NCBI GenBank assembly: GCA_026985075.1
Contig: JALSQX010000001.1
Span: 34,025 to 98,024 of the forward strand
Direction: 5' to 3'
Origin: Blastocatellia bacterium
GTDB lineage: Bacteria > Acidobacteriota > Blastocatellia > HR10 > J050
DNA: 64,000 nt
Positions 1-64,000 of this stretch are shown here, piece after piece. The notes beneath the pieces are model-generated. The model was not told the DNA's origin and did no database searches. It saw only the letters and a list, made by a program, of their open reading frames with translations. Positions within the stretch are counted from its first letter, which is position 1. Each line of letters starts with the position of its first letter. Position numbers and translations under genes: made by a program.

Positions 1-1
1 G

Positions 2-892
2 CTCAATCTGCTGGAAGGATTCGATCTGAAAGCGATGGGGCAGAACTCGACCGAGTATATCCACACGGTGACCGAGAGCATGAAGCTGGCCTTCGCCGAT
101 CGCGATCGGTACTATGGCGATCCCGATTTCGCCAAGATTCCCGACCAGGCGCTGCTCTCCAAGGAGTATGCGGCGTTGCGTCGTACGCTCATCGATCCGG
201 AGCGGGCATCGCTCGTGCACCGCTGGGGCGATCCCTGGAAGATGAAAGCCCTGGCCCCGGACGTCGCCGCGCCGGCATCTGGTTCGACCGGGGATACCGG
301 GACGCCTCCCCTGGATACGACCTGCGTCAACGTCATCGATAAGGATGGGAATATGTTCAGCGCCACGCCGAGCGGTGCCTGGTTGCCTTCGGTCATCGCC
401 GGAGACACGGGCATTCCGCTCTCTCAGCGCCTGCAGAGCTTCGTGCTCGACGAGGGTCACCCTAACATGCTCGAACCGGGCAAGCGTCCGCGCATCACGT
501 TGACGCCGACCATCGTCCTCAAGGACGGGCAACCATTCCTGGCGTTGAGCACGCCCGGCGGTGATAATCAGGATCAGGCGCTCCTCCAGGTGTTGCTCAA
601 CATCATTGAGTTCGGCATGAACGTGCAGGAAGCCGTGGAGGCGCCTCGATTCGATACGCGTCATTTGATGAGTTCGTTCGACGCGCACGAGTTTCATCCG
701 GGAGCGTTGTACGTGGAAGCGCGCATCGCTCCCGAGGTCATCGACGCCCTCAAGCGACGGGGTCATCGGATCACCGTCCGAGATCCCTGGGGGAATCCGG
801 CGGCCGTGACCGTGGTGCGCTACGATCCTCAGACGGGAGTCATCTCGGCCGGAGCCGACCCGCGTCGAGGGCGATATGCCGTAGCCTGGTGA
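2..892 (+). CDS. ggt: gamma-glutamyltransferase, C-terminal part (5' end outside window)
   Basis: Frame is open from base 2; contains DTTCVNVIDKDGNMFSATPS and TLTPTIVLKDGQPFLALSTPGGD motifs typical of gamma-glutamyltranspeptidase. Confidence 0.9.
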   Translation, partial: LNLLEGFDLKAMGQNSTEYIHTVTESMKLAFADRDRYYGDPDFAKIPDQALLSKEYAALRRTLIDPERASLVHRWGDPWKMKALAPDVAAPASGSTGDTGTPPLDTTCVNVIDKDGNMFSATPSGAWLPSVIAGDTGIPLSQRLQSFVLDEGHPNMLEPGKRPRITLTPTIVLKDGQPFLALSTPGGDNQDQALLQVLLNIIEFGMNVQEAVEAPRFDTRHLMSSFDAHEFHPGALYVEARIAPEVIDALKRRGHRITVRDPWGNPAAVTVVRYDPQTGVISAGADPRRGRYAVAW

Positions 893-902
893 GGAGGTGC
901 CT

Positions 903-2201
903 ATGATGAATCGTCGTCGGTTCTTTCGCGCTCTGATGGCGCCGGCCGTTCTTCCTTTGGCCGGGAGAACGCGCCGCGCGGTCGCTTCCTCTCTGACCGC
1001 CGAGTCACAAGACGAGTGGCCGGCCCCCGACGATCCCCATTATTGGCAGTGGATTCGTCGGCAATTCCTCATCCCGCCGGATGAGGCCTTTTTCAACACC
1101 GGCACGCTGGGAGCGTGTCCGCGTCAGGTCGTCGATACGGTCACGCGACATATGCGGCGACTGGAGGAGACATTGGCTCATTGGGATTACAAGCCCGAGC
1201 ATCCCGATTGGTTCAGCGGGTATCGTCCGCAACTCGAATTGCGCAAGAAATTGGCCGAGGTCATACACGCGCATCCCGGCGAGATCGCGCTCACCCAGAA
1301 TGCGACCATGGGCATGAATTTCATGGCTCATGGACTGGACTTGCAGCCCGGCGATGAGGTGTTGAGCACCGATCAGGAGCACCCCGGTGGACGGTGCGGA
1401 TGGGAGTTGCGGGCCCATCGCGAGGGGATCATCTGGCGACCGCTGGAAATTCCCATTCCACCGCCCGATCCGGAAACGATCGTCAAGATCTTCGCTCAAG
1501 CGATCACTCCCCGGACGCGCGTCATCGCCATCGCTCACATCACCTCTCAGTTTGGCATCGTCATGCCCGTGCGACAGATTTGCGAGCTGGCGCGACCCCG
1601 CGGCATTCTGACCATCATCGACGGAGCCCAGGCCGTCGGTCAGTTGCACGTGAACGTCAAGGAGATCGGTTGCGATGCCTACTTCTCCAGTCCGCATAAA
1701 TGGTTGCTCGCTCCACCGGGCAACGGATTCTTGTACATTCGCCAGGAGAAGCTCAATGACGTATGGACGACATTGGCCAGCGGGCAGTGGAATAACTATC
1801 AAGCGGGCGCCTATCGGTTGATGCAATATGGGACCGGCAATCTCTCGTTGCTCAAAGGACTGGAAGCGGCCATCGACTTTCACATGCGCATCGGTCCCGA
1901 TCGCGTGCAGCGGCGGATCATCGGATTGGCCAATCGGTTGCGTCAGGGATTGCAGCAGATCGACGGCGTGACCATTCTCTCGCCCACCCATCCGGAGTTG
2001 GCCGGAGCGATGGTGACGTATCGCGTCGAAGGGATGACCGGGTCGCAATTACAGGATGAGTTGTGGAACCGGCGGAAAATTCGCGTTCGCAAGATGGGCG
2101 CGAAGAACAGCGTGCGCCAATCGGTGCATATCTATAACAGTCCGGAGGAGATCGACGCGACGCTGGAGATCGTTCGAGATCTGGCTGCCAGGCGGAAGTG
2201 A
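903..2201 (+). CDS. aminotransferase class V-fold PLP enzyme (isopenicillin-N epimerase-like) with Tat-like signal
   Basis: NRRRFFRAL N-terminus; DGAQAVGQLHVNVKEIGCDAYFSSPHKWLLAPPGNGFLYIR PLP-lysine region; RBS gaggag upstream. Confidence 0.88.
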   Translation: MMNRRRFFRALMAPAVLPLAGRTRRAVASSLTAESQDEWPAPDDPHYWQWIRRQFLIPPDEAFFNTGTLGACPRQVVDTVTRHMRRLEETLAHWDYKPEHPDWFSGYRPQLELRKKLAEVIHAHPGEIALTQNATMGMNFMAHGLDLQPGDEVLSTDQEHPGGRCGWELRAHREGIIWRPLEIPIPPPDPETIVKIFAQAITPRTRVIAIAHITSQFGIVMPVRQICELARPRGILTIIDGAQAVGQLHVNVKEIGCDAYFSSPHKWLLAPPGNGFLYIRQEKLNDVWTTLASGQWNNYQAGAYRLMQYGTGNLSLLKGLEAAIDFHMRIGPDRVQRRIIGLANRLRQGLQQIDGVTILSPTHPELAGAMVTYRVEGMTGSQLQDELWNRRKIRVRKMGAKNSVRQSVHIYNSPEEIDATLEIVRDLAARRK

Positions 2202-2351
2202 ATTCGTGCAGATGAAGCCTTGACGGGATGCGCGGTGAAAGGGAGGGGCTCGTTCGTCTCCATCCGGCGCATCGCCGGGGATCGCTCATGGGCGGCGAGT
2301 CCGCGGCGAGGAATGAAAGTGACGTCGCGCAAGATGCCGCCTTGCGTCACC

Positions 2352-2369
2352 CATCCTTGGTTGACGATG
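2352..2369 (+). repeat. 18-bp direct repeat, copy 1 (catccttggttgacgatg)
   Basis: Identical to 2419-2436, 67 bp apart. Confidence 0.85.
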
Positions 2370-2418
2370 AGGAAAGCGGCGTGCCCGGCATCAGTCAGGC
2401 GAAACATCTTACGCCGCT

Positions 2419-2436
2419 CATCCTTGGTTGACGATG
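2419..2436 (+). repeat. 18-bp direct repeat, copy 2, overlapping the putative -35 of the downstream gene
   Basis: Exact copy of 2352-2369. Confidence 0.85.
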
Positions 2437-2455
2437 CCCAACCTCGTTGTATGAT
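2428..2455 (+). promoter_or_regulatory. putative sigma70-type promoter TTGACG-N16-TATGAT
   Basis: Sequence match just upstream of ATG 2468. Confidence 0.45.
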
Positions 2456-2467
2456 GGTGATGGCGTC

Positions 2468-3532
2468 ATGATCACCGTATTGGGGGCTACCGGTTTCACG
2501 GGCCGGCTCGTCGTCGAGGAATTGCGACGGCGGCAATTACCCGTGCGACTGGCCGGACGGAACGTCGATAAGCTTGAAGCTGTGGTGGAGGCTCTCGGTG
2601 AACGGGTTCCCACCGTAGTCGTCGACGTCACGCGCCCGGAGACGCTGCCACTCGCATTGGAGGGATCGCGCGTGCTCATCAATTGTGTCGGTCCGTTCAC
2701 CGATTTAAGCGAACCGGTGGTCGCTGAGGCCATCCGTCAAGGCGTGCACTATCTGGACACCACGGGCGAACAAGCGTTCATCAAGCTCATTTTTGACCGC
2801 TACAGCGATCAGGCGAAGCGTCGAGGGGTCGTTGTGTCGCCGGGAGCCGCCTTCGAGTATGCTTTGGCCGATGCGGCCGCGGAAGTGGCTGGTCGCGAGT
2901 TGGAACCGTGCGAAGAGGTGATCATCGTGTATGCCCTCTCGGGATTCGGGGCGAGCCGAGGAACGAAAAAATCGGTGCTCCGAGTGGTGGCCAGCGAGGG
3001 GTATCTTTATCGGGAGGGGCGACTCGTTCGGGCCAGACTGGGAGCGGAGCGTCGGTCAGTCCGTATGCCCAGTGGCCGGAAGCTCGTCGCCCTCTCGTTC
3101 CCTGGCGGGGAAGTCATCCATGTACCTCGACACGTTCAGGCGCGGTCGGTCATCCCCATGATGGCATTCAGCTCCGGTCGAGCGCTGTTGCTCCCTCTCG
3201 GTCTGCCACTGTTGCGCGCGGCGATGGTCACGCCGTTGAGAGAGTGGATCTTTCGGCGTATTGAAGTGGGACCGGTCGGTCCCTCGCCTGAAGCACGGGC
3301 AGCTACGCGCTTCACGTTGCTTGTGGAGGCGCGCCGGGGCGAGGATCGCCGCGCCGTCATCGCCGAAGGATGCGATCCCTATGGCTTGACGGCGGTGGTG
3401 ATCGTGGCCTTGGCGGCTCATTTATTGGAGGAAGGACCGCGGGAGGTCGGCGCTCTCTCGCCGGCCATGGTTGCCGGTCCGGAGGCGATCGTCACGAGCA
3501 CGGGCGAAGCCGGCGTTCGCTGGTTGCGATGA
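2468..3532 (+). CDS. saccharopine dehydrogenase-like / trans-acting enoyl reductase family NAD(P)-binding protein
   Basis: MITVLGATGFTGRLVVEELRRRQLPVRLAGRNVDKLE Rossmann start; family architecture. Confidence 0.85.
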   Translation: MITVLGATGFTGRLVVEELRRRQLPVRLAGRNVDKLEAVVEALGERVPTVVVDVTRPETLPLALEGSRVLINCVGPFTDLSEPVVAEAIRQGVHYLDTTGEQAFIKLIFDRYSDQAKRRGVVVSPGAAFEYALADAAAEVAGRELEPCEEVIIVYALSGFGASRGTKKSVLRVVASEGYLYREGRLVRARLGAERRSVRMPSGRKLVALSFPGGEVIHVPRHVQARSVIPMMAFSSGRALLLPLGLPLLRAAMVTPLREWIFRRIEVGPVGPSPEARAATRFTLLVEARRGEDRRAVIAEGCDPYGLTAVVIVALAAHLLEEGPREVGALSPAMVAGPEAIVTSTGEAGVRWLR

Positions 3533-3626
3533 CCGAAGCGCCGGGGTATGGACAACTCTCCGATCCATGGAAGATCGAGGAGGGATACTGGCAGGCGTGA
3601 TGAACCTCTCGGGACTAGCTGAGAAT

Positions 3627-3803
3627 GTGATGGCTCCCCGCCGGCGAGCCGCGGGGCTTCTCCAGGTGGTGGGCTTGCCAGACGAGCTATCGACCTGACT
3701 GCTCCCGGCGGATCAGCCGCGGGGCTCCTGGAAGGCTCTTGCTCCCTCTCGACGAGCTGTCGACCTGACTGCTCCCGGCGGACCAGCCGCGAGGCTTCCT
3801 GAA
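3627..3803 (+). repeat. three imperfect-palindrome elements, two of them in 70-bp tandem units (3681-3750, 3751-3803)
   Basis: gctccccgccggcgagccgcggggcttc and gacgagct[a/g]tcgacctgactgctcccggcgga[t/c]cagccgcg[g/a]ggct repeated. Confidence 0.8.
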
Positions 3804-4012
3804 GATCGGTGCCCACCCTGCCTGTCGCCGTGGAAATCGTGGGCCATGCGAGATCTCGCGCTGGCTCAGGAGCCAGCCATTTTCGCAGAGGGATGGGTCT
3901 TTGGAGTTCCTCCTTCCATCGGTCCCTCAAGAGAAGGCTTGCCCTCTTGGGTGAGTTTGTTTACAATAACAGCAGCCCGGAAGGTCATTCTTCAAGCGCG
4001 AAGAGGAGAAGC

Positions 4013-5584
4013 ATGATACGAAGCGAGTGGGTTGCATCTCTGCTTGCCATCTTGTTGCTCGGCGGCTTGGCCCTCTCTCAATCCGAATCATTGGCTCGAT
4101 TCAGCGATGTGACCGAGCAAGCCGGCGTCGCGTTCCAGCATCATCCGGGCACACCGATGGAGACGGGAGGGGGTGCGGCTTTTCTCGATTATGATGGGGA
4201 TGGGGATCTGGATATCTATGTCGTGGACGTCGGCGGACCGAACATCCTTTTTCGCAACAATGGCGATGGGACGTTCACCGATGTGACCGAGCAGGCGGGC
4301 GTCGCCGATGCCGAGCATATATCGCGCGGCGTGACCTGCGCCGATTATGACAACGATGGTGACGAGGATCTGTACGTCCTCAATGAAGGCCCCAATGTGC
4401 TGTTTCGCAACAATGGCGATGGGACGTTCACCGACGTGACCGAGCAGGCCGGTGTGGGCGATGCGTCGCGGAGTCAGTCTGCCGCTTTCGGCGATTATGA
4501 CGCCGATGGGTTCCTCGATCTCTACGTGGGGAATTACATCGACATGTCCACGTTGAGCGAAGATCGGTTGCATTTCGCTTGTCAACCCAACAGGCTGTAT
4601 CACAATAATGGCGATGGGACGTTCACTGAGGTCGGCGCCGAACTCGGCGTCGCCGATAGTGGGTGTGCGCTGGCGGTGACGTTCACCGATTACGACGGCG
4701 ACGGCGATCTGGATCTGCTCGTGGGGAATGATTTCGGTCCCTGGGGATACCCTCCTAATGTCTTGTTCCGCAACGATGGACCGGGCTCTGATGGACGGTG
4801 GATCTTCACCGACGTGAGCCAGGCGGCGGGCATTGATGGTCGATTATACTCGATGGGCATTGCGGTGGGCGATTACGACAATGACGGCGATCTGGATTAT
4901 TATGTGACCAGCATTGGACGAAACGTTCTTTACCGCAATAATGGCGATGGGACGTTCACCGATGTAGCCAGAGAGGCTGGCACTCGGGCTCCACGAGCGG
5001 GCGATGTCCCTCGCATCAGTTGGGGCGCAGAGTTCTTCGATTACGATAATGATGGAGATGTCGATCTTTACGTCGCCTCTGGCCCGGTGACCGGAGATGA
5101 GAAGCAGGCTAACCTCTTGTTCTTCAATCGAGGAGATGGAACATTCATAGACATCGCCGCCGAGGCTGGCGTGGATGACCCCGGTTCCGGTCGAGGGACG
5201 ATCGTTGGCGATTACGATGATGATGGAGATGTGGATCTCTATCTGGTGAATTACGGCCAACGCGCCGTTTTGTATCGCAACGAGTATTATCACCCGGAAT
5301 CGGCATTGACGGCGAACAACTGGCTGGAAGTGAGATTGATCGGGACCACGAGCAATCGCGATGGGATTGGGGCGCGCCTGCGCCTGGTGACTGGTGGGAA
5401 GTCGCAAATCCGCGAGGTGGGCACGGGATCACCGCACTCCTCTCGATCGAGCGGGCTCGTGCATTTCGGCTTGGGGACGGCTGAGGTGGTCGATGAGTTG
5501 GAGGTCCGATGGCCGAGCGGGCAGATCCAGGTGATAAGAGGCGTCCCCGTGAATCGGCGGATCACGGTGATCGAAGGACCATGA
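4013..5584 (+). CDS. FG-GAP/VCBS repeat protein with C-terminal ASPIC/UnbV domain, secreted
   Basis: Repeated LFRNNGDGTFTDVTEQAG / DYDNDGDLDLYV units; C-terminal NRDGIGARLRLVTGG; signal peptide; RBS gaggag. Confidence 0.9.
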   Translation: MIRSEWVASLLAILLLGGLALSQSESLARFSDVTEQAGVAFQHHPGTPMETGGGAAFLDYDGDGDLDIYVVDVGGPNILFRNNGDGTFTDVTEQAGVADAEHISRGVTCADYDNDGDEDLYVLNEGPNVLFRNNGDGTFTDVTEQAGVGDASRSQSAAFGDYDADGFLDLYVGNYIDMSTLSEDRLHFACQPNRLYHNNGDGTFTEVGAELGVADSGCALAVTFTDYDGDGDLDLLVGNDFGPWGYPPNVLFRNDGPGSDGRWIFTDVSQAAGIDGRLYSMGIAVGDYDNDGDLDYYVTSIGRNVLYRNNGDGTFTDVAREAGTRAPRAGDVPRISWGAEFFDYDNDGDVDLYVASGPVTGDEKQANLLFFNRGDGTFIDIAAEAGVDDPGSGRGTIVGDYDDDGDVDLYLVNYGQRAVLYRNEYYHPESALTANNWLEVRLIGTTSNRDGIGARLRLVTGGKSQIREVGTGSPHSSRSSGLVHFGLGTAEVVDELEVRWPSGQIQVIRGVPVNRRITVIEGP

Positions 5585-5625
5585 TCCTGGTCGGTGGGGT
5601 GCGAATGTCGAGGGGGCGCCTATGG

Positions 5626-5655
5626 TTGACAGGGAGCCGGTGTTTATGGTAGGGT
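5626..5655 (+). promoter_or_regulatory. putative promoter TTGACA-N18-TAGGGT
   Basis: Sequence match; implies an approximately 200-nt leader before ATG 5864. Confidence 0.35.
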
Positions 5656-5863
5656 GCTCCAGCCAGCCCGGGGTGTTACGCTTCTAAATGATGAAGATAC
5701 AGACACATTCGCGGTGCCCTCGTGTCGCTCTCGGCGATGCCTCAAACGTTCTTCTGCTCAGATGGCGCGCAGAGTGCGGTTTTTTCGGTCGAGAGCAGGC
5801 GAGGTCTGTGGATGAGCGAGGGTTGTTTCGTGGTTAAAACCTTTTAAAGGAGGAGACTTGGTT

Positions 5864-7240
5864 ATGAAAAGAACAGTTCGCATGATCACTGCCTTGAGCT
5901 CTCTGGCCCTCTTGGCCCTGAGCAGCATTCCTCTTGGTGGTTCGCTGGCTCCGGCCAAGACGAGTGCCCAGTCGGCTGTTGCTGAGGTTGAGCCGAACGA
6001 TGATCCGCTGTCGGCTCAGGAGATTCCGTTCCCCGGACCGGGCGAAAAGGTTGAAGTTCAAGGGAGCGTAGCGGCTGGGGACGAGGGGAGCTTCAGCGAG
6101 GAGATGGAGACCTTCTTCTCATTCGCCGGCGGCGTTGGAACGCTCCACGACTGGTATGTGCTTGATCCCGATGCCCTCGGCAAGCAGGCGCTGGGCAATG
6201 GCCCCATTCCATTGAAGATCAGCGTGGGATGGGAAGGAGAAACCGACATCGACGTCTGGGTGGGCACGTTAGTGGATGATTTCCTCTTCTTCTTCGATGG
6301 ATTTAAGCTCCTCAGCGACGTTCGCATGGCCTCTTTGGCCAATCCCGAAATGTGGCCTCGCGGAGATGCAGCCAGCGAGTCCATCGCCCTTTATCTGCAA
6401 CCTCAGGGGGTCACTGACGAAGAGGGTAATCCCATTCCCAACGACGGTTTTGGTCGTAAACTGGTCGTCGCCATTCAGCATTTCGATGGGCCTCCGGCCG
6501 ACTACACGTTGACCATCGAGAACGGCGCCAGCGTCGCCAAACAGGATGTGAGCTTCAATAACGAACGTCACCAGATCGATGATGGTGGAATTACTGCCGG
6601 GTGGTTCAGTGGGCCTTCGGGGGGCATCGTCGTCAATTGCTATCGGCCCAGTCGATATCCGGCGACGTTGACGAGCATCGCTCATCCATTTGTGAATTTC
6701 AGCGACGTGCCCGATCCCACAGGGCAACCACTTCGCGTGATCGTCTTCACGGGCGAGGATGATGGTGATGGGCTTCCTGGACCGCCGCCACCGTTGTCCC
6801 AGGCCAACATCCTGTTCGATCAGGAAGTGCCTATTCCGGGGACGATTTCTCCTCAGGAGGGATCGCGATTCATTGGCCGAGTCAATGACATCACCATCGA
6901 TCCGCCGATCACCATCGAGTCGGGAGTCGTTTACGTCGCGTTACAGTGGCCCGATGCCCCGATCGAGGAGACGGGCGTCGCTCTCGCTCTGGATACCAGT
7001 CCCGTTCAGTACCTCCGCACGTTCCTTTCCACTGATGGGGGCGAGACGTGGGGGCGTCCGACCAGGACGGAAGATTTGTCCGGTGAAGATGTCTTCATGA
7101 ATGCCGATATCCGCGCACACTTCGAATTCGGTCCCGCGCCCGCCAGTGTGGTCAGATCGAAGGCCGAGCGGCGAAGCCATCGCGTGGTCAGAGCCGTGCT
7201 GTCCAGGCAACCGCTTTCCGTCGTGCCAATCAGTCGGTGA
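5864..7240 (+). CDS. hypothetical secreted protein
   Basis: Signal peptide-like N-terminus MKRTVRMITALSSLALLALSSIPLGG; RBS aaaggaggag. Confidence 0.75.
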   Translation: MKRTVRMITALSSLALLALSSIPLGGSLAPAKTSAQSAVAEVEPNDDPLSAQEIPFPGPGEKVEVQGSVAAGDEGSFSEEMETFFSFAGGVGTLHDWYVLDPDALGKQALGNGPIPLKISVGWEGETDIDVWVGTLVDDFLFFFDGFKLLSDVRMASLANPEMWPRGDAASESIALYLQPQGVTDEEGNPIPNDGFGRKLVVAIQHFDGPPADYTLTIENGASVAKQDVSFNNERHQIDDGGITAGWFSGPSGGIVVNCYRPSRYPATLTSIAHPFVNFSDVPDPTGQPLRVIVFTGEDDGDGLPGPPPPLSQANILFDQEVPIPGTISPQEGSRFIGRVNDITIDPPITIESGVVYVALQWPDAPIEETGVALALDTSPVQYLRTFLSTDGGETWGRPTRTEDLSGEDVFMNADIRAHFEFGPAPASVVRSKAERRSHRVVRAVLSRQPLSVVPISR

Positions 7241-7252
7241 TGGATCTTGGGT

Positions 7253-7286
7253 GGGATCATCCTCACCTGTTGGTGGGGATGATCCC
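7253..7286 (+). terminator. strong hairpin downstream of the secreted-protein gene
   Basis: GGGATCATCCTCACC-TGTT-GGTGGGGATGATCCC; stem about 14-15 bp, no clear poly-T. Confidence 0.6.
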
Positions 7287-7701
7287 CATTTGTGGTGAAG
7301 ACGGAGAGTTGCTCAGAGTATCTCTGATTTTCTGTCATGCGTGAAGAAATCGCGTTTTGGCTCAGGGTGTGTTCGGGGGGCGGGCTCTCTAGGTAGATAT
7401 CACGTTGTCGAGTCCGCGCGACCGTTTCTGGATATTTCCTCTCCCGCCGTCGGCTGAAGGCGAGTTCGACTCCTGAGGTCCACACCCATCATTCCACACC
7501 GCGTCTCATCTCCAATAGGCTGGCGAACTCGCGAGGAAATTCCTCACGGGCTGGCGTCCACGACCAATGACGAACATCGATGAGGTGGGAGGGCGCCATA
7601 TGTGCTCCGTGATTTGGCTGTCTATCTGGCGGAAGGGCCGAACTCCTGGGTGGAGGGGGGCAATATGTGCTCCACGATGGTGCCGTATTCCTGGAGGTCC
7701 T

Positions 7702-7793
7702 CTCAGAACGTCATCACCAGGTCGGCGGGAAGGAGTTCTTGATGGAGGAAATCGGTGAGCGTCATCGGGGCGTCGATTTCGGGGATGAGGTCT
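7702..7793 (-). pseudogene. duplicated 3' end of the DsrE-like gene (about 29 codons plus stop)
   Basis: 91/92 identity with 8651-8742, which is the 3' end of the intact DsrE-like CDS. Confidence 0.9.
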
Positions 7794-7845
7794 ATCATCT
7801 GTCGGTTGCCGTTACAGCCAGAATCGACGATAATAAAGATGATTT

Positions 7846-8112
7846 ATGTTGGAAAAACGGACGACATTGGAGCAGATTCTGAATCTTGTACGCCGATTGG
7901 ATTCGATTCACCTGGTCAAACTTCGCCAAGCGCTCGATCACCTGATGGCGCAAATTCCCGACCAGGAAAGAGAGCGTCTCTATCGGCAATTATTGAAAGA
8001 GCGTGGTTTGATGAGCAAAGTTGATCGTCCTTCCTCTCGACCGCGGGATCACCACCCAATACGAGTCAGCGGTAAGCCTCTCTCGGAAATGATTGTCGAG
8101 GAGCGGCGGTGA
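7846..8112 (+). CDS. putative type II antitoxin
   Basis: 88-aa ORF immediately upstream of PIN toxin; C-terminal PIRVSGKPLSEMIVEERR is antitoxin-like. Confidence 0.75.
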   Translation: MLEKRTTLEQILNLVRRLDSIHLVKLRQALDHLMAQIPDQERERLYRQLLKERGLMSKVDRPSSRPRDHHPIRVSGKPLSEMIVEERR

Positions 8113-8577
8113 GTGGCTGGTTATTACTTCGACAGTAGTGCTCTGGTTAAGCGTTATGCTTATGAATCAGGCACTGATTGGGTCCTTCGCGTCACAGATC
8201 CAACCTCGGACAACGAAATTGTAGTTGCTCGGATTGCAGGTGCGGAGGTGCTCGCCGCTATTGTTAGAAAACAGCGTGCTGGTGAGGTGAGCGGTATCCA
8301 AGCTCAGCAGGCAGTGGCCGATTTTGAAGCCGACTTCGAGACGGAATATGACGTCATTGAGGTCACACCAGCCGTCGTCATGCGAGCGATGGACTTGATC
8401 AAGCGCTATGGACTCCGGGGCTATGATAGTATTCAACTTGCTTGCGCCATGGAAGTGAATGAAGTGCGTCTCTTGGTCGGTCTTGCCTCACTCGTTTTCG
8501 TCAGCGCTGATGGGAGGTTGAATGAAGTGGCGCGGGCCGAGGGATTACCTGTTGAGGACCCCAGTGCTCAGGGATAG
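8113..8577 (+). CDS. PIN-domain toxin (VapC-like), GTG start
   Basis: YYFDSSALVKRY, E at the expected position, GLRGYDSIQLACAM and VSADGRLNEVARAEGL PIN motifs; directly abuts antitoxin stop. Confidence 0.88.
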   Translation: MAGYYFDSSALVKRYAYESGTDWVLRVTDPTSDNEIVVARIAGAEVLAAIVRKQRAGEVSGIQAQQAVADFEADFETEYDVIEVTPAVVMRAMDLIKRYGLRGYDSIQLACAMEVNEVRLLVGLASLVFVSADGRLNEVARAEGLPVEDPSAQG

Positions 8578-8650
8578 GGCTACCGCCGGGTTAACTTCAG
8601 GATTTCCCCATCCACAACTCATCGATATGGCAAGGGCTGACGAGGTTCTC

Positions 8651-8742
8651 CTCAGAACGTCATCACCAGGTCGGCGGGAAGGAGTTCTTGATGGAGGAAA
8701 TCGGTGAGCGTCATCGGGGCGTCAATTTCGGGGATGAGGTCT
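8651..8742 (-). repeat. 92-bp direct repeat, copy B (within the 3' end of the intact DsrE-like gene)
   Basis: Single mismatch to 7702-7793. Confidence 0.9.
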
Positions 8743-9071
8743 TCTTCTTTCAGGCCACACATGTACATCGATGACGAGCAGGCGAAGAATTTGACGTCGT
8801 GCCCGTGTTGCTTGGAGTCGCGCAGGAAGGTCTGGAGATTCTCAAAATCAGCCGCCTGCAAGCGCACGAGCGTCATCTCTTCCAGATCTCGATAGGCTTC
8901 AGAGAAGTTCGGGTGGTTGATGCGCTCTTTGGTCAGCTTGAGGATGGCCTCATCGCGGAAGAAGACGCGGACAGAAATCTCCGGTGAGGCCGTCAGGGCG
9001 CGAATGAGCGTGGCCACTTGAATCAGATTATTGAAACTTCCCCGGGAAACGATGATCGCCACTTTCTTCAC
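8652..9071 (-). CDS. DsrE/DsrF-like family protein, GTG start
   Basis: VKKVAIIVSRGSFNNLIQVATLIRALTASPEISVRVFFRDEA...FFACSSSMYMCGLKEEDL. Confidence 0.8.
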   Translation of the reverse strand: MKKVAIIVSRGSFNNLIQVATLIRALTASPEISVRVFFRDEAILKLTKERINHPNFSEAYRDLEEMTLVRLQAADFENLQTFLRDSKQHGHDVKFFACSSSMYMCGLKEEDLIPEIDAPMTLTDFLHQELLPADLVMTF

Positions 9072-9484
9072 GCTGCCCCCTCCATGCCTGAAGCCATCGG
9101 ATGAAACATGTTCCAACCTCTCTCCCGCAGCCGGTGAAGGCGGTGAACGGACGCCTCGCCCCGCAGCGATGTTTGCTCTCGCTGGCGTTGGTCGAATCGA
9201 ACGATATCCTTTTCGCGCTTCGCCACCATCGGGTCTACGATAGAGTAGCCAACACCCCTCCATCCGTCAATGTCGCAGCCGAGCAACGAAAGCGTCAAAC
9301 TCGTTTTTCATGTGGAGAGCGTGACGCCCTCCTGCCGATTGAGTGGGAGGACATCCCCTATCCCAGAACTTGCCTCCGAACTCCGCGATGTTCGCTCGTC
9401 ATCAATAAGCGAGGTGCGTGTTGCCCAATGCCTCGGAGCAAGTCTGTGGGGATAGTCCCCGCTCTCTGGCTCATGGGATGGAGC

Positions 9485-9825
9485 GTGAGCCTCCCCGCGG
9501 TCCAGCCACGGGATTTCCAGGATGATCTCATCCGCCCTGGCTCGCCACCCTTGTGATGCCTCCCCGGCGTCAAACTGCAAGACTTCGTCATCGTCAGGCC
9601 CGGAGCTGGTCTCCAGGGTCTCTGACGCTCGGGAGCTACAGCCCGAGCGGTCTTTCGAAATACCCCGGAGCTGGTCTCCGGGGAGGGTGACTTCCTCCGC
9701 TACGCGAGCTCCCAACTGACGGCTCCCCGCGGTCCAGCCGCGGGGGCTTCTCCGGGGGAAGGAAGCCGTCATGGACTCGCCGTCAAGGTGAGCCTCCCCG
9801 CCGACCGGCGGCAGGGCTTCTGAGC
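9485..9825. repeat. cluster of at least five dispersed imperfect-palindrome elements
   Basis: cores at about 9491-9510, 9593-9628, 9663-9692, 9716-9755, 9786-9825; e.g. ccccggagctggtctccgggg, ctccccgcggtccagccgcggggg. Confidence 0.75.
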
Positions 9826-10052
9826 TTTCCCTCTCTCTGCTCACCTGGCTGAGATCTCGCTTCTCGGTCGCTCTTGAATCTCCGGCCAGGAGTTTGATAT
9901 AAAAAAAGGTTGTCAATAATGTTCTTTTCGGATAGTCTTAGTGGAAAACGGATGCGAACATGAAGAGGGGAGTGTTTCTTTACGGGAGGGAATTCGACAT
10001 GTTCTATGAGGCTTCGGCCACCCGACGGTGAGGCATCGGTGGGGATGAAAAG

Positions 10053-11021
10053 ATGAGTTTAGCCGGAATCTTACAGCGAAAAAGTCAGCGTGGAGAGAAG
10101 ATCTTCAGCGTGGAGATCAGCCCGCCGATGAACTATCCAGGATTGGTCAAAACCAGCGAGATGGTGGCCGCGCTCAGGGATCTGGATCTGGATAGTATTG
10201 CGCTGACCAACAACACCGGGGGGAGCTTCAAGCTCAATCCCTTAGCTGTGGTAGAGACGGTGCGGGCGGTATTGCGCAGCACTCCTATTATTGTCCACAT
10301 CACCTCGCGCGATGAAGGGTCGGTGCGCACCGTATATACCCACGTCGACAACATGGCTCTCAATGGCGTATCGGATGTGCTGGTCATTCGCGGCGATCCC
10401 AGTCCGACGAATTCCCGTCAAACGGACGCCTATAAGTTCACTACTGTGGAACTGGTCAAGCTGATGCATGAGTACAGCCAGCGGCAGCGCTACACGCTCG
10501 ACATCTTCGTCGCCGGGCATCCTGAGTGGCAGCCTCATACGCTGTCCAAGCATATGCTCTATCAGCGTCAGAAGATCGAGAATGGAGCCAGGGGCATTAT
10601 CGCCAATATCGTGACGGCTCCGGAGAACTATTTTCGATATGTGGATGCCGCTCGCGCGCATGAAATTATGGTCCCCATCGTTCCTTCGGTGATCCCGCTG
10701 ACCAGCGTGAAACGCTGTGAATTTCTGGAGCGGCGATTGCATATTCCCGTCCCCGCGGCGGTCAAGGAGAGACTCCGGGCCGCTCGCAACAAAGAGGAAG
10801 CCCGGCGCATCGGCGTGGACATCTCCGGCGACATCGCCGAGGCGCTCTTGCAGCGAGGCGCTCCGGGCGTGAATTTCAACGTCATCTTCCCCCAGGATGT
10901 GCGATCGGTCAAGGAACTCCTCCAACGCGTGCGGGGATATGCGACAATCTGGGAGAAGTATCAGATTGAAGATCCGGAGGAGATCGATTATTTCGAATGC
11001 TTGCGGGAAGGCTATTTCTGA
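10053..11021 (+). CDS. metF: methylenetetrahydrofolate reductase family protein
   Basis: KIFSVEISPPMNYPG..., VSDVLVIRGDPSP, GAPGVNFNVI. Confidence 0.85.
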   Translation: MSLAGILQRKSQRGEKIFSVEISPPMNYPGLVKTSEMVAALRDLDLDSIALTNNTGGSFKLNPLAVVETVRAVLRSTPIIVHITSRDEGSVRTVYTHVDNMALNGVSDVLVIRGDPSPTNSRQTDAYKFTTVELVKLMHEYSQRQRYTLDIFVAGHPEWQPHTLSKHMLYQRQKIENGARGIIANIVTAPENYFRYVDAARAHEIMVPIVPSVIPLTSVKRCEFLERRLHIPVPAAVKERLRAARNKEEARRIGVDISGDIAEALLQRGAPGVNFNVIFPQDVRSVKELLQRVRGYATIWEKYQIEDPEEIDYFECLREGYF

Positions 11022-11144
11022 GCCATCGGTCACGATCCACGATGAGCGCCGCGAGCTTGGAAGAGAGGGGATGAAAGAGGTTCGAGACGGCTCTCTGTCT
11101 TTCCCTCCCGAGGCTGGAAACAGACTGTTCATTCTGGATTGAGT

Positions 11145-13394
11145 ATGTCGGAGCGAGATGAGCGAACCCACTTGCCGGCCCCAGCCGATGCCGGCGCGAT
11201 AGATCGCCACATCGTCACCCGCGTGTATCCCATCGGATATGGCCACGAGCGCTATGGAACGGCGGTGGAACGGGACGTTCATCTGCTGGACTACTGGCGC
11301 ATCATCAAGAAGCGCAAGTGGGTTGTTCTCGGCGTCCTGATGATGGTGGTGACGGTGGTGGCCATCCGCATGTACCGGGCGCGCCCCATTTATCAAGCGT
11401 CGGGCAAAGTGATCATCAACCAGCAGACGCCGGTACCGCTGGCCAACAAGCAGGAAGCCCTCTCTTATTCCTCCAACGATACCCAGTATCTGCGCACGCA
11501 GATCAACGTCTTGCAGAGTCGCACGTTGGCTCGACGGGTGATTGAAGAACTCTCCCTGGACCGTCAGCCCGAGTTCGCCGGCTTCGCCCGGATTCGTGAT
11601 GCGGCGCTGCGGGATAAGTTGATGGTTGATCGCTTCCTGAGCGGTTTACGGGTCGAACTCATCCGCGACACGCGCATCGTCAAAGTGACCTATGAGTCGC
11701 CCGATCCCCAGTTGGCCGCTCAGATCGTCAATGCCCTGATGGATCAGCTCATCGAGTACACGCTGACGGCCCGGTTCGAATCGACCCGCCAGGCGCGAGA
11801 ATGGCTCAATAAGCGGCTCACCGAATTGCGAGAGAAGCTCGAGCAGTTACAGGAAGAATTAGTGCGCTATAGTCGAGAGCACGAGATCATTCAACTCGAT
11901 GAGAATCAGACGATCGCCATTGAGCGGTTGACCGATCTGAATCGACGATTGGTGGAAGCGGAGGCCGAGCGCATCCGCGCCGAGACGCTCTACCGGTTGA
12001 GTCGGGAGGCCGATGTCGATACATTGCCGCCGGTCCTGTCCAATCCCATTGTGCAAACACTGCGGCAGCGCTTGGCCGACGATCGGCGGCGGCTGGTGAA
12101 GCTCCAACAACAATACACCGATGAGTGGCCGGAGGTCAGATCGCTCAAAGAGCAGATCGCCGAAACCGAGCAGCAACTGGCCGAAATCAAGAAACAGATA
12201 CTGGCCAAGATCGAGGCCGATTATAAGGCGGCGCGTACGCGAGAGGAGAATCTGCGCGCCGAGCTGATGGCCCAGCGGGCCGAGACCTTGCGTCAGAACG
12301 AGCGAGCCATCAATCTGTCCATCAAGCAACAGCAGGTGGAAGCCAGCGCCCAACTCTATCGCAGCCTGCTGCAGAAGATGAACGATGTCGATCTCCTCTC
12401 CACGTTGACCACGACGAACATTCAGATTCTGGACCGCGCTCAGGTGCCGACGGCGCCAGCGCGGCCGCGCAAACTGTTCTACACGGGTATGAGCGGATTG
12501 GTCGGATTGCTGTTGGGGATTCTGCTGGCGCTGTTCATCGAGTACCTGGATAATACGGTGAAATCGACCGAGGACGTGGATCGGTTGCTGGGTCTCCCGT
12601 CGCTGGGCGTCGTGCCCGCTCTGGAGAGCTTGGAGCGAAAGAGGCGACTGGCGCTGCCGCGGTGGGGTCGAGAGCGCCGGACGACGAAGCCCATCCTCAT
12701 CCTCGACGAGCAGCATCGGTCGAGCTTTGCCGAAGCCTTCCGGTCCTTGCGGACCTCGGTGCTCCTGTCGCACGCCGAGCGCCCGCCGCGCACTATCCTG
12801 TTCACCAGCAGCAGTCCGGGCGAAGGGAAGACGACGACGGCCGTCAATACGGCGATCAGTTTGACGCAAACCGGTGCGCGCGTCATGCTCGTCGACGGCG
12901 ATCTTCGCAAGCCGGGATTGCATAAGATGCTCAACATCAGCAATCAACCCGGGCTGAGTACCTATTTGACGCGCGGGATCGCCATCGATTCGGTGATCGT
13001 TCAGAATCACATTGATAACCTCTGGGTCATTCCATCGGGACCGGTACCTCCCAATCCATCGGAGTTGCTCTCATCGCGAAAGATGCGCGAAGCCGTCAGG
13101 GCATTGAGCGAGCAATACGATTTCGTCATCCTGGACTCGCCGCCCGTCTCTACGCCCGACGCCTTGATTCTCTCCACCATGGTCGATGGGGTCATCCTGG
13201 TCATTCGGTGTGGCGAGACGCCGCGCGAACTGGTGCAACGCGCCAAGCAGTCGCTCCAGGACGTGAACGCGAAAATATTCGGCGTAGTGCTCAATCGGAT
13301 GGACGTCGGGCAAGACGGCTACTATTACTACTACTACCGATATTACTACGCCGATGAAGAGCCGCAAGACGAATCGCCGATGGTCGAGGGATGA
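11145..13394 (+). CDS. polysaccharide biosynthesis tyrosine autokinase (Wzz domain + BY-kinase)
   Basis: Wzz N-terminus, coiled coil, Walker A SSSPGEGKTTTAVNTA, LVDGDLRKPGLH, FVILDSPPV, Tyr-rich tail GYYYYYYRYYYADEE. Confidence 0.93.
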   Translation: MSERDERTHLPAPADAGAIDRHIVTRVYPIGYGHERYGTAVERDVHLLDYWRIIKKRKWVVLGVLMMVVTVVAIRMYRARPIYQASGKVIINQQTPVPLANKQEALSYSSNDTQYLRTQINVLQSRTLARRVIEELSLDRQPEFAGFARIRDAALRDKLMVDRFLSGLRVELIRDTRIVKVTYESPDPQLAAQIVNALMDQLIEYTLTARFESTRQAREWLNKRLTELREKLEQLQEELVRYSREHEIIQLDENQTIAIERLTDLNRRLVEAEAERIRAETLYRLSREADVDTLPPVLSNPIVQTLRQRLADDRRRLVKLQQQYTDEWPEVRSLKEQIAETEQQLAEIKKQILAKIEADYKAARTREENLRAELMAQRAETLRQNERAINLSIKQQQVEASAQLYRSLLQKMNDVDLLSTLTTTNIQILDRAQVPTAPARPRKLFYTGMSGLVGLLLGILLALFIEYLDNTVKSTEDVDRLLGLPSLGVVPALESLERKRRLALPRWGRERRTTKPILILDEQHRSSFAEAFRSLRTSVLLSHAERPPRTILFTSSSPGEGKTTTAVNTAISLTQTGARVMLVDGDLRKPGLHKMLNISNQPGLSTYLTRGIAIDSVIVQNHIDNLWVIPSGPVPPNPSELLSSRKMREAVRALSEQYDFVILDSPPVSTPDALILSTMVDGVILVIRCGETPRELVQRAKQSLQDVNAKIFGVVLNRMDVGQDGYYYYYYRYYYADEEPQDESPMVEG

Positions 13395-13425
13395 GGGCGT
13401 TCGCCAGGTCGACTGGCGGGACACG

Positions 13426-14196
13426 ATGATTGATATTCACTGTCACATTTTACCGGAACTCGATGATGGTGTTCGTACGCTGGACGAATCTCGGGCGTTA
13501 GGGGAACTCCTCATCGACCAGGGGGTGACGACTGTGGTCGCCACGCCTCATGTGTTCGATCTCCGCTACCCGACGCCATCCAGCGATGAGATCATGGGTC
13601 AATTGTCTCGCGTGAAGGAGGCGCTGGCTGGGCGAGTGAACATCGTGTGTGGAGCAGAAGTTCGTCTCGTCCCCGAGATCATGACGGTGCTGGATCGGAA
13701 AGAGATCTTCATCAATGGCGGACGGTACCTGTTGATCGAGTTCCCCGGTGGGCTCATTCCTCATGGGACGGAGAATCTGCTCTTCGAGTTGATGGCCGTG
13801 GGCGTTCGACCGATCATCGCCCATCCCGAACGGCATCGTCGTCTTCTGGCCGATCCAGATCGACTCGCCCGGTTGGTTCAGATGGGATGCTACGCGCAAT
13901 TGGATGCGCCATGTCTGCTGGAGAAGCGCGAGCAGCGGCGCATCGCCCTCGGGTGGATCCGGGCGGGATTGATTCACTGTGTCGCCTCCGATGCGCATCG
14001 ACCGCGTTGGCGACCGCCGAAGCTCATCACCGCCTATCAGGAGGTGGAGAAGACATGCGGCCTGGAGATCGCCCGGGCGTTGTTCATCGAGAACCCGCGA
14101 GCCATCATCCAGGACGAAGAACTTCCCTTCGCTCCCGCTGTGGAGCCGGCGCGGAAGCCCATCGGTGGATGGTGGCGACGATGGTGGTGGACATGA
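13426..14196 (+). CDS. CpsB/CapC-type (PHP) tyrosine-protein phosphatase
   Basis: MIDIHCHILPELDDGVRTLDESRALGELLIDQGVTTVVATPHV; PIIAHPERH; follows BY-kinase. Confidence 0.9.
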   Translation: MIDIHCHILPELDDGVRTLDESRALGELLIDQGVTTVVATPHVFDLRYPTPSSDEIMGQLSRVKEALAGRVNIVCGAEVRLVPEIMTVLDRKEIFINGGRYLLIEFPGGLIPHGTENLLFELMAVGVRPIIAHPERHRRLLADPDRLARLVQMGCYAQLDAPCLLEKREQRRIALGWIRAGLIHCVASDAHRPRWRPPKLITAYQEVEKTCGLEIARALFIENPRAIIQDEELPFAPAVEPARKPIGGWWRRWWWT

Positions 14197-14232
14197 CGTG
14201 AGCGCGCATCACGAAGTTGAGGAGGAGCATCC

Positions 14233-15558
14233 ATGTCTGAGATTTGTGTGATTGGAGTGGGACATGTTGGATTGGTCACAGCGGTCTGTTTGGCGAAACT
14301 GGGTCACTCGGTCATTGGCGTCGATAAGAATGCCGAGCGCATCGATCAGCTCAATCGCGGACAATGCCCGTTCTACGAGCCGGGACTGGACGAACTCCTC
14401 GACGAAGGCCTCCGGCAGGGACGACTCGCGTTCTCCACTCGGTTGAGCGATGGCATTGTGGGGAGCGAGATCATTTTCATTTGCGTGGGGACGCCAGCGG
14501 TGGCCGATGGTCGCGCGGATATGTCGCAGGTGGAAGAAGTCGCCCGCGCCGTCGCCCAGCACATGACCGGCTATAAACTGATTGTAGAGAAGAGCACCGT
14601 GCCGGTCAAAACCTCGCAATGGATCAAACGAACCATCGGATTATTGAATCGACGGGGCGTGGCATTCGATGTGGCCAGTAATCCCGAATTCCTGCGCGAG
14701 GGATCGGCCATTCACGACTTCATGCATCCGGATCGCATCGTCATCGGCGTGGAATCCGAGCGGGCGAAAGCATTGATGCTCAGGCTCTATGAGGGCTTCG
14801 ATTGTCCCATTTTGGTCACCGACATCAGCACGGCCGAGATCATCAAGCATGCCTCCAATTCGTTCCTCGCCATGAAGATCTCTTACATCAACATGATTGC
14901 CGATCTCTGCGAGCGGGCGGGAGCCGATGTGCGCATGGTCGCCGAAGGCATGGGATATGACGCGCGGATTGGACGGGCGTTTCTGGATGCCGGCGTCGGA
15001 TATGGCGGGAGTTGCTTTCCCAAGGACGTGAAAGCCTTCGCCGCGCTGGCCGAAGAACTGGGCGTGAACTTCGGATTGCTCAGAGAAGTCGATCGTATCA
15101 ACGAGGCGCGCATCGAGCGCCTGATGGCCAAGTTGCGGGAAGCGCTCTGGGTATTGAATGGGAAGCAAATCGGCGTTCTCGGGCTCGCGTTCAAGCCCGA
15201 CACGGATGACATTCGTGAGGCGCCCAGCGCGCGATTGATCGACCGGTTGCTCAGGGAGACGGATATGCGGTTGAAACTCTACGATGTGAAGGCGATGTCG
15301 GCGATGCGAGAACTCTATCCGCCGGACGAGCGCCTCGCTTACGTCGACTCGCCGTATGAAGCGGCCCGGGATGCCGAAGCCATCGTCATTTTGACCGAGT
15401 GGGACGAATTCAAGAAGCTCGATTTGATGAAACTCAAGGGCGTGATGCGGACGCCGATCATCGTGGATGGACGGAACATCTTCGAGCCCGATCACATGCA
15501 GGAGTTGGGATTCGAATATTACTGCATGGGGCGGAAGAATATCAGAAATCATTTTTGA
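14233..15558 (+). CDS. UDP-glucose 6-dehydrogenase family protein
   Basis: ICVIGVGHVGLVTAVCLAKLGHSVIGVD; GVGYGGSCFPKDVKAF. Confidence 0.93.
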   Translation: MSEICVIGVGHVGLVTAVCLAKLGHSVIGVDKNAERIDQLNRGQCPFYEPGLDELLDEGLRQGRLAFSTRLSDGIVGSEIIFICVGTPAVADGRADMSQVEEVARAVAQHMTGYKLIVEKSTVPVKTSQWIKRTIGLLNRRGVAFDVASNPEFLREGSAIHDFMHPDRIVIGVESERAKALMLRLYEGFDCPILVTDISTAEIIKHASNSFLAMKISYINMIADLCERAGADVRMVAEGMGYDARIGRAFLDAGVGYGGSCFPKDVKAFAALAEELGVNFGLLREVDRINEARIERLMAKLREALWVLNGKQIGVLGLAFKPDTDDIREAPSARLIDRLLRETDMRLKLYDVKAMSAMRELYPPDERLAYVDSPYEAARDAEAIVILTEWDEFKKLDLMKLKGVMRTPIIVDGRNIFEPDHMQELGFEYYCMGRKNIRNHF

Positions 15559-15654
15559 GGGGTTGATCGCAAACGGGATGGCTCGACTCTCGGACGCCAG
15601 AGGTGAGAGCCTCCAGATGGCGCATCCGACGTTTGACATCCGGAGATAGCCTGT

Positions 15655-16617
15655 ATGGCCACCGTACTCATCACCGGCGGAGCCGGATTTTTAGGATCAC
15701 ACCTCTGCGATCGATTCTTGGCCGAAGGGTGGGAGGTCATCGCCATGGATAGTTTTCTCACCGGGACGCCGGACAATCTCGCTCACCTGTTCGGCCAATC
15801 GCGGTTTCGATTCATCAAATACGATGTGACCCAGTATATTTTCGTCCCGGGCTCCATCGATCTCGTCCTCCACTTCGCCTGTCCGGCCAGTCCGGTCGAT
15901 TATTTGCGATACAAGATTCACACCATGAAGGTTGATTCGTTGGGGACGCTTCATACGCTGGGGTTGGCCAAAGCGAAGGGCGCGCGTTATCTCCTCGCCT
16001 CCACGTCGGAGATTTACGGAGATCCGGAAGTCCACCCGCAGCCGGAAACATACTGGGGACACGTCAACCCCATCGGTCCGCGCTCGGTGTACGATGAGGC
16101 CAAGCGATTCTCCGAAGCGTTGAGCATGGCCTACTATCATACCCATGGCGTGGATGTGCGCATCGCCCGCATCTTCAATGTCTATGGCGAGCGGATGCGC
16201 ATGAACGATGGTCGGGCCATTCCCACATTCATCGTTCAGGCGCTTCGCCGAGAGCCCATCACCGTCTATGGTGATGGGACGCAAACGCGGAGCTTCTGCG
16301 AGGTGAGTGATCTGGTCGATGGCGTCTATCGACTGGCCACGCGACCCGATCTGGCCGGGGAAGTCGTCAACCTGGGGAATCCGGAAGAATACGCCATCAT
16401 CGAGTTAGCTCAGACGGTGAAAGAACTCACCGGCTCATCATCGGAAATCGTATTCAAGCCGTTGCCCGCCGATGATCCCAAGAGGCGGCGACCGGATATC
16501 ACCAAGGCCAAGCGATTGCTCGGATGGCAACCCCTGGTCGGCCTCCGGGAAGGCTTGGAGCGCACTATCGCTTATTTTCGACGGAAGTTACAGGAGATCG
16601 GAGAGGCATATGAATGA
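15655..16617 (+). CDS. UDP-glucuronate decarboxylase-like SDR
   Basis: [59 protein letters not shown]. Confidence 0.9.
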
Positions 16618-17872
16618 GGTCGCTGTCATGGGACTGGGATATGTGGGCCTTCCGCTGGCGTTAGCGTTTGCCGAGCGGGGGCTGAGGACCTACGGGATCG
16701 ATGTCGATGCCCGGCGCGTGGAGCTCCTCCGGGCGGGGACATCGTACATTGGCGATGTGACCGATGAGCAAGTGCGGCGCGCTCGGGCCCGGTTCACTCC
16801 CACGACCGAGACGGCAGTGCTCGACCGCGCCGAGGCCGTGATCATCTGCGTCCCCACGCCGCTGCGCAAGACCCGAGATCCGGATATCTCCTACATCATC
16901 GCGGCCGCCGAAGAAGTGGCGCGCCACATTCACCGGGGCATGCTCATCATCTTGGAGAGCACGACGTATCCGGGGACGACCGAAGAGGTCCTCAAACCCA
17001 TTCTCGAAGGGAGCGGCTTGAAAGTCGGTCGAGACATCTTTCTCGCTTTTTCGCCCGAGCGGATCGATCCCGGCAATAAACGATATACGATTCGGAATAC
17101 GCCCAAGGTCGTCGGGGGCGTCACGCCCGCTTGCACCAAGCGCGCCGTGGAACTCTATCGGCGCATCATCGAGCGCGTCATTCCCGTATCTTCGGCCAAG
17201 ACGGCGGAGTTGGTGAAACTCCTGGAAAACACGTTCCGGGTGATCAACATCGGGTTGGTCAATGAGATGACCATGCTCTGTCGGCGCATGGGGGTCGATG
17301 TCTGGGAAGTGGTGGACGCGGCGGCGACCAAGCCATTCGGATTCATGCCGTTTTATCCCGGCCCGGGGATTGGCGGCCATTGCATCCCCGTCGATCCGCT
17401 CTATCTCTCCTGGAAAGCCAAACTGTTCAACTTCACCACGCGATTCATCGAGTTGGCCGACGAGATCAATCGTCGCATGCCCGAGTATGTGGTCGGCTTG
17501 GTCGCCGACGCGCTCAACGATCACGGCAAGCCGATTCGAGGATCTCATATCCTCCTGCTGGGCGTGGCCTACAAGAAGGATGTGGCTGATACCCGGGAAT
17601 CCCCGGCTCTGGAGGTTTTAGAGTTACTGTTGCGGCGAGGGGCTCATGTTCTCTATAATGATCCATTTGTACCTGAATTGGTGAGCAATGGACGACGATG
17701 GTGCTCATCCGAATTGAATGAACCGTTATTCGAGGAGGTCGATTGTAGCGTGATCTTGACCGATCACAGCCTCTACGATTGGCCGTGGATTGTGAACTGT
17801 TCGAAACTGGTGGTGGATACGCGGAACGCCACGAGGGGCTTAACCGCACGAGGAAAAATTTATCGCTTATGA
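16610..17872 (+). CDS. nucleotide-sugar dehydrogenase (UDP-N-acetyl-D-mannosaminuronate dehydrogenase / WecC-like)
   Basis: [39 protein letters not shown]; start overlaps previous gene. Confidence 0.9.
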
Positions 17873-18405
17873 CTGAGGTGGTCAAACTTGACGATTTGGA
17901 GTTCAGCCGACAAGAGTTGTGGTATGCCATTCATACCAAGCCTCGTCAGGAGGATTTCGCCGAGGCCAACTTGCGCAATCTGGGGTTGCCGACCTTCAAT
18001 CCCAAGTTGAAGGAGAAAAAGCTCATTCGAGGCGTTCGGCAGGACGTGATAAAACCACTGTTTCCCAGTTACATCTTCTGCAAGTTTCGCTGCCGGGATT
18101 TTCTCCGGGCGGTCAAATATGCGCGCGGCGTTCGCGATATCGTTCGCGCCGGCGATATTCCCATCCCGGTGGGCGAGGAGATCATCGCCGTCATCCGTCA
18201 GCGCATGAAGGGTGGGTATGTGGTTATCGAACCGCCCAAATTCAACCCCGGCGATAAGGTGGTGGTCGAGGATGGACCCTTGCGGGGATTCGTCGGCATC
18301 TTCGAGCGAGAGACCAAAGATTCGGAGCGTGTCGTCATCCTGTTGAACACGATCAAATATCAAGCGCGGGTGGTGATGGAGCGAGAGCATTTGAAGAAGA
18401 TCTGA
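17869..18405 (+). CDS. NusG-like transcription antitermination protein (UpxY/RfaH-type)
   Basis: LWYAIHTKPRQEDFAEANLRNLGL...PLFPSYIFCKF...FNPGDKVVVEDGPLRGFVGIFER KOW; ATGA overlap with upstream gene. Confidence 0.88.
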   Translation: MTEVVKLDDLEFSRQELWYAIHTKPRQEDFAEANLRNLGLPTFNPKLKEKKLIRGVRQDVIKPLFPSYIFCKFRCRDFLRAVKYARGVRDIVRAGDIPIPVGEEIIAVIRQRMKGGYVVIEPPKFNPGDKVVVEDGPLRGFVGIFERETKDSERVVILLNTIKYQARVVMEREHLKKI

Positions 18406-18456
18406 TCGAAGAGAGCCCATCTTCATCCTCGGCGAGCCGACCATGGAGAAGACATT

Positions 18457-19416
18457 ATGGCTACGTACCTGGTGACCGGGGGAGCGGGATTCATCGGATC
18501 GCACCTGGTCGAAGCCTTGGTGAATCGGGGAGAGCGCGTTCGCGTCTTGGATAATCTGAGCGAGGGGAAGATGGAGAATGTGGCCTCGGTGATCGATCGC
18601 ATCGAGTTCATGCGGGCCGATGTTCGTGATCCCGAGGCGGTGCGAGCGGCCGTCGAAGGCGTGGATTACGTCCTGCATCAGGCGGCACTGCGCTCGGTGC
18701 CTCGCTCGGTGGACGATCCGCTGTCCACCAACGACGTGAACATCACCGGGACGTTGCACCTGTTACGAGCCGCTCATCAGGCCGGTGTGAAGCGAGTGGT
18801 CTGTGCATCATCTTCATCAGTGTATGGTGGGAGCGGCGAAGCGCAGCAGTCCGAATCGCAGTTGCCCGCCCCTCTCTCTCCCTATGCGGTATCCAAGATC
18901 GCCGATGAATATTACTGCGCCGTGTTCACCAGAACGTATGGATTGGAGACGGTGAGTCTGCGGTACTTCAACGTGTTCGGTCCACGCCAGGACCCGGCAT
19001 CTGAGTATGCGGCGGTCATTCCCCGCTTCATCCTCGCCGCTCTGAACGATGAGCCGCTGGAGATCCACGGGGATGGATTGCAGTCGCGGGATTTCACCTA
19101 CGTAGATAATGTCGTCGAGTTCAATCTCCTGGCAGCGACGGCGCCCGATATTGCCGGCGAGGTGTTCAATGTCGGGTGTGGCCAGAGCTATCAGGTGCTC
19201 GAGATTAAGACCTATCTGGAGAAGATCCTGGGGAGATCATTGAAGTTCTATCATGCGCCGCCGCGAAAAGGCGACGCGCGATATACGTGCGCCGATATGA
19301 GCAAGGCCCGGCGGCTGCTGGGATACGAGCCGAAGATTCCGTTCGAAGATGGGTTGCGCCGAACGCTGGCTTATTTCCAACAAGAGATGCGTCGAGGGAC
19401 GGGTTCGACATCATGA
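18457..19416 (+). CDS. NAD-dependent epimerase (UDP-hexose 4-epimerase-like, WbpP/Gne type)
   Basis: YLVTGGAGFIGSHLVEALVNRGERVRVLDNLSEG; YAVSKIADEYYC. Confidence 0.88.
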   Translation: MATYLVTGGAGFIGSHLVEALVNRGERVRVLDNLSEGKMENVASVIDRIEFMRADVRDPEAVRAAVEGVDYVLHQAALRSVPRSVDDPLSTNDVNITGTLHLLRAAHQAGVKRVVCASSSSVYGGSGEAQQSESQLPAPLSPYAVSKIADEYYCAVFTRTYGLETVSLRYFNVFGPRQDPASEYAAVIPRFILAALNDEPLEIHGDGLQSRDFTYVDNVVEFNLLAATAPDIAGEVFNVGCGQSYQVLEIKTYLEKILGRSLKFYHAPPRKGDARYTCADMSKARRLLGYEPKIPFEDGLRRTLAYFQQEMRRGTGSTS

Positions 19417-20279
19417 TCGATCTTCACACCCACACGAGCATTTCCGATGGAACGCTTTCGCCGACCGAACTGGTTCGCGCCGCCAAGGAGAAGCATCTGG
19501 AGGCGGTGGCCGTGACCGATCATGATATTGTCGATGGACTGCCCGAAGCGCTGGCCGCCGGGCGAGAGGTCGGTCTTCTGGTCATTCCCGGCGTCGAAAT
19601 CAGCGCCGACAGCCGGGCCGGGTCAATGCACATATTGGGGTATTTCGTGGATTATCGCGACGTCTCATTCCGGCGCGCCCTTCAGGAATTGCGCCAGTAT
19701 CGGAATGAGCGCAATCCCAAGATCGTCGCTAAACTCAATCAACTGGGCCTGGCCCTCACCTACGAGGAAGTCAAAGCCAAAGCCGGTCGCGGAGCCGTAG
19801 GGCGTCCCCATTTCGCTCAAGTGCTCGTCGAGAAAGGATACGTGCGATCGACGCAGGAGGCGTTCGATAAATACCTCAAGGCGGGCGCGCCCGCCTATGT
19901 GGATAAAAAGCGCTTGGCGCCCGCCGAAGCCATCGATCTCATCCATCGAGCCGGCGGGCTCGCCGTGATGGCCCATCCGGTTCGGTTGAACGTGCGCGAC
20001 GAGCGCGATCTGGAGGCGCTCATCCGCGACGTCATTGATTGTGGCGTCGATGGGATTGAGGCCTACTATAGCGATCACAGTCGTGAGTTGACGCGCTGGT
20101 TGCTCGACATGGCGCGACGGTTCGATCTGCTCGTGTTTGGAGGGAGTGACTTTCATGGCGACCATAAGCCTCATATCGATCTCGGCGTGGGCCGAGGCGA
20201 TCTGGCCGTTCCCGTCGAGTTATTGAAGCCCATCGAACGGCGTTTCGGCAGGAGCCTCAGCGATGTCGATGGCTGGTGA
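19413..20279 (+). CDS. PHP-domain phosphoesterase (nucleoside 3',5'-bisphosphate phosphatase / TrpH-like)
   Basis: IDLHTHTSISDGTLSPTELVRAA...VTDHD...GVEIS; ATGA overlap. Confidence 0.85.
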   Translation: MIDLHTHTSISDGTLSPTELVRAAKEKHLEAVAVTDHDIVDGLPEALAAGREVGLLVIPGVEISADSRAGSMHILGYFVDYRDVSFRRALQELRQYRNERNPKIVAKLNQLGLALTYEEVKAKAGRGAVGRPHFAQVLVEKGYVRSTQEAFDKYLKAGAPAYVDKKRLAPAEAIDLIHRAGGLAVMAHPVRLNVRDERDLEALIRDVIDCGVDGIEAYYSDHSRELTRWLLDMARRFDLLVFGGSDFHGDHKPHIDLGVGRGDLAVPVELLKPIERRFGRSLSDVDGW

Positions 20280-20353
20280 GCGATTGAAAGCTCGCCGGGA
20301 ACAGGTCGCCGCTCGATTCAGCAGGTCGAGGACATCAGAACGATGCATGGAGG

Positions 20354-21103
20354 ATGAAACGTATGCCCGAAGGATTCACCGTGTGGTTCACCGGATTGCC
20401 CAGCTCGGGAAAGAGCACGTTAGCGCGCCTGCTGGAGCCGGTGATCCAGCAACGAGGATTACACGTTGAAGTATTCGATGGAGACGAAGTGCGGCAGCAC
20501 CTCTCTAAAGGATTGGGATTTTCCAAGGAGGATCGAGATGAGAATATTCGTCGCATCGCCTACGTCGCCGGATTGGTGACGCGCACCGGCGGTGTGGCCA
20601 TCACCTGTGCGATCTCGCCCTATCGAGCGCTTCGCCAGGAGGCGCGGCAGCGAATCGGACGGTTCGTCGAAGTGTTCGTTCACTGTCCAGTAGAGGAGTG
20701 CATCGAGCGGGATGTCAAAGGGCTCTACAAAAAGGCGCTCAGCGGTGAAATCCAGAATTTCACCGGCATCTCCGATCCCTATGAGGAGCCGGAGCATCCG
20801 GAGGTCGTGGTGGAGACGCATCGGGAATCGCCCGAAGAGAGTCTCTCCAAGATCGTGCGGCGCCTGGAGGAACTGGGCTATCTGCCGCCGGAGGGATTCG
20901 GTGGGCTGACGCCGGTCTCCGTGCCCACCTATCTCTATCGGGAGATCCAGCAGCGACTGGACCGAAGCCGGTTCCACGATGTCTCTCATTACGTGACGCA
21001 TCTGCTCGTCCAGGCGTTGGAGGATCTCGAAGAGATGCCCATCACCGATCAGCAACGGCAGCAGATTCTGGGACGATTGAGAGAGTTAGGATACGTGGAG
21101 TGA
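20354..21103 (+). CDS. cysC: adenylylsulfate kinase with C-terminal extension
   Basis: [17 protein letters not shown]-loop; [32 protein letters not shown]; extra tail after residue about 185. Confidence 0.9.
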
Positions 21104-21213
21104 GCGACGGGTGGAGAGTGCTCTTGGAGCGAGAGCGCGGCACTCGTTGTTGGTTGCTTCGAGCAGGGGAGCCGAGAAGGTCGTCATGCTCGTCCTGATG
21201 GAGGTTCATACTG

Positions 21214-22356
21214 ATGATTCCCAAACCCCATGGTGGTAAACTCGTCGATCGCGTGTTGAGTGTCAGGGAGCGAGATCAAGTGCTCGCCGAGGTGGACGCG
21301 CTCCCTCAGTTGACGCTTCATACCGAACTGGCCACGGATGTGATGAACATTGCCACCGGCGTGTTCAGTCCGCTGGAAGGATTCATGAACGAGGACGATT
21401 TCCGGGGCGTGCTCCATCATAAGCGCCTCGCCAATGGTCTCCCGTGGACGATTCCCATCGTGCTCGACGTCGGCGAAGAGGACATCCGACGACTCGGGCG
21501 CCCGACGGTGCTCATGTGCGATGGTCATCCGGTGGCCTTGTTTCACCCGGGGAAGCCCTTCCGTTATGATAAAGAGGAATTTGCCCGGCAGGTATACGGG
21601 ACCACCGATCGCCGGCATCCGGGCGTGGCGCGCCTGGAGGGTATGAAGGAGTGGCTCGTGGGTGGAGAGGTCGATCTCATCCAGGAGATCGAAACGCCGT
21701 TTTATAAATATAGTCTCCGGCCGATCGAAACCCGCGTCTTATTCGAGACCAAAGGCTGGCGCACAGTGGTCGGCTTTCAGACGCGGAACGTTCCCCATCT
21801 CGGACATGAATACGTGCAGAAAACGGCGCTCACCTTCGCCGATGGACTGTTCATCAATCCGGTGATCGGTCGGAAGAAGCCTGGTGATTTCAAAGACGAG
21901 GTCATCCTCAAAGCCTATGACGCGCTGATGGCGCACTATTATTTGAAAGAACGCGCTGTGATGGCCATCTTGCGGACGGAAATGCGATATGCTGGTCCTC
22001 GGGAGGCCATCTTCCATGCCATCGTACGGAAAAACTTCGGCTGCACCTATTTCATCGTGGGGCGCGATCACGCCGGCGTGGGTGATTTCTACCCGCCATA
22101 TGCTGCCCAGGAGATCTTCGATGAGTTTCCCGATCTCGGCATCATGCCGCTCTTTTTCAAGGCATTCTTCCATTGCCGACGCTGTGGGAGCGTCGCTAAT
22201 GAGAAGACGTGCCCCCACGGCGAGGATGATCGATTGAACTTCAGCGGCACGCGATTGAGAGAACTGCTCTCCAAAGGTGAGTTGCCCCCCAAAGAACTCA
22301 TTCGACCCGAGGTGGCCAAGATCATCATCGAGTTCGGAGATCCGTTCGTCGCCTGA
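21214..22356 (+). CDS. sat: sulfate adenylyltransferase
   Basis: ATP-sulfurylase QTRNVPHLGHE, GRDHAGVGDFY; CRRCG...TCPHG zinc site; TRLRELLSKGELPP. Confidence 0.93.
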   Translation: MIPKPHGGKLVDRVLSVRERDQVLAEVDALPQLTLHTELATDVMNIATGVFSPLEGFMNEDDFRGVLHHKRLANGLPWTIPIVLDVGEEDIRRLGRPTVLMCDGHPVALFHPGKPFRYDKEEFARQVYGTTDRRHPGVARLEGMKEWLVGGEVDLIQEIETPFYKYSLRPIETRVLFETKGWRTVVGFQTRNVPHLGHEYVQKTALTFADGLFINPVIGRKKPGDFKDEVILKAYDALMAHYYLKERAVMAILRTEMRYAGPREAIFHAIVRKNFGCTYFIVGRDHAGVGDFYPPYAAQEIFDEFPDLGIMPLFFKAFFHCRRCGSVANEKTCPHGEDDRLNFSGTRLRELLSKGELPPKELIRPEVAKIIIEFGDPFVA

Positions 22357-24113
22357 GGCGCGAGCGATGAGGCACCCACCTTCGAGGATGGCCGGTATTC
22401 ATCCATCATCCATCCCATCCGGTGCGGCGCACGCGGCGACGTAGCGAAGGGCAACAGGCGCCAGTTCTGACTCGGCTGGTCGGGGATGAGGCGATGCTGT
22501 GTCACCCATTCGATGATGAGCGTGCGGATGTCCCGATTCGAGCGGTAGACGATGGGAGCCCGTTTCAGCATCGTGTATCCTCCACCACCATTGACGCGAT
22601 AATTGTTGGTGGCTACGCGGAACATTTGATCTGGATCGACGGGTTTCCCTCGAAACGTCAGATGGACGATGCGATCTCCCACCGGGCGGCGAAGGTCGAT
22701 ATCGTATCGGACACCTTCGGCAGTATCGAAGTTGAAGCCGGGAACGTCGGGATTCACCAGCTCGCGTGGCGTGGCTCCCGGACGGTAAGGGAGGAAGTAC
22801 CGCGCCGCATGTTCTAACGCCTGTTTGAGTTGGCGACCGGTCAATTCGACGACGACGAGCGTATTCTCGTAAATGTAAAGGCTGGCAATTTGTCGCACCG
22901 TCACCGGTCCAGCCGGGATGTGAACCGAGGGATTGAACATGGCGGCCAGGGAGACGTCGGCTTTCCCCACGTCCAATTGCACCCGATGAATGAGGTCCAG
23001 AATAGCCGTGTCCTTGAATCGCGCCTCGCGCCCATCCAGATCCCTGGCCGTCTGGCCAATCACCGTATCGAGCCAGGCTTCCGTTCGTTGATGGTATGGT
23101 CTGGCCAGATCCAGGATCTCCGCATCGGCGGTGACGGCGTCATTGACGGGGATCAATCGACCGTGTTTGGCCACTATTCGCCATCGCCCATCCGTCCCTC
23201 GCTCCAGGACGAGATCGACGCGGGCCAGATGCTCCGCCCACCGGCCGGCATTGACCAGCAAGACGCCATTGACCAATGCTTCCGGGACTCGCCGATGGGT
23301 ATGTCCCATGAGGATCACGTCCACACCGGGAACGGATTCGGCGATCTCATAGGCGCGATTCTCTCCGGGGATCTCAGAGGGCCGACGACGTCCCGTCTTC
23401 GGATCGCGATCCAGTCCCATATGAGCGGCGATGACGACGACGTCACATCGTTCCTTCCGGCGGAGAATGGGAACCCACCGCCGAGCTTCCTCCAGGGCAT
23501 CGCGAAATTCCAACCCGGCGTAGTTCTCCCTGTTCTCCCACACTGGCACCCCAGGAGTCGTCAACCCGAGAACGCCCACTCGCACACTCCCCACTTCGCG
23601 GATCGCATAAGGCGCGAAATAATTCGATCCATCGCTCTGGCGAGTGATGTTGGCCGAGAGCCAGGGAAAACCAGCTTGACGCCGTGCCTTGTCAATCACC
23701 TGGAGACCAAAATTGAATTCGTGATTCCCCACTGTCATGGCGTCATAGCCCATGTAGCTCATGACCAGCATCATGGGATCGGGCCATGTTCGCGCTCTCG
23801 TGTGATGATAATAGACGAGCGGCGTGCCTTGAATGCCATCGCCGTTGTCGATGAGGAGTGTATTGGGTTGCTCTCGACGAATCTGTTTGACGATGGTGAA
23901 GATCTTGGCCAGGCCACGATTGGCCGGCCGATCAGTGTAATAGTCGATCGGATAGATGTTCCCATGAACGTCGGTCGTACCGAGAAGCGTGATCGAGGTC
24001 CGCGCCGGTGGATCGACATCGAAACGCTCAGCGCTCCAGGCACCCAGGCCGAGAAGAGCGAGGGCGAGGAGCAGAGAGGAGGTACTACGAAATCGCCACT
24101 GACGGTCTTCCAT
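22089..24113 (-). CDS. 5'-nucleotidase / 2',3'-cyclic phosphodiesterase family, secreted; frame runs antisense into sat
   Basis: SITLLGTTDVHGNIYP, LLIDNGDGIQGTPL, TVGNHEFNFG; signal-like N-terminus; stop only at 22089. Confidence 0.85.
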   Translation of the reverse strand: MEDRQWRFRSTSSLLLALALLGLGAWSAERFDVDPPARTSITLLGTTDVHGNIYPIDYYTDRPANRGLAKIFTIVKQIRREQPNTLLIDNGDGIQGTPLVYYHHTRARTWPDPMMLVMSYMGYDAMTVGNHEFNFGLQVIDKARRQAGFPWLSANITRQSDGSNYFAPYAIREVGSVRVGVLGLTTPGVPVWENRENYAGLEFRDALEEARRWVPILRRKERCDVVVIAAHMGLDRDPKTGRRRPSEIPGENRAYEIAESVPGVDVILMGHTHRRVPEALVNGVLLVNAGRWAEHLARVDLVLERGTDGRWRIVAKHGRLIPVNDAVTADAEILDLARPYHQRTEAWLDTVIGQTARDLDGREARFKDTAILDLIHRVQLDVGKADVSLAAMFNPSVHIPAGPVTVRQIASLYIYENTLVVVELTGRQLKQALEHAARYFLPYRPGATPRELVNPDVPGFNFDTAEGVRYDIDLRRPVGDRIVHLTFRGKPVDPDQMFRVATNNYRVNGGGGYTMLKRAPIVYRSNRDIRTLIIEWVTQHRLIPDQPSQNWRLLPFATSPRAPHRMGWMMDEYRPSSKVGASSLAPQATNGSPNSMMILATSGRMSSLGGNSPLESSSLNRVPLKFNRSSSPWGHVFSLATLPQRRQWKNALKKSGMMPRSGNSSKISWAAYGG

Positions 24114-24449
24114 GTTGATCAGCCTTCGCGTTCTTCGATCGGGCGAGTAATTATGAATCAATCAGTGAATCGGCGGCAAGTTGGTGAGAGTTGATCGGTG
24201 ACACGTTCATCCTGCTTCGTGAGAGCGAATAGCCATCATCACCGATGCGCAGAGGGCGGAGAAGAACGGTGGATCCTCACGTCTGACTCAACGCTCGAAC
24301 GTTGTTCGCCAGGGAACGGTTCTCTCCAGCGCGCCGATCAGCGGTTGGGAGTTCCCGGGAGGACGTCATGCACCAAGAGGCGCACCTGAGCGAGCGATCT
24401 TTCACCATAGGCGGGCACGAGTCATTCTTCTTTGGCCCCATTCCTCGAA

Positions 24450-24808
24450 TACCCTGGAGCTGGCCTTCGAGGATGGTGGCGCTTCCGACCCAGAGGACGA
24501 GACGTGACCCCTCCCCGCTGACCGGCCGCAGAGCCTCCCAGCAGGAAGGTGAGCCGTCCGTGACCGGCCGACGCCATGACCCCTCCCCGCAGCCAGGCTA
24601 CGGGGGCTCTCTCCAAGCTCTGTGCCCATCTGTGGACGATGAATGCGATTGCATAGTCATCGAAACGATAATCCCGTACAACATCTGTGTCCATCCGTGG
24701 CGATGAATGGCCTCCTGTTACTCGCAGAACCAGGCGCGCTCCTCCGTCCGGTACCGAACGTCTTCGCTCAGGCCCCGAAACCGGCCTTCGAGGATAGTGA
24801 CGCTCCTT
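24450..24808. repeat. cluster of dispersed imperfect-palindrome elements
   Basis: elements at about 24450-24484, 24507-24540, 24577-24615, 24769-24808, similar to those at 3.6, 9.5, 36.9 and 43.3 kb. Confidence 0.65.
24621..24709 (+). repeat. two short direct repeats TGTGYCCATCYGTGG(AC)GATGAATG
   Basis: 24621-24645 and 24686-24709. Confidence 0.65.
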
Positions 24809-25249
24809 GCTCTGAGGAAGCTGGCCGTTAGAACTCACACCGACCGATCTACCGTCCCGCGCTTGGTGACGCACGGGTATGGCAACGACGTCAAGCTGCT
24901 CGCACCAGCCAATCTGCTATCCTTACAAAACGGATCGGATGGATCTTGTTCTAGAGACGATGCCCCGCCCGCTTTCAAAAAGGGTGGCGCCGAATGGCAT
25001 CTGGCGTTACTCGTTCTCCAGTGGTCGATCATAGCCGATGATCGATCTTCTCCCTTGTACGTGCGCCCTCCGAGTTCTCCGGTGTGGTCATCACAAGCTG
25101 GCCAGGATCGACCACCTCTCGGAGATGGGGCCGCCTTTTCAAGACTCATGGGAATGGGGAGATCAGTATCCTGGCGCGTGCTTCGGGCTTTTTTGCGCGC
25201 CTTCCGGATTGTTGACTCCCGGTTGGTGCTTCCCGGGCTTTGATCCACG

Positions 25250-25278
25250 TTGACAACTGATGGTCTCTTTGGTAGGGT
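25250..25278 (+). promoter_or_regulatory. putative promoter TTGACA-N17-TAGGGT
   Basis: Sequence match about 60 bp upstream of ATG 25340. Confidence 0.45.
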
Positions 25279-25339
25279 TCCTTCCTCGCTGTCATCGAAG
25301 CGTGGAATGGAGTTTCGGACGCAGGGAGGAAAATGCAGG

Positions 25340-26089
25340 ATGAACCGCTTTCGAATGCTCATCGCCCTATTCGTCGTGATCGCCGTTTCAGGAGTTCTCA
25401 CCACTGCCTCCACGCCGCCGCGAGCGGTTCAGGAGCCCGAGGATCTCACCGTCGTCCCCCGCACGCCGGTGGTGTATGAAGGAATGCGAATTCAAGCTGG
25501 ATTGCAACTCCCTGACGGAACCTGGAAGACGCGACCGGTTCAACAGCGAATTCCTTGCATCGGGAAGATCACCGCCGGCGTTCCCATCTTCTCGGCGGTG
25601 CAGGTCGAACAAGTGGGCTCCGAGCCCGAATGGAAAGAGATACCCATCGAGTTCAAAGACATCGAACAAACGTTCACCACGCGCGTCTTGATCGTTCCCA
25701 CCGAGGGAATCATCGATGACCTGCAAGTGAATGTGACTGCGGGCGGTGAACCGCTTCGCGTCGAGGCAGAGACGACCGCACCGATTGCCGTCATGGAATT
25801 GGTCGGTGAGACGACGCTCGAGCTGGAGCTCCCTCGGATCACCCGCGAGATCGCCAAGATCGTGTTGAACATATTGGATCTTCGACGGAACATCAATCTG
25901 GACGAGGCGTTGAGCCAACTGGAGATTCCCAATATGCATCTGCGATGGATTCCCGTTTCGGCCGAAGGCATCGCCGAATTCGTCTCTCCCGATCCCAACA
26001 TGCCTCCCGGATTGCAGCAGCAACTGGCCGATATGGACACTGTCCGCGTCCACATTATTGGAGCGGGATCATTACGGCTGCTCCGCTGA
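25340..26089 (+). CDS. hypothetical secreted protein
   Basis: Signal peptide MNRFRMLIALFVVIAVSGVLTTAS; RBS ggagg. Confidence 0.75.
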   Translation: MNRFRMLIALFVVIAVSGVLTTASTPPRAVQEPEDLTVVPRTPVVYEGMRIQAGLQLPDGTWKTRPVQQRIPCIGKITAGVPIFSAVQVEQVGSEPEWKEIPIEFKDIEQTFTTRVLIVPTEGIIDDLQVNVTAGGEPLRVEAETTAPIAVMELVGETTLELELPRITREIAKIVLNILDLRRNINLDEALSQLEIPNMHLRWIPVSAEGIAEFVSPDPNMPPGLQQQLADMDTVRVHIIGAGSLRLLR

Positions 26090-26223
26090 ATTGAACAGGC
26101 TCCGGTCTCTGTGCATCCGGGTTCGACTGCCTTGGCCGATCATCCTGATCTCTGCTCCATCTCGTTGGAAGTGGAAGCACCCGCTTGCTTGACTCGCTTC
26201 CATCGGGGAGATTACCATCAACG

Positions 26224-28848
26224 ATGATGGCGCGGAAGAAACTCGTTCTCATCGATGGCATGTCGAACGTCTATCGCGCGTACTTTGCTATCCCTCGCCT
26301 CTCTAACCGCCAGGGACTGCCCACCAATGCCATTTATGGATTCACGACCATGCTGCGAAAGGTCCTCAAAGACGAGCGGCCGGATTACATCGCCGTCGTT
26401 TTTGACACGGAAGAGCCCACCTTTCGACACGAGATGCATCCCGAGTATAAAGCGAATCGAGCGGAGATGCCCGACGACATGGCCTTGCAGATGCCCTATA
26501 TCCTTCGCGTCTGTGAAGCCTTGCGCATTCCCGTGCTAAAAATTCCCGGCTACGAAGCCGATGATATCATCGGGACGCTGGCTCGACGTGCTGAGAAGGA
26601 GAAGATGGACGTCGTCATCGTATCTAATGACAAGGATCTCTGTCAGTTGGTCGATGATCACGTCGTCGTCGTGAAGGCGGATCGGCAGACGACCACGGTA
26701 CTCGATCGCAAGGGGGTTGAGGAGCGACTGGGCGTGCCGCCGGAAAAGGTCGTTGATGTGTTGGCTCTGTGGGGCGACGCCTCCGATAACATCCCCGGCG
26801 CGCCGGGCATTGGTGAGAAGGGCAGTGCACAGATCATCAAGCAGTTCGGATCATTGGAGAACGCGCTCGCCCATTGGGATCAGGTCAAGCGCAAGTCGTA
26901 TCGAGAGGCGCTTCGCGATTATAAGGAGCAAATCCTGAAATCGCGCGAGCTGGTCACGATCAGAACTGATCTCCCCATCGACATCGACTGGGAGGCGCTT
27001 CGATATCGGGAGCCGGATCCCGATGAGACAATCGCGCTGTTCACCGAGTTGGATTTCGCGTCCCTGCTCAAGGACTTCATCGATCTCGATACCAGGAAAG
27101 TCGCCGCTCGGACGGCGCGCGCCGCGCGACCAACTGCAGAACCGCCGGGTGAATATCGCGTGGTGACCGATCGGCAGGAAGCCCGACGGATCCTCGATGG
27201 GCTCTGGGAGCGCGATCGCTTCGCGTTCGTCCTGGATATGAACGCCGATGAGGTGAGAGGCGTTTCCTTGGCCACTCGGCCGCGCTCGGCCAGCTACATC
27301 GATCTCACAACAAGCGGCCTCTCGCTCGACGATTTCCAGGAAGCGTTCGAAAACGGCCTGTTGGCCAAGACGACGCACGATTTGAAGCAGACGCTCAAGC
27401 TGTTCCTGCCTCGCCGTATGGCCATCGAGGGGTCGATCGATGATGTCATGATCGCTTCCTGGTTGTTGGATCCCAATCGCGGAAAGTACGATCTGGCCAC
27501 CATCGCGCGGGAGCACCTGGGCATCGACGTTCCCACCGAGGCGACGGCCGAGCATCTGGCCGAACAAGCTGATGTCATCTGGCGGCTGACCGGTGAGTTG
27601 CGCCAGCAATTGAAGGAGAATGAACTGACGAAGCTCTACGAAGAGATGGAATTGCCGCTCGTGGAGATTCTGGCCGACATGGAGCTGGCTGGCATTCGCG
27701 TCGATCCTCAAGTACTCCGGGAGGTGGGCGAGGAGCTGGAAGCCGAGCTGGAGGAGCTCTCCCAGAAGATTTATCGCGAAGCGGGACGGGAATTCAACAT
27801 CAACTCGCCCCAGCAACTAGCCGGAGTGTTCGAGGCCCTGCACATCGAGGTCACGCGCAAGACGAGAAAGACGGGGCGGATGTCGACCAGCGCTGACGTC
27901 CTCGAGGGATTGGCGTCTCAATATCCCATCGCCCGGTACGTTCTCGAATATCGCGAATTGGCCAAGTTGAAGGGAACGTACGTGGACGCGCTGCCCAAGT
28001 TGATCAATCCTCAGACCGGTCGAATTCACACGACGTTCGATCAGACGGGAACGGCGACCGGTCGGCTGTCATCGAAGAATCCCAATCTGCAGAACATCCC
28101 CGTTCGCTCTGAACGCGGGCGCGAGATTCGTAAAGCATTCGTCGCCGCTCCTGGTCATCGACTCATCTCCGCCGACTATTCGCAGATCGATCTGCGCGTT
28201 CTGGCGCATATGACGGGCGATGAGGCGATGACGCGGGCGTTTCGCGAGGGGCGCGATATCCACGCCGAGGTCGCACGCACCGTGTTCGGGGCCAAGACGG
28301 AAAAAGAGGAACGAGAGTTGCGTCGCCTGGCCAAGATCGTCAATTTCGCCATCGCTTATGGCATCGGCGCGTTCGGTCTCTCTCAACGGGTGGGTCTCTC
28401 GCGGAGAGAAGCGCAAGCTGTGATCGAGAATTATTACCGGCGCTATCCGGGCGTCCGTCGCTACATGGAAGAGACGCCCAAGCTGGCGCGGAAACAGGGC
28501 TTCGTCCGAAGCCTCTGTGGGCGCATCCGTCCCATTCCCCAGATCGCGAACAAGAATTATGCCGTCCGCCAACGCGCCGAGCGCGAAGCCATCAATGCGC
28601 CCATTCAAGGTGGTAGTGCCGATATCTTCAAACTGGGCATGATTCGCGTCTATCGGGCGTTGAAGCGGGAAGGGCTCAAGGCGCGCATGGTCCTTCAGGT
28701 TCACGATGAGCTTCTTCTGGAAGTTCCGGTGCGGGAGGTCAAACGGGTGCGCGAGCTGGTCAAACAGGAGATGGAACAGGCTTATCCGTTGCGCGTTCCG
28801 CTGGTCGTCGAAGTCGGCGAGGGGAAGAATTGGTTGGAAGTCAAGTAG
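26224..28848 (+). CDS. polA: DNA polymerase I
   Basis: 5'-nuclease domain (GDASDNIPGAPGIGEKG), polymerase motifs (ADYSQIDLRVLAHM, KIVNFAIAYG, QVHDELLLEVP). Confidence 0.97.
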   Translation: MMARKKLVLIDGMSNVYRAYFAIPRLSNRQGLPTNAIYGFTTMLRKVLKDERPDYIAVVFDTEEPTFRHEMHPEYKANRAEMPDDMALQMPYILRVCEALRIPVLKIPGYEADDIIGTLARRAEKEKMDVVIVSNDKDLCQLVDDHVVVVKADRQTTTVLDRKGVEERLGVPPEKVVDVLALWGDASDNIPGAPGIGEKGSAQIIKQFGSLENALAHWDQVKRKSYREALRDYKEQILKSRELVTIRTDLPIDIDWEALRYREPDPDETIALFTELDFASLLKDFIDLDTRKVAARTARAARPTAEPPGEYRVVTDRQEARRILDGLWERDRFAFVLDMNADEVRGVSLATRPRSASYIDLTTSGLSLDDFQEAFENGLLAKTTHDLKQTLKLFLPRRMAIEGSIDDVMIASWLLDPNRGKYDLATIAREHLGIDVPTEATAEHLAEQADVIWRLTGELRQQLKENELTKLYEEMELPLVEILADMELAGIRVDPQVLREVGEELEAELEELSQKIYREAGREFNINSPQQLAGVFEALHIEVTRKTRKTGRMSTSADVLEGLASQYPIARYVLEYRELAKLKGTYVDALPKLINPQTGRIHTTFDQTGTATGRLSSKNPNLQNIPVRSERGREIRKAFVAAPGHRLISADYSQIDLRVLAHMTGDEAMTRAFREGRDIHAEVARTVFGAKTEKEERELRRLAKIVNFAIAYGIGAFGLSQRVGLSRREAQAVIENYYRRYPGVRRYMEETPKLARKQGFVRSLCGRIRPIPQIANKNYAVRQRAEREAINAPIQGGSADIFKLGMIRVYRALKREGLKARMVLQVHDELLLEVPVREVKRVRELVKQEMEQAYPLRVPLVVEVGEGKNWLEVK

Positions 28849-29003
28849 ACGAGAAGGCGAGGTGGTCGCACGCTCGTCGCAGAGAGGCGGCGCCGCTGCG
28901 CCCGCCAGCCGATCCTTCAGTATAGGGATGATCGAGGGCGAGTGGACGCCGGATCGTCATCGGGATAGCGGGAGGGCCGAGCGTGGGCGTTGAAAAAGGT
29001 TCG

Positions 29004-29918
29004 ATGATTCTCGTCACCGGAGCGACCGGGTTCATTGGCCGTCGCTTGTCGGCGGCGCTCGATGAGTGCGGCTACGAAGTCGCCGTTTTGTCACGCCAGC
29101 CATCGCGCGCGCAGCAACGGGTGCCCCAGGCTAAGCTCGTCGAGGCTTGGAATCCACTCTCCGAACCCGCTCCCGTCCACGTCATCGAGCGCGTGCAGGG
29201 CATCGTTCATCTGGCCGGGGAGACGGTGGCCGGCCGCTGGACTGAAGCGCGAAAACGAGCCATTCGCGAGAGCCGCGTGCAGGGGACACGGAATCTGGTC
29301 GCTGCCGTGGCACAGACCGGGAATCGCCCTCGCGTTCTCGTCTCGGCCTCAGCAGTGGGCTATTATGGTGATCGCGGCGAAGAGATGTTGACCGAACAAT
29401 CGGCGCCAGGGCGTGACTTTCTCGCCGAGGTCTGTCAAGCCTGGGAAGCCGAAGCGGCGCGCGCCGAGGACCTCGGCGTGCGCGTCGTGCGGTTGCGCAT
29501 CGGATTAGTCATGGGCCCCGATGGTGGTGCGCTCAAGGAGATGCTTCCCCTGTTTCGTTTAGGATTGGGCGCGCCGCTGGGCAGCGGGCGACAATGGTGG
29601 TCGTGGATTCATCGTGACGATGTCGTGGGATTAGCCATCGAGGCGCTGGAGAAGGACGCCCTCTCCGGACCGGTCAACGCTACCGCCCCCGCGCCGGTGC
29701 GGAATAGCGAGTTCACGCGAACGCTCGGGCGCGTCCTCCGCCGTCCGACATGGCCCATGGGCGTACCCGCTTTCGTCCTTTGTATGCTCCAGGGAGAGTT
29801 CGCCGACGTGCTGCTGGCCAGTCAACGCGTCATCCCGACGCGCGCCCAGGCCATCGGTTACCCATTCCGATACGCCGACCTCGAACCGGCGCTTCGCGCC
29901 TGTGTGGAGAGGCGATGA
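29004..29918 (+). CDS. TIGR01777-type NAD-dependent epimerase (YfcH-like); alternative GTG start 28983
   Basis: MILVTGATGFIGRRLSAAL; SASAVGYYGDRGEE; LRIGLVMGPDGGAL. Confidence 0.88.
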   Translation: MILVTGATGFIGRRLSAALDECGYEVAVLSRQPSRAQQRVPQAKLVEAWNPLSEPAPVHVIERVQGIVHLAGETVAGRWTEARKRAIRESRVQGTRNLVAAVAQTGNRPRVLVSASAVGYYGDRGEEMLTEQSAPGRDFLAEVCQAWEAEAARAEDLGVRVVRLRIGLVMGPDGGALKEMLPLFRLGLGAPLGSGRQWWSWIHRDDVVGLAIEALEKDALSGPVNATAPAPVRNSEFTRTLGRVLRRPTWPMGVPAFVLCMLQGEFADVLLASQRVIPTRAQAIGYPFRYADLEPALRACVERR

Positions 29919-30184
29919 AGCCGATGGAGAGTGGTCCATAAGAGTCGCCCGTTCGCAGGCAGTATCCATGAGACGGTGACTCCGTTCCTGTAGCCGTAAC
30001 ACGCGCGGTGACCAGCGTTCAGAAGCCAGGTTGGTCACTGGCGAGCAGTCCCTCATCCGCGGGGGGCGCTCCTGAGCTCGCCTTTTAAGGAAGAGGCGCG
30101 AAAGCAAACCTCCATCGGTGTTCATTCGGCGCGCCGTCCTCGACAAACGCACGTCCCCCGACTAGTATTTCCTGATCGAAAGTG

Positions 30185-31147
30185 ATGAACGTCGCTGTCA
30201 TTGGTGTAGGCCAGATGGGGTGGCACCACGCCCGCGTGTACGCGGCTCTGGACGAGGTTCGGCTGGTCGGCGTTTGCGATATCGATCGCGCCCGTGCCGA
30301 CGCGGTGGCCGCCGAGTATCACACCGCGGCATATTACGATCATCGTCAACTCTTGGATCGAGTGGACGCCGTCAGCGTGGCCGTTCCCACCGAGAGCCAT
30401 GCTCGTATCGGTTACGAATTCTTGCAGCGAGGCATTTCCGTATTGATGGAGAAACCCATCAGTCGAACGCTCGATGAAGCCGATGCGCTCATTGCCGCGG
30501 CCGAGCAGTCGGGCGCCATCCTGCAGATCGGTCATTTGGAACGGTTCAATCCCGCCGTTCAGGCCGTCCAGGGGATCATCACACAACCGCGCTTCTTCGA
30601 AGCCCATCGACTGGGCGTGTTCAGTCCGCGAAGCCTGGACATCGATGCCGTCATGGATTTGATGATTCATGATCTGGACGTCATCCTCTCGCTCCTCGAT
30701 ACTGAAGCCGTCCATATCAGCGCCGTGGGCATCCCCGTTCTCTCGTCGCGCGTCGATATCGCCAACGCCCGGATCGAGTTCGCCGACGGTTGCGTAGCCA
30801 ATCTCACGGCCAGTCGCATCTCGCAGGAGAGGGTGCGCAAGCTGCGATTCTTCCAGCCGCACGATTACGTCTCGCTCGATTACACGCGACAGGAGGTGGA
30901 AATTTTCAGCCTCGTCCCTTCAGCTTCTTCCACCACGCGCCCTGAAATCTCCCGACGATTGCTCCCCGTTGAGAAACGCGAGCCGCTGCGCGCTCAGATC
31001 GAATCGTTCCTTCGCTGCGTGCGAGAACGAATCCCCCCTCGCGTTGATGGTCGGCAAGGGCGGCGCGCCCTCGCCCTGGCCCTTCGAGTGATGGAGAAAA
31101 TCCGCGAACACGCCGAGCGCGTGGGCATGGAATTGCGGTTCTCATGA
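30185..31147 (+). CDS. Gfo/Idh/MocA family oxidoreductase
   Basis: MNVAVIGVGQMGWHHARVYAALDEVRLVGVCD; EKPISRTLDEADALI; QIGHLERFNP. Confidence 0.9.
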   Translation: MNVAVIGVGQMGWHHARVYAALDEVRLVGVCDIDRARADAVAAEYHTAAYYDHRQLLDRVDAVSVAVPTESHARIGYEFLQRGISVLMEKPISRTLDEADALIAAAEQSGAILQIGHLERFNPAVQAVQGIITQPRFFEAHRLGVFSPRSLDIDAVMDLMIHDLDVILSLLDTEAVHISAVGIPVLSSRVDIANARIEFADGCVANLTASRISQERVRKLRFFQPHDYVSLDYTRQEVEIFSLVPSASSTTRPEISRRLLPVEKREPLRAQIESFLRCVRERIPPRVDGRQGRRALALALRVMEKIREHAERVGMELRFS

Positions 31148-32271
31148 AAGATCCATTGGCGCGAATTGATGGGCTCCTCTCTCGAGCCATCGCCAAGGGC
31201 TATTTCCCCAGTGCCGGTTACTTGCTGGCCGTAGGAGGCCGGATTATAATCAGTAAAGCACTGGGAGATGCTGTGATCGTGCCTGAGCGCATACCGGCGA
31301 CCACGGACACTATATATGACATCGCCTCACTCACCAAACCATTGGTGACCACCACGCTCGTTCTTCGCGCCAGGGAGCGGAAGTGGCTGGCGCTTGATGA
31401 TTCCATCGCGCGCTTTCTCCCCGAATGCGATCGGGCTGATAAGCGCTCGATCACCATCCGGCATTGTCTCACGCACACGGCCGGTTTCCCCTCCTGGCGG
31501 CCCATCTACGCCGAGATCTCAGATCGAGATCGACTGGCCGCCTACCTCGGCGATCTTCCATTGGCGTATGCGCCGGGGACCAAAGTCGTTTACAGCGATT
31601 TGGGATTCATCGCGCTGGGCGCGGTGTTGGAGCGCGTCTATGAAATGTCGTTCGATGAGCTGGCGCGTCGAGAGATTTTTGATCCTTTGGGATTGAAGCG
31701 CACAGCATATAATCCGCCGCCCGCCCTTCGACCAGAGATCGCCGGGTCGGAGACGACTATGGACCGCGAGCGCGCGCTGGTGCAAGAATTGGGATATCGG
31801 GTAGAAAACAATGAGACGCTGCGCGCCATTCTCCAGGAGCGCCCGTTCATCTGGGGGGAGGTCCAAGATGGCAACGCTTATTTTCTGGGCGGCGCCGCCG
31901 GGCATGGTGGCTTGTTCTCCACGTTGGCCGAGACACATCGGATGGCCGAGCAGTATCTGCCTCACTCCCAATTGCTCAGGCCGGAGAGTCGGGCGTTAGC
32001 CTCGCGAAACGCCACGAGGGGTCTCGGTCGCGATCGCTCACTCGGCTGGATGTTGGCCAGCACGAGAGGATGTGCCGCCGGTCGGGCGTTGCCGCCGAAT
32101 GCGTTCGGTCATACAGGATTCACCGGCACCAGTCTATGGATCGATCCCGACCGTCAGCGCGTGTACATCCTATTCACCAATCGCGGGCATCCAACACGGG
32201 TGGCTTTCAATATGAACAAGCTGCGACAGCGCTTTCATCTTTATGCGGCGCGAGCGTTGGATCGAATGTAG
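31144..32271 (+). CDS. serine hydrolase, beta-lactamase (class C) family
   Basis: YDIASLTKPLVTT (SxxK), YSDLGFIALG, GHTGFTGTSLWIDP. Confidence 0.9.
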   Translation: MKDPLARIDGLLSRAIAKGYFPSAGYLLAVGGRIIISKALGDAVIVPERIPATTDTIYDIASLTKPLVTTTLVLRARERKWLALDDSIARFLPECDRADKRSITIRHCLTHTAGFPSWRPIYAEISDRDRLAAYLGDLPLAYAPGTKVVYSDLGFIALGAVLERVYEMSFDELARREIFDPLGLKRTAYNPPPALRPEIAGSETTMDRERALVQELGYRVENNETLRAILQERPFIWGEVQDGNAYFLGGAAGHGGLFSTLAETHRMAEQYLPHSQLLRPESRALASRNATRGLGRDRSLGWMLASTRGCAAGRALPPNAFGHTGFTGTSLWIDPDRQRVYILFTNRGHPTRVAFNMNKLRQRFHLYAARALDRM

Positions 32272-32274
32272 AGT

Positions 32275-33306
32275 ATGCTCGAGAAGACCTTATTCGCCAG
32301 TTTCTATACGCTGGAGCGGAGTCGCTACCGATCGCCGCTCTTTGCCACTGGCGTCTCGCTCTCGCTCCTCATACACGTCATGATGTTGATCTTTCTGCGC
32401 TCGCTCAGCATCGGCTTCGGCGAAGAAGAGGCGGCCGCTTATCTCCCCGGTGGAGGAAGATCGATCGGCGAGATCGTGGAGGTCTCCAGTCGCCCACTGA
32501 TCATGCCACCGCCGGAAGTCATCGATCGGTGGTTGCAACAACTCTCGTCAGTTGAGCCGAAGCAACCAAAGTATCTCGCCGAACGAAGCTCCATCGCCCG
32601 TCGTTCCGCTCGTCTCCGATCGAATGATCGCTCCCGGCGCCCAGCGGGCGGTGGTGAAGGAGGTGAGCCGGGTGGAGGCTCTGGCGCCGACGCCCAAGCC
32701 GCGAAGGAAATGACCCAAACAGAGACCGCCCAAGAAGAGACATCGCCCGCTGATCAGTCAGAGTCCGCTCAGGAATCACTTCCCGTCATCGAATCGACCG
32801 AGCGTTTGCCTACGGTGGCGTCTCAGCAGGAGCCCGCCGCCACCGGCCAGTCCCGTAAGTCGAAGGAGCCCAATCTGCCCCCGGTAGGTGAAGGACCAGA
32901 TGTGGCCGCCTTGCGGGAGACGGAACCACCTTCGGCGGCGGTCAGCGACCAAGAGTCGATCATTCATCCTCGTGGTCCCATCTCCGTCAATGCCAAAGGG
33001 GTTGGGCCGGTGGGTGCTTATCTGGCATATCTGGAGCGAACGATTTACCGGTACTGGCAGATTCCTCCCGAGGCGAACCTGTTGACGCAATCGGTATCGC
33101 TGACCATCGAGTTCGAAATCGCCAAGGATGGACGCCTCCTCTCCCTCCGTCTCTACAACTCGACTGGCATGCGAGCTCTGGATCGAGCCGCTATGCGAGC
33201 CATCCAGATGGCAGCGCCGTTTCGCCCGCTACCGGACGTTTTTCCGGGTCCGAGCCAATTATTCACTGATACGTTCATCTACCACCCGCCTCCCTCGTCG
33301 AGTTGA
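32275..33306 (+). CDS. TonB family protein
   Basis: N-terminal TM, low-complexity linker, C-terminal TonB-like YRYWQIPPEANLLTQSVSLTIEFEIAKDGRLLS. Confidence 0.82.
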   Translation: MLEKTLFASFYTLERSRYRSPLFATGVSLSLLIHVMMLIFLRSLSIGFGEEEAAAYLPGGGRSIGEIVEVSSRPLIMPPPEVIDRWLQQLSSVEPKQPKYLAERSSIARRSARLRSNDRSRRPAGGGEGGEPGGGSGADAQAAKEMTQTETAQEETSPADQSESAQESLPVIESTERLPTVASQQEPAATGQSRKSKEPNLPPVGEGPDVAALRETEPPSAAVSDQESIIHPRGPISVNAKGVGPVGAYLAYLERTIYRYWQIPPEANLLTQSVSLTIEFEIAKDGRLLSLRLYNSTGMRALDRAAMRAIQMAAPFRPLPDVFPGPSQLFTDTFIYHPPPSSS

Positions 33307-33312
33307 GCGTCT

Positions 33313-35610
33313 ATGAAGCGAGTCATCGTGGTCTTGTTCGTTCTGTCTGCGCTGAGCCAAGGGCTCATTGCCTGGAGTCGGCCCAAAGCGGCCGGTCGGA
33401 GAATCGACTCGTTCGACGCGCTGAGCCAGCAGCGGAAATCGCGACCTCGGCGGGTGAAGCCCAGGCCCACACCGCCCGTCAAGCCGCTCTCTCCGCCCGA
33501 GCCATTCGGTCCCGCTGGCCCTTTCATCCGCGTGGCCTTGGCCATGGACGTTCCATCGGCGGCGATCACCTGTGATGGGGATATCGGGCGCCTCGACGAG
33601 GAGGGCCAGAAGCCCACGCGGTTGGCCAAGGCGGAGATTCATCTGGAACCTGCACCCTCGCCTGAAGGGCCGACTCGCGTCTATCGCATTCGCGTCGCCG
33701 TTGTGCGAGATCCGGGACACGCCGAGTGGTTGAAGCAACGGCTGCAAGCGCAATTCCGGCAGCCGGTCATTCTCAAACTGAGCGACGATGGGAAAGATCG
33801 CCTCCTGTACATCGGCGAATTCCACAGCGAACGAGACGCCTTTCCGCTGGCTCGCCGATTGAAATGGGCTGGTTATCGCGACATCACGTTGGTCGATGAG
33901 ATGGCGCCACCGAAACCGATTCTGGTGGCGCGAGACGCATCGGGTGCCGTGCTCTTCCAAGCTCCTCGGCAGCTCGTGTTGGCGCCCATGGATGAGCGAC
34001 GCGCCCCGTTGAGTTTCAATGGGCGAACCTATCGCGGACGGTTCGTAATACGCTTGAATCAACATGGTCGTCTGCTCGTCATGAACGAATTACCTCTGGA
34101 AGAGTACCTGTGGAGCGTCGTTCCTCATGCATTGAATCCGACGGCCTTTCCGGCGCTGGAAGCGCTCAAAGCTCAGGCAGTGGCGGCGCGCACATACGCC
34201 GTGTGGAAGAAGCTGAACGCCATGGATGTGGACGGCTACGATGTCGTCGCCCGGTCGCCGTTTCAAACTTATATGGGGATGGAGGTCGAGCATCCGCTCG
34301 GCACGCGCGCCGTCAACGAGACGCGGGGGCTCATCGTCACTTATGATGGCGAGCCCATCGAGGCGGTCTATACGGCCACCTGCGGTGGCCGAACGGAGGA
34401 TGCCCAGGCTGTATTCGGTCGAGCACGTCCTTACCTGCGCAGTGTGCCGTGCACACCGGAACGCCAGTGGCTGGAGGCGCACACCATGGTCACTGAGCGA
34501 CCGGTCGTTCCCGAACGGGGAATGGCGTTGCTCCAGCTCGTAGGATTGACGTTACCCGAAAACATCACTGTCGACTTCCTCGATGCGCCGGCGATGGCCG
34601 ATGAGGTCGCGTCGTGGTTGGCGGCGGTGGCCCGGTTCATGGGGCGGTCGGCTGAAGCCTTCGACGAATCCTCTGATCGCCTCGTTCAATTGAGTGGATT
34701 GGCGCAAGCGATCATCGAGAGATTCTATCCCCCGGACTATCTGGACGCTCTGTTCACGCCCGCCGATGTGACGTATCTCCTGGACTATGCCGATGGAACG
34801 ATCGCCTCGCCCTCGGCGCGCGCGGCGCTGGCCGCGCTCATCGACGATGGAGTCTTACCACCCTCATTATTGCGGCCATCGCGTGTGTCCGATCGCCTTT
34901 CGCGCGGTCAGGTATTGCGCGCGCTGGCCCGGCTCGTGGAGCGTCGCGGTCGAGTGCCCATCGAGACGGGGCGCGTGCGGTTGTTTCGCACTCATCAGTT
35001 GATCATCGAATCGGAGCAAGGCGAGGCGCGCGCCTATTCGGTGAGCGCATCGGCGTTCTTGTTCAAGCGACTGGGTTCAGAGTGCGTGCCGGTGAATCGG
35101 TTGATCATCGTGGGTGGCGAACGTGTATGGTTTCACCGCCATGCCGCCGGGGAGATCGATTATCTCGAGTTGGAGCCGAATCCTCAGGGGGCGGCGCGCG
35201 ATCGCTATTCGCCCGTCTCTCGCTGGAACGTTCGGCGCACGCCTGCGGAACTTCGAGAGCGGCTGGGCCAGCAGGGCATCGATGTGGGCGAGGTGATCGA
35301 CGTGAACGTGCTCCGGCGAGACGCCGCTCAGCGCGTGACCCGGTTGGAGATCGTCGGATCCCAGGGTCGCGAGACGTTGTCACGATCTCAAATTCGTACC
35401 GCCTTGGGGGTTCACGAGACATTGTTCGTCGTCGATCGTCGGTACGATCCTCAAGGTCACATCGCCGCGTTCATCTTCATCGGTCGTGGATGGGGTCACG
35501 GCGTCGGGCTCTGTCAAATGGGCGCCTATGGATTGGCACTGGAGGGAGTGTCTTTCGGCGACATTTTGAAGACCTATTATACTGGCGTGAAGGTCACGCG
35601 GATCTACTGA
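33313..35610 (+). CDS. SpoIID/LytB domain protein with SPOR-like domain and long internal insertion
   Basis: LPLEEYLWSVVPHALNPTAFPALEALKAQAVAARTYAVWKK; YTATCGGRTEDA; GRGWGHGVGLCQMGAYGLALEG. Confidence 0.88.
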   Translation: MKRVIVVLFVLSALSQGLIAWSRPKAAGRRIDSFDALSQQRKSRPRRVKPRPTPPVKPLSPPEPFGPAGPFIRVALAMDVPSAAITCDGDIGRLDEEGQKPTRLAKAEIHLEPAPSPEGPTRVYRIRVAVVRDPGHAEWLKQRLQAQFRQPVILKLSDDGKDRLLYIGEFHSERDAFPLARRLKWAGYRDITLVDEMAPPKPILVARDASGAVLFQAPRQLVLAPMDERRAPLSFNGRTYRGRFVIRLNQHGRLLVMNELPLEEYLWSVVPHALNPTAFPALEALKAQAVAARTYAVWKKLNAMDVDGYDVVARSPFQTYMGMEVEHPLGTRAVNETRGLIVTYDGEPIEAVYTATCGGRTEDAQAVFGRARPYLRSVPCTPERQWLEAHTMVTERPVVPERGMALLQLVGLTLPENITVDFLDAPAMADEVASWLAAVARFMGRSAEAFDESSDRLVQLSGLAQAIIERFYPPDYLDALFTPADVTYLLDYADGTIASPSARAALAALIDDGVLPPSLLRPSRVSDRLSRGQVLRALARLVERRGRVPIETGRVRLFRTHQLIIESEQGEARAYSVSASAFLFKRLGSECVPVNRLIIVGGERVWFHRHAAGEIDYLELEPNPQGAARDRYSPVSRWNVRRTPAELRERLGQQGIDVGEVIDVNVLRRDAAQRVTRLEIVGSQGRETLSRSQIRTALGVHETLFVVDRRYDPQGHIAAFIFIGRGWGHGVGLCQMGAYGLALEGVSFGDILKTYYTGVKVTRIY

Positions 35611-35763
35611 GCGGGATTCGCATCGATCGAGGAGAGCGGGAGTGGCAGCGTGGTTCTGTCGGAGCCTCGCCGTTCTCATTGCCGATACCGGCTGGATTCT
35701 TCGAGGCGCTGAACAGAGCGTTTCCACACCATACCGGAGGAATCGTCGCTGGTGAATGAGACA

Positions 35764-35850
35764 ATGACGCGAAAGCAGCAGCTTGGGCTTCTCATCCTGT
35801 TGGCGGCGCTCATCGTCTATGCGGTCTATCGTTGGGTGAACCTGCCGTGA
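35764..35850 (+). CDS. 28-aa single-TM small protein, 1-nt overlap with miaA
   Basis: MTRKQQLGLLILLAALIVYAVYRWVNLP; TGATG stop/start junction. Confidence 0.55.
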   Translation: MTRKQQLGLLILLAALIVYAVYRWVNLP

Positions 35851-36806
35851 TGGAATCCTCTCACTCCAGCCATCGCCCGATCATCGCCGTCGTCGGGCCG
35901 ACGGCCTCGGGAAAGAGCGAATTGGGTATTGCCATCGCCGTTCACTTCGATGGCGAGATCATCAATTGCGATTCCGTGCAGGTTTATCGTCGGTTAATCA
36001 TCGGCACGGCGAAAGTGCCTCCTGATGAGCGACGGGGCATTCCTCATCATTTGATCGACATTGTGGAACCGACCGAGCATTTCACTGCCGGCGATTACGC
36101 CCGATTGGCCGGTCAGACCATTCAACACGTCGAAGCGCGCGGGAAGCTCCCCATTCTGGTCGGGGGAACTGGATTCTATTTGCGCGCGCTACGGGTGCCA
36201 CTGTTCGATTCGCCACCTACAGATCTCACCTTGCGACGGCGCCTCCATCGGCTGTTCGAGCGACGCGGCGCGGAGCACCTTCATCGAGTATTAGCGCGCG
36301 TCGATCCGGCGTCGGCAGAGCGCATTGCTCCTCGTGATTGGTCGCGGACGATGCGGGCGTTGGAATTCTATTTCCAGACCGGCGAACCCATCTCGCGGCA
36401 TCTCGGGCGCCGGCCGGCGCCGCCCCCATTTGCTGCTCGATTGCGATTGATCGCGCTGCATCCGCCACGAGACATCCTCTATCAACGGATCAACGAGCGC
36501 ACCGAGCGCATGTTTGCTGAGGGATGGGTTGATGAAGTTCGCCAGTTGTTAGAGAGTGGCGTTCCTCCGACGGCCAAGGCGCTGGGAGCGCATGGCTATC
36601 GCCGCATCGTGCAATACCTGCAAGGAGAGATCTCTCTGGAGCGCGCCATCGAATTGACGAAGCGGGATGTGCGCCGTTATGCTAAGCGGCAACTGACCTG
36701 GTTTCGGCGGGAACCTCGGGTTACCTGGTTTGAAGGTTTCGGCGATGATCCGCAGGTACAAGCGCGCGTCATCGAATTCCTCGATCGCATGATGCGCGGC
36801 CGGTGA
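35850..36806 (+). CDS. miaA: tRNA dimethylallyltransferase
   Basis: IIAVVGPTASGKSELGIAIA; CDSVQVYRRLIIGTAK; GGTGFYLRAL. Confidence 0.95.
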   Translation: MESSHSSHRPIIAVVGPTASGKSELGIAIAVHFDGEIINCDSVQVYRRLIIGTAKVPPDERRGIPHHLIDIVEPTEHFTAGDYARLAGQTIQHVEARGKLPILVGGTGFYLRALRVPLFDSPPTDLTLRRRLHRLFERRGAEHLHRVLARVDPASAERIAPRDWSRTMRALEFYFQTGEPISRHLGRRPAPPPFAARLRLIALHPPRDILYQRINERTERMFAEGWVDEVRQLLESGVPPTAKALGAHGYRRIVQYLQGEISLERAIELTKRDVRRYAKRQLTWFRREPRVTWFEGFGDDPQVQARVIEFLDRMMRGR

Positions 36807-36881
36807 GCTGAGCGTTCCAACGCTGTGGTCGGATGCACCCCTCGTTGACCAGAAGCGCATCAATTCGCGGAAAATAGCCAA

Positions 36882-36996
36882 GAGCGTAACGATCCCCGGA
36901 GGCGAGCTCCGGGACCTTGAGAAATTGGAGGCACAGCAGCCTGACCAGCTGGCGAACGTCAAGGGACCCCGGAGACGAGCTCCGAGGCTTGATGGA
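36882..36996 (+). repeat. two dispersed imperfect-palindrome elements
   Basis: gagcgtaacgatccccggaggcgagctccgggacctt and aagggaccccggagacgagctccgaggctt. Confidence 0.75.
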
Positions 36997-37213
36997 GACG
37001 CATCATGGTTGTAGCTCGTTGGGACGAAGAGCCATCACTCTGGGAGGCCTGTGGGCAGCGGGGGACGTCACAGTCCTAGTCAGGAAGGGAAGCTGTGGAA
37101 GCCCCTCGGCTGGACAATGAGGTCCTGGCTGGTAGAGAGAGCAAGATCTTCTCAGAGGCCCTGCTGCTCGTCAGTGGGGGGATGTCCTATGAGAGAAGAG
37201 CATGATGATCTCC

Positions 37214-37400
37214 GGAAGCGAACGTCGGAGTATTGGAGAGTGCGTCGAACGCTTGTTGGGAGCCGAAAGCGTCGGAGATCTGCAAAGATGGGTTCCGGTA
37301 CCAGGAAGCTCATGAGGGCCTTCTGGAAGGGCTTAGTCGAAAGCGTCGGAGATCTACAAAGGCGGGTTCCAGAGGATTCAGAAGAAGGGCACGCATCGGT
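37214..37400 (+). repeat. 74-bp-spaced direct repeats CGAAAGCGTCGGAGATCT(G/A)CAAAG..GGGTTCC
   Basis: copies at 37264 and 37338, weaker copy near 37214. Confidence 0.7.
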
Positions 37401-37448
37401 CATCCGGTACGAAACACCAGAGACGGGGTTCGGAGCATGAGATGTAAC

Positions 37449-37521
37449 ACCGTCCGGCTTGACGGTAGAGAAGGAGCGTACTCCTTTGTGAAAGCGCATT
37501 TCGCGCAAATTCATTAATGAA
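37449..37521 (+). repeat. run of three hairpins plus TTCATTAATGAA palindrome
   Basis: ACCGTC-cggctt-GACGGT; AAGGAG-cgta-CTCCTT; GCGC-atttc-GCGC; 37510-37521 palindrome. Confidence 0.6.
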
Positions 37522-37782
37522 CAGATGCTCCCATTTAAGACACACGTCTGTTCCAACCCGCCGAGGCTGTTCTCTCTCTCACGGATGGCGAGCGTCGGCC
37601 CAACTGACCTGCTCACCTGTTGGCTGGCTGACCTACTGACCCGCCAGCGCGATTCTCCCTCTCGCCGATAATGAACATCAACCTCGCCCATCTACCCATC
37701 TTCATATTCTGCTCTTGGGACTGGTGGTTTTCTATTCGTGATTCTCTCGCGCCCGAGTTATTATGCTTGAAATCGGAGGAGC

Positions 37783-37811
37783 ATGATGGTAGCTTAATCT
37801 GCTACTATCAT
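37783..37811 (+). promoter_or_regulatory. 11-bp inverted repeat just upstream of hfq
   Basis: ATGATGGTAGC-ttaatct-GCTACTATCAT. Confidence 0.65.
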
Positions 37812-37827
37812 ACGGTGAGGCCAGGTC

Positions 37828-38169
37828 ATGTCTACGAATAAAGAAACAATAAATCTCGAGTCGGCCAAGGGGGGCAGCGGCGTGGAGATATCGACCCAGC
37901 AAAGCGTGCAGGATTCGTTCCTCAATCACATTCGACGCGAGCATGTGACAGTGACGTTGTACCTGATGAACGGGATCAAACTCATCGGGCGCATCAAGAG
38001 CTTCGACAAATTCTGCGTGTTATTGGATGCCGGCCAGCAGGATATGCTCATCTTCAAGCATGCCATTTCGACGGTCTCCGTCCCGCGCTCTTCCATCGAA
38101 GCGCGCAAGTCAGAGGCCATCGCTGCTTCCAGGGAAAAGGCCAAAGCCAATCAGGCCAAGAAAGAATGA
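37828..38169 (+). CDS. hfq: RNA chaperone Hfq
   Basis: [56 protein letters not shown]. Confidence 0.95.
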
Positions 38170-38843
38170 CGGTGCCGGTCGCCACTCAAGCGGGATGCTT
38201 CATCACCTTCGAGGGCCTCGATGGATCTGGGAAGACCACGGTTTTGAGCTTCATTGAGCAACGTTTGCGCCAGCGCCGCATTCCCATCCTGGTGACGCGG
38301 GAGCCCGGGGGGACGAGGATTGGCGACGAAATTCGTCAGATCCTTTTGAAGACGAGTCATCGCGGCATGGTGGCGAAGACCGAGCTTCTGCTCTATGCTG
38401 CCGATCGCGCCCAGCACGTTCAAGAGCGTATTCTGCCAGCATTGCGCCAGGGGCGCGTCGTGCTGTGCGATCGTTACATCGATGCCACACTGGCGTATCA
38501 GGGGTATGGACGAGGATTCGATCTGGACTGGATCGAGCGGTTGATGGAATTCGCTACCGATGGGCTCAAGCCGGATCTCACCATCGTCCTCGATCTGGAC
38601 GTGGCTGAGGCTCAAGCGCGGCTTCGCCGACGCAATGCGGGCATCAGTGGAACGGGTCACGATCGGTTGGATGCCGAGACGGTGGAGTTTCACGAGCGCG
38701 TTCGACGAGGCTATCTGGCGCTGGCTCAGCGAGAGCCGCAGCGCATCAAGGTCATTTCAGCAGCAGGAACGGTAGAGGAGACCTGCCAAGCGGCGCTGGA
38801 GCTGGTGGAGACGCTCCTGCGCCGGCGAGAGCACAGCGTCTGA
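38166..38843 (+). CDS. tmk: thymidylate kinase
   Basis: [55 protein letters not shown]. Confidence 0.95.
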
Positions 38844-38891
38844 ATTCGCTTCTCCTCACTGCCTGATTGCGCTCCATCTCTAGTGAGAGAT

Positions 38892-39923
38892 ATGTCTTGG
38901 GAGATGCTCATCGGCAATCATCGCGTGAAAGCAACGCTCCAAGCGGCATTACGCGATGATCGCTTGGCACATGCGCTCATCTTCTCGGGACCTGACGGCG
39001 TGGGCAAACGTCAATTCGCGCTCGCCTTGGCCAAAGCGGTGAACTGCATGGAGCGCGGAGTCGATAGTTGCGATCGGTGCCCGGCCTGCCGGAAGATCGA
39101 CGAGGGCGCGCACATGGATGTGATACTCGTCGAGCCCGAAGGAACGTTCATTAAAATCGATCAAGTGCGACAACTCGTCCAGGAAGCCTATTATCGACCG
39201 TTCGAAGCGCAGCGGCGCGTGTTCATTCTCGATCCCGCCGACGCTATGAATGAATCGGCGGCCAACGCTCTGCTCAAGGTGCTGGAAGAACCACCGGCTA
39301 CATCGCTCATCATTCTGCTGACCAGTCGATTACACGCGCTGTTACCAACGATCCGATCGCGCTGTCAGGTCCACACATTCACACCATTAACGATCGAAGA
39401 AGTGGAGTGTTTTCTGCGCGAGCGCTACCAGCGTCCAGAGGATCAGACGCGACTGCTCGCTCGCCTCTCCGGTGGCCGGATCGGTCGTGCCTTAGAGATC
39501 GATCTATCGGTGTATCGGACGTGGCGAAAGGAAGCACTCGAACTGCTCAAGCTGCTGGCCACCGGTGATGATCGAGCGCGGTTGATCAAAGCTGCCGAGT
39601 ATCTGGGGCGGAAACTGAGTCGCGAAGAGTTCGAAGATCGACTCTCCGTATTGAACGTTCTCCTCCGCGATATACTCTACCTGACTGTAGAGGGCGATGA
39701 AGCCGACATCATCAATGTTGACATCGCCCCCACGCTCCGTCGTCTGGCCGCGGCCTGGCCGCTGGAGAGGATCGCATCGTTGAGCGCGCATTTGGAGACC
39801 TTGCGGCGCAACCTCCAACAAAACGTTCATCGTCAAATCGCACTGGAGGAAATTTTCCTGTTGATGGCGAGTGGTGAGACCCGCCCCTCCACTGAGGCCA
39901 AGAAACGGCTCCTTCGAAAATAG
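38892..39923 (+). CDS. holB: DNA polymerase III delta' subunit
   Basis: HALIFSGPDGVGKRQFALALAKAVNC; zinc cysteines; NALLKVLEEPP. Confidence 0.9.
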   Translation: MSWEMLIGNHRVKATLQAALRDDRLAHALIFSGPDGVGKRQFALALAKAVNCMERGVDSCDRCPACRKIDEGAHMDVILVEPEGTFIKIDQVRQLVQEAYYRPFEAQRRVFILDPADAMNESAANALLKVLEEPPATSLIILLTSRLHALLPTIRSRCQVHTFTPLTIEEVECFLRERYQRPEDQTRLLARLSGGRIGRALEIDLSVYRTWRKEALELLKLLATGDDRARLIKAAEYLGRKLSREEFEDRLSVLNVLLRDILYLTVEGDEADIINVDIAPTLRRLAAAWPLERIASLSAHLETLRRNLQQNVHRQIALEEIFLLMASGETRPSTEAKKRLLRK

Positions 39924-40278
39924 GTGGCGCAAGATGGTATCTTGCCCGACTTCCCCCAACGCGTCCCTTTTCATCCTTAACAGTGTGGCCCTGGAGCCAG
40001 GGGAGCCCTCGTCGATAAGAAGTGGTGCGGGGTGACATCTTGCGTTCTCTCACGCTCATCATTCCGTCGTGGACGCCTGTGCCCATGAGCGATCCCTTCG
40101 AACAGCAGTCCATCGTGAGATGATGTCTCGCGATGAACGCGGCCTATCGAAGGACGAATCTTCGCTGAGATGAGAGGGCACGACGTTCAAGCGATGAAGC
40201 CAAGAGCAATTGACGGCGAGCTGCACCTTGGAAAGCCAGCGACTCTGCAGAGCTTGCTCAACCCTCGTTTCTCTCGGC

Positions 40279-40905
40279 TCAGTACGCCGTCGACTTCTCC
40301 GCGTATTTGACCGAGCACCCGTAAGGTTTGCTCTGGGAGATGCTCACCGGCTTGCCGGTCAGCAATTCATCGAGCGCTCGCTCCACGTAGTTGAGAGCGC
40401 CGCCATTTTTTGTCCCCCGGGGATCATCATCGATTCCGCCCCGGTAGACGAGCTTGCCCGATGTGTCAATGATGAACATGTGAGGCGTGGTCTTAGCCCC
40501 GTAGAGGCGTCCTACGCGACCAGCATGATCGTCGAGAATGGGATAGGGGAGCTTATATTTTTCGATCCATCGGCGATTATCTTCTTTATCCATGTAGTGC
40601 GTGCTATTGATAGCCAGCCAGACGACGCCTTTGGACTGGTATTTCTCGGCCAATCGCTTCATCGTTCCAGCCCGATAGTGTCGTTGTACGAAAGGACAAT
40701 CTGGATTCACCCATTCCAGAACGACGATTTTCCCGGCAAAATCCGAGAGGCTGACGGGCCGACCGTTTTGATCCTCCAATGTGAAAGTGGGAGCCGGAGC
40801 GCCTACGGTGGCGCGCTCGCCCCTATCGCCCGCCAGCGCGTTCATGGCCCACGTGGTGGCGACCAGCGTCCAGATGGCGAGTCCAACGATGGGTTTTCTT
40901 TTCAT
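40279..40905 (-). CDS. redoxin/AhpC-TSA-like secreted thiol protein
   Basis: FTLEDQNGRPVSLSDFAGKIVVLEWVNPDCPFVQRHY; TTPHMFIIDTSGKLVYRGGIDD; C-terminal PYGCSVKYA. Confidence 0.87.
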   Translation of the reverse strand: MKRKPIVGLAIWTLVATTWAMNALAGDRGERATVGAPAPTFTLEDQNGRPVSLSDFAGKIVVLEWVNPDCPFVQRHYRAGTMKRLAEKYQSKGVVWLAINSTHYMDKEDNRRWIEKYKLPYPILDDHAGRVGRLYGAKTTPHMFIIDTSGKLVYRGGIDDDPRGTKNGGALNYVERALDELLTGKPVSISQSKPYGCSVKYAEKSTAY

Positions 40906-41846
40906 GGCATCCTCCTCTTTGTCGAAGATGTCGTTCCAGAGACGGCTTCAGCGCGCAAAGGGATAGGGATAGTGATCCCCATGCGGTGACCGTTGGGCGT
41001 GCGGTAGACGACCAGTCCCCAGAAAGATTCCGGGAGCGTTCGCTCGGGCAGGATGGAGACGTGGAAAGCGATCTCCGTGCGACGACCTTGGGATCGAATC
41101 GTCGCCGGTGTGACCGATAGAGCGGGATCAGCGGCGGGGAACCATTCAATTTCTGCCGGTGCGGATGTCCAATCGAGAGTGAGAGTGATCCGGGTCGCTG
41201 TCTCGCTCCGGGAGAATCCGCCTTCGATGTGGAGGCGTCCAAGATGTTCATCTTCGGTGATTGGCCGTGGTAGGCGGGAGCGCCAGGCGGTGAACAACGC
41301 CGTGTGCGGAGAAGAGCGCGATCGACCGACAGGGAGTTCCAATCGCAACGCCGTCTGGCCGGGGATGCAGATTTTTCGGCAGCACAGCCAACCGGCGCGC
41401 GCCCGCAGCTCAACGGTCGATCCGGGATGGAGATCGTCGGGAGCTCTCACCGTGGCCATCAGAAGTACGCGGTTCGTATAACCATAGGTGATGATGCTTC
41501 CCGGTTCAATGAACTTCTCCGGCAATGGCCATTGAAGCTTGCCGAGCTGGAATCCTTCAGGCGGGGCAAATGTCACGGTGGTAGCCAGACCGGCATCGCC
41601 CGGATTCTGCCAATAGATGTGCCAGCCCGGTTGGATGTCGAACAGTACACCGAGAGTGAACGTCTGCCCGGGATGAATCCCGCTCACGTCGGCCAGGAGT
41701 TGAGCTTTGACTGGATGGTCATTCGGGACGTCGCCGAGGTGATACTCGTCCCCCGATGCTGGGACTTCCATGTTGACCGGATGCTCATTCAGCACCCCGG
41801 CCAGGACGGCCAACGTCATACCGAAGACGGCAAAACTGCTCTTCAT
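40902..41846 (-). CDS. DsbD N-terminal-domain-like secreted protein
   Basis: FTLGVLFDIQPGWHIYWQNPGDAGLATTVTFAPPEGF; GWLCCRKICIPG; ATGA overlap with redoxin gene. Confidence 0.82.
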   Translation of the reverse strand: MKSSFAVFGMTLAVLAGVLNEHPVNMEVPASGDEYHLGDVPNDHPVKAQLLADVSGIHPGQTFTLGVLFDIQPGWHIYWQNPGDAGLATTVTFAPPEGFQLGKLQWPLPEKFIEPGSIITYGYTNRVLLMATVRAPDDLHPGSTVELRARAGWLCCRKICIPGQTALRLELPVGRSRSSPHTALFTAWRSRLPRPITEDEHLGRLHIEGGFSRSETATRITLTLDWTSAPAEIEWFPAADPALSVTPATIRSQGRRTEIAFHVSILPERTLPESFWGLVVYRTPNGHRMGITIPIPLRAEAVSGTTSSTKRRMP

Positions 41847-42663
41847 GGTCGTCTCATCTGCTGCCCTCGACTCACGTGCACTGTCAGTGAGAGTATACGA
41901 CCATCGGTGCGCGATTGTCATCCACAGCCTTGTAAAAAAAGGTAAAGCGCGTTCGTATGCCACTGGCATCTTTTACGATCATGAAATCCTGGAAGAAGCT
42001 ATTTCATCAGGGATCACACTGAAAGCCGGAGGGTACGGCACCGTTTTTCTGACAGTCGCTGGAGCGGCCGGCTCTGAGCTTCTGACCGATGACCGGCTCC
42101 AGCATATAAATGCGCTCAAGCGAGGATTGAAATCTCATTTGCTGCGTGAGATGGTTGAAGCGCCCTCTTGAAAAACATTGCTCGTCAAAGGGGCTTCACC
42201 AGACCCGGCGCGCTACGATGGGGATGTACGCGTTCTCAATCGTGACGTATATTGACGAGAAGGCGGCCCGGAATGTAGCTGGAGAGCCGAATCGGGAGCC
42301 TGTGCGTTTCCACACGTCACCTGAGACCACTGAGCAATGGGCTAAGTAAGGCCTGATCCGAATCCAGTAAGAAATGCCCCGAACTGCCATACCATGGGAT
42401 TATGTGCGAGATGTTGTTAGTGAGGAAGATCTAGCGTAAGTGGCCTGAGACCTGGGATGGTTGTCTCGGTTCGGAAGGGTGGACTCCTCATTCTGGATGA
42501 GATTCTGTCCCGTTCATGGGGCTACTACAAGGAACGAGCATGCGGTCACTCGAGATGTCCTCATAGGCCACTTCTTCGAGGAGATCATGAAGCTCGCTCC
42601 CCCCTTGGTCCCGGCGATTCATTTTCGAGGAGGTTCAGGCATGGGCTGGGGAAAAATGCAGGT

Positions 42664-42711
42664 GCCTGACGACGACGGGTCGAGCCCGGTAACAACCCAT
42701 CGCCGTCAGGC
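42664..42711 (+). other. hairpin, candidate structured RNA element
   Basis: GCCTGACG...GGGT...ACCC...CGTCAGGC two-helix hairpin with symmetric internal loop, in an ORF-poor gap. Confidence 0.45.
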
Positions 42712-43282
42712 GTGAAACATTCAATGGCCGATGTCTCGCCTCTGGTCATCCATTTTTCGTTTTACCTGCATCCGCCATTGGATATTGCAAGCATTGTGCC
42801 AAACAGAGGCGCAACACTCGAGAGAAGGAGAGGCCAGCTCTATCTCATTGATGGACAATGCCCTCTGTCCAAGCCCATAGCGCGCGCTCAGGCTCTCGCG
42901 GTCGAGAGAGAGACGTCGGGCGAGAGCGACAGGTAAAGCTTGTTTCAGAGAGAGGCTCGCTTGGAGACAGGAGCGAAGCGAAAGCCCGTGGCGGTAAGTG
43001 GGAACACGAAAGGACGTTATGCGAGTGGGGGTGATCCTGACGCCTGTCTTCGATCGGCGACAGAGGGGAGCGCCAGTCACCCGGCGATGAGCCATGAGAG
43101 CGACCTTTCATTGATGGCTCGTTGTGCATCGTTGGTCAGGCGTCACCAAATTGACGATTTCCTCTCCTGGTCGCTCATGGCCATTGTAGCCAGGGGACAT
43201 CGATCGGCTCGGTGTTCATTCCGGCGTGCTGGTGAGGAGCTGGAATTACCTTTAAGACTCACGCTCAGGCTCATAGCGCGAG

Positions 43283-43326
43283 GAGCGTCACGATCCCCGG
43301 AGGCGAACTCCGGGGCCTTCATGGAG
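43283..43326 (+). repeat. dispersed imperfect-palindrome element
   Basis: gagcgtcacgatccccggaggcgaactccggggccttcatgg. Confidence 0.8.
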
Positions 43327-43410
43327 TGCGGAATGTCGGTCAAGTAGCCCGGCGAGCGTCAAGCAACATGTTCCAATACGACCATATTGATATTTTGGTC
43401 AATAGAAGAC

Positions 43411-43452
43411 TGAGGCTCGCACCCTGAAGACTTGCTCAAGGTGCGAGCCTCA
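43411..43452. other. perfect 13-bp inverted repeat/hairpin
   Basis: TGAGGCTCGCACC-N16-GGTGCGAGCCTCA. Confidence 0.85.
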
Positions 43453-44150
43453 TGGTGAGTGGGGCCTGAGGGGTCTCATGAAGAACTGAGGAGGGTCGGG
43501 AGCTTATGAGGGAATGTGGGCATGAGTCCAGGAAACCATCGACTCCATATGAGCGTGCCTCGCTCAGTCGCTCCTCCCCGTTCCTGGTGCCTCTGTTGCG
43601 CTCGCCTTACCTGTTTTCGCTCGCCTCGTCTCATATTGCTCGTCCTCACGCCGGACAAGGGTGCAATTGGCGTGCCATACTGACCGATCTATCAGTGAAG
43701 TGATCCGCTGGCCGCGCAACATGTTCAACTTGAAAGGGATCATCGACTTCATCAGAGACTGTCAGATGATCGTCTCTTCTCGTCTCTCCTGAACGACATC
43801 GCGGGCAGGAGCGAACTCGTCACCGTCGGCAGTCCGCCTCGATGATCCGGGCATATCGGCTAATTCCCCGTTTCGCAAGGAGATGTCACGTAATCGCTGA
43901 GAAGGGGACTGTTTCTCTTCAGCGACACCCTCGAGGCTGTTCTCTGGACGGGGAGTCTTTCAGAACCATCGCGGCTCTCTCATGACGCTGAGCTATACGA
44001 TTCACGCCTTCGTCATCGAAGGTCTCTCGATGGATTTCCCCGTCCGTGGCGTACGGACCATCAGGCTGATCGCACTCCGTTGCGCGTCTCATGGCCCTGG
44101 CCTATACTTCTGTGGCCATTCGAACGGCCTTTGGCGCGATGAGAACGTTT

Positions 44151-44291
44151 ATGGGCAGTCAATCGCACGATGAGCGACCGCCTCTGTTTCGTACCTGGGG
44201 GCAGCTCTATGCCGCCGTGTTGATTTTTCTCTTTCTGATCATTGTGCTCCTTTACCTGTTCACCATCGCCTTTGACGAGGTATCAGCATGA
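44151..44291 (+). CDS. 46-aa single-TM protein, likely accessory to the downstream symporter
   Basis: MGSQSHDERPPLFRTWGQLYAAVLIFLFLIIVLLYLFTIAFDEVSA; ATGA overlap with symporter. Confidence 0.65.
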   Translation: MGSQSHDERPPLFRTWGQLYAAVLIFLFLIIVLLYLFTIAFDEVSA

Positions 44292-45961
44292 GGGTGCTCG
44301 ACTGGATCGTCTTCGTCGTTTACCTGGGCTATGTCATCTATCTCGGTGCTCGCAAAGGGAAAGGCAGTCGAGACACGCGCGATTACTTCCTCGCCAATCG
44401 TACGCTTCCCTGGTGGGCTATTGGCCTCTCGGTAATGGCCACGCAGGCCAGCGCCATCACGTTCATCGGCACGACCGGTCAGGCTTATGTCGATGGGATG
44501 CGCTTTGTGCAATTCTACTTCGGATTGCCCGTGGCCATGGTCATTCTCTGTGCCACGCTCGTGCCCTTCTTCTATCGCGCCAACGTGTATACGGCATATG
44601 AATATTTGGAACGGCGATTCGATGCTCGAACGCGGCTGCTGGCCAGCCTGCTCTTTCTCGTCTCGCGCGGCCTGGCGCTCGGCGTGGTCATCTACGCGCC
44701 TTCGGTGGTCCTCTCGCTCATCCTCGGGTGGGATATGAAACTGACCATCCTGGTGATGGCCGTGACAGCGACGACGTACACCGTCCTGGGAGGCATCCGA
44801 GCGGTCATCTGGACGGATGTCCAGCAAATGCTATTGATCTTCGTCGGCATGATTCTCTGTCTCCTCATCATGATCTGGGAACTGCCGGGCGATGTGACGG
44901 TGATTGATGCCCTGTATCTGGCGGGGACCACGGGGCGGTTGCGGGCGATTGATTTCTCCCTGGACGTGCACAATGAATTCACCTTCTGGTCCGGTCTCAT
45001 TGCCGGTTCCTTCCTCATGTTGTCATATTTCGGCTGCGATCAAAGCCAGGTACAGCGGTATCTGACCGGCCGGTCGCTCCGGGAGAGTCGCCTCTCGCTC
45101 ATCTTCAATGCATTTCTTAAGGTCCCCATGCAGTTTTTCATTCTGTTGATCGGCGTCATGCTGTTCGTCTTCTATCACTTCGAGAAACCTCCTTTGGCGT
45201 TTGACCAGCAGGGCGTTCAATACATCCAGACGAGCGCGTACCGTCAACAGTATCGCGCCTTGCATGTTGAATATGATCGGCTGTTCGAAGCGCGCCAGCG
45301 GGCGGCGCGCGCCTTCATTGCGGCTCGACGCGAGGGTGATCGAGAACGTCTGGCCGAGGCCACAGCGACTTATCAGGCGATGAACGCCCGTCTGGAGGAG
45401 ATTCGACGCCAAAGCGCGCAGCTCATCAGTCGAGCGAGTGGAAAGACCTATAACGACACCAACTACATCTTCCCCACCTTCGTCATCCGGTACGTTCCTC
45501 TGGGATTCGTCGGACTGATCATCTCGGCCATTTTCGCCGCCGCCATGTCCAGCATTGACTCGGAGTTGAACTCTCTGTCCACGGCCACGGTCATCGATAT
45601 CTATCGTCGTCACCTCAAGCCCCAGGCTGACGAGCATCATTATTTGCTCGTCTCGCGCATAGCGACGGCACTCTGGGGGGTGATCGCTGCTCTGTTCGCC
45701 CTCTACGCTGGTGCGCTCGGTTCGGTCATCGTCGCCGTCAACAAAATCGGCTCCTATTTCTATGGCTCGCTGCTCGGCGTGTTCGTCTTGGCCATTGGGG
45801 TCAAACGCGCTACCGGTCGTGGAGCATTCTGGGGGTTGCTGGCGGGCATGGCATCGGTTTATCTGGCCAGTCGCCTGACCGAGATCGCATTCCTCTGGTT
45901 CAATATCCTGGGATGTGGCGTCGTCGTGTTGGTCGGATATCTGTTGAGCTTGAAGCGGTGA
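44288..45961 (+). CDS. sodium:solute symporter family transporter
   Basis: DYFLANRTLPWWAIGLSVMATQASAITFIGTTGQAY; AAAMSSIDSELNSLSTATVIDIY. Confidence 0.93.
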   Translation: MRVLDWIVFVVYLGYVIYLGARKGKGSRDTRDYFLANRTLPWWAIGLSVMATQASAITFIGTTGQAYVDGMRFVQFYFGLPVAMVILCATLVPFFYRANVYTAYEYLERRFDARTRLLASLLFLVSRGLALGVVIYAPSVVLSLILGWDMKLTILVMAVTATTYTVLGGIRAVIWTDVQQMLLIFVGMILCLLIMIWELPGDVTVIDALYLAGTTGRLRAIDFSLDVHNEFTFWSGLIAGSFLMLSYFGCDQSQVQRYLTGRSLRESRLSLIFNAFLKVPMQFFILLIGVMLFVFYHFEKPPLAFDQQGVQYIQTSAYRQQYRALHVEYDRLFEARQRAARAFIAARREGDRERLAEATATYQAMNARLEEIRRQSAQLISRASGKTYNDTNYIFPTFVIRYVPLGFVGLIISAIFAAAMSSIDSELNSLSTATVIDIYRRHLKPQADEHHYLLVSRIATALWGVIAALFALYAGALGSVIVAVNKIGSYFYGSLLGVFVLAIGVKRATGRGAFWGLLAGMASVYLASRLTEIAFLWFNILGCGVVVLVGYLLSLKR

Positions 45962-46003
45962 GCTTGTCGGGCACCGCTCTTCCGATGGCCCAGACCTCAC
46001 CCT

Positions 46004-48715
46004 TCACGGTTTGTTCCTGGTCGCCGGTAGGCTGATCAAGTTGGCGAACAGACGATACGCGCCCGGGACGCCGGCCGGGAGTTGCCTGAACCAGGCATAG
46101 GCCGTGTAGATGTAGAGTCCTTTGCCATATTCGGCTTCCAACCAGCCGCCGAGTTTAGGGGATTCTCCCGGATCATGACCCGAGAGGAGTGGCCGGTAAT
46201 GCGGGTCCCATTCGCTCCAGAAATAGAGGCCGCGCTCCTGAACCCAGCCTTCGAAATCGGCAGCGGTGATCTTATTCGGTCGGTTGAACACCGGGTGATC
46301 GGGGATCAGCATCTTCACCGGCGATTCCTCCACAGTGATGCGCTCATTGCCTCTCATGCTCGCCGGATAGGGCGCGTAGTCGGCTGGATTCCAGCTTCGT
46401 GCCGTGTTGTACTGAACGATGAACACGCCACCGTTCTTGACGTATTCCAGGAGTCGCTGATTGTGCGTCTTCAGGTCGTCGCGAAATACATAGGCGCGCA
46501 CGCCGGCGATGATGCAATCGAATCGACTCAGGTCGCCGAAGGCGAGATCATCTTCGTCGAGCAACTCGACGTGAACGCCGAGCTGCTTCAGTGCCTCCGG
46601 GATTTCATCTTGTGTGCCCAGAATGTAACCTATGTTCAGATCAGGGGCCACTTTCACGTCGAATAGTTCTACGCGACTCTCAGCCGGATGATAGAGATGG
46701 CGCGTCCAGATGCCCGGGTAGGAGATGACCTGGTACCAGGACGTGTATTCCCGACCATCGAGGCGAGCCACTGCTCGAACGCGCTGCTGTTGGTTGCTCA
46801 GCCCGCCAGGAATGGTGACGCGGAAAGCGAGCGTGGCGATCTCCGATTTGCGCGCACAGCGGAAAGAGGCCACCGAGGGCGTCACGCGCCACCCCGTGGG
46901 CACGTCCAGCTCGATGGTTCCTTCGGCCGGGCCGGGCACGTTACTGAGGATGGTGACGCGAAACTCGTGCACCTGGCGCTCGGGCGAGAGGGGGACGATG
47001 GCGATCTGGGGCTCGAGTTTGACCGACAGGGCGGGTACGACCTGCACGTCACGAAACTCGACGCCTCTCAGGCGATCGCGATGAACAGCGCGCGCCGGTT
47101 CGGTGATCTCAAAGTCGACGCCGAACGCGCGGCAGACGGCACGCGCGACGACTTCAGGTGGAGCAAACGGGAGCGTATGATATGTCTCCGAGCGCAGCTC
47201 GTAGCGATTCTCTCGCCAGGATCGACGAAACCAATAAGGTTGCGTGAACGGCGCATCATCGGCCACGCGCACGGAAAAATGCATCACTGTCTGATCGCCA
47301 CCCTTCAGTTGAGACACCCTGCCTGAAGAGCGGTTCACCGTCCAGTTAGGCGGGACCGTAAGGTGCACGTCCTCAAGATCGATGGGAACGGGGCCCCGGT
47401 TGTAGATGCCGACGGTGACGTCGAAGGTTTGACCGGGAATGACGGTTTCATCCTCGGCGCGCGCTTCCAGTTCGATGTTGAGCGCTTTTTGTGCGGCATT
47501 GAGAAAATCGCGCTCCTTATGCCGGAGCACGAAGAGGAGTTCATAGCGAGCGTCATCGCCCAGCGGACTGGCCTTCACGCTGCGGATGAGCTGCCGCAGT
47601 CGATTCAACCCCGCCAAGATGGACGGCGCCACCGCCTCAGGGTGATGAGGATCGAACGCGGCCAGCGCGGTCTCAACATGGTGCTGAATCTCGGCCAGCG
47701 CCGAGCGCAATGGAGACCAGCGGGCCGCTTCCTCGCCGGCTCGGGCGGCAATGCCCGTGATGCTGGTGTCGATCCCATCGAACAGGCTCGATTCGTGAGC
47801 GGACACGGGAATGACGTGATCGATGATGCTCAACGTCGCTTTCACCGATCCTTTCCGGGGGAGGATCGCGCCCAGCCCTTGTGAACGATGCTGACGATGA
47901 CCGGCCATGCCGATCTCGTGATAAGAGCGACCGAGGATGGGGTCCAATCGACCGACATCAATCATCACATTCCATGGCTCGGTCGAGCGACCGAAGAAAC
48001 GAAAATTATCCTGATAGAGTTTCTTCGCCTGCCAGGGGCGCAAACCGGCCGCCATCTGCTCCGGAAACCGATGCGGATCGGCGGCTGCACGATAGGCCCG
48101 ACGCGTCAGGATGCCCGCCGCCTGATGATGACCGTGTCGGTCGCGCGGCGTGCCGTAGAATCGCGAGATGATGATGTCCGGGCGCTCCTGGCGAATGACG
48201 CGGACGAAGTCGGCCAGGATCTCTTCCTCGCCCCATTTGGTCAACGTCTCTTCCGCCGTTTTCGAGTAGCCGAATTCGTAAGCTCGTGTGAACCGTTGTT
48301 CGACGCCCGTGTAGGCATCGGCAGCCAGTAATTCGCCGGTGCGGAGCAGGCCCATGGCTTCGTCCTTCTCCGGTCCGATGAGATTCTGTCCCCCTTCGCC
48401 GCGCGTGGTCGTCAGAAGAACGGTGCGCGCGTGGGCGCCCCGGCTCAAATAGGTCAGCAAACTACTGTCTTCATCATCTGGATGGGCCGTGGTATAGAGG
48501 ACGCTGGCCACGACCGGAAGTCGCTCCAGCGCCTGCAGGAGTCCGGTGATCCCTCGATCCAGATCGAGCGTCGTCGAGACCGAACGGGAAGGGAAGGAGA
48601 GCAACAGCCAGCAGAGACACAATCCCACCAACCATGGTGCTCTTCGAGCCCTGGCCCGAACGGTCCGATAGCGTCGTGGTCCATTGCTCTGCCGTTTCAT
48701 ATGAGGTACGCTCAT
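46004..48715 (-). CDS. PIG-L/LmbE-family deacetylase with long C-terminal beta-rich region, secreted
   Basis: TTAHPDDEDSSLLTYLSRG; PRDRHGHHQAAG; signal/TM N-terminus. Confidence 0.88.
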   Translation of the reverse strand: MSVPHMKRQSNGPRRYRTVRARARRAPWLVGLCLCWLLLSFPSRSVSTTLDLDRGITGLLQALERLPVVASVLYTTAHPDDEDSSLLTYLSRGAHARTVLLTTTRGEGGQNLIGPEKDEAMGLLRTGELLAADAYTGVEQRFTRAYEFGYSKTAEETLTKWGEEEILADFVRVIRQERPDIIISRFYGTPRDRHGHHQAAGILTRRAYRAAADPHRFPEQMAAGLRPWQAKKLYQDNFRFFGRSTEPWNVMIDVGRLDPILGRSYHEIGMAGHRQHRSQGLGAILPRKGSVKATLSIIDHVIPVSAHESSLFDGIDTSITGIAARAGEEAARWSPLRSALAEIQHHVETALAAFDPHHPEAVAPSILAGLNRLRQLIRSVKASPLGDDARYELLFVLRHKERDFLNAAQKALNIELEARAEDETVIPGQTFDVTVGIYNRGPVPIDLEDVHLTVPPNWTVNRSSGRVSQLKGGDQTVMHFSVRVADDAPFTQPYWFRRSWRENRYELRSETYHTLPFAPPEVVARAVCRAFGVDFEITEPARAVHRDRLRGVEFRDVQVVPALSVKLEPQIAIVPLSPERQVHEFRVTILSNVPGPAEGTIELDVPTGWRVTPSVASFRCARKSEIATLAFRVTIPGGLSNQQQRVRAVARLDGREYTSWYQVISYPGIWTRHLYHPAESRVELFDVKVAPDLNIGYILGTQDEIPEALKQLGVHVELLDEDDLAFGDLSRFDCIIAGVRAYVFRDDLKTHNQRLLEYVKNGGVFIVQYNTARSWNPADYAPYPASMRGNERITVEESPVKMLIPDHPVFNRPNKITAADFEGWVQERGLYFWSEWDPHYRPLLSGHDPGESPKLGGWLEAEYGKGLYIYTAYAWFRQLPAGVPGAYRLFANLISLPATRNKP

Positions 48716-48736
48716 GGGTGCTTTTTCTCGCCCTTG

Positions 48737-48764
48737 ATTCTAAGCCTGCTGAGAGCCATGTCAA
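48737..48764 (-). promoter_or_regulatory. putative promoter TTGACA-N16-TAGAAT for the PIG-L gene
   Basis: Sequence match on minus strand upstream of 48715. Confidence 0.5.
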
Positions 48765-48863
48765 GCGCTGGCGGCAGTGACCATTGTCAAAATTTGTAAA
48801 CGTCTTAAGCGGACTGGACGTCGGCCTTGAAAGTGTCGTATGGTCCATTACCATTTTCGGATC

Positions 48864-50051
48864 ATGGGGCGTCGGAATCTGTTCTATCTGTTTGGGGCTA
48901 CCTTTTTCTCGTATACCACGCTGTGTATGCTCATTCCCACGTTCCCCGCTTACGTCCTGGATCTGGGCGGTAACCCGGCACAGATTGGCATGACCTGGGG
49001 GGCGTTCACGGCGGGCATTTTGACGTTTCGGCCCATCGTCGGTCGGTGGACGGACCGGAAAGGTCGCCGATGGGTCGCTATTCTGGGCACGTTCATCTTT
49101 TTCTTGGCCCCGCTTCTTTACGCCGCATTCCCGTCGATCTCGGTGCTCTATCTCATCCGCTTCTTTCACGGCATCGGATCGGCGGCATTCACCACTGCTT
49201 CGGTCACGTTGGTGACTGACTGCACGACGGTGGAGAATCGGGGACATACACTGGGGTTAATGGGAGCGGCGAACAATCTTGGCTTCGCCATCGGTCCCTG
49301 GCTGGGGAGTCAATTGGTGAGCGCGGGCAGTTACGAGATGATGTTCGTGACCGCCGCCGGATTGGCTCTGGTCAGCTTGCTCGCCGCGTGGCCGATTCGC
49401 GAACTCGTCCGTCCCCTGTCATCTCACAGAGCGGTCAGTTATCCGCGCGCTGTACTCCGTCGGGGCGTGCTCTTCCCCTCGTCGTTGTTGCTCGTAGCGG
49501 CCATCATTCATACCAGCATCATGACCTTCCTGCCCGTCTTTCTGGATGAGCGAGAGCTCATCCGCTCCGGGCCGTATTTTCTCACGCTGGGATTGACGAT
49601 GCTGACGGTGAGGGTTTTCGCCGGACCGCTGTTGAATGCCCGCGCTCATCGATTGGTCATTGCATTGTCCTTGCTCGGGATGATGACGGCCATTTTGATC
49701 ATTGTGCGCACCGTTGATCCTCGATGGTTGCTCATGACGGCCGCCTTGTATGGCGTGGGATTCGCCACCATTCGACCGGTGCTCACTGCTTTCCTGGCGC
49801 GCCATACGCCGGTCAATCTGCGAGGGACGGTATTTTCGTTTTACGAAGGCTCCTATGATCTGGGGATGTCCCTCTCCGGCGTGTTGCTGGGGTTAGTGGC
49901 CAACAGCTTCGATCTCGTCGCCATGTTCTATGTCGTCATCGCCGTCGGGCTCATCGGTCAACTCATCTCCATAGGATTGACGGATGAGGGCGTCCAGGAG
50001 CCCGTCGAACCGGCCGTCATCCTACAAGAAGAACAGAGCATGCGTCAGTAG
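48864..50051 (+). CDS. MFS transporter
   Basis: 12-TM pattern; GRWTDRKGRRWVAILGTF, RFFHGIGSAAFTTASVTLVTD. Confidence 0.9.
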   Translation: MGRRNLFYLFGATFFSYTTLCMLIPTFPAYVLDLGGNPAQIGMTWGAFTAGILTFRPIVGRWTDRKGRRWVAILGTFIFFLAPLLYAAFPSISVLYLIRFFHGIGSAAFTTASVTLVTDCTTVENRGHTLGLMGAANNLGFAIGPWLGSQLVSAGSYEMMFVTAAGLALVSLLAAWPIRELVRPLSSHRAVSYPRAVLRRGVLFPSSLLLVAAIIHTSIMTFLPVFLDERELIRSGPYFLTLGLTMLTVRVFAGPLLNARAHRLVIALSLLGMMTAILIIVRTVDPRWLLMTAALYGVGFATIRPVLTAFLARHTPVNLRGTVFSFYEGSYDLGMSLSGVLLGLVANSFDLVAMFYVVIAVGLIGQLISIGLTDEGVQEPVEPAVILQEEQSMRQ

Positions 50052-50088
50052 GAGACAGGGCCGAGGAGTAACGAGCGCCGCTCGGCCT

Positions 50089-50550
50089 TCAAACGATCAA
50101 CTCTGGTGCCATGACCCATATGACCGTCCACGACGTTCCCTCGCGCTCCAGGCAGACCATGCCGCCAGCGGCGAAGTGGACGAGCGGCCGGTCAGGATTC
50201 TCGATGAGTAACGCGCTGACCAGACGAGCGAGGAACGGCAGATGTCCGACCAGCATGAGCGAGCGCGTCTCATGATGAATGGCCTCGGCCGTGGGACGCA
50301 CATCGTCGTTGGGCGCCAGACCGGGGACGACGATAGTGCCTTCGGACGGCGAGAGGCGATCGGCCAGGATCTCGGCCGTTTGTTGAGCGCGCCGCTTGCC
50401 ACTATGCCAGATTTGATCCACATGAAGGCCAACGCGAGCCGCCCAATCGGCCATCCGCTGGATGTCTTTCTGACCCTGCTCGGTCAACGAGCGCTCCGGA
50501 TCCTCCTGGGCTGATTTCGCTTCGCCATGGCGAACAAGATACAATCTCAT
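50089..50550 (-). CDS. sixA: phosphohistidine phosphatase SixA-like
   Basis: MRLYLVRHGEAKSAQEDPERSLTEQGQKDI; LMLVGHLPFLARLVSALL. Confidence 0.88.
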   Translation of the reverse strand: MRLYLVRHGEAKSAQEDPERSLTEQGQKDIQRMADWAARVGLHVDQIWHSGKRRAQQTAEILADRLSPSEGTIVVPGLAPNDDVRPTAEAIHHETRSLMLVGHLPFLARLVSALLIENPDRPLVHFAAGGMVCLEREGTSWTVIWVMAPELIV

Positions 50551-50880
50551 AGGCTCTCCCCGGTCAGAATCATACATCTGGTCTATCAACCGGTCAATCG
50601 ATCCCTGGAGATGATGTCGTCCTCTCGGGGCTCGCGAGCATCGTGATCCCATTTCCTGGCGTGTGCCCTGAGCGGTTTCATGGCGCCCCTTCAGAGTAAT
50701 CGGCGTGTGATTGGCGCATCTTTCGGTCGCCCATAGCCAGGTACGATCGCCGAACGTAGGCCATCCGGGTACGGTTGGCGCTCTTCCCCTGAGCCGTTCC
50801 TTTCGCATTTGCCGCTGGCTTGTCGGCGGGGCATGGGCTATCCTTGCATTCCTCATGGAGTTGGATAAGGAGATCGACGA

Positions 50881-51153
50881 ATGGATTGGAAAGTCTTGCT
50901 CTCGACATTCGGACTCATATTCATGGCCGAGATGGGTGACAAAACGCAACTGGCAGCCATCACCATGGTGGCCAAGACCAAAGCGCCCTGGGCTGTTTTC
51001 ATCGGTGCCTCACTGGCCATGACCATCGTCTCGTTCATCGGCGTGTTCGCCGGGATGATTCTCCTGCGTTATGTCCCAACCGAAGCGTTGGAGAAGGCCG
51101 CGGCCATCGCGTTCATCCTCATCGGCGTCTTGATGTTGTGGGGGAAATTGTGA
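50881..51153 (+). CDS. TMEM165/GDT1 (UPF0016) family protein, single-repeat form
   Basis: FMAEMGDKTQLAAITMVAKTKAPWAVFIGASLAM. Confidence 0.9.
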   Translation: MDWKVLLSTFGLIFMAEMGDKTQLAAITMVAKTKAPWAVFIGASLAMTIVSFIGVFAGMILLRYVPTEALEKAAAIAFILIGVLMLWGKL

Positions 51154-51295
51154 AGACTCGACGATGCCCGGCGTGAGGTGCGAGAGCATGTGTGCGGGCA
51201 GAGCGGTGAACCCATGAGGAGTGCGACGCTTCGGTCCGGTGCCGTGTTCTCGGCTTGAGAACCCTTGGCCTTCAGGCCGGTCGAGCGTCTCGGCG

Positions 51296-53446
51296 TCAAA
51301 TTCTTTTGTATTCCCCTCGTCGCCAGCGCTGGAGATCAGTCGCATATCGGCGGGAGAATCGCGATTCACTCGGGCCGCCGGGAAGGTTCGTCCATGATTC
51401 GTCGATGCTGAGATCGGTCACGAAGTGATAACAGGGACCGAAGCTCGTCGTTCGCCCGGCATATCGGAGTTTCGAGCCTTGATGGACGGTGGCTCGCCCG
51501 CCGGGCAAAGGGTGAGGGCCGATGTCGAATCCGAGGAACCGCGGCAATCGTCCACCGAAGAAGATGTTCTGAAAGACGATAGCATTCGTCCGACCCCAGG
51601 GTTCGATCGGCTGATCGAGGCCCGCGCGCACACCTTGGGCCAGAATCTCATCGCGGCGTTCGGCGGGAAGCCAGAGAGAATCCTCTCGGCACAACACGTC
51701 ATCGAAGAAACCGAACAACAGGACGAGCAGCGGCGTTTCATCGATCAGGTACTGCATCCACGCTCGTCCCAGTCCACCTTCGCCGAATACCTCGATGAGC
51801 ACCGCTCGATAAATATGCTCAAAGAGAGTGGCCGCTTTGGACTCCGGCGTATATCGCAGATCCCAGGACTCCAGCATCTCCCGTTCCGGCCCCGGCGGCA
51901 CGTGAGGCAACAGGAGCGGCAACAACCGGCGCGCCTGCGGCGAGAGCACATCGTACTGGAAGGCCTGGACCTCGTTGAGCGTGAGCGATGGTTTGGAGTT
52001 GAGCAGTTCTTCAATGCGGTCACGCCGGTATTTGGGTTGTGGGATGGTGGCCAGCCGCGGTCCATCCGGATGCTGACGACCTTCGTTGGCCGTGGCGATG
52101 AACCCTTCCTGAGGGTCGAGCAGGGAAGGGACTTCCCGGGCTGAATCGAGCCATCCTCGCCAATCGTTAGCTGCGTCCCATCCGGCCACCGGCGCCAATC
52201 CGCTCCACCCATCGCGCCGTCGAGGTACGCGGCCAATCAGTTGATAGCCGATGTGACCTTCCCGGTCGGCCAACACCATGTGGAGAGTCGGGATGTCCGC
52301 CGACCGGATCACGCCCAACGCTTCGGAGACCGTCCGGCAGTGAATCAACTCGGCGAACGCTTTGATCGTTCCCAATCCTCCGTCACCGAAGCCACACCAA
52401 TTCCAACAAAGATAATCGCCCTCCTGGGTGGGATCGCCCTCCAGGATGCCGTGATCATTCTCGTAGACGATGAATTCGGTCATGGGGTGTTTCTTGCGCA
52501 AGATCCGCTCCAGACGTTGACGGAATGGCATCCACTTCTCCTCGCGCCAATAATAACCGCGGCGACAGCGCTCCACAAAGAAATCCGAGGTATCGGCGAA
52601 GCTATAGGTGATGCCCCAGGCCAGGAAGGGCGTGCGACCGATGACGATGCCGGGCGCGCCCGGGGTGGTGGCGCCATGAACCCAATGGTCATCGACCTGA
52701 AGATGCACTTCATACATGATCGCCGGCAGGCGATTCACCTCCAGATGGGGATCATTGCACAGGATGGGCATGCCGGTGTGCGTCTTGGTACCGGAGACGA
52801 CCCAGTTATTGCTGGCCGCCAGATGGGGGATGCCGATTGTCGGGTGCGTCGCACCAGGAAAGAGTGGTGGCGTCGTTCGCACGTTTCGGATGAGAGCGAC
52901 ATCCAGATGGTCGAGTGCTGGGAGCAATTCCCGCAATTTATTCTCATCGGCGCCTCGACGGACGGCCTCGATGACGAACAGTTCGCCCATCCGCTGCGCT
53001 TCGGCCAAGCCCGAGAAGGCGAGCAGTTTGATGAGCAACAATACATCATGAGGCTGAAATGGCTCGGGACGATATCCCCTGAGTCGTAACACCCACGGCG
53101 GGCGCGCTGCCCAAGCCGCATTCACGCCCTGACAATAAGCTTCGACCTGGCGTCGCGATCGCGCGTCGAGCGCATCAATATGCGCTCGGGCGTCGCGCGC
53201 CAGTCCCAGTCGGCGGAAGTACACGTCGAGATCGAAAAGCTCGGGTTCGTCGGCGAACTTCTCGCAGAGACGCCCTTGGCCGAGAAGGCGCATGAGCCCA
53301 ATCTGCCCACCTCGATCGCGCCCGTGCAGCCAGCCGAGCGCATAGAAGGCATCTTCCCATGAGCACGCCTCGATGTGAGGGACGCCCTCGGAGGTCCGCC
53401 GGATGGTCACTGAGTCGTGGAGTCCTCTCAAGCGTTTCGCGCGCAT
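51296..53446 (-). CDS. penicillin acylase family protein
   Basis: ASNNWVVSGTKTHTGMPILCNDPHLEVNRLPAIMYEVHLQ; no obvious signal peptide. Confidence 0.9.
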   Translation of the reverse strand: MRAKRLRGLHDSVTIRRTSEGVPHIEACSWEDAFYALGWLHGRDRGGQIGLMRLLGQGRLCEKFADEPELFDLDVYFRRLGLARDARAHIDALDARSRRQVEAYCQGVNAAWAARPPWVLRLRGYRPEPFQPHDVLLLIKLLAFSGLAEAQRMGELFVIEAVRRGADENKLRELLPALDHLDVALIRNVRTTPPLFPGATHPTIGIPHLAASNNWVVSGTKTHTGMPILCNDPHLEVNRLPAIMYEVHLQVDDHWVHGATTPGAPGIVIGRTPFLAWGITYSFADTSDFFVERCRRGYYWREEKWMPFRQRLERILRKKHPMTEFIVYENDHGILEGDPTQEGDYLCWNWCGFGDGGLGTIKAFAELIHCRTVSEALGVIRSADIPTLHMVLADREGHIGYQLIGRVPRRRDGWSGLAPVAGWDAANDWRGWLDSAREVPSLLDPQEGFIATANEGRQHPDGPRLATIPQPKYRRDRIEELLNSKPSLTLNEVQAFQYDVLSPQARRLLPLLLPHVPPGPEREMLESWDLRYTPESKAATLFEHIYRAVLIEVFGEGGLGRAWMQYLIDETPLLVLLFGFFDDVLCREDSLWLPAERRDEILAQGVRAGLDQPIEPWGRTNAIVFQNIFFGGRLPRFLGFDIGPHPLPGGRATVHQGSKLRYAGRTTSFGPCYHFVTDLSIDESWTNLPGGPSESRFSRRYATDLQRWRRGEYKRI

Positions 53447-53547
53447 GGTCTCAGCTCCGTTTCTCTTGTGCTGTCACCATCGGCGCGCGCCTGAGGCGGC
53501 GTCCTGATCACTCATCGCCGGTTTCGCCCGGACGCTTTGGATGCGGC

Positions 53548-55224
53548 TTATGGTCCACCGGTGATACGCACGTCATCGATATACCAGTTGTCATCCGGCT
53601 CATCGACGTCGGCGCGGAATCGGATGCGAAACTCATCGTGAAAGGCATCCGGCTGACCCAAGAAGCGCCGTTCGAGCGTGATGGTGTGAGCGGTGAACCT
53701 CTCTTGATCAACGCCATCGGATACGATTTCGGCGATCGGCTTCCACTCCAGATTCTTGGACCAATACTCGACGATGAGGCGCTCGCCAGCTTCCACTCCT
53801 CGATGTTGGGTGAAGAAGGAGATGGTCACGCGCTTCAGGCCGCGCAGATGAATGAAATTACTGCGGACTTCATCATCACGGTATTGTTCGGGACCCGAGG
53901 CGTTCAGATTCAACGCATTGGGCTCGCTGGGTTCATTGACGGCGCTCTGACTGATGCGGGCGCCGTTATTGAATATCCAGTGGTCGGGATCGAGAGTGGG
54001 AGCGGAGAAATCATCGAACACCGGTAGATTCAGTGGCTCGGGTAGATCGGTCAAGCAGGGGCGCGTATCCCGTGTCTCTGAGATAGCTTCCACGGCGCGC
54101 GCGCCAAAATTGGAGCAGTCTCCTGAACAACGACCGAGGACCGAGCACATGATGCCACAGTCGGCATCCCCATCACAATGAACGGCTCCCCAGCTATGTC
54201 CCAACTCATGAGCAGTGAGGCAGGCGCGGCGAATGAGGTCCGAGGTGAACACCGACTGCGATAATCCATACGCCTGACTTCGCGTGCAGATGGTTCTCAG
54301 CAGCGCGATACCAATGACGTTGCCGCGAAGGTTCTTTCCCGTCATGAGGTGAGTCACATCGCGACGGATGTGTCGAAGACGACGGTTCCATTCCTGGCGC
54401 ACTTGTCCGAGCAGCTCAGCAGGATCGGTCGATGAATAGGGGTCGGGTTCGGCCGCGCGGATGACGATGGCCGTGATCTCGTAGGCGATGTCCAGTTGTC
54501 GTTCGTAGATGGCCTCCACTGTGTTCATCACCGTTTCGATATCCGTGACGGCCCGCTGCGCGCTACCGATATTCCGGCTGCGCACGAACTCCACATCGGC
54601 ATCGATGGCGATTTCGGTCACTTTGACGTGGGTCGTCGCTCTGGCCGGGGCCGAGGGGACGCTTGGAGAAGGGAGGGGCGTCTCGTCCGTCCCGCAGGAG
54701 TACTCCTCCGCCGGCCGCCAATCCTCGGCGCGATAGATGAGATGCGTCTCAGGGGCCGCGCCGGGCTCAATGGAACGTAAGGGTTGAATACCCCAAAGGG
54801 TGTCGTCCGGCAGGACGAGCATGGCGGACATCTCTCCATCGATGATGGAAGCGGCGACGCGACTGTTGGCCAGTCCGTCCACGACGCCACGGTAGGTGCG
54901 AATCGGTGGTGGCTCAACTTCGCGCAACTCTCCATCCGGACCCTGAACGAGCAGCTTGAAATCCTCTGCCCGAAGCGAATGAGGCCATAGCGTCAGCGTA
55001 TGGACTGTGCCGGCCAGCGAGACGGTGGTTCTCAATATGCGCTCAGCCGGCGTTCGGAACTCGATGTTTTGAAGCTGGAAGTCGATGAGGTTGGGGATGT
55101 TCACCTCCGTCTGGCTCGATCTGATAGGGCGTTCGCGTTCACTCTGCTGAGGAGCGCTCGCGGCGCTCATCCCACACAGGGCCAGAAAAAGGAGACCGTA
55201 TCCCCATTTCGCGATCATCTTCAT
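53548..55224 (-). CDS. secreted reprolysin-like (M12) zinc metalloprotease
   Basis: HELGHSWGAVHCDGDADCGIMCSVLGRC; signal peptide. Confidence 0.88.
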   Translation of the reverse strand: MKMIAKWGYGLLFLALCGMSAASAPQQSERERPIRSSQTEVNIPNLIDFQLQNIEFRTPAERILRTTVSLAGTVHTLTLWPHSLRAEDFKLLVQGPDGELREVEPPPIRTYRGVVDGLANSRVAASIIDGEMSAMLVLPDDTLWGIQPLRSIEPGAAPETHLIYRAEDWRPAEEYSCGTDETPLPSPSVPSAPARATTHVKVTEIAIDADVEFVRSRNIGSAQRAVTDIETVMNTVEAIYERQLDIAYEITAIVIRAAEPDPYSSTDPAELLGQVRQEWNRRLRHIRRDVTHLMTGKNLRGNVIGIALLRTICTRSQAYGLSQSVFTSDLIRRACLTAHELGHSWGAVHCDGDADCGIMCSVLGRCSGDCSNFGARAVEAISETRDTRPCLTDLPEPLNLPVFDDFSAPTLDPDHWIFNNGARISQSAVNEPSEPNALNLNASGPEQYRDDEVRSNFIHLRGLKRVTISFFTQHRGVEAGERLIVEYWSKNLEWKPIAEIVSDGVDQERFTAHTITLERRFLGQPDAFHDEFRIRFRADVDEPDDNWYIDDVRITGGP

Positions 55225-55556
55225 GCTCGCACTCCTTATCTAGAATCGATCAACTGACTCACCCATGCGCTGCGACGGGGAGCCACGGTATGGTCCGGGC
55301 TGATTGCACAGTGATTGTCGGTCGACGTTGGGAACCTGTCGATTCGAACAGTCCATAATCCGACATAAGACTCATTGAGTCTATAATGGAGGGGGGAGGA
55401 AGTCAACGACGAGAGCACCAGTGCGTCATTTGTGGCGCGTCGTGACGGTGATGCATCGTCTCGGGACGAACCTCTTGTTTAAAGAGCGTCTTCTCCTCAA
55501 GACAAGGGAGAGATGATCACTTTGTGCTCGCCGAGCGACGTCCTTCGGTGGCGGCA

Positions 55557-56834
55557 TCATCCTTCCAGGAGCAGGGCCTCTGGCTCTTCGACGAGTTCCT
55601 TAATACGGACCAGAAATTGCACCGCCTCGCGCCCGTCGACGATGCGATGATCATAGCTGAGCGCCACATACATCATGGGACGAATGACCACCTCATGATT
55701 GATGACAATGGGACGCTCTTCGATTTTGTGCAATCCCAGGATACCCACCTGGGGAGGATTGAGAATGGGCGTGCTGAGCAAGGAGCCGAATACGCCTCCG
55801 TTGGTGACGGTGAACGTTCCGCCGCGCAGGTCTTCCAGGGTCAGCGTTCCCTCCTCAGCCTTCTGGGCGAATTCCTTGATCGCCTTCTCGATTTGGGCGA
55901 AGGAGAGGCGATCGGCATCCCGCAGGACGGGCACGACCAATCCTCCAGAGGCGCCGACGGCGACGCCGATGTCATAGTAGTACTTGAGGACGATGTCATC
56001 GCCCTGAATCTCGGCGTTGAGCTGAGGGAATTCCTTCAACGCGACAATCGACGCTTTGACGAAGAACGAGGTGATTCCTAAGCTCACGCCATGCCTTCGC
56101 TGGAAGGCCTCCTTGTACCGTTGGCGCAGTTGCATCACGGCGCTCATGTCTACTTCGTTGAAGGTGGTGAGCATGGCCGCCGTGCGCTGCGCTTCCACCA
56201 GCCGTCGGGCGATCGTCTGTCGGCGGCGGGACATACGAATGCGTTCCTCTCGACGCGCCCGGTCAGTTGACGCAGGGGCTGGGGCTTTCTCTGGTTGCGG
56301 TCGACCAGCGACCGGTGTCGGCCGAGAGGGCGCCGCTTCGGCGCTCTGTTGCTCAAGATACTGCTGCACATCGTCCCGCGTGATCTGGCCGCTCGGGCCG
56401 CTCCCGGGAACGCTCTCCAGGTCCACCGCATGCTCGCGAGCCATTCGGCGCGCCGATGGCGTTGCTCGAACACTCGGTTTGGCGGGCGCTTCCCGGACGG
56501 CTGCCGTCGCCGTTGGTTCGGGCATTTCCCGAGGACGCTCCGGAGCGACTTTCGCAATTTCTTCCTCGGATGTCTCAGCGACCGCGACGGCTTCCTCCGT
56601 TTCTTCCACGATGCCGAGCACGTCGCCGACCTTCACGTTCTCGCCTTCCCGACGCTCGATCCGTCTCAATATGCCGGCGCGATCGGCACTCACTTCCAGA
56701 TCGACCTTGTCGGTCTCTAATTCCACCACTGGTTCGCCTGGGGCGACGCGATCGCCTTCCTTCTTCAACCAGCGAGCGACGGTGGCCTCCACCACCGATT
56801 CTCCCATTTCGGGAACGAGGATTTTCGTAGTCAT
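55557..56834 (-). CDS. sucB: 2-oxoglutarate dehydrogenase E2 (dihydrolipoyl succinyltransferase)
   Basis: Lipoyl domain [40 protein letters not shown]. Confidence 0.95.
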
Positions 56835-57020
56835 AGTTGGTTCATCTCCTCCAGCGACGGTGATATCAGGGGTCGGGTTGTGCTTTTCGCTCCATCGGTC
56901 GAGCCGGGGCTCAGCAACCCATGAGCGAGTCTTTTGAAGAGCATCGTGTCGGGCATCATGCTGGATTCCATCATGTTTGGTGGAGCGCCGGTCCAGGGGC
57001 CGGAGCTCGGCTGTGAGCGA

Positions 57021-59789
57021 TCAGTATCTCCTCGTCATGTCGTAGGCCCGCTCGATGATCGCCTTTTGATTCACCATATGCCAGGCCGACGAGCCTTCTG
57101 CCGGGCTCGCCCGGCGCGGTCGGCCAATATAGCAGAGCGGCCAGCGCCCATCAATGAGCTCTTCCAGGAGCGGGCGAATATAGTCCCAGGCGCCCATGTT
57201 CTTGGGCTCTTCCTGAAGCCAGACGACCTCCTCCAGGCGAGGATAGCGATTCAGCACCTCCGCGAGTTCCTCTCGAGGGAAGCGATAGAGCTGCTCCACG
57301 CGAGCGATGGCCACGGCCGGCGTCCTCTGCCGGCGCGCGTCACTCACCAGATCGATATAGATTTTTCCGCTGCACAGGATGAGGCGGCGCACTCGCTCGG
57401 GGTGCTCGCGCGCGGCGTCATCGTCGATCACCGGCTGCCAGCGGCCTTCGGAGAGTTCCCCCAGGGAGGACGCTGACAGCGGATGACGGAGCAAGCTCTT
57501 GGGCGTCATGATGATGAGTGGCAGAGGATCAGTGTGTAGAAGTGCAGCCTGTCGGCGCAACAGATGGAAATATTGAGCGGCCGTCGTACAGTTGGCGATG
57601 CGCATATTCGTCTCAGCGGCCAGTTGGAGGAAACGTTCCAGTCGACCGCTGGAGTGATCGGGTCCCTGGCCCTCGTGACCGTGGGGGAGGAGCATGACCA
57701 GAGAGGGCGTATGCTCCCACTTGGCCCGACCAGAGACGACGAATTCGTCGACCATCGCCTGGGCCACATTAATGAAGTCGCCGTATTGAGCCTCCCAGAT
57801 GACCAGTCGGCCAGGAGCTTGGACGTTATATCCGTATTCGAAGGCCAGCGCCGCGTTCTCGGTGAGAGGGCTGTTGCGGATCTCAAACGCGGCTCGGGCT
57901 TGAGGTAAGGCTTGTAGCGGCGTGAATGTCCTTCCTGTCTTCACGTCGTGGAAGACGGCGTGACGTTGACTGAACGTTCCTCGTTCCACATCCTGTCCAG
58001 TCATGCGGATGGGGATGCCATCGGCCAGAATAGAGGCCAGCGCCAACTGTTCGGCGAGCGCCCAATCGATGGTCGGTCGATCCAGTTCATCGAGGGCGCG
58101 GCGTCGGCGCTCCATCGCTCGCGCCAATTTGGGATGCAGGGTGAACTCTTCGGGGACGGTGAGCAAGGCGCGATGCAATTCTCGGAGTCGCTCGGCCGGC
58201 ACGGCAGTCTCCACTCGCCGCGCCGCGCCCGGTGGAGGCGGTTCCAGTTCCGGTTCGGGGAGCGCCTCTTCCGGCTCCAGTGACTCCAGCACGCGGTGGA
58301 GTTCGAGCATCTGCTGTTGCAGGAGTTGATCGGGGAGATGCTCGTCGATGAGGCCCTGAGCGTTCAGGCGATTGGCCCAGAGTTGGCGCACCGTGGGATG
58401 ATCCTTGATCTTCTCGTAGATGAGCGGCTGAGTGAAGCTGGGCTCGTCGCCCTCGTTGTGTCCGTGTCGCCGATAGCCGATCAAATCGATGACGAAATCT
58501 TTCTGGAACCGGGCGCGATAGGCGAAAGCAATGCGCGCCACAGTGATGCACGCCTCCGGGTCATCGGCATTCACGTGAATGATGGGGATCTTGAATCCCT
58601 TGGCGAGATCGCTGGCATAGAGCGTGCTCCGCTCGGCGTCCGGAGGGGTCGTGAAGCCCAGTTGGTTATTGGCGATGATGTGAATGGTTCCTCCGGTGCG
58701 ATAGCCGGGGAGACAAGAGAAGTTGAGCGTCTCGGCCACTACCCCCTGTCCGGTGAAGGCCGCATCACCGTGAATGAGAATGGGGAGGACGAGAGTGTGA
58801 TCAAACCGCGGCGGTCCAGGCTCGTCCATCTGCGTACTGGCCGCTCGAGCCATCCCCTCCACCACCGGATTGACGTGCTCCAGATGACTGGGGTTGGGCA
58901 CCATGGTGATCAAGAGATCGACCCATTCGCCTCCCTTGACCGCCCGACGACCGCCTGAGTGATATTTCACATCGCCCGTCCACCCCAGATCATCGCGGAT
59001 CGTGTATTGACGCCCGACGACCGGATCTTTGAATTCGGCCAGGATTTGAGCATACGGCTTGTTCAGGACATGGGCCAAGACGTTGAGGCGGCCGCGATGG
59101 GCCATGCCGATGAGGATCGTGTAAATCCCCGCCTCGGCGGCGGCGCCAATGACCTCGTCCAGGATGGGAACGAGCATATCCAGTCCTTCGATAGAGAAAC
59201 GCGTCTTGCCAGGAAACACCCGATGTAAGAATCGTTCGAATCCTTCGACCTGGGTGAGACGCTTAAGAAGGGCCACCGGATCGATGGGATGGTGAGGGGG
59301 TCGAAACTGCTCGCATTCGGCAGCATGGCGTAACCATTCGCGCTCTTCGGGAATCCAGATATGCTCGAAGTCGAAACCAATGGTAGAACAGTAGATCTGG
59401 CGCAACGCCTCAATCGCTTCCCAAGCTGTAGTCGTTCTCTCGGCGATGGGTCCTCCGATGAGGCTGGCTGGGAGTGAACGGAGATCGTCTTCGGTCAACC
59501 CATAGGTCGCCAGATCGAGCGCCGGATCGCCAGGTGGTTGGCTTCCCAGGGGATCGAGTTGCGCGGCCAGGTGCCCGTATTCTCGGATCGCTTGTGCCAG
59601 ATTGACGGCGGCCATAATCTTGTCGATGGCCGGGGCCATACTCAACGGGCGGCCATCGACGATGGGCGTCCAGCGGTCGAAGTAAGCCTTGGTGATCGGA
59701 TCGACAGAGTGTGGGTTCTGACGATAACGCTCATATAGTTCCAGCACGTATCCGGCGTTCGGTCCGTGAAACTCTTCCCAGATATTCAT
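57021..59789 (-). CDS. sucA: 2-oxoglutarate dehydrogenase E1
   Basis: GMAHRGRLNVLAHVLNKPYAQILAEF; GDAAFTGQGVVAET; IDLIGYRRHGHNEGDEPSFTQP. Confidence 0.96.
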   Translation of the reverse strand: MNIWEEFHGPNAGYVLELYERYRQNPHSVDPITKAYFDRWTPIVDGRPLSMAPAIDKIMAAVNLAQAIREYGHLAAQLDPLGSQPPGDPALDLATYGLTEDDLRSLPASLIGGPIAERTTTAWEAIEALRQIYCSTIGFDFEHIWIPEEREWLRHAAECEQFRPPHHPIDPVALLKRLTQVEGFERFLHRVFPGKTRFSIEGLDMLVPILDEVIGAAAEAGIYTILIGMAHRGRLNVLAHVLNKPYAQILAEFKDPVVGRQYTIRDDLGWTGDVKYHSGGRRAVKGGEWVDLLITMVPNPSHLEHVNPVVEGMARAASTQMDEPGPPRFDHTLVLPILIHGDAAFTGQGVVAETLNFSCLPGYRTGGTIHIIANNQLGFTTPPDAERSTLYASDLAKGFKIPIIHVNADDPEACITVARIAFAYRARFQKDFVIDLIGYRRHGHNEGDEPSFTQPLIYEKIKDHPTVRQLWANRLNAQGLIDEHLPDQLLQQQMLELHRVLESLEPEEALPEPELEPPPPGAARRVETAVPAERLRELHRALLTVPEEFTLHPKLARAMERRRRALDELDRPTIDWALAEQLALASILADGIPIRMTGQDVERGTFSQRHAVFHDVKTGRTFTPLQALPQARAAFEIRNSPLTENAALAFEYGYNVQAPGRLVIWEAQYGDFINVAQAMVDEFVVSGRAKWEHTPSLVMLLPHGHEGQGPDHSSGRLERFLQLAAETNMRIANCTTAAQYFHLLRRQAALLHTDPLPLIIMTPKSLLRHPLSASSLGELSEGRWQPVIDDDAAREHPERVRRLILCSGKIYIDLVSDARRQRTPAVAIARVEQLYRFPREELAEVLNRYPRLEEVVWLQEEPKNMGAWDYIRPLLEELIDGRWPLCYIGRPRRASPAEGSSAWHMVNQKAIIERAYDMTRRY

Positions 59790-59900
59790 AGCGCCTCTCG
59801 AAACCTCTATCATAGCGCAAGTCAACAGCGAATACAAAAGCTCGTCTCACCGGGCGAGAACAGCGGGAGAGGATGACTGGTGAGACGCCTTCCGTCGGGA

Positions 59901-60884
59901 TCAGTTCTCCCACTCGGCTTCTTGCAAGAGGCGATCTTCGAAGGAGAAATCCAGGGGGCGCTGGTCTCGGGCATAGCGGCAATACCACTGGTACGTTTCC
60001 CGCAATCCCACGTCCCAGTCCGTCGGCCGGAAGCCCAGTTCCCGACGCGCCTTTTCGATCCGTACACTGAACGAACTCATGTCCAGCGCTTCGCCAAAAT
60101 AGAGGGGCTCGCCAAGAGGGCGACCTCCTAATTGGTGGATGCGTTCTCGCGGCAGGAAAGCAAATCGCACCGGGCGTTGCGCGACGCGCGCCAGCGATTC
60201 CACGAACGTTCGTTGGCTCACCGGTGATTCGTGAGCGATGTTGTAAGCTTGTCCAATAGCGGCGTCTACCTCCAGCGTGCGAGCCAGAGCCCAGGCGACA
60301 TCCTTCACGTAGGCGAAGTGCATGAGATTCTCACCATGGTCGGGCAGGATGATGGGTCGACCACGTTCGATCCGATCCCAGAAAAAGGCTTCCCGATAGG
60401 CGTGATTATGGGGCCCGTAAACGAAGGGAGGCCGGATGATGCTCACCGGGAGCCCTCGGTGTTGGGCTTCTCGGCGAAGATACTGCTCCGACTCCACCTT
60501 ATCGCGGGTATAGCGGTCGGCGCGATCGGCGAGCGAAGCATCTTCAGTGAGGTTGCATCCCAACCTGTAGACGGCGACGCTACTGGTGAAGACGTAGCGG
60601 CGAAGCTTCGATGGGACGCTCTCGACGATGGCGGCCACATCTCGAGCCGACGTTCCCCGATCCCATACGTAGGCATTATCGAAGACAGCGTCAAAGAAGA
60701 GACCGGCGAGCGCCCGTTTGACCGACCGATGATCGAGTCGATCAGCGATGATCTCAGTGACGCGATCACCGAAAGGATTCTGCCGCCCGCGATGGAGAAT
60801 GGTCACCTGGTGGCCTCTTTGCAAAAGTTCGATCACCAGGTGCCGTCCGATGAACCGTGTGCCGCCGATGACCAGGATTCTCAT
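59901..60884 (-). CDS. NAD-dependent epimerase/dehydratase
   Basis: MRILVIGGTRFIGRHLVIELLQRGHQVTILHRG. Confidence 0.88.
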   Translation of the reverse strand: MRILVIGGTRFIGRHLVIELLQRGHQVTILHRGRQNPFGDRVTEIIADRLDHRSVKRALAGLFFDAVFDNAYVWDRGTSARDVAAIVESVPSKLRRYVFTSSVAVYRLGCNLTEDASLADRADRYTRDKVESEQYLRREAQHRGLPVSIIRPPFVYGPHNHAYREAFFWDRIERGRPIILPDHGENLMHFAYVKDVAWALARTLEVDAAIGQAYNIAHESPVSQRTFVESLARVAQRPVRFAFLPRERIHQLGGRPLGEPLYFGEALDMSSFSVRIEKARRELGFRPTDWDVGLRETYQWYCRYARDQRPLDFSFEDRLLQEAEWEN

Positions 60885-61213
60885 CCGAAGAGGAAATAGT
60901 ATAGGCGAGGCGAACAGCGTTGTACAGCGACCCCGCGCTGTCTTCATTGAACGAAGAAAGGTGATCAGCTTGTGATGCCCCGTGCACCGGCTCCGCGTCT
61001 TGGCGTCGCCAGCATAAGTTGGGAGAGGTCCACCCGCACTAATGGCTGTATCGTTCCTCGGAATTCCTGGTGTAAGGAAGAACGTTCGGAGCATGTGCTT
61101 CGGGTTCTTTATGGCGTCCCTTCGAGGCGGTTCTCGCCGTCCACCTTGAAGGTCGGCGGTGGATTTGTTAAACTCGATTGGTTGGCAAAGTTATTCTCAG
61201 GGAGGTTGATCAG

Positions 61214-61495
61214 ATGCCCATATACGAGTACGCGTGCCGGAAATGTCATCGTCGCGTCGAGGTGCTTCAGAAGATGAGCGATAAGCCGCTCACCCGGTGC
61301 CAGCACTGCGGTGGGCGGTTGGAGCGATTGTGGTCGCCGGTAGGCATCCAATTCAAAGGAACGGGATGGTACGTCACCGATTACGGTCGGAAGAGCGGTG
61401 GCGCAACCGATAACGGGAAGTCGTCATCCGAAGGAAAGGCCAAAGAGGCCACCTCCCAGACCGAGAGTAAAACGAAGCAGGAAACGACCGCGTGA
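61214..61495 (+). CDS. FmdB family zinc-ribbon protein
   Basis: MPIYEYACRKCHRRVEVLQKMSDKPLTRCQHCGGRLERLWSPVGIQFKGTGWYVTDYG. Confidence 0.9.
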   Translation: MPIYEYACRKCHRRVEVLQKMSDKPLTRCQHCGGRLERLWSPVGIQFKGTGWYVTDYGRKSGGATDNGKSSSEGKAKEATSQTESKTKQETTA

Positions 61496-61547
61496 AGGGC
61501 AGAGCCTCACCCCTGCACAGCGATGAAAGACCCACCCAGGAGGTGGG

Positions 61548-62486
61548 GTGAGAATGACGTTCATGAATTGGACACACCACTCTCTCGTGCACATTCTGGC
61601 GGTCATTGGGGCACTGGCCCTGTTGACCGGGACGGTCGTCGCTCAGGCGGGACGGCGGTCGCCTTCCGAGAGTGGAGTGAAGGCACTGACCGTGCCCGTG
61701 ATCATCGAGTCAGCGCCAGGACCGCTGGATCAACTCGTGCTCACCCCCGATCAACTAGAGCTTTACGATGGAGGAGTAGCGCAACAAATTCAATATTTTC
61801 GCCCCGATTACTCCCCGGCCAAGATCGTTGTGCTCGTCGATAATTCGGAGCGCTTGCCAGCAACGATCGGGGATATGACCAGAGCAGTGAAGGCATTGGT
61901 GGCCAATCTCTATGAAGGCGATCAGATGATGATCATCGGTTACGATGAACAGCCGGAGATCATAGAGGATTTCACTGGCGACGCCAAAAAGCTGGAAGCG
62001 GCCACGGCGCTCTTCAGGAAAAAGGGAGCGCCTCGGCTATTGGATGCTATTGAAGCTACCATTCATGATGTCTTTCGCCTCCAGGTGGGCATCACCAAGC
62101 GGATCCTCGTTTTGATCTCTGATGGCTATGACTGGGAGAGTCGGACGCCGTTCAAGACGGTCATGACCCATCTCGAACAGGAGAACATCGTCACCTATGT
62201 TCTTCAGGCCCCGGATCGAACATACGGGGCATCGCGACGACGCGCATTGAAGCCGGTAGCGCTGATCGAGAAACTCACCAAAGGGACCGGTGGACGCATC
62301 TTTCCATTGAACAAGGCACAACACGCGGCGCGCGAAATCTTGCAGGAAGTGAGCGAGCGATGGTATCAACTCACATATCGACCCAAAGGCGTCGATCCAT
62401 TCACTGCCCGTCGATTACTCGTCATCGCTAACGATCCACGGATTCGCCTGCGCACCAAACAGGAGCAACCGGGAGTGCGGTTTTAG
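61548..62486 (+). CDS. VWA-domain (VWFA-related) secreted protein
   Basis: KIVVLVDNSERLPATIGDMTRAVKALV...RILVLISDGYDWES; signal peptide. Confidence 0.82.
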   Translation: MRMTFMNWTHHSLVHILAVIGALALLTGTVVAQAGRRSPSESGVKALTVPVIIESAPGPLDQLVLTPDQLELYDGGVAQQIQYFRPDYSPAKIVVLVDNSERLPATIGDMTRAVKALVANLYEGDQMMIIGYDEQPEIIEDFTGDAKKLEAATALFRKKGAPRLLDAIEATIHDVFRLQVGITKRILVLISDGYDWESRTPFKTVMTHLEQENIVTYVLQAPDRTYGASRRRALKPVALIEKLTKGTGGRIFPLNKAQHAAREILQEVSERWYQLTYRPKGVDPFTARRLLVIANDPRIRLRTKQEQPGVRF

Positions 62487-62509
62487 CGCCCCATGTCCTC
62501 TATGGCCTC

Positions 62510-63595
62510 ATGAGGATGAACCGCAGGGGATTCAATAAAACTCTGTTGAGCCTTTGCGGGGTTACATTCGCCGGGCGCGCCCTGATCGGGCGAGCTCTCG
62601 TCAGGAGCGAAACTATGGAGAGAGCGAAAGGAGCCATCACTGACGTCGCTGGAGTGAAGGTTGGACACTACACGGACCACCGTCGCCCCACCGGGTGTAC
62701 GGTCGTTCTGGTGGAGAGGGGAGCCGTCGCCGGCGTCGACGTCCGCGGCGGCGCGCCGGGCACGCGAGAGACCGATCTGCTTCGCCCCTCACATTGGGTC
62801 GATACGGTGCACGCTGTGGTTCTCTCGGGAGGGAGCGCTTTTGGCCTGGACGCGGCGAGCGGTGTGATGAAGTACCTGGAAGAGCGCGGCATTGGTTATG
62901 AGGTAGGGGCGATCAAGGTTCCCATCGTGCCCGCGGCAATCCTGTTCGATCTCAACCTCGGTGATCCTCGAATCAGGCCGACGGCTGAGTCAGGCTACAA
63001 GGCCTGCCAGGTGGCCGGCGCTGGGTCGGTGGCCGAAGGTAATGTGGGCGCTGGCGCGGGCGCCACTGTGGGGAAGTTATTGGGAATGAAATGGGCGATG
63101 AAGAGTGGTCTGGGAACGGCCAGCCTCACCTTGGCCGATGGCGTTGTCGTGGGAGCACTGGTAGCCGTCAATGCTCTGGGTGATGTTCGCGATCCTCGTA
63201 CGGGACACATCATCGCTGGCGCGCGCGCTCCTGAGGGGAAGGGATTCATCAACGTCATTGAGAGACTCAAAAAAGGGGCCAGACTCGCTGATCTTCGTGC
63301 TCATGAACACACCACCATCGGTGTCGTTGCCACCAACATCGCGTTAACCAAAGCCCAGGCGACGAAGGTGGCCGAAATGGCCCATGATGGATTAGCACGG
63401 ACCATCAATCCGGTACATACAATGTACGATGGCGATACGCTGTTTGCACTGGCGACAGGGGAGAGTCACGCGGAAGTCGATCTCAGTGTGATGGGGGCCA
63501 TGGCCGCTGAAGTTGTCGCCGAAGCGGTCATCAGAGCCGTCAGGCAGGCAGAGGGTCTCCCCGGATTGCCCAGTTCCAAGGATGTGTTACAATAA
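62510..63595 (+). CDS. P1 (S58/DmpA-like) family peptidase with Tat-like signal
   Basis: ITDVAGVKVGHYTDHRRPTGCTVVLVERGAVAGVDVRGGAPGTRETDLL; LSGGSAFGLDAASGVMKYLEERG. Confidence 0.92.
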   Translation: MRMNRRGFNKTLLSLCGVTFAGRALIGRALVRSETMERAKGAITDVAGVKVGHYTDHRRPTGCTVVLVERGAVAGVDVRGGAPGTRETDLLRPSHWVDTVHAVVLSGGSAFGLDAASGVMKYLEERGIGYEVGAIKVPIVPAAILFDLNLGDPRIRPTAESGYKACQVAGAGSVAEGNVGAGAGATVGKLLGMKWAMKSGLGTASLTLADGVVVGALVAVNALGDVRDPRTGHIIAGARAPEGKGFINVIERLKKGARLADLRAHEHTTIGVVATNIALTKAQATKVAEMAHDGLARTINPVHTMYDGDTLFALATGESHAEVDLSVMGAMAAEVVAEAVIRAVRQAEGLPGLPSSKDVLQ

Positions 63596-63612
63596 ACATC
63601 GAGGATTTGACA

Positions 63613-64000
63613 ATGCCTCAAAGACTGACGCCAGAGGAACGCGAGTTCATCCTGACTCGACTCCGTGAGGTATTTGAAGCCTCAGCCGCCGAGGTGTTGA
63701 TCGACATCTTCGATTGGTTCGAAGATCGGCGGGTAAGTTCGTATATTCAAAAGTTCGAACAAACACTCACTCGCCTCACCGAGCAGCAGGAAAGAGTGGA
63801 ACAAGCGATAGGGCGGTTGGCCGAGGCGCAGCGGCGGACCGAGGAGCGGGTGGAGGCGTTGGCCGAGGCGCAGCGGCGGACCGAGGAGCGGGTAGGGCGG
63901 TTGGAGGAGGCGATGGAGCGGTTGGCCGAGGCGCAGGCGCGGACGGAGGAGCGGGTGGAGCGATTGGAGGCGGCGGTGGAGCGGTTGGCCGAGGCGCAGC
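63613..64000 (+). CDS. coiled-coil repeat protein, truncated by window edge (absent from the supplied ORF track)
   Basis: [40 protein letters not shown]...[48 protein letters not shown]; open to base 64000. Confidence 0.8.
63811..64000 (+). repeat. degenerate tandem repeat, about 42-bp (14-aa) period, within the coiled-coil CDS
   Basis: cggttggccgaggcgcagcggcggaccgaggagcgggtg repeated. Confidence 0.85.

Follow-up and report, generated by a model that had tools for sequence, protein, structure and literature searches.

Some integrative elements insert at the 3′ ends of genes and regenerate these ends. For restriction-modification genes, a process called insertion with long target duplication is said to have been described by Nobusato et al. 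2000 (Gene 259:99) and by Furuta et al. 2010 (NAR 38:2428). Restriction-modification systems are reported to duplicate their target on insertion, over a long and variable stretch in the range of 100 bp (PMC3874152, PMC3031569). For toxin-antitoxin (TA) pairs, an excerpt of PMC7935541 describes in Microcystis aeruginosa PCC 7806 a ParDE-like TA pair next to MaOC1, flanked by 152-bp direct repeats. Our search of the open-licence literature yielded no paper in which TA pairs as such are described as inserting with long target duplication.

Here we analysed a dsrE-like gene whose 3′ end is duplicated around a TA pair, an arrangement that looks like an insertion with long target duplication carrying a TA cargo. 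It shares with the restriction-modification insertions a small addiction-type unit between target copies of about 100 bp, an empty site in a relative, the lack of a transposase or integrase of its own, a variable duplication length and the absence of a common target sequence among loci. However, the cargo here is a TA pair, of the PIN type at dsrE and of the HEPN-MNT type at one sibling locus, rather than restriction-modification, and the host belongs to an Acidobacteria lineage in which the duplication has outlasted speciation and its copies have been homogenised. Like the Microcystis pair, the type II pair follows closely on a gene and is enclosed by long identical direct repeats; unlike the repeat here, the Microcystis repeat begins 14 bp beyond the stop codon and includes an inverted repeat of 16 bp, and that excerpt neither derives it from the gene's 3′ end nor shows an empty site (PMC7935541). 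With integrative elements the locus has in common the order of intact gene, cargo and displaced 3′ tail, but it has no integrase, no attachment core common to the loci and a cargo of less than 1 kb.

In the window, which is the whole 64-kb stretch of DNA analysed, the dsrE locus carries a direct repeat pair of 92 bp and 98.9% identity, with one mismatch between copy A (7702–7793) and copy B (8651–8742) and a start-to-start spacing of 949 bp. No other pair of long, unique direct repeats exists in the window. As the remaining repeats of at least 45 bp are either internal repeats in repetitive genes or members of a short intergenic family, chance is excluded for the 92-bp pair. A weak similarity (GAGGT-CTC) extends about 10 bp leftward of both copies. 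Copy B forms the functional 3′ end of the intact dsrE-like gene on the minus strand (8652–9071, 139 aa; Pfam DsrE PF02635, E = 2.6e-11), the stop codon of which lies at 8652–8654; copy B thus comprises 29 codons and the stop. Copy A, likewise on the minus strand, is an orphan dsrE-like 3′ tail matched by residues 111–140 of the DsrE protein, and a search of the own genome with this protein gave only two matches, the intact gene and this 30-codon tail. In the reading developed below, copy B would be the gene-attached half of a target duplication and copy A the displaced half. Between them lie two genes only, both on the plus strand and neither an integrase: a presumed antitoxin gene (7846–8112, an ORF of 88 aa) and a PIN-domain toxin gene (8113–8577, 154 aa; Pfam PIN PF01850, E = 2.6e-7). 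The right end of the cargo is a spacer between the toxin gene and copy B (8578–8650), which is colinear with that of the sister species at 74% identity. The preliminary description, which had reported the repeats with their single mismatch and 949-bp unit, the gene-end nature of copy B, the orphan state of copy A and the PIN pair as the only cargo, is borne out on all these points. No tRNA that might have served as an insertion target is found anywhere in the window.

To the left of copy A, the intergenic stretch 7241–7701 shows hardly any conservation when the sister species are compared; it contains a diverged 49-bp direct repeat (7584–7632 and 7649–7697). The neighbouring 460-aa protein (5858–7240) has no match in Pfam or NCBIfam; it is 96.5% identical in the sister species, and a distant relative occupies the syntenic place in the outgroup G002.

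The two cargo genes have the VapBC-type layout, in which a small gene lies directly upstream of a PIN-domain gene, and the pair is conserved in relatives. The 88-aa protein has no family in Pfam or NCBIfam, which sets it apart from the antitoxins of VapBC-like type II systems; we take it as the antitoxin because its relatives directly precede PIN genes at many loci in other genomes. The PIN toxin is 85% identical in the sister species, and a sequence search for relatives of solved structure found none. The pair is presumably an active TA system.

The congeneric sister species (G001, Acidobacteria MAG J050; contig RFHM01000385.1) shows the same gene order of dsrE, PIN, antitoxin, orphan dsrE tail and 460-aa gene. 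The two species are colinear across both junctions and across the toxin–dsrE spacer, which indicates that the insertion is older than the species split and makes independent insertion in both unlikely. The two genomes were assembled separately, arguing against an assembly error. The dsrE-like protein is 95% identical in the sister and 66% identical in G002, the next relative in the family, where dsrE lies in the same metF–Wzz neighbourhood without TA pair and without tail. Downstream of dsrE, G002 carries different genes; it therefore does not count as an exact empty site, and the left junction is uncheckable there. The gene is also present without the TA pair in G004–G009. No exact empty site was found at the dsrE locus, the left intergenic region being poorly conserved even in the sister. 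The preliminary description had stated that relatives with the same arrangement and no empty site would refute its reading as a mobilised or remnant element; this applies only in part, as the sister shares the arrangement but the outgroup is empty.

Comparing the four copies (A and B in both genomes) over 86 shared bp revealed that copies A and B differ at one of 86 sites within each genome, against six to eight in comparisons across genomes (P = 0.0017 by Fisher's test, sites being treated as independent). Given that the insertion predates the split, such near-identity within genomes means that each lineage has homogenised its copies. The simplest and most likely cause is gene conversion, although other events could lie behind it. 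Between the own genome and the sister, dS is 0.39 and 0.68 for the TA genes, 0.36 for dsrE outside the repeat and 0.22 for the 460-aa gene. The TA values are at least as high as that of dsrE, as expected of a pair present since the split.

We thus propose that a TA cassette of about 857 bp probably inserted at the dsrE 3′ end in the common ancestor of the sister species, duplicating about 92 bp of its target. A compact antitoxin/PIN cassette would have entered the end of the gene, its incoming fragment perhaps joined at staggered or replicating ends. The gene would have retained an intact 3′ end as copy B, and its old tail would have been stranded beyond the insert as copy A. Since then each lineage has homogenised its repeats, for which gene conversion is the simplest explanation. 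The repeats should equally be capable of recombining so as to remove the cassette cleanly, a loss against which addiction to the TA pair may select.

Whether this geometry recurs was surveyed at 60 other PIN loci of the class, including as much as some 10 kb of flank on either side, a locus being counted as bracketed if a direct repeat with a spacing of at most 1,900 bp surrounds the PIN gene. Eight of the 60 loci are bracketed by direct repeats 850–1,800 bp apart, in a survey that was not wholly blind, as L150 and L168 had been noticed beforehand. Placing the PIN gene at random within the same loci gave a mean of 1.46 and a maximum of 7 bracketed loci in 5,000 trials. According to gene maps and Pfam, one repeat copy at the bracketed loci is mostly the end of an intact neighbour gene. 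Gene ends of this kind belong to a uracil-DNA glycosylase gene (L168; repeat 81 bp, spacing 932 bp), a VWA-domain gene (L177; 109 bp), a PQQ-like gene (L183; 174 bp), a UbiD gene (L187), a DDAH/arginine-deiminase-like gene next to a PIN pair (L201 in G001:C146, 652–2098; 119 bp) and a gene without an assigned family (L173). Some loci do not fit: L187 is a tandem duplication of tail and TA, the repeats of L186 and L161 do not correspond to gene ends, L192 represents a larger gene duplication, and the repeat of L150 is a secA-internal piece. A wider unit (L176 in G075:C11, 9484–12416; repeat 127 bp, spacing 2,806 bp) is bracketed by the 5′ end of a CofH/MqnC-type (mqnE/mqnC-like) radical SAM gene. 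Its cargo consists of a PIN pair, a cytosine methylase and a protein with a NO VEIN C-terminal domain, and it is the only locus whose cargo also includes a cytosine methylase gene. Remnants of this insert occupy the same place in G077 and G056, while the relatives G144 and G069 have no insert, their mqnP–mqnE gaps being about 11 and 29 bp. The bias towards gene ends can be explained by selection alone, because a duplicated gene end spares the gene from the insert.

The VWA gene bears a TA pair at its 3′ end and an orphan tail in two genera (G078 and G056). In G056, the PIN gene is degenerate and the tail decayed; some of the insertions are therefore old. At L174 (G088:C14, 9811–11893), a TA pair lies directly before the 5′ end of the same VWA gene, and no repeat was found. 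At L178 (G122:C79, 6562–7333), an 80-bp direct repeat (98.8%) surrounds a single 137-aa ORF, with its right copy in an ORF at 7241–7639, possibly a non-TA case of the tail–cargo–tail geometry. In L104 (G000:C4:80001–96385), short repeats recur at regular intervals over a long array, with spacers that differ from one another; it resembles a large CRISPR array in which some spacer blocks are duplicated.

The preliminary description had called for a search for empty sites, and exact ones were found at two sibling loci, if not at dsrE itself, where G002 lacks both TA and tail but has another left flank. The DDAH-like locus of G001 maps to G000:C56 as two pieces (query 1–770 to 19040–19809, and query 1972–3395 to 19684–21106) overlapping by 126 bp; accordingly, one copy is joined to both flanks there, whereas G001 has two copies around the PIN pair. 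The insert lies near the end of the DDAH-like gene and replaced its last codons, and the original tail was stranded past the TA. The second locus (L085 in G000:C16, 9727–13031) holds a HEPN-MNT pair and other sequence, which may include a degenerate transposase. The insert directly follows a pyridine nucleotide-disulfide reductase gene, at whose 3′ end it is bracketed by target copies about 107 bp long. G001:C454 is an exact empty site for it, with a single copy. The first 60 bp or so of the two L085 copies are alike and jointly different from the empty site, suggesting partial conversion between them. Empty sites sought in congeners for L173 and L183 were not obtained, as the flanks failed to align across the repeat. 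An empty site can also be produced by clean deletion between repeats, and by itself does not distinguish insertion from deletion.

Exactly the same product would be yielded if a circular DNA, derived for instance from another strain, carried the TA pair together with a homologous dsrE tail and recombined with the resident tail by a RecA-mediated single crossover. About 92 bp of homology is probably enough for such a crossover, which could also spread an existing insertion among strains. Nevertheless, the donor TA must already adjoin the same gene, so a crossover cannot explain the first arrival at many unrelated genes. Moreover, the two DDAH-like copies show 5 differences over 119 sites and lie at similar distances from the empty-site sequence (16 and 13 of 119), so that neither looks foreign, though conversion could mask a foreign origin. 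Taken as the source of the dsrE arrangement, such a crossover appears improbable.

We consider site-specific integration very improbable. On this view, an integrative or mobilisable element entered at the dsrE 3′ end, which its integrase recognised as attachment site and regenerated, and the TA would be what remains of that element. The textbook geometry that led the preliminary description to this idea holds as far as it concerns an insertion that spares the gene and strands its tail, both TA and tail being absent from the outgroup, and the VWA 3′ end occupied in two genera could be a preferred site, although common descent explains it too. The attachment core and the integrase, in contrast, did not materialise. 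The cassette encodes no integrase, and a comparison of the repeat copies of nine loci revealed no common core, the longest shared words being 6–8 bp in all pairs except one (11 bp). Repeat lengths vary from about 70 to 194 bp among the loci, and one repeat is the 5′ end of a gene. A folded recombination site was also considered and rejected, as the dsrE-locus repeat shows no folding beyond that of its shuffled versions (z = −1.2 and −0.6).

Least probable is the older tandem duplication named in the preliminary description as a possible refutation, in which a TA pair originally neighbouring dsrE was duplicated together with the tail and the outer TA then decayed to leave tail–TA–tail: it has a precedent at the UbiD locus (L187 in G029:C117, 9962–11706), where tail, TA, tail and a degenerate second TA form an in-register tandem duplication of UbiD tail and TA offset by about 870 bp, but no trace of a decayed second TA exists left of copy A at the DNA or protein level in either species, and it does not predict empty sites with tail and both flanks joined without TA, which largely refutes it at the two loci that have them.

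The probable insertion at the dsrE 3′ end, together with similar scars around other TA pairs in related Acidobacteria, suggests that such pairs can settle at the end of a gene while leaving it unbroken, and need no integrase of their own to do so. A more general view, which we put forward only tentatively and regard as unlikely on balance, would be that TA pairs of several kinds (PIN and HEPN-MNT) are themselves mobile units that move by a shared process with target duplications of about 100 bp at gene ends, as proposed for restriction-modification genes, the repeats staying recombinationally active while the pair survives. The recurrence of insertion scars and exact empty sites around TA pairs in one bacterial class makes TA movement without a visible carrier testable. 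It also bears on how genomes tolerate insertions, suggesting that a gene survives the arrival of cargo at its end because that end is duplicated. Furthermore, the homogenised repeats provide a natural case in which addiction genes persist in a structure that ordinary recombination can delete.
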